Notes under the pieces: model-generated
The model's database searches: none
What the model was told of the DNA's origin: nothing
The model's input: only the letters and a program-made list of their open reading frames with translations
Source: Prevotella sp.
GTDB taxonomy: Bacteria; Bacteroidota; Bacteroidia; Bacteroidales; Bacteroidaceae
Assembly: GCA_021204735.1 (NCBI GenBank)
Contig: JAJPYV010000261.1
Location: forward strand, 1-17,600
Reading direction: 5' to 3'
Length of the DNA: 17,600 nt
Shown: in pieces, positions 1 to 17,600 of the stretch
Layout of the letters: every line of letters begins with the position of its first letter
Numbering within the stretch: position 1 is the first letter of the stretch
Program-made: the position numbers and the translations under genes

Positions 1-22
1 ACTGGTACGGTCTTTATTATAA

Positions 23-52
23 GGGCAGGATTTAGGTCTTGCCCGTATTTTT
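23..52 (+). terminator. Rho-independent terminator of an upstream, off-window gene
   Basis: An 8-bp stem (23-30 with 37-44, one G-U pair) closes a 6-nt loop and is followed by a run of five T (48-52). It lies before the ribE start, so it most likely ends transcription of a gene to the left of the window. Confidence 0.6.
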
Positions 53-76
53 AATCACACATTAATAAATAAGAAT

Positions 77-685
77 ATGTTTTCCGGAATTGTAGAGACT
101 GCGGCAGAAGTTGTAGCGATAGAGAAGGACGGCGGGAACGTTAACCTCACGTTGAAATGTCCTTTCGTTGATGAGTTGAAAATTGACCAGAGTGTGTCAC
201 ACAATGGAGTGTGCCTGACGGTTGTGAGTATTAAAGACGGTTGCTATACCGTTACCGCCGTGCAGGAAACACTCGACCGATCAAACCTTGGTTTACTGAA
301 AGTAGGGGATAAGGTCAATGTGGAACGTTCAATGATAATGAATGGCAGATTGGATGGTCATATCGTGCAGGGTCATGTTGACATGACGGCAGAGTGTATC
401 GAAGTAAGGAAAGTTGACGGCAGCACATATTTCACGTTCAAGTATAAGTTTGATAAGGAAATGGCACGTCGAGGCTATTTCACTGTTGACAAGGGAAGTG
501 TATCGGTGAACGGTGTATCACTGACAGTCTGCAATCCTACAGCAGACACCTTCCAGGTTGCAATTATCCCATATACTTTTGAGAACACCAATTTCCGTGA
601 CATCAAGGTCGGCTCTTGCGTAAATATTGAGTTTGACATTCTCGGCAAATATATTGCAAGACTGCATGAGTTTGATGCGCAGTAA
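77..685 (+). CDS. ribE: Riboflavin synthase, alpha subunit type
   Basis: The 202-residue protein matches riboflavin synthase in length and layout. This cytosolic enzyme dismutates two molecules of 6,7-dimethyl-8-ribityllumazine into riboflavin and a pyrimidinedione, the last step of riboflavin synthesis. The sequence shows the expected two tandem lumazine-binding barrels. The first starts with MFSGIVE (1-7) and carries NGVCLTV (43-49). The GHIVQGHVD segment (94-102) links to the second barrel, which repeats the motif as NGVSLTV (145-151). A C-terminal helix (about 183-197) is the one used for trimer formation in known homologues. The ATG at 77 gives the canonical N-terminus. It is flanked by terminators on both sides, so it is probably a single-gene unit. 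No FMN riboswitch was recognised in the 76 bases before it. Confidence 0.95.
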   Translation: MFSGIVETAAEVVAIEKDGGNVNLTLKCPFVDELKIDQSVSHNGVCLTVVSIKDGCYTVTAVQETLDRSNLGLLKVGDKVNVERSMIMNGRLDGHIVQGHVDMTAECIEVRKVDGSTYFTFKYKFDKEMARRGYFTVDKGSVSVNGVSLTVCNPTADTFQVAIIPYTFENTNFRDIKVGSCVNIEFDILGKYIARLHEFDAQ

Positions 686-693
686 AAATCAGC

Positions 694-713
694 AACATTT
701 TCAAGATGTTTTT
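694..713 (+). terminator. Probable ribE terminator
   Basis: Nine bases after the ribE stop codon there is a 6-bp stem (694-699 with 705-710, one G-U pair) with a 5-nt loop. A T run (709-713) follows directly. The stem is weak, but its position and U tract fit intrinsic termination. Confidence 0.5.
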
Positions 714-764
714 ACAAACCACGTTAAATAAATTATGAAATATTAACATATAATATTCAGGTCG

Positions 765-813
765 ATAAAATGGATAATTGTCTCTATAAAGTAGTGATAA
801 TTATCCATTTTAT
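765..813. repeat. Perfect 15-bp inverted repeat upstream of the efflux operon
   Basis: The left arm 765-779 (ATAAAATGGATAATT) is the exact reverse complement of the right arm 799-813. Three further pairs (one G-U) extend the stem inward to 18 bp, leaving a 13-nt loop (783-795). The arms are A+T rich with a GG/CC core. The right arm ends 4 bases before the putative -33 TTG of the next promoter. It could be an operator for a dimeric regulator or a second terminator; ribE already has a nearer one. Confidence 0.75.
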
Positions 814-817
814 TTTA

Positions 818-844
818 TTGTACGTATAATTATTCTTACATTTG
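818..844 (+). promoter_or_regulatory. Bacteroidota-type promoter of the efflux operon
   Basis: TACATTTG (837-844) is an exact match to the Bacteroidota -7 consensus TAnnTTTG. A TTG at 818-820 lies 16 bases upstream, close to the usual -33 spacing. The expected transcription start, around 849-851, leaves a leader of about 15 nt before the ATG at 865. Confidence 0.65.
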
Positions 845-864
845 CATAGATTATATTTATAAAT

Positions 865-2190
865 ATGAAGATAAGTAAGATTTTTATCGTTGCAATCATG
901 CTTTTGGCTGTTAATGCAGCGTGGGGTGATAACGAATCGAAGCAATGGACTTTGAAAGATTGCATTGACTATGCCATGGAGAACAACATCACTATAAAGA
1001 CTGGTAAATTGTCGGTTCTCTCTGCTAAAGAAGATGTAAATGCAGCAAGCGGACAGTTGTTCCCATCATTGTCGTTTTCAACCACTCATCAAGTTGGTTA
1101 CAATCCATTTCAAGACAGTAAGGAAGGTTCTGACAAGGTTAGTTATTCAGGTGACTACGGACTCAATGCCAACTGGACTGTTTGGGATGGCAACAAAATC
1201 AGGAATAATGTGAAGTTGCAGAAGTTGGCTAACCAAGAGGCAGAGTTGGATGTTGACGAACAGGCAAACAGCATTCAGGAGCAGATAGTTCAGCTTTACG
1301 TGCAGATACTCTATGTCAGTGAGGCTGTTAAGGTTGACGAGGAAATACTTGAGATAAGCAAGCAGAACACCTCACGTGGTGAGGAGATGTATAATGTGGG
1401 ATCAATATCAAAGGCAGACCTTTCAGAATTGCAGGCACAGTTGGCTTCGGATGAATATAATCTTGTAAACATCAAGGGAACGCTTGAGGATTATAAGTTG
1501 CAGATGAAATATCTGCTTAGACTTGATTACAACTATGATTTCGATATAGCATTGCCGGCAGCATCAGATGAACAGGCATTGTCGGCAATACCATCTGTGG
1601 AGAGCGTAATAGAACCTGCTTTGGACAACCGTCCTGAGATTAAAAACGCTATGCTGAACATCGAGAGCAGTAGTCTTGATTTGAGTATAGCAAAATCTGG
1701 CTACGGTCCTACAATCGGTCTTACTGGTGGTGTTGGCACCAATACCATGACAGGTATGGGATATAGTTGGAGCAGTCAGATGAAGAAAAACCTTAGTGGG
1801 TCATTAGGAGCAACGTTGAGCATACCTATTTTTGATAACCGTTCCACAAAGACATCTGTCAACAAGGCAAAAATTGAATTAGAGCAGGCGAAACTCAATG
1901 CTGCCGACGCACAAAGCAGTCTTGCGCTTACGATCGAAGGCTTTTGGATTAATGCTACTACAAACCAGGAAAGATTTAAGTCAGCACAAGTCAGCGTTAT
2001 GAGTGCATCTGACAGTTATGAGTTGCTTTGTGAACAGTTCCGTTTGGGGTTGAAGAACATCGTGGAACTGACAACAGGTAAATCCGCATTACTCAACGCC
2101 CAGCAGAGCCGTTTGGAAAGCAAGTACATGACAATCCTTTACATGCAGTTGCTTGAGTTCTACAAAGGAGAAGAAATGAATATAATATAA
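865..2190 (+). CDS. TolC-family outer-membrane efflux channel
   Basis: This 441-residue protein starts with a signal peptide (basic KISK, then a hydrophobic stretch to about residue 19). It continues as a TolC-like outer membrane factor with two repeats of paired long helices and short beta segments. Typical features are the early WTLKDCIDYAMENNITI segment near the mature N-terminus, YGLNANWTVWDGNKIRN (a first membrane beta strand), and the second-repeat equivalent SLGATLSIPIFDNRSTKTSVNKAK. Such proteins form trimeric tunnels that take substrate from a membrane-fusion partner out of the cell. The adaptor gene starts 8 nt after its stop, so the channel, adaptor and ABC pump genes form one operon. 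The substrate cannot be read from the sequence. Confidence 0.92.
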   Translation: MKISKIFIVAIMLLAVNAAWGDNESKQWTLKDCIDYAMENNITIKTGKLSVLSAKEDVNAASGQLFPSLSFSTTHQVGYNPFQDSKEGSDKVSYSGDYGLNANWTVWDGNKIRNNVKLQKLANQEAELDVDEQANSIQEQIVQLYVQILYVSEAVKVDEEILEISKQNTSRGEEMYNVGSISKADLSELQAQLASDEYNLVNIKGTLEDYKLQMKYLLRLDYNYDFDIALPAASDEQALSAIPSVESVIEPALDNRPEIKNAMLNIESSSLDLSIAKSGYGPTIGLTGGVGTNTMTGMGYSWSSQMKKNLSGSLGATLSIPIFDNRSTKTSVNKAKIELEQAKLNAADAQSSLALTIEGFWINATTNQERFKSAQVSVMSASDSYELLCEQFRLGLKNIVELTTGKSALLNAQQSRLESKYMTILYMQLLEFYKGEEMNII

Positions 2191-2198
2191 ATACAGAT

Positions 2199-3401
2199 AT
2201 GAAAAACAAGAAGAAGATTACTACCAGTGTGGTAGTTGTTGTTGTCATTGTTGTCGTATTGTGCCTGATTTTCTGTGGCAAGAAGGACATGGAAATATCC
2301 TACGATACGGCAGAGGTTACGGAGACAACCATTTCCAACAGTGTAACGGCAACAGGCACGATAGAGCCAGTAACATCAGTAGATGTCGGTACTCAGGTAT
2401 CAGGTACGGTGGCTAAGTTGTATGTTGACTACAACAGCATTGTGAAGAAAGGGCAACTTATAGCTGAGCTTGACAAGACAAACCTTATCAGTGAGTTGAA
2501 CATTGCTAAGGCGAGTCTTAACGACGCAACAAGTCAGTTAAAGTACCAGACGGCAAATTACAAGCGTTACAAGACATTGTATGAAAAGGGACTTGTCAGT
2601 GCGGATGACTTTGAGTTGGCACAGCTATCATACAGTCAGGCTCAGGATGCTGTGAAGCAGCAGGAAGAGAGCGTGCAGAAAGCACAGACAAACCTCGGTT
2701 ACGCCATAATCACATCCCCGATTGACGGAGTGGTATTGTCGAAGGAAGTTGAGGAAGGTCAGACCGTTGCCGCAAGTTTCGAGACGCCTACCTTGTTCAC
2801 CATCGCACAGGATTTGACCGATATGCAGGTAATCGCAGATGTTGATGAGGCTGATATAGGTGAAGTTAAGGACGGCAATAGGGTAATGTTCACAGTTGAT
2901 GCATTCCCAGATGATAAGTTCAACGGTACGGTTACGCAAGTAAGGCAGGAGGCAACGACAACCAACAATGTCGTTACATACGAGGTTGTAATCAGTGCGC
3001 CGAACCAAGACTTGAAATTGAAGCCAGGACTTACGGCAAACGTAACGATATACACCCATGAGGAGCAGAATGTGCTAAGTGTACCGAACAAGGCATTGCG
3101 TTTTACACCTACGCAGGAGCTTATCAAGAAAGCCAAGATAAAGGACTGCAATGGTTCGAAGAAGGTTTGGACATTCAGCGACAACGTATTTGAGGCACAC
3201 GCTGTAACAGTAGGTATCTCTGACGGTATAAATACCGAGATACTGAATGGTATCTCAAAAGGTACTAAAGTCGTTACGGAAATAAAGGTGGATGAGGATT
3301 CGTCATCATCGGATGCTTCCCAGGATGACAGTTCACAGCAGGAGTCCAGTCCGTTTGCACCAAAGGGGCCGGGACAGAACAAGAAAAACAAGAAATCATA
3401 A
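2199..3401 (+). CDS. MacA/HlyD-type periplasmic adaptor (membrane-fusion protein)
   Basis: This 400-residue adaptor connects an inner-membrane pump to the TolC channel. It has a lysine-rich N-terminus, then one hydrophobic anchor (about 11-27) made almost entirely of Val and Ile, encoded by a low-complexity GTT/GTC run. The lipoyl half-motifs (around GTQVSGTVAKLYVDYNSIVKKGQLIAELD and later AIITSPIDGVVLSKEVEEGQTV) flank a helical hairpin of about 80 residues. The beta-barrel and membrane-proximal domains follow. The last 35 or so residues are a low-complexity tail rich in Ser, Asp and Gln that ends in a Lys-rich stretch. There is no lipobox before the Cys at the end of the anchor, so it is probably held by the transmembrane helix. 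The ATPase gene starts one base after the stop. Confidence 0.9.
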   Translation: MKNKKKITTSVVVVVVIVVVLCLIFCGKKDMEISYDTAEVTETTISNSVTATGTIEPVTSVDVGTQVSGTVAKLYVDYNSIVKKGQLIAELDKTNLISELNIAKASLNDATSQLKYQTANYKRYKTLYEKGLVSADDFELAQLSYSQAQDAVKQQEESVQKAQTNLGYAIITSPIDGVVLSKEVEEGQTVAASFETPTLFTIAQDLTDMQVIADVDEADIGEVKDGNRVMFTVDAFPDDKFNGTVTQVRQEATTTNNVVTYEVVISAPNQDLKLKPGLTANVTIYTHEEQNVLSVPNKALRFTPTQELIKKAKIKDCNGSKKVWTFSDNVFEAHAVTVGISDGINTEILNGISKGTKVVTEIKVDEDSSSSDASQDDSSQQESSPFAPKGPGQNKKNKKS

Positions 3402-3402
3402 C

Positions 3403-4170
3403 ATGGCAGAGCAGAAAGACAATAAGGGCAAGGTCGTCATAGAGTTGGATAATGTGCGCCGTGATTTCATCGTCGGTGACGAGACTGTCCATGCCTTACG
3501 TGGTGTATCGTTCAAGATACATGAAGGCGAGTTCGTTACCATAATGGGAAAATCAGGCTCTGGTAAGTCCACTTTGCTGAACCAGTTGGGTTGTCTTGAC
3601 ACACCAACGAGTGGTGAGTATTATCTTGACGGTTATTCCGTGCGCAAGATGAAAAAGTCGGACAGGGCTATCCTGCGCAACCGCAAAATCGGTTTCGTGT
3701 TCCAGAATTACAATCTTCTTGCCAAAACGACCAGTGTGGAGAACGTGGAACTGCCATTGATGTACAATTCAAGTGTCGGTGCAAAGGAACGCCGTGAGCG
3801 AGCCATAACTGCTTTGAAGGCAGTGGGTTTGGGCGATAGGCTCTACCATAAGTCCAACCAGATGTCCGGTGGTCAGATGCAGCGTGTGGCTATTGCCAGG
3901 GCATTGGTCAACAATCCAGCTGTAGTACTTGCGGATGAGGCAACGGGAAACCTTGATACCCGTACATCATTTGAGATACTCGTACTTTTCCAAAGACTAC
4001 ATGCCGAAGGCAGGACAATAATTTTCGTTACACACAATCCTGATATTGCTCTGTATTCCAGCCGTAACATCGTGTTGCGTGACGGTTCAATCAGGGATGA
4101 TACCTACAACAATAATATTCTTTCGGCAGAGAAGGCACTTTCAGAGCTGCCGCCAGCAGAAGACGAGTGA
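3403..4170 (+). CDS. MacB/LolD-type ABC transporter ATP-binding protein
   Basis: This cytosolic ATPase (255 residues) powers the adjacent permease. All ABC motifs are present: Walker A GKSGSGKST (49-57), Q-loop Gln101, signature MSGGQ (154-158, with Met in place of the usual Leu), Walker B VVLADE with catalytic Glu179, D-loop around 182-185 and switch His211. I chose the ATG at 3403 because it gives a normal N-terminus and follows the adaptor stop by one base; the open frame reaches back to 3292, but that part overlaps the adaptor. The protein belongs to the family that also includes LolD and FtsE. In E. coli MacB this domain is fused to the permease; here it is a separate gene, as is common in Bacteroidota. 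A 20-residue acidic C-terminal tail ends in PPAEDE. Confidence 0.93.
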   Translation: MAEQKDNKGKVVIELDNVRRDFIVGDETVHALRGVSFKIHEGEFVTIMGKSGSGKSTLLNQLGCLDTPTSGEYYLDGYSVRKMKKSDRAILRNRKIGFVFQNYNLLAKTTSVENVELPLMYNSSVGAKERRERAITALKAVGLGDRLYHKSNQMSGGQMQRVAIARALVNNPAVVLADEATGNLDTRTSFEILVLFQRLHAEGRTIIFVTHNPDIALYSSRNIVLRDGSIRDDTYNNNILSAEKALSELPPAEDE

Positions 4171-4173
4171 TGA

Positions 4174-4219
4174 GAATTAAGAATTAAGAATTAAGAATTA
4201 AGAATTAAGAATTAAGAAT
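4174..4219 (+). repeat. Tandem heptamer array (GAATTAA)6 plus partial unit
   Basis: Six perfect GAATTAA units run from 4174 to 4215, followed by GAAT (4216-4219). The array begins three bases after the ATPase stop codon and lies inside the operon, between the ATPase and permease genes. Written in another register the unit is ATTAAGA, which fits the consensus RTTAARA shared with the other heptamer arrays of this window. AATTAAGAATG at its right end recurs near 7426. Confidence 0.95.
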
Positions 4220-4334
4220 GCCAATTTAATGGTAATGAAAGATATGATTAAGTCTGCTTAAAGTCTGCTGAACGTGAGAAATTTCACGCTGTGGTGTAAC
4301 TTTTAACTGTCCTCAATAAATTGGGACCCTACAT
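4220..4334. other. Non-coding part of the ATPase-permease spacer
   Basis: No gene is supported here. The stretch holds a direct repeat AAGTCTGCT (4250-4258 and 4261-4269), a 16-bp near-palindrome (4273-4288, one G-T pair) that could form a small hairpin, and one isolated heptamer TTTTAAC (4301-4307). No match to the TAnnTTTG promoter box was seen, so the permease may depend on read-through from upstream or on the leader element at 4335-4379. Confidence 0.6.
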
Positions 4335-4379
4335 AACTTTTAACTATTAACTTTTAATTTGCGGAGCGAAGCGAAGCAC
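4335..4379 (+). repeat. Heptamer leader element upstream of the permease gene
   Basis: Three in-register heptamers, TTTTAAC (4338-4344), TATTAAC (4345-4351) and TTTTAAT (4352-4358), are followed by TTGC (4359-4362). A purine-rich spacer with AGCGA repeats comes next, then AGCAC (4375-4379). The ATG follows after one base. The same order, (TTTTAAY)n-TTGC-spacer-AGCAC-start, occurs before gph and tgt on the other strand. This copy has a 12-nt spacer between TTGC and AGCAC; the other two have 2 nt. Confidence 0.85.
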
Positions 4380-4380
4380 A

Positions 4381-5619
4381 ATGAGTATAGTAAATCTTTT
4401 TAAAATAGCAGTGCGAGCGATAGCAGCCAACAAGTTGCGTTCGTTCCTCACGATGCTTGGTATAATAATTGGTGTGGCATCAGTTATTACGATGTTGGCA
4501 ATCGGTCAGGGGAGTAAGCAGAGCATAAGGCAGCAGATTTCCGAGATGGGTTCCAACATGATAATGATAATGCCAGGTCAGGATATGCGTGGTGGTGTCC
4601 GTCAGGATGCGTCATCTATGGAAACGCTGAAACTTGTTGATTACGAAGCACTGAAAGACCAATGTAAATATATTACTGCAATCAGTCCTGTTGTAAACAG
4701 TTCAGGACAGTTTATCTACGGTAACAACAATACCCCGTCAACTATCTATGGTGTTAACGAGGATTACTTAAAAATCCGAATGTTGGAGGTTGAGGACGGC
4801 GAGATGTTCAATGAAGAGGATATCAAGGCGAGTGCAAAGGTGTGTATCGTAGGAAAGACGGTAGTTGACAACCTATTTCCTGACGGCTCAGACCCTGTTG
4901 GCAAGGTGATAAGGTTCAACACGATACCGTTTCGTATCACAGGAGTGTTGAAGAGCAAGGGATACAACTCAATGGGACAGGACCAGGATGACATCGTATT
5001 GGCACCTTATTCAGCCGTGATGAAGCGTATCCTCGCCATAACATACGTGCAGAGTATCTCATGCTCCGCACTGACAGAAGACCTTACAGATACCGCTGTT
5101 GACGAGATTACTGAGATATTGCGTAGCCAACACAAGCTCAAGGATGCGACAGATGAGGATGACGGTGATGAGGATGATTTCAACATACGTTCACAGGAGG
5201 AACTTGCCACGATGCTCAATTCCACTACCGACCTTATGACCATCCTTTTGGCATGTATTGCAGGAATTTCTTTGGTTGTCGGTGGTATCGGAATTATGAA
5301 CATCATGTATGTCAGCGTTACAGAACGAACACGTGAGATAGGTTTGCGTATGAGTGTAGGTGCAAGAGGAATAGACATCCTCAGTCAATTCCTTATCGAG
5401 TCGATTTTGCTTAGTGTTACAGGTGGTATAATTGGAGTATTTCTCGGGTTTGGTGCCACATACGCAGTGAATATATTTGCCAAATGGCCAGTGTTGATAC
5501 AGCCTTGGAGTGTACTACTCAGTTTCTTTGTATGTACGGCAACAGGAGTATTCTTCGGTTGGTATCCAGCAAAGAAAGCAGCACAACTTGACCCAATTGA
5601 GGCAATAAGATACGAATGA
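4381..5619 (+). CDS. MacB-type ABC transporter permease
   Basis: This 412-residue inner-membrane protein has the four-helix MacB/LolC topology. Helix 1 lies near residues 19-42 (in LRSFLTMLGIIIGVASVITML). A large periplasmic domain of about 240 residues follows, then three C-terminal helices (about 285-310, 338-362 and 377-396). Family markers are the KLRSFLTMLGIIIGVASV start, the TERTREIGLRMSVGA segment after helix 2 that contacts the ATPase, and the PAKKAAQLDPIEAIRYE ending. Mechanotransmission pumps of this type push periplasmic substrate through the adaptor and TolC rather than carrying it across the inner membrane. A strongly acidic stretch (residues 255-268) sits in the periplasmic domain. 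The sensor kinase gene begins 21 bases downstream. Confidence 0.92.
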   Translation: MSIVNLFKIAVRAIAANKLRSFLTMLGIIIGVASVITMLAIGQGSKQSIRQQISEMGSNMIMIMPGQDMRGGVRQDASSMETLKLVDYEALKDQCKYITAISPVVNSSGQFIYGNNNTPSTIYGVNEDYLKIRMLEVEDGEMFNEEDIKASAKVCIVGKTVVDNLFPDGSDPVGKVIRFNTIPFRITGVLKSKGYNSMGQDQDDIVLAPYSAVMKRILAITYVQSISCSALTEDLTDTAVDEITEILRSQHKLKDATDEDDGDEDDFNIRSQEELATMLNSTTDLMTILLACIAGISLVVGGIGIMNIMYVSVTERTREIGLRMSVGARGIDILSQFLIESILLSVTGGIIGVFLGFGATYAVNIFAKWPVLIQPWSVLLSFFVCTATGVFFGWYPAKKAAQLDPIEAIRYE

Positions 5620-5640
5620 TATTAACATGCTTAGAAAATT

Positions 5641-6729
5641 ATGAGTAGTAAGAGAAGAATATATCAGATATTGTTTCATGTGGTGTGCTGGATGTTGGTG
5701 GCATTTGCGCCTATAATGGCATTGCCTCAACATTCCAATCAGGACGCAGTGACATATCTGCTGCACCTATGCTTTCCACTGCTCATGTGTATTATATTTT
5801 ACATGAATTATCTGTGGCTCGTGCCACGATATTTCGTCAATAACAGATATAATATCTTTATCTGTGTCAATATAATCACAGTAATTATTTTCACCATAAT
5901 AATGCAAGAGTTGATGGATGTGATGTTCTTACGGGAAGAAATGTTGGATCCGATGCGTCCTCCTCACATTCATCATGTTGATGGTATTTTCTCGAAAATA
6001 TCGAGAGTGTCCAATATTATAGGCAGGCATGTATTTCCTCTATTTCTCTCCGCCATAGTAGCCGTGTTGCTGCGCCTTGCGCAAAGGTGGCAAATGGCAG
6101 AGAATGGAAGAAAGGAAATGGAGATGCAGAAGACCGAAGCAGAATTAAAGAATTTGCGTAACCAGATTAACCCTCATTTTCTTTTGAATACCCTTAACAA
6201 CATATATGCGCTCATATCCTTCAACCAGGAGAAGGCACAGAAGGCAGTTCTTTCACTTAGCGCACTATTGCGACAGATGCTTTATGAAAACAAAAAGGCA
6301 ATCAGTTTGCAAGAAGAGACCGAATTTTTAAGCAATTATGTTGATTTAATGCGTATTAGGGTAAGTAAGAATGTGAAGGTTGATGTCAATTTTTCATTGC
6401 CTACTCAAAAAGAAGTTTATATCGCACCATTCATATTCATATCACTCGTGGAGAATGCATTTAAGCATGGCGTAAGCAACTCCCAACCGTGTTTCATATC
6501 CATTGATATTAGTTCTGACGGGGAGAAGGTAGTGTGTGTGATTAAAAACAGCAACTTTCCGAAAAACAATTCAGATCAAAGTGGTCATGGTATTGGTCTT
6601 GAGCAAGTGGCAAAACGCTTGGATGCGTCATATAAGGACAAATACGAGTGGAGTAGGGGTGTTGATGAAAACAATGTGTATATATCTAAAATAATATTAT
6701 ATGATACTCAACTGTGCAATAGTCGATGA
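5641..6729 (+). CDS. LytS/YehU-family sensor histidine kinase
   Basis: This 362-residue membrane kinase has about four predicted transmembrane segments in its first half (roughly 10-27, 39-61, 72-92 and 129-147). A coiled-coil linker (about 150-173) leads to the His_kinase domain with QINPHFLLNTLNNIYAL; the phospho-acceptor is His179. The ATPase part has the N-box LVENAFKHG (269-277) and the G-box GHGIGL (315-320). No separate sensory domain is visible, so the stimulus is probably sensed within or near the membrane. It lies in the efflux operon and its last 29 bases overlap the response-regulator gene, so the two are very likely a cognate pair, perhaps translationally coupled. Confidence 0.93.
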   Translation: MSSKRRIYQILFHVVCWMLVAFAPIMALPQHSNQDAVTYLLHLCFPLLMCIIFYMNYLWLVPRYFVNNRYNIFICVNIITVIIFTIIMQELMDVMFLREEMLDPMRPPHIHHVDGIFSKISRVSNIIGRHVFPLFLSAIVAVLLRLAQRWQMAENGRKEMEMQKTEAELKNLRNQINPHFLLNTLNNIYALISFNQEKAQKAVLSLSALLRQMLYENKKAISLQEETEFLSNYVDLMRIRVSKNVKVDVNFSLPTQKEVYIAPFIFISLVENAFKHGVSNSQPCFISIDISSDGEKVVCVIKNSNFPKNNSDQSGHGIGLEQVAKRLDASYKDKYEWSRGVDENNVYISKIILYDTQLCNSR

Positions 6730-7414
6730 TGAGCCATTAGCTGCCGAATTGTTGGCAAGTTATGCTCGGAAAACGCCGGAATTGAATCTTATCGGTACTT
6801 TTGAGAGTGCTGTAACTGCGATGAAAGTCATTAGAGAAGAAACTGTTGACTTATTGTTCCTTGACATTCAGATGCCGGAACTTAGCGGACTTGAATTTGC
6901 GAATCTTTTACCAGAGAGGACAAAAATAGTATTTACAACAGCATTTGACCGCTATGCCATAGAAGGTTATAAAGTTAATGCTATCGACTATCTTCTCAAG
7001 CCGATAAGTTATGATAAATTTCTCTTTGCTGTCAATAAGGCTGTGGAATGGTTCAAGGTAGTTGACAAGCAGCAACTACTCTCGAAAGATAAGTTCATTT
7101 ACGTGAAGAGCGAGTACAAACTGATTAAGATAAAGTTTGATGAAATTCTATATATTGAAGGACTGAAGGATTACATTAAGGTTTATGTATCAGGAGGAAG
7201 GAAACCAATAATGTCTTTGATGAACATGAAGAAGTTGGAGGATTTCCTGCCACAGCCGCAGTTTTTGAGGGTACATCGCTCATTCATAGTCAATATGGCA
7301 AAAATAGAGATGATTGACCGTGGGCGTATCGTTGTTGACAATGTATTTATCCCAGTATCAGAAAGCTACAAGGAGAAAGTGCAAAATTATATCGACAATC
7401 ATACTTTGCAGTAG
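6701..7414 (+). CDS. LytTR-family response regulator
   Basis: This 237-residue regulator has an N-terminal receiver domain with acidic residues Asp9, Asp10 and Glu11, the phospho-acceptor Asp55 in LFLDIQMPE, the Thr79/Thr80 switch and Lys100. A C-terminal LytTR DNA-binding domain (about 132-234) follows, with the family hallmarks FIYVKSEYKLIKIKFDEILYIEG and FLRVHRSFIVN. The kinase at its 5' end, sharing 29 bp, is the expected phosphodonor. LytTR proteins bind direct repeats upstream of their targets. The likely target here is the efflux operon promoter, although I found no convincing pair of LytTR sites there. The ATG at 6701 gives a normal receiver start. Confidence 0.93.
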   Translation: MILNCAIVDDEPLAAELLASYARKTPELNLIGTFESAVTAMKVIREETVDLLFLDIQMPELSGLEFANLLPERTKIVFTTAFDRYAIEGYKVNAIDYLLKPISYDKFLFAVNKAVEWFKVVDKQQLLSKDKFIYVKSEYKLIKIKFDEILYIEGLKDYIKVYVSGGRKPIMSLMNMKKLEDFLPQPQFLRVHRSFIVNMAKIEMIDRGRIVVDNVFIPVSESYKEKVQNYIDNHTLQ

Positions 7415-7555
7415 TGCGAAGAAAATTAAGAATGTTTCGATTAAGCGAACACAGAGCCAAACGAAATTTGAGCTATGTTGAGCGAAAGTAACATCACGCC
7501 AAAGGCGTAATTAAAAATGCAATTTTGTTTGAAGGCTTTTATGCCTGCGATGTAT
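7415..7555. other. Convergent intergenic spacer with repeat-like sequence
   Basis: No gene is supported between the convergent regulator and HAD genes. Directly after the regulator stop come single heptamers of the RTTAARA type (ATTAAGA, 7425-7431, and ATTAAAA, 7510-7516). AGCGAA occurs at 7444 and 7481. A small perfect hairpin, ACGCC-AAA-GGCGT, lies at 7496-7508. Its layout resembles a dispersed intergenic repeat, but only one copy is in the window. Confidence 0.45.
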
Positions 7556-8191
7556 TTAGAAATCAAGGAGCTCTTTTGGGGATGAGATTAGGGTTGTTGC
7601 TCCGTGACTGAGGAGGAAGTTTTTATCTCTGAAACCCCATAGTACACTGATACAAGGGATGCCACTGTTTTTAGCAGTTACTATGTCGACATCACTGTCA
7701 CCAATATAAACCGTACTTTCCTTGTCAGCACCAAGACGGGTCATTGCCTCAATAACGGTATCAGGTGCAGGTTTTCTTTTAATTCGGTCACTTTCACCTA
7801 TTGCCACACTGATATAATCGTTGAAAAAATGACGGCACAGCCGTTCAGTGGCTTCATGGCGCTTGTTACTGACAATCGCCATTTTTTTACCCTTGTTTTT
7901 CAATGCGCTCAACATCTCCATAATGCCATCGTAAGGTTTTGTGGCATCCAAACTATGTATCAGATAATGCGCCATGAACGCCTTATGCACATCATCAAAG
8001 AGAGGATTATCAAGACCGTTAGGAATGGCAAGTTCAATTAGTTTTTTAATGCCGTTTCCAACCATTTGTTTGACATCTTCCTCAGTATGTTCAGGCATGT
8101 TGAAGGCACGCAGTGCGTGGTTCACGCTTGCGGATAGGTCAGTAAGCGTGTTCAATAATGTACCGTCGAGATCGAAAATAAAATGCTTCAC
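7556..8191 (-). CDS. HAD-family hydrolase, phosphoglycolate-phosphatase-like
   Basis: This soluble haloacid-dehalogenase phosphatase has 211 residues from a GTG start at 8191. Motif I FDLDGT has the nucleophile Asp7 and the acid/base Asp9; motif II is Ser108-Asn109; motif III is Lys140 in KRKPAPD; motif IV is GDSDVD (164-169). The helical cap inserted after motif I resembles Gph/PgmB-type enzymes. Candidate substrates are small sugar or glycolate phosphates, which the sequence cannot decide. The GTG start puts KHFIFDLDGTLL at the N-terminus, as in relatives; an in-frame TTG at 8203 inside the repeat element would add four residues. No ATG is available near the expected start. It is the last gene of the minus-strand cluster. 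Confidence 0.88.
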   Translation of the reverse strand: MKHFIFDLDGTLLNTLTDLSASVNHALRAFNMPEHTEEDVKQMVGNGIKKLIELAIPNGLDNPLFDDVHKAFMAHYLIHSLDATKPYDGIMEMLSALKNKGKKMAIVSNKRHEATERLCRHFFNDYISVAIGESDRIKRKPAPDTVIEAMTRLGADKESTVYIGDSDVDIVTAKNSGIPCISVLWGFRDKNFLLSHGATTLISSPKELLDF

Positions 8192-8192
8192 A

Positions 8193-8229
8193 GTGCTATG
8201 CAAATTAAAAATTAAAAGTTAAAAATTCA
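8193..8229 (-). repeat. Heptamer leader element upstream of the gph-like gene
   Basis: Read in gene orientation there is a degenerate TGAAT unit, then TTTTAAC (8224-8218), TTTTAAT (8217-8211) and TTTTAAT (8210-8204), then TTGCATAGCAC (8203-8193). One further base precedes the GTG start. The plus-strand form GTGCTATGCAA-(RTTAAAA)3-RTTCA recurs at 11986-12029 with four units. It occupies much of the 79-bp gap to the helicase gene. Confidence 0.9.
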
Positions 8230-8270
8230 TTGTGGCGATATGCATATCCTCTTGGTATTTACTTGCGTTC

Positions 8271-9611
8271 TCACTTGCGATTATGTTTGTCTCCATTTAT
8301 GACATTTTTGTTGCCGTTTCCACCCTTATTGGCAATTTGCGAATGTGGAGATTTATGTTTCGTATGTTGGACTTCTTTGTTGTTCCCTTTGCTATTGCCT
8401 TTACTCTTACCATGCCTTTTTCCTTTTCCACGGAAACCTTTCTTTGGCTTGGGCATTGGTATGTATTCTGGAGGTGTGCCGAGGCCGTCTGGCAGAGGTA
8501 CTTTTTCAACTTCATAACCAAGGAACTTCTCGATGCGCATGAAATCTTCAATTTCCTTGCCCCGAATGAGAGTAATCGCAATTCCATCATTGTCTGCCCG
8601 TGCAGTCCTTCCAATGCGGTGAATATAGTCCTCGCAGTCGTGAGGAACATCATAATTGATAACCATGGAAATATCGTCAATATCAATGCCACGTGCCACA
8701 ATGTCTGTTGCAATAAGCACATCCACCTGTCCGCTCTTAAACTTGTACATAATCTCATCACGCTGACTTTGCTGTAAATCAGAGTGCATCTCACCGCAGT
8801 TTATTTTCCTTGACAGTAGGGATCGGGTTATATCCTTTACCTTAATTTTGGAACAAGAAAACAAGAGGACACGTTTTTGACCGTATTTCTTGAAGATATC
8901 CTTCAATATACCCGTTTTTTGGTTCTCATGACAAACGTATGCCAACTGCTTGATTTTGTCAGCAGGTTTGTTGATTGAAAGTTTTACTATTATTGGCTCT
9001 TTGAGGATTGTTTTAGCAAGTTCCTCTATCTTATCAGGCATTGTAGCAGAGAACATAACAGTCTGGCAAGTCTTAGGCAACAATTTGGTGATAGTAAGAA
9101 TATCATCATAGAAGCCCATGTCGAGCATACGGTCAGCCTCATCGAGAACGAAGAACGATACACGACTGAAATCAACATTCCCCATTGTTATGTGACTAAT
9201 CAGTCGACCAGGAGTAGCGATAATCACGTCAGCTCCCATCTTCATACCCTTGCTCTCCTGGTCATAACGAGAGCCATCGTTACCGCCATAAACAGCCACA
9301 CTGTTCACGGTTGGCATATAATAAGAGAATCCCTGCATAGCCTGGTCAATCTGTTGTGCAAGTTCCCTCGTTGGACTCATTATAACACAATTTATTGAAT
9401 CATCGGGGAAACTCTCCTCATCCAACCTGCTAAGAATCGGCAACAGATAAGCAGCAGTCTTGCCGGTACCAGTCTGAGCTATACCAAGAACATCCTTGCC
9501 GTTCAATATTTCAGGAATGCACTTTTCCTGTATAGGAGTACACTCGTTCCAACCCATATCCTCTATGGCATCGAGAGCGTTATCACTTAAATCTAAATCA
9601 AAAAAATCCAT
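8271..9611 (-). CDS. DEAD-box ATP-dependent RNA helicase
   Basis: This 446-residue protein has all helicase motifs in order: Q motif with TPIQ (25-28), motif I AQTGTGKT (45-52), Ia PTREL (80-84), Ib TPGR (133-136), II DEAD (157-160), III SAT (188-190), V ATDIVARGID (301-310) and VI HRIGRTAR (331-338). The tail after about residue 385 is basic and rich in Gly, Lys, Asn and His, as in RhlE/CsdA-like helicases, and probably binds RNA. The likely role is unwinding structured RNA in ribosome assembly or mRNA decay. Its ATG lies one base after the permease stop codon, so the two genes are co-transcribed. Confidence 0.95.
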   Translation of the reverse strand: MDFFDLDLSDNALDAIEDMGWNECTPIQEKCIPEILNGKDVLGIAQTGTGKTAAYLLPILSRLDEESFPDDSINCVIMSPTRELAQQIDQAMQGFSYYMPTVNSVAVYGGNDGSRYDQESKGMKMGADVIIATPGRLISHITMGNVDFSRVSFFVLDEADRMLDMGFYDDILTITKLLPKTCQTVMFSATMPDKIEELAKTILKEPIIVKLSINKPADKIKQLAYVCHENQKTGILKDIFKKYGQKRVLLFSCSKIKVKDITRSLLSRKINCGEMHSDLQQSQRDEIMYKFKSGQVDVLIATDIVARGIDIDDISMVINYDVPHDCEDYIHRIGRTARADNDGIAITLIRGKEIEDFMRIEKFLGYEVEKVPLPDGLGTPPEYIPMPKPKKGFRGKGKRHGKSKGNSKGNNKEVQHTKHKSPHSQIANKGGNGNKNVINGDKHNRK

Positions 9612-9612
9612 A

Positions 9613-10845
9613 TTAATTAGGAGCTTTGCGGTAGCAGAAGTATGCCACTACAGAGAAAATAATATTAGGTATCCAAGCAGCCAATATAGGAGGCATATTA
9701 GCATTGATTGCGAATGTGGCAGAAACAGTTTGCAACATGATATATGCAAAACTCAACGCAAGTCCGATACCGAGATACAAGCCCATTCCGCCTTTTCGTT
9801 TGCGAGATGACAGAGCAAGACCGATAGTAGTGAGGATGAATGAAGCAAACGACATAGCGATACGCTTATGAAATTCAACCTTATATTGAACCACATTACC
9901 TGAACCACGGTCAATCTGTTTGCTGATGTATTCCCGTAGTTGCGGACTTGTGAATGTCTCCTGTTGACCCTTAGAGAACACGAGGTCGGTAGGTTCCATC
10001 ATAATCAACGTATCACGGGAAGACATACCACTTGTGATAGTCTCACGCAGACCTTTGAGTTCACGGATGCGCCAGTTACGCACTTTCCAATGATATTTTG
10101 AATCCGCTATGGTGTCATATTGCACTTCCGCAGCAGTCAGGTGACTCACCAATTTCTTGTTCTCAAATTTGTCAAGGCAAAAGCCATATCCCTTTTTAAG
10201 ATTATCGTCGTAAAGTTGCATATAAGCAATTACGCCCTGACCAACCTGCAACTGCACGTTTTCTGCCGAAGTATTCGTTTTTTTGTTTTTGTACATCGTC
10301 TCGAAATTCTGTCTTATTATCGTGCCTTTTGGTATGACGTATGCCCCCAGACAGAAAGTCAGGATTGAAATAATAGCTGCTGAAATCATGTAAGGGCGCA
10401 TAAGACGCTTGAAACTAATGCCAGCAGCCAACATACAAATTATCTCAGAGTTGCCGGCAAGTTTTGACGTGAAGAAAATCACGGCAATGAACACGAACAG
10501 CGGACTGAACAAGTTGGCAAAATAAGGTATGAAGTTCAGATAATAGTCAAACACTATCGCTTTTAGCGGCGCATGATACTGGGCGAACTTAGCAAGATTC
10601 TCGTTGACATCAAAGACAATAGAAATCGAGATGATGAGGATGATAGAATAAAAATACGTACCGATGAATTTACGTATGATATACCAGTCCAAAATCTTCA
10701 GATACCGAAACGGGTTGAGTATTTTCAGCCAACTCAACTTACGTTTTAGCCATGCAAAAGACACGAAAAGCCAGTTGAAGCGCGCTCTCAGCCATCGTGA
10801 GAGTTTCAGAAGTTTTCTGTATTTCCTGATCTTACTTCTTTTCAT
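9613..10845 (-). CDS. LptF/LptG-family lipopolysaccharide export permease with N-terminal extension
   Basis: This 410-residue inner-membrane protein belongs to the YjgP/YjgQ family. These permeases pair with the LptB ATPase to extract LPS and pass it to LptC/LptA. The canonical start, LKILDWYIIRKFIGTYFYSII, begins only at residue 49. It is followed by three helices, a periplasmic beta-jellyroll region of about 150 residues and three C-terminal helices. The first 48 residues are extra: 16 are Lys or Arg, and WL recurs at 18, 25, 32 and 39, exactly seven residues apart. No Met lies between residue 1 and the canonical start, and the open frame stays in phase, so I keep the ATG at 10845. tgt ends 12 nt upstream. 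LptF versus LptG cannot be told from this window. Confidence 0.88.
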   Translation of the reverse strand: MKRSKIRKYRKLLKLSRWLRARFNWLFVSFAWLKRKLSWLKILNPFRYLKILDWYIIRKFIGTYFYSIILIISISIVFDVNENLAKFAQYHAPLKAIVFDYYLNFIPYFANLFSPLFVFIAVIFFTSKLAGNSEIICMLAAGISFKRLMRPYMISAAIISILTFCLGAYVIPKGTIIRQNFETMYKNKKTNTSAENVQLQVGQGVIAYMQLYDDNLKKGYGFCLDKFENKKLVSHLTAAEVQYDTIADSKYHWKVRNWRIRELKGLRETITSGMSSRDTLIMMEPTDLVFSKGQQETFTSPQLREYISKQIDRGSGNVVQYKVEFHKRIAMSFASFILTTIGLALSSRKRKGGMGLYLGIGLALSFAYIMLQTVSATFAINANMPPILAAWIPNIIFSVVAYFCYRKAPN

Positions 10846-10857
10846 GTCATTAATTAC

Positions 10858-11985
10858 TTAAATGCGTTTTCCCAACTGTTCTATTACAGATGCCTTCCAT
10901 TTCACGAAATCACCATTCTCGATATGCTGGCGAGCATCCGTTACAAGACGCAAGTAAAAAGCCAAATTATGGATACTTCCAATCTGCAAAGCCAAAATCT
11001 CCTGCGATTTGAACAGATGATGCAGGTAAGCCTTTGAATGAATTCTATCAAGTTCGCAGCCATCAGGATCAATAGGAGAGAAGTCATTCTCCCATTTCTT
11101 GTTACGCATGTTCAATGTGCCGTAGTATGTGAACAGCATGGCATTCCTACCGTTGCGTGTCGGCATTACGCAGTCGAACATATCCACGCCACGTTCAATG
11201 CCTTCAAGTATGTTTTGTGGCGTACCGACCCCCATCAGATAGCGTGGCTTGTCCTTTGGCAAGATAGCATTTACAACTTCAATCATTTCATACATCACCT
11301 CCGTAGGCTCACCCACAGCAAGTCCTCCTATAGCGTTACCGTCAGCATTTTTGTCAGCGACAAACTTAGCAGCCTCGCTTCGCAAGTCTTTATAAGTACA
11401 CCCCTGGACAATAGGGAACAATGACTGAGAATATCCATATAACGGTTCTGTTTCATTGAAACGTTTTATGCACCTGTCGAGCCAGCGTTGAGTAAGCATC
11501 AAACTGTTCTTGGCATATTCGTAATCACTTTTACCAGGAGGACACTCATCTAAAGCCATCATTATATCAGCACCGATAGCCCTTTCAGTATCCATCACGT
11601 TCTCAGGCGTGAAGAAATGCTTGGAGCCATCAATATGCGAGCGGAACTCACATCCTTCCTCTTTCAATTTGCGAATACCCGTTAGAGAAAACACCTGAAA
11701 GCCACCGCTATCGGTGAGAATAGGTTTATCCCAAGTATTAAACTTGTGCAAACCGCCAGCCTCTTTCAAAATATCCAATCCTGGACGAAGGTAAAGATGA
11801 TATGTATTACCCAAGATGATTTGAGCCTTTATCATGTCCCTTAACTCACTGAAATGAACAGCCTTTACACTGCCACACGTACCGACAGGCATGAAAATTG
11901 GAGTTTTGATCACCCCATGAGCCGTTGTAATCAGTCCTGTACGAGCGTCAGAACCACAATCTGAATGTTGAAGTTCAAAAGTCAA
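10858..11985 (-). CDS. tgt: tRNA-guanine transglycosylase (queuosine pathway)
   Basis: This 375-residue TIM-barrel enzyme swaps guanine 34 of GUN-anticodon tRNAs for preQ1. Seen here are TDSGGFQ with Asp92, the substrate-recognition loop GGLAVGE, and MFDCVMPTRNGR with the nucleophile Asp271. The usual C-x-C-x2-C zinc site does not appear. Counting from Asp271, the first two Cys positions hold Gly309 and Glu311 and the third holds a non-Cys residue, with only Cys310 in the stretch; His339 of the IHN motif is kept. Translation starts with TTG at 11985, giving the standard TFELQ N-terminus, and the start abuts a heptamer leader element. It is followed by the LptF/G permease, a neighbour pair common in Bacteroidota. 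Confidence 0.95.
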   Translation of the reverse strand: MTFELQHSDCGSDARTGLITTAHGVIKTPIFMPVGTCGSVKAVHFSELRDMIKAQIILGNTYHLYLRPGLDILKEAGGLHKFNTWDKPILTDSGGFQVFSLTGIRKLKEEGCEFRSHIDGSKHFFTPENVMDTERAIGADIMMALDECPPGKSDYEYAKNSLMLTQRWLDRCIKRFNETEPLYGYSQSLFPIVQGCTYKDLRSEAAKFVADKNADGNAIGGLAVGEPTEVMYEMIEVVNAILPKDKPRYLMGVGTPQNILEGIERGVDMFDCVMPTRNGRNAMLFTYYGTLNMRNKKWENDFSPIDPDGCELDRIHSKAYLHHLFKSQEILALQIGSIHNLAFYLRLVTDARQHIENGDFVKWKASVIEQLGKRI

Positions 11986-12029
11986 GTGCTATGCAAGTTA
12001 AAAGTTAAAAGTTAAAAGTTAAAAGTTCA
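11986..12029 (-). repeat. Heptamer leader element upstream of tgt
   Basis: On the plus strand, GTGCTATGCAA (11986-11996) is followed by four perfect GTTAAAA units (11997-12024) and a degenerate GTTCA. In gene orientation it reads TGAAC-(TTTTAAC)4-TTGCATAGCAC and ends exactly against the TTG start codon of tgt. It lies in the 66-bp gap between lon and tgt. Confidence 0.95.
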
Positions 12030-12051
12030 ATTTTGCTTGAGCATTTACTTG

Positions 12052-14514
12052 TTACTCTTCTTGCTTCTTGTTGTCTTCCTCTATGTCGAAAGTAACGGGG
12101 TTGTTGACTTTTACGTCAGTCAGGGCGAAATCCCAAACCTCCTGGACATTTTCAACATAATGGAAGTTTACACCTTTGAGGTACTCCTCAGAAATCTCGT
12201 CAATATCCTTCTTATTTTCCTTGCACATCACGATTTCCGTTATACCCGCACGTTTAGCAGCAAGAATCTTTTCCTTGATACCACCAACAGGCAGCACTTT
12301 TCCGCGTAGAGTTATCTCCCCTGTCATGGCAGTGTTTTTGCGGACTTTCCGTTGGGTGAGAGCAGAGGCAATAGATGTAGCAATAGTGATACCAGCCGAA
12401 GGTCCATCTTTTGGAGTTGCGCCCTCAGGAACATGAATGTGAATATTCCAATGTTCGAAAATGCGATAGTCGATACCGAGAACATCAGCATGAGCCTTCA
12501 CATATTCCAATGCAAGGACAGCCGACTCTTTCATAACATCGCCGAGATTACCTGTAAGAGTGAGTTTTGAGCCTTTACCCTTGCTCAAACTTGTCTCGAT
12601 AAATAATATCTCACCGCCGACACTTGTCCAAGCAAGTCCTGTGACCACGCCGGCATAGTCATTACCCTGATATACATCACGATAGAAAGGCGGCTTACCC
12701 AGAAGAGAATAGATTTCTTGTGGAGTAATCTTGTTGTAAGGCAACTCCCCATCCTTAGCCTTTGCGTAAGCCAATTTACGGAACGTCTTGTTAATCTGCT
12801 TTTCCAATTGCCTTACACCACTTTCACGAGTATATTGCTCAATAATTTTCTCAATTGCCGCCTTGTTGAATGTAAGTTTTTTCTCGCTGTCCAATCCACA
12901 ATTCTGCTTCTCTTTTGGAATCAGATGCCTTTTAGCAATTTCAACCTTTTCCTCAGTGATATAACCACTCACCTCTATTATTTCCATGCGGTCGAGCAAA
13001 GCACGAGGAATGGTGTTAAGATCATTGGCAGTAGCGATGAATAAGACCTTCGACAAATCATAGTCAACATCCAAATAATTGTCGTGGAAGGCATGATTTT
13101 GTTCTGGGTCGAGAACCTCAAGCAAAGCAGACGCTGGGTCACCATTGAATGTAGATTGCGTAACCTTGTCTATCTCATCAAGGATAAACACAGGGTTAGA
13201 AGAACCAGCCCTTTGGATGCTCTTTATGATACGTCCGGGCATAGCACCTATATAAGTTCTGCGATGCCCCCTGATTTCCGCCTCATCATGGAGACCGCCA
13301 AGAGAGATACGAGTATATTTTCTTTTCATCGCCTCAGCAATACTCTTACCAAGGCTTGTCTTGCCCACACCGGGAGGACCATAAAGGCAGATGATAGGCG
13401 ATTTCAGGTCATTTCTAAGGCTCAAAACAGCCATATATTCAAGTATGCGTTCCTTAACCTTTTTCATCCCATAATGGTCCTTGTCAAGGATTTTCTCGGC
13501 CCGTTTCAAGTTCAAGTCATCCTCTGTATAGCTTTCCCAAGGTAGATTGACCATAGTTTGGAGATACGTGAACTGCACGCTGAACTCAGGACTTTGAGGG
13601 TTGAGCATATCAAGTTTGTCGAGTTCCTTTTCGAACGTCTTAGCAATCTCCTCGGGCCACTGTTTTTCGGCAGCTTTTTCCTTAAGCTCTTTCTTTTCAG
13701 GGCTACTTTCGCCGTTGCCAAGTTCCTCCTTGATATTCTTAATCTGCTGTTGCAGGAAATACTCACGCTGCTGCTCATCGATATCCTCTCTTGTTTTAGT
13801 TCTGATATCATGCTTAATTTCAAGTAGTTGCGTCTCCCTATGCAGTATTCTCAACATCTTGAAAACCCTATCCTTGCGAGAGTTTTCACCAAGAAGTTTT
13901 ATTTTCTCCTCAATATCGAAAGGAAAGCTCGTGCAAATAAAGTTCAGCAATATAATAGGATTGCTGATGTTGCGGAGAGCAAACTGTGCCTCATCAGGAA
14001 TTTCATCGTTTTTCTTTACATATTCGATGGAATTGTTTTTCAAGTCCTCCACAGCAGCCGTAAATTCAGCGTCAACATTTTGATTGGCAGCTTCAGGAAT
14101 ATCCTCAACAACACCCATGTAAAATGGTTTTACTGCTGTTATCTCTTTGAGATGACAACGTCTCATGCCTTGCACGATAACCGTGAGATTACCATTTCCA
14201 GGCATTTCAAGAATGCGTATAATCTTGGCGTAAACGCCGTATTCATATAAGTCATTCTTTCCAGGATTATCCTGATTAGAATCCTTTTGGCATATAATGG
14301 CGAAAATTGCGTCTTGTTTGTCTTTCAGTTCATTGACAAGATTCAGACTTGAGTCTCTCCCAATAAGGATTGGCGAAACGACCCCGGGGAACAACACAAG
14401 GTTACGAGTTGCTAAAATGGGGAGTTCTCCAGCGAAATCCCCCTCAAAGAGCTTTGTAATGTCACCTTCATAGTCCGCAATCATTGAAAATGCGTTATTT
14501 ACATCTTTTCTCAT
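12052..14514 (-). CDS. lon: ATP-dependent protease Lon (LonA type)
   Basis: This 820-residue protein is a cytosolic AAA+ serine protease that degrades misfolded and regulatory proteins. The N-terminal substrate-binding domain begins with [19 protein letters not shown] (from about residue 31). A long coiled-coil region follows, rich in Glu, Lys and Gln (about 240-300). The AAA+ module has Walker A GPPGVGKT (379-386) and a Walker B FILDEIDK. The protease domain has PKDGPSAG with the catalytic Ser706, and the catalytic Lys749 in GGIKEK, spaced 43 residues apart as in E. coli Lon. The length is normal for LonA and all key residues are present. The C-terminus is an acidic/Lys tail (EEDNKKQEE). It has its own probable promoter and may read through into tgt. 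Confidence 0.97.
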
Positions 14515-14536
14515 AATCAGTTTTCAAAATGAGTTG

Positions 14537-14544
14537 CAAATTTA
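14537..14544 (-). promoter_or_regulatory. Probable -7 box of the lon promoter
   Basis: On the minus strand, TAAATTTG (14544 down to 14537) matches TAnnTTTG exactly. It ends 22 bases before the lon ATG, which fits a short leader. No TTG was found at the normal -33 distance, so the call rests on the -7 box alone. No CIRCE-like heat-shock operator was recognised. Confidence 0.45.
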
Positions 14545-14668
14545 CTCAATTTAATTTATAATCTATTGTCTGTCTAAAATAATTTTCTTTATAACGGATG
14601 TTAATTAAATATACTGTTGTGATAGCTGATTTCATAAGTGGAATAAGCCGCTTAGAATATTCCCTTTG

Positions 14669-14851
14669 TTATTTCTTAGTTTTATTGCAGCGATTATACA
14701 TATAAACAGAAACTATAAGAAGGATTATCACAAGGATATATGAAACTGTCCAAATTCCTCCTAAAAGTACAAAGCGGAAAAATGCTATACCAAGGGCAAA
14801 AAACAAGGCGATAGCAGCTTGCCATAAAGATTTCTTCTTGTCGTTTGACAT
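14669..14851 (-). CDS. Small membrane protein of unknown function (two transmembrane segments)
   Basis: I do not recognise a named family for this 60-residue protein. It has a basic, polar N-terminus (MSNDKKKS), two hydrophobic segments (about 10-30 and 34-52) with a Gly-Gly turn between, and a basic end (RCNKTKK). This suggests a two-helix inner-membrane protein with both ends in the cytosol. The ATG at 14851 was chosen because a well-formed promoter lies just upstream; the frame stays open to 14929, but that extension would overlap the promoter. It is divergent from the tRNA methyltransferase gene and lies upstream of lon in the same direction, separated by 154 bases that include the lon promoter. 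Confidence 0.7.
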   Translation of the reverse strand: MSNDKKKSLWQAAIALFFALGIAFFRFVLLGGIWTVSYILVIILLIVSVYMYNRCNKTKK

Positions 14852-14885
14852 AACTCTGAATTTTATAGTTGGTAATAAAATTTCC

Positions 14886-14915
14886 CAAAGGTACGTATTT
14901 TTGGAGATAAACCAA
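14886..14915 (-). promoter_or_regulatory. Bacteroidota-type promoter of the small membrane protein gene
   Basis: On the minus strand, TTG (14915-14913) is followed after 19 bases by TACCTTTG (14893-14886), an exact match to the -33 / -7 arrangement of Bacteroidota promoters. The -7 box ends 34 bases before the ATG at 14851, giving a leader of roughly 28 nt. This is the best-formed promoter in the window. Confidence 0.7.
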
Positions 14916-14936
14916 GCACAAAAAGTCATTTTTGTG

Positions 14937-14944
14937 TAACTTTG
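14937..14944 (+). promoter_or_regulatory. Probable -7 box of the tRNA methyltransferase gene
   Basis: TAACTTTG matches TAnnTTTG exactly and ends 28 bases before the ATG at 14973. No TTG was found at the usual -33 spacing. It lies 21 bases from the divergent promoter's -33 element, so the two promoters share one short control region. Confidence 0.5.
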
Positions 14945-14972
14945 TATTATAATTTATCAACGAAAAATACAC

Positions 14973-15662
14973 ATGAGCAGTTTTGCATTCAAAAAATTCA
15001 CTGTATTGCATGATAAATGCGCAATGAAAGTAGGCACCGACGGTATTATACTTGGAGCATGGGCTAATGGAGGGAAAAATATCCTTGACATTGGAACAGG
15101 TTCAGGACTGATAGCACTGTTCATGGCACAACGATTTGAGAATGCGAAGGTAACGGCGATAGACATAGACCATGAATCAGTTTTGCAGGCACAAGAGAAT
15201 TTCCGCAACTCGATATTCAGTGAAAGGATTAGTATTTTTGAGATTTCATTGCAAAATTTCAGAATTGGAAAGTATGATGCAATAGTTTGTAATCCACCGT
15301 TTTACAACTGTTCATTAAATAATCCTGATAATAGAAAAGCGATAGCTCGTCACACAGAAACATTGACCTATCACGACCTGTTTAAAGGAGTGTCAGCACT
15401 GTTGACAGATGATGGTGAATTTTCCGCAATTATACCAGCCATGAGCCGAACAGAATTTGATAAAGAAGCGATATCAGCAGGGTTGTTTCCAGCACGAGTA
15501 TGCGCTATCAAGACAGTAGAATACAAACCTGTTGGGCGGTATCTTTTGTCATATAAGAAATATCCAGTTAAGCAATTAAAAGAACGGATTGAGTGTTTGC
15601 ATAATAAAGACATGACAAGAACGGAATGGTTTGATGAGCTTACTCGTGATTTCTATTTGTAA
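14973..15662 (+). CDS. trmN6: TrmN6-like tRNA1(Val) adenine-37 N6-methyltransferase
   Basis: This 229-residue, Rossmann-fold, SAM-dependent methyltransferase matches the YfiC/TrmN6 family in length and motifs. The N-terminal FAFKKFTVLHDKCAMKVGTDGIILGAWA segment is typical of the family. Motif I DIGTGSG (39-45) binds SAM, Asp64-Asp66 lies after the second strand, and NPPF (107-110) is the catalytic motif of enzymes that methylate an exocyclic adenine nitrogen. The inferred job is making m6A37 in tRNA-Val, based on E. coli YfiC. It is divergent from the small membrane protein gene. The receptor gene follows after 44 bases and may be co-transcribed. Confidence 0.88.
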   Translation: MSSFAFKKFTVLHDKCAMKVGTDGIILGAWANGGKNILDIGTGSGLIALFMAQRFENAKVTAIDIDHESVLQAQENFRNSIFSERISIFEISLQNFRIGKYDAIVCNPPFYNCSLNNPDNRKAIARHTETLTYHDLFKGVSALLTDDGEFSAIIPAMSRTEFDKEAISAGLFPARVCAIKTVEYKPVGRYLLSYKKYPVKQLKERIECLHNKDMTRTEWFDELTRDFYL

Positions 15663-15706
15663 ATGCGAAATGCAATAATTAAGTAAATCTTTCGTTATTA
15701 AACGAG

Positions 15707-17600
15707 ATGAAAAGAAGTTACTTTTGCATAATCATACTACTGCTGTTATTGCAGGCAATGGGAGTAAGTGCGCAGAGTTTCACATTGTCGGGACGAGTTA
15801 TCGATAATGATGGGAAGCCAATAGAACTTGCCACTGTAGCCGTTGTACAGCAGGGAAAGATGACCATGACCAACCTCAAAGGCGAATATTCCTTACAATT
15901 ACATTCATCAGACAGTGTTGTTGTCCGGTTCTCAATGGTAGGTTACAAGACAAAGACACGAGTGTTGAGAAATCCACGTGGCAAGCAGACATTGCAGATA
16001 CAACTTTACGAGGATAACGAACTTAGTGAAGTAACAGTAACGGAGCAAAAGCGGCAGATGGGAAGTACCGAGCAGTTGGATATCAACGATATAAAGAATG
16101 CGCCAAGTGTTACTGGAAATGCTGTTGAGGAGATGATACAGTCGCAGGCGGGAGTATCAACGCACAGTGAGTTGTCGTCGCAGTATAATGTCCGTGGCGG
16201 TAGTTTTGATGAGAACAGCGTATATATCAATAACGTTGAGATCTACCGTCCATTTCTTGTCAGGAGCGGTCAGCAGGAGGGCTTGTCGATAATTAACCCG
16301 AATATGGTTGAGGGTGTCGCATTCTCGACTGGAGGTTTTGAGGCTTTATACGGCGACAAGATGTCATCCGCATTGAGTATAACATACAAGAAGCCAAAGA
16401 AATTCGAGGCAGAGGCAGATGGCAGTCTTTTGGGTGCAAATGCGTTCGTAGGGTTCAGTACGAAGACTTTTTCATGGAGCAACGGTATTAGGTATAAGAC
16501 AAACAAATATCTGTTGGGAACATTTGATACCAATGGCGAATATGATCCGAATTTCCTTGATTATCAGACATATCTGACATACGAGCCAAACAAGAGATGG
16601 TCAATCGAGTTTATCGGTGACATTTCAGATAACCATTATAATTTCTATCCGGAAGACAGAGAGACGAAATTCGGAACATTGGAGAGTGTGAAGTCGTTCA
16701 AGGTATATTTTGACGGTCAGGAGAAGGATGTGTTCCGCACATATTTCGGTTCGTTGAGTGTGTCGAGAAAATTCGGAGACCATACAAAAGTAACATTGAA
16801 CGCATCTGCATTCCATACCAATGAGCAAGAAACATACGACATACAAGGTCAATATTGGTTGACGCAGACTGAGACGAGTGAGAATCTCGGTGTGGGAACA
16901 TACATGGAGCATGCCCGAAACTATCTCAAGGCTAATGTGAAAAGCATAAAACTATCTGCAGAGCACAAGGTGCGCAAGCATGACATTCAGGCAGGAGTTA
17001 CATATAAAATCGAGAGGGTAGAGGAGAACAGTAAGGAATATGAAATGCGAGATTCCAGTGGCTACAGTGTTCCGCATACAGGTTCAGACCTATATTTGAT
17101 TTATTCATTAAAAGCCAAGAACACACTAAGGGCAAACCGTCTTGAAGCATATATCCAGGACACGTGGAAGTTCAATAGTCCAAGTGAGCGAACATTTTAC
17201 ACCCTCAACTACGGTGTAAGGTTCAGTCATTGGAATTTCAATCATGAGAGTGTTGTCAGTCCTCGTGTTTCGTTAGGCATCATCCCTGCATTCAATAATG
17301 ATGTAACGTTCCGTGTTGCCACTGGTTTGTATTATCAGACACCATTCTTCAAGGAATTGCGGGACACCACGACAGTCAATGGAATAACATACGCCACTCT
17401 CAACAATAAGATAAAGAGTCAGCGTTCAATACATTTCATAGCAGGGTTTGACTACCGTTTCAAGATGAAGGACTGCCAATATAAGTTCACGGCAGAGGCA
17501 TATTATAAAGCATTGGGGAATTTGGTCCCTTACACCGTTGACAATGTGAAGATTGTGTATGATGCCAGTCAGCAGTGCAGTGGTCATGCCATGGGTCTTG
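15707..17600 (+). CDS. TonB-dependent outer-membrane receptor, 3' end outside the window
   Basis: An open frame runs from ATG 15707 to the window edge, 631 codons without a stop. It begins with a signal peptide (KRSYFC then a Leu/Ile core, likely cleaved after Ala22). A carboxypeptidase-regulatory-like domain (about 25-105) is followed by a TonB-box-like SEVTVTE (107-113) and a plug domain with VRGGSFDENSVYIN (R at 163), EIYRPFLVRSGQQEG and GGFEALYGDKMSSALSI. The rest is outer-membrane barrel strands with alternating aromatic residues. The plug resembles a widespread Bacteroidota receptor type that is not SusC-like. No SusD partner is visible within the window. The ligand is unknown. No good promoter was seen in the 44-base gap upstream. 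Confidence 0.92.
   Translation, partial: MKRSYFCIIILLLLLQAMGVSAQSFTLSGRVIDNDGKPIELATVAVVQQGKMTMTNLKGEYSLQLHSSDSVVVRFSMVGYKTKTRVLRNPRGKQTLQIQLYEDNELSEVTVTEQKRQMGSTEQLDINDIKNAPSVTGNAVEEMIQSQAGVSTHSELSSQYNVRGGSFDENSVYINNVEIYRPFLVRSGQQEGLSIINPNMVEGVAFSTGGFEALYGDKMSSALSITYKKPKKFEAEADGSLLGANAFVGFSTKTFSWSNGIRYKTNKYLLGTFDTNGEYDPNFLDYQTYLTYEPNKRWSIEFIGDISDNHYNFYPEDRETKFGTLESVKSFKVYFDGQEKDVFRTYFGSLSVSRKFGDHTKVTLNASAFHTNEQETYDIQGQYWLTQTETSENLGVGTYMEHARNYLKANVKSIKLSAEHKVRKHDIQAGVTYKIERVEENSKEYEMRDSSGYSVPHTGSDLYLIYSLKAKNTLRANRLEAYIQDTWKFNSPSERTFYTLNYGVRFSHWNFNHESVVSPRVSLGIIPAFNNDVTFRVATGLYYQTPFFKELRDTTTVNGITYATLNNKIKSQRSIHFIAGFDYRFKMKDCQYKFTAEAYYKALGNLVPYTVDNVKIVYDASQQCSGHAMGL

Follow-up and report, generated by a model that had tools for sequence, protein, structure and literature searches.

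The heptamer-rich leaders that abut the start codons of three unrelated genes in this Prevotella contig are, at a probability we put near one half, copies of a dispersed, fast-turnover intergenic heptamer repeat that has a polarity, grows by slippage and stops at coding sequence. Since its arrays sit at gene edges at stops as readily as at starts and run mostly in one direction, the element looks like a polarised intergenic repeat and not a control switch for three particular genes. Its dispersal, its polarity, the equivalence of starts and stops, its presence or absence and its changes of unit between sister species were all observed, as were whole-unit changes of length at one site and in-place replacement by other heptamers.

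The window (the whole 17,600-nucleotide stretch of DNA analysed) contains four arrays, all with a period of 7 according to TRF:

4334..4379, plus strand: copy at the MacB/FtsX permease gene, a three-unit array that includes one TTAACTA unit, followed by TTGCGGAGCGAAGCGAAGCAC
8193..8229, minus strand: copy at the HAD/gph-like gene, made up of TGAATTT, a heptamer array (8202-8227) and TTGCATAGCAC (8193-8203)
11986..12051, minus strand: copy at tgt, made up of two 12-base CAAGYAA words (12028-12051), TGAACTT, an array (11995-12027) and TTGCATAGCAC (11986-11996)
4173..4219, minus strand: a fourth array, reading (AGAATTA)6.7 on the plus strand and immediately 3' of the ABC ATPase stop codon (4168-4170)

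An earlier note on this DNA had described a common leader at the first three genes, and re-examination of the window located all three copies as claimed. Pfam identifies a MacB_PCD/FtsX permease, a HAD_2 hydrolase, TGT and Lon; lon precedes tgt, and a DEAD-box helicase gene precedes the HAD gene. At the permease, the array (4334-4360) runs into TTGCGGAGCGAAGCGAAGCAC (4359-4379), one base separates this from the ATG at 4381, and the CAAGC left half is absent. At the HAD/gph-like gene, AGCAC is followed by one base and a GTG start, which we inferred from the HAD motif after it (the mechanical ORF starts at TTG 8203, inside the element). At tgt, AGCAC abuts the TTG start at 11985 with no base between, orthologs align from this TTG codon, and the copy takes up all the DNA that separates the tgt start from the lon stop (12052-12054). 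Over TTGCATAGCAC the copies at gph and tgt are identical, as had been reported, and each carries a TGAAY unit, which we place at the beginning of the array. The fourth array directs its pyrimidine strand at the ABC ATPase stop, with a 3' distance of 3.

The common pattern exceeds chance expectation: TTTTAAYN{0,20}TTGCN{2,12}AGCAC has 4 matches in the window where 0.01 would be expected (the permease accounts for two, which overlap), and none of 200 shuffles of the window attains 4. Together with the reversed control of the left half plus array (58 matches versus 0, below), these shuffles rule out chance low-complexity DNA, against which the earlier note had also argued. A known RNA family was dropped as a reading, as Rfam covariance models gave no match at the gathering threshold in the window.

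The wider element, which belongs to a small Prevotella lineage and outside the own genome was found almost only in two sister species, has the consensus CAAGCAA-N4-GAAYTY followed by (TTAAYTY)n and, frequently, TTGC. In the own genome (G000, an 81% complete MAG of 2.74 Mb in 438 contigs), the strong genome-wide signal comes from this left half plus array, searched as CAAGCN{1,14}GAAYTYTTAWYTY, with 58 matches and none in the reversed control. The exact AGCAC pattern, which the earlier note had proposed for a genome-wide search, gives a weak signal of 6 matches versus 2 in its reversed control. The spacer after CAAGC is 6 in 57 of the 58 copies, although the pattern permitted 1-14. GC comes next after the array in 26 of 92 own arrays; AGCAC, a minor variant, is found no more than 22 nt past the array end in 6 of the 92. 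Leftward of the element, CAAGCAA words often recur by eye every 12-13 bases, and further modules may stand to their left.

Across the trio (G000 and its sisters G083 and G166), in loci largely selected by heptamer patterns, 95 of the 105 perfect tandem runs with periods from 5 to 14 have a period of 7. The units TTAAYTY, TTATTTY, TTCATTY and TCAATTY have single Gs at most on either strand and so offer no G-tracts for a quadruplex, and the TAACTGA unit occurs neither among the 12 unit types of the trio nor among the 7 of three further genomes, G295, G252 and G251. A looser array pattern served only for locating places, its reversed control being poor (at least 59+74 matches versus 28+33) owing to the near symmetry of T-rich arrays.

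The left half plus array matched 7 of 150 genomes of the genus: the own genome (58), G083 (27) and five with 1 match each, which have different spacers and are taken as probable chance matches. A stricter pattern applied to one genome per species (84,980 species) returned 29 stretches, 28 of them from two Prevotella sp. MAGs, AH.B6_5 and BH.B10_3 (G166 and G167); G167 yields contig places identical to those of G083. The remaining stretch (L087, 2890-2919) is a single exact CAAGC plus array match in the cyanobacterium Sphaerospermopsis aphanizomenoides; this match may be fortuitous or may reflect a related heptamer repeat. The bare array (TTAACTY)3 has a broader, uneven distribution, occurring in 24 of 247 genomes of the order, most frequently in G295 (93), G252 (37), G251 (27) and the own genome (27), and it is absent from the other sampled genomes in the genera of G295 and G252. 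Its reversed control also matches several genomes, with G368 (42) and G314 (37) at the top, and these matches are (TCAATTY)n arrays. In the literature searched, whose coverage largely excluded subscription journals, we found no recognisable description of these repeats in Prevotella.

Polarity was measured by comparing both ends of each array with gene boundaries from a small codon-usage gene caller, with near defined as within 25 nt. The own sample comprised 92 arrays, each 17 nt or longer, from 61 stretches picked by a heptamer or CAAGC match; 64 were usable, and 28 were dropped because one side had no called gene or because they lay inside one. With retrained gene calls, the 3' end of the pyrimidine strand was near a boundary in 44 of the 64 and the 5' end in 9 (43 and 9 of 64 with earlier calls), where random placement within the same gaps predicts about 18.7 for each end. 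Among discordant arrays, 38 were near at the 3' end only and 3 at the 5' end only (p=1e-8). The permease array (4334-4360) stands outside these counts, its TTAACTA unit having been missed by the regular expression, and the gph copy was scored near via the TTG inside the element.

This polarity is the same at both kinds of gene edge. Arrays facing a stop were near it in 27 of 33 cases and arrays facing a start in 17 of 31, so the preference for start codons that the earlier note had proposed did not hold, and a start-codon-specific leader is ruled out as a general statement. The alternative that note had set against its own proposal, copies scattered without preference, is borne out by half: orientation and position are strongly non-random, but start codons are not favoured. 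The distances carry known biases on each side. In 15 of the 27 near-stop cases the stop lies inside the array itself (the other 12 genes have their own stop 0-25 nt off), so contact at stops is partly built in because the array sequence carries stop codons; small start distances are favoured because gene starts were set mechanically as the first start after the array, although those of hisS, galE, nadB, tgt and the permease looked right against orthologs. A homology-based version, using 39 ortholog tags from 41 arrays chosen with a 3' distance of at most 60 and a 5' distance of at most 260, gave 25 of 31 (3') versus 5 of 31 (5'), an asymmetry biased by that choice, so that it demonstrates no more than agreement between ORF edges and homology edges.

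Stop codons within arrays also bear on the idea of a gene-edge insulator, in which three or more units supply stops in all frames of both strands and end readthrough. Three TTAACTT units do close all six frames, and genes end inside the array in the 15 cases just given. However, the purine strand contains stops in 12 of 12 unit types where shuffled units give 11.4 of 12, and 8 of 12 unit types have no stop on the pyrimidine strand. Stops in this small sample are thus not beyond composition, selection for all-frame stop codons is rejected, and we regard insulation as very improbable.

The same asymmetry recurs in some other genomes. In the sister loci (28 of the 29 stretches, the cyanobacterial one excluded; 14 of 32 arrays dropped), the 3' end was near in 12 of 18 arrays and the 5' end in 4 of 18, with discordant arrays 8 to 0 (p=0.008). 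G295 belongs to another family and its arrays are bare, without the CAAGCAA core, yet they share the polarity (8 versus 1 of 12; discordant 7 to 0, p=0.016). It was not clear in G252 (7 versus 4 of 11; discordant 4 to 1, p=0.38) or G251 (2 versus 0 of 3, p=0.5); G295, G252 and G251 were represented by 20 stretches, the first places among the matches listed. For the (TCAATTY)n arrays, polarity was predicted in advance and found in G368 (8 versus 1 of 34 usable; discordant 7 to 0, p=0.016), where 26 of the 34 had no 3' gene boundary inside 25 nt; G314 gave 3 versus 0 of 5 usable (p=0.25). One of 35 arrays was dropped in G368 and 8 of 13 in G314. Taken alone, G252, G251 and G314 have too few arrays to establish polarity.

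Turnover between sister species was assessed by searching the right-gene tags of 39 own arrays in G083 and G166, which gave 47 comparisons: 34 usable, 11 without synteny and 2 with large insertions. A heptamer array was present in 16 of the 34 comparable gaps (11 of 17 in G083, 5 of 17 in G166) and absent from 18. At the lon-tgt junction, the element is present in G000 and G166 and missing in G083, where lon reads past the tgt start; as G083 is closer to G000 than G166 is by DNA identity, loss in G083 and repeated gain are both possible. The gph site has a copy in G000, a CAAGC-type copy in G083 and other DNA in G166. The permease site has an array in all three, the G166 copy being CAAGC-type. 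The array after the ABC ATPase stop (4173) is 35 bp, or five units (5x7), shorter in G083. Unit replacement is seen in the hisS gap, with (TTCATTT)n in G166 versus (TTAACTT)n in G000, and the L133 gap has TCAATTG/TCAATTC units in G083. In both sisters the L129 gap is an array-free 27-28 nt.

A broader view of one site came from tgt, for which 135 genomes gave a match and the upstream region was read in 30 loci. An array within 200 nt upstream was found at the own locus only and in 0 of 29 other Prevotella loci; in 27 of these 29, the tgt start either overlaps the upstream stop or follows it by no more than 27 nt. One tgt locus (L196) has a loose CAAGC match and no array. In the lon-tgt gap of another Prevotella (L208), degenerate AAATTGA-type heptamers, a different unit, stand directly after the lon stop.

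These comparisons weigh on the proposal, made in the earlier note and by MacGregor 2015 for TAACTGA repeats, of a functional 5' leader, here an unstructured U-rich module that would aid translation start without Shine-Dalgarno pairing. The 17 of 31 start-facing arrays within 25 nt of a start are consistent with it, as is the array kept at the permease site in all three sisters. According to PMC6847099, Bacteroidetes initiation relies on low structure and upstream adenines, and translation without Shine-Dalgarno makes a leader role conceivable, not required. Against it, arrays meet stops at least as often, all 11 usable arrays of G252 face a stop, position -3 of the tgt copy is C and not A, the array is missing from the 18 sister gaps and the 29 tgt loci described above, and orthologs in the two sister species often have either no array or a different heptamer at the corresponding site. 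We consider such a leader unlikely. The functional or mobile element of the earlier note, be it a leader, a promoter or an inserter, is upheld in part: the module is repeated, favours one orientation and touches gene edges, while specificity to start codons is not supported.

The constant CAAGCAA core argues for the copying of a defined unit, which slippage alone leaves unexplained. It is possible, though we favour it less than the slippage reading, that the unit from the CAAGCAA words to TTGC is a MITE- or REP-like mobile element without autonomy, which a recombinase acting in trans carries into short intergenic gaps, with the heptamers changing later. The 58 dispersed copies of a constant core, their confinement to a few related species, the empty lon-tgt junction in G083 and the short array-free gaps in several orthologs (such as L129) all suit this explanation. 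Conversely, no terminal inverted repeat is apparent by eye in the printed copies, no target duplication is readable between the diverged sister flanks, right ends are variable, and the core-less bare arrays of G295 share the polarity. A search for Y1_Tnp (PF01797), the RAYT-type domain, found 0 matches in the own MAG (81% complete) and matches in 5 of 14 control genomes, and on this basis a RAYT-driven REP was rejected.

Other intergenic modules and structures occur near these arrays. At 4309-4332 (minus strand) of the window, GTAGGGTCCCAATTTATTGAGGAC represents a second dispersed intergenic module with 9 core matches in 275 kb of own sequence; it often lies beside CGTTCTGAAAGAACG (7 matches in the same 275 kb), and the 4309-4332 copy is missing from the corresponding G083 gap. 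A third dispersed module of about 100 bases lies at approximately 7421-7528, with GAGCTATGTTGAGCG at 7470 (6 matches in those 275 kb) and similar stretches in G083 and G166 at 74-83% identity; at L125 this module stands at the gene end in G083 versus a heptamer array in G000. By eye, L101, L118, L121, L133, L156 and their orthologs have short-loop hairpins between the array and the gene end, often across the stop codon, and at L133 and L156 sister species keep the hairpin with different stem sequences. A 22-bp inverted repeat (765-813), its arms 91% complementary and 5 nt apart, lies between genes one and two of the window.

In the slippage reading, many intergenic gaps hold a seven-base tandem array, which in this lineage frequently has a CAAGCAA module on its left and varied right ends, alters by whole units and is replaced by other heptamers at the same site. 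With the 3' end of the pyrimidine strand preferentially against a coding block, the array is purine-rich when read outward from the gene edge, whether start or stop. We infer that slippage lengthens the arrays and that they advance one way only, until selection to preserve coding sequence halts them; they would then touch start codons merely as a side effect, and a dedicated leader function would be absent.

More tentatively, heptamer arrays in Bacteroidales, Xanthomonas and Nostoc may follow a single sequence-independent law, with the purine strand outward from the coding edge at starts and stops alike, which would point to a directional DNA process (for example polar slippage, or growth by template switching, that coding blocks bring to a halt). 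If this law is true, a general process would build and rewrite intergenic DNA, and quadruplexes and leaders would be side effects. The polarity rule known for G-rich heptamers now extends to AT-rich heptamers without G-tracts in more than one Bacteroidales genome, and the quadruplex therefore cannot be the general cause of polarity. These results yield a testable statement on how bacterial intergenic DNA grows and is rewritten, and they warn annotators that a motif recurring next to start codons may be a repeat and not a regulatory leader.

Short dispersed intergenic modules that combine into mosaics are familiar from the bacterial interspersed mosaic, REP and MITE families. Unlike these, the Prevotella element has a tandem heptamer as its core, and Y1_Tnp was not found in the MAG. 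MacGregor 2015 (PMC4679880) describes TAACTGA direct repeats in Beggiatoaceae, Cyanobacteria and five Bacteroidetes, with 147 of 170 sets directed at start codons and 12 at stop codons, and suggests a translational role. As in Prevotella, those heptamers stand in one orientation against start codons (TAACTGA often replaces the ribosome-binding site), and relatives have shorter, repeat-free gaps; one set in Bacteroidetes, which lies in reverse immediately behind a stop codon, is like the Prevotella arrays. The Prevotella unit differs in not being TAACTGA and in meeting stops at least as frequently as starts.

The closest comparison is with the G-rich heptamers GGGAATC (Xanthomonas) and GGGGAYT (Nostoc) of Rehm et al. 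2015 (PMC4692102), whose main subject is quadruplexes. In that paper the repeats lie almost exclusively closer to the next 5' ORF, whatever its orientation, are under-represented between divergent ORFs and have loci reported as more stable. Both systems thus have a seven-base intergenic unit with the purine strand outward from starts and stops alike. Rarity between divergent ORFs may hold in the own genome (a raw count of 3 of 64 arrays) and is not clear in the sister loci (4 of 18) or G295 (3 of 12), with G368 at 4 of 34. Compared with PMC4692102, the Prevotella units are AT-rich and without G-tracts, the arrays are absent or swapped in many sister gaps, and a CAAGCAA module is attached in the Prevotella lineage. 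The Prevotella arrays are a real, polarised and quickly changing heptamer repeat of a known class, from which they differ in sequence.
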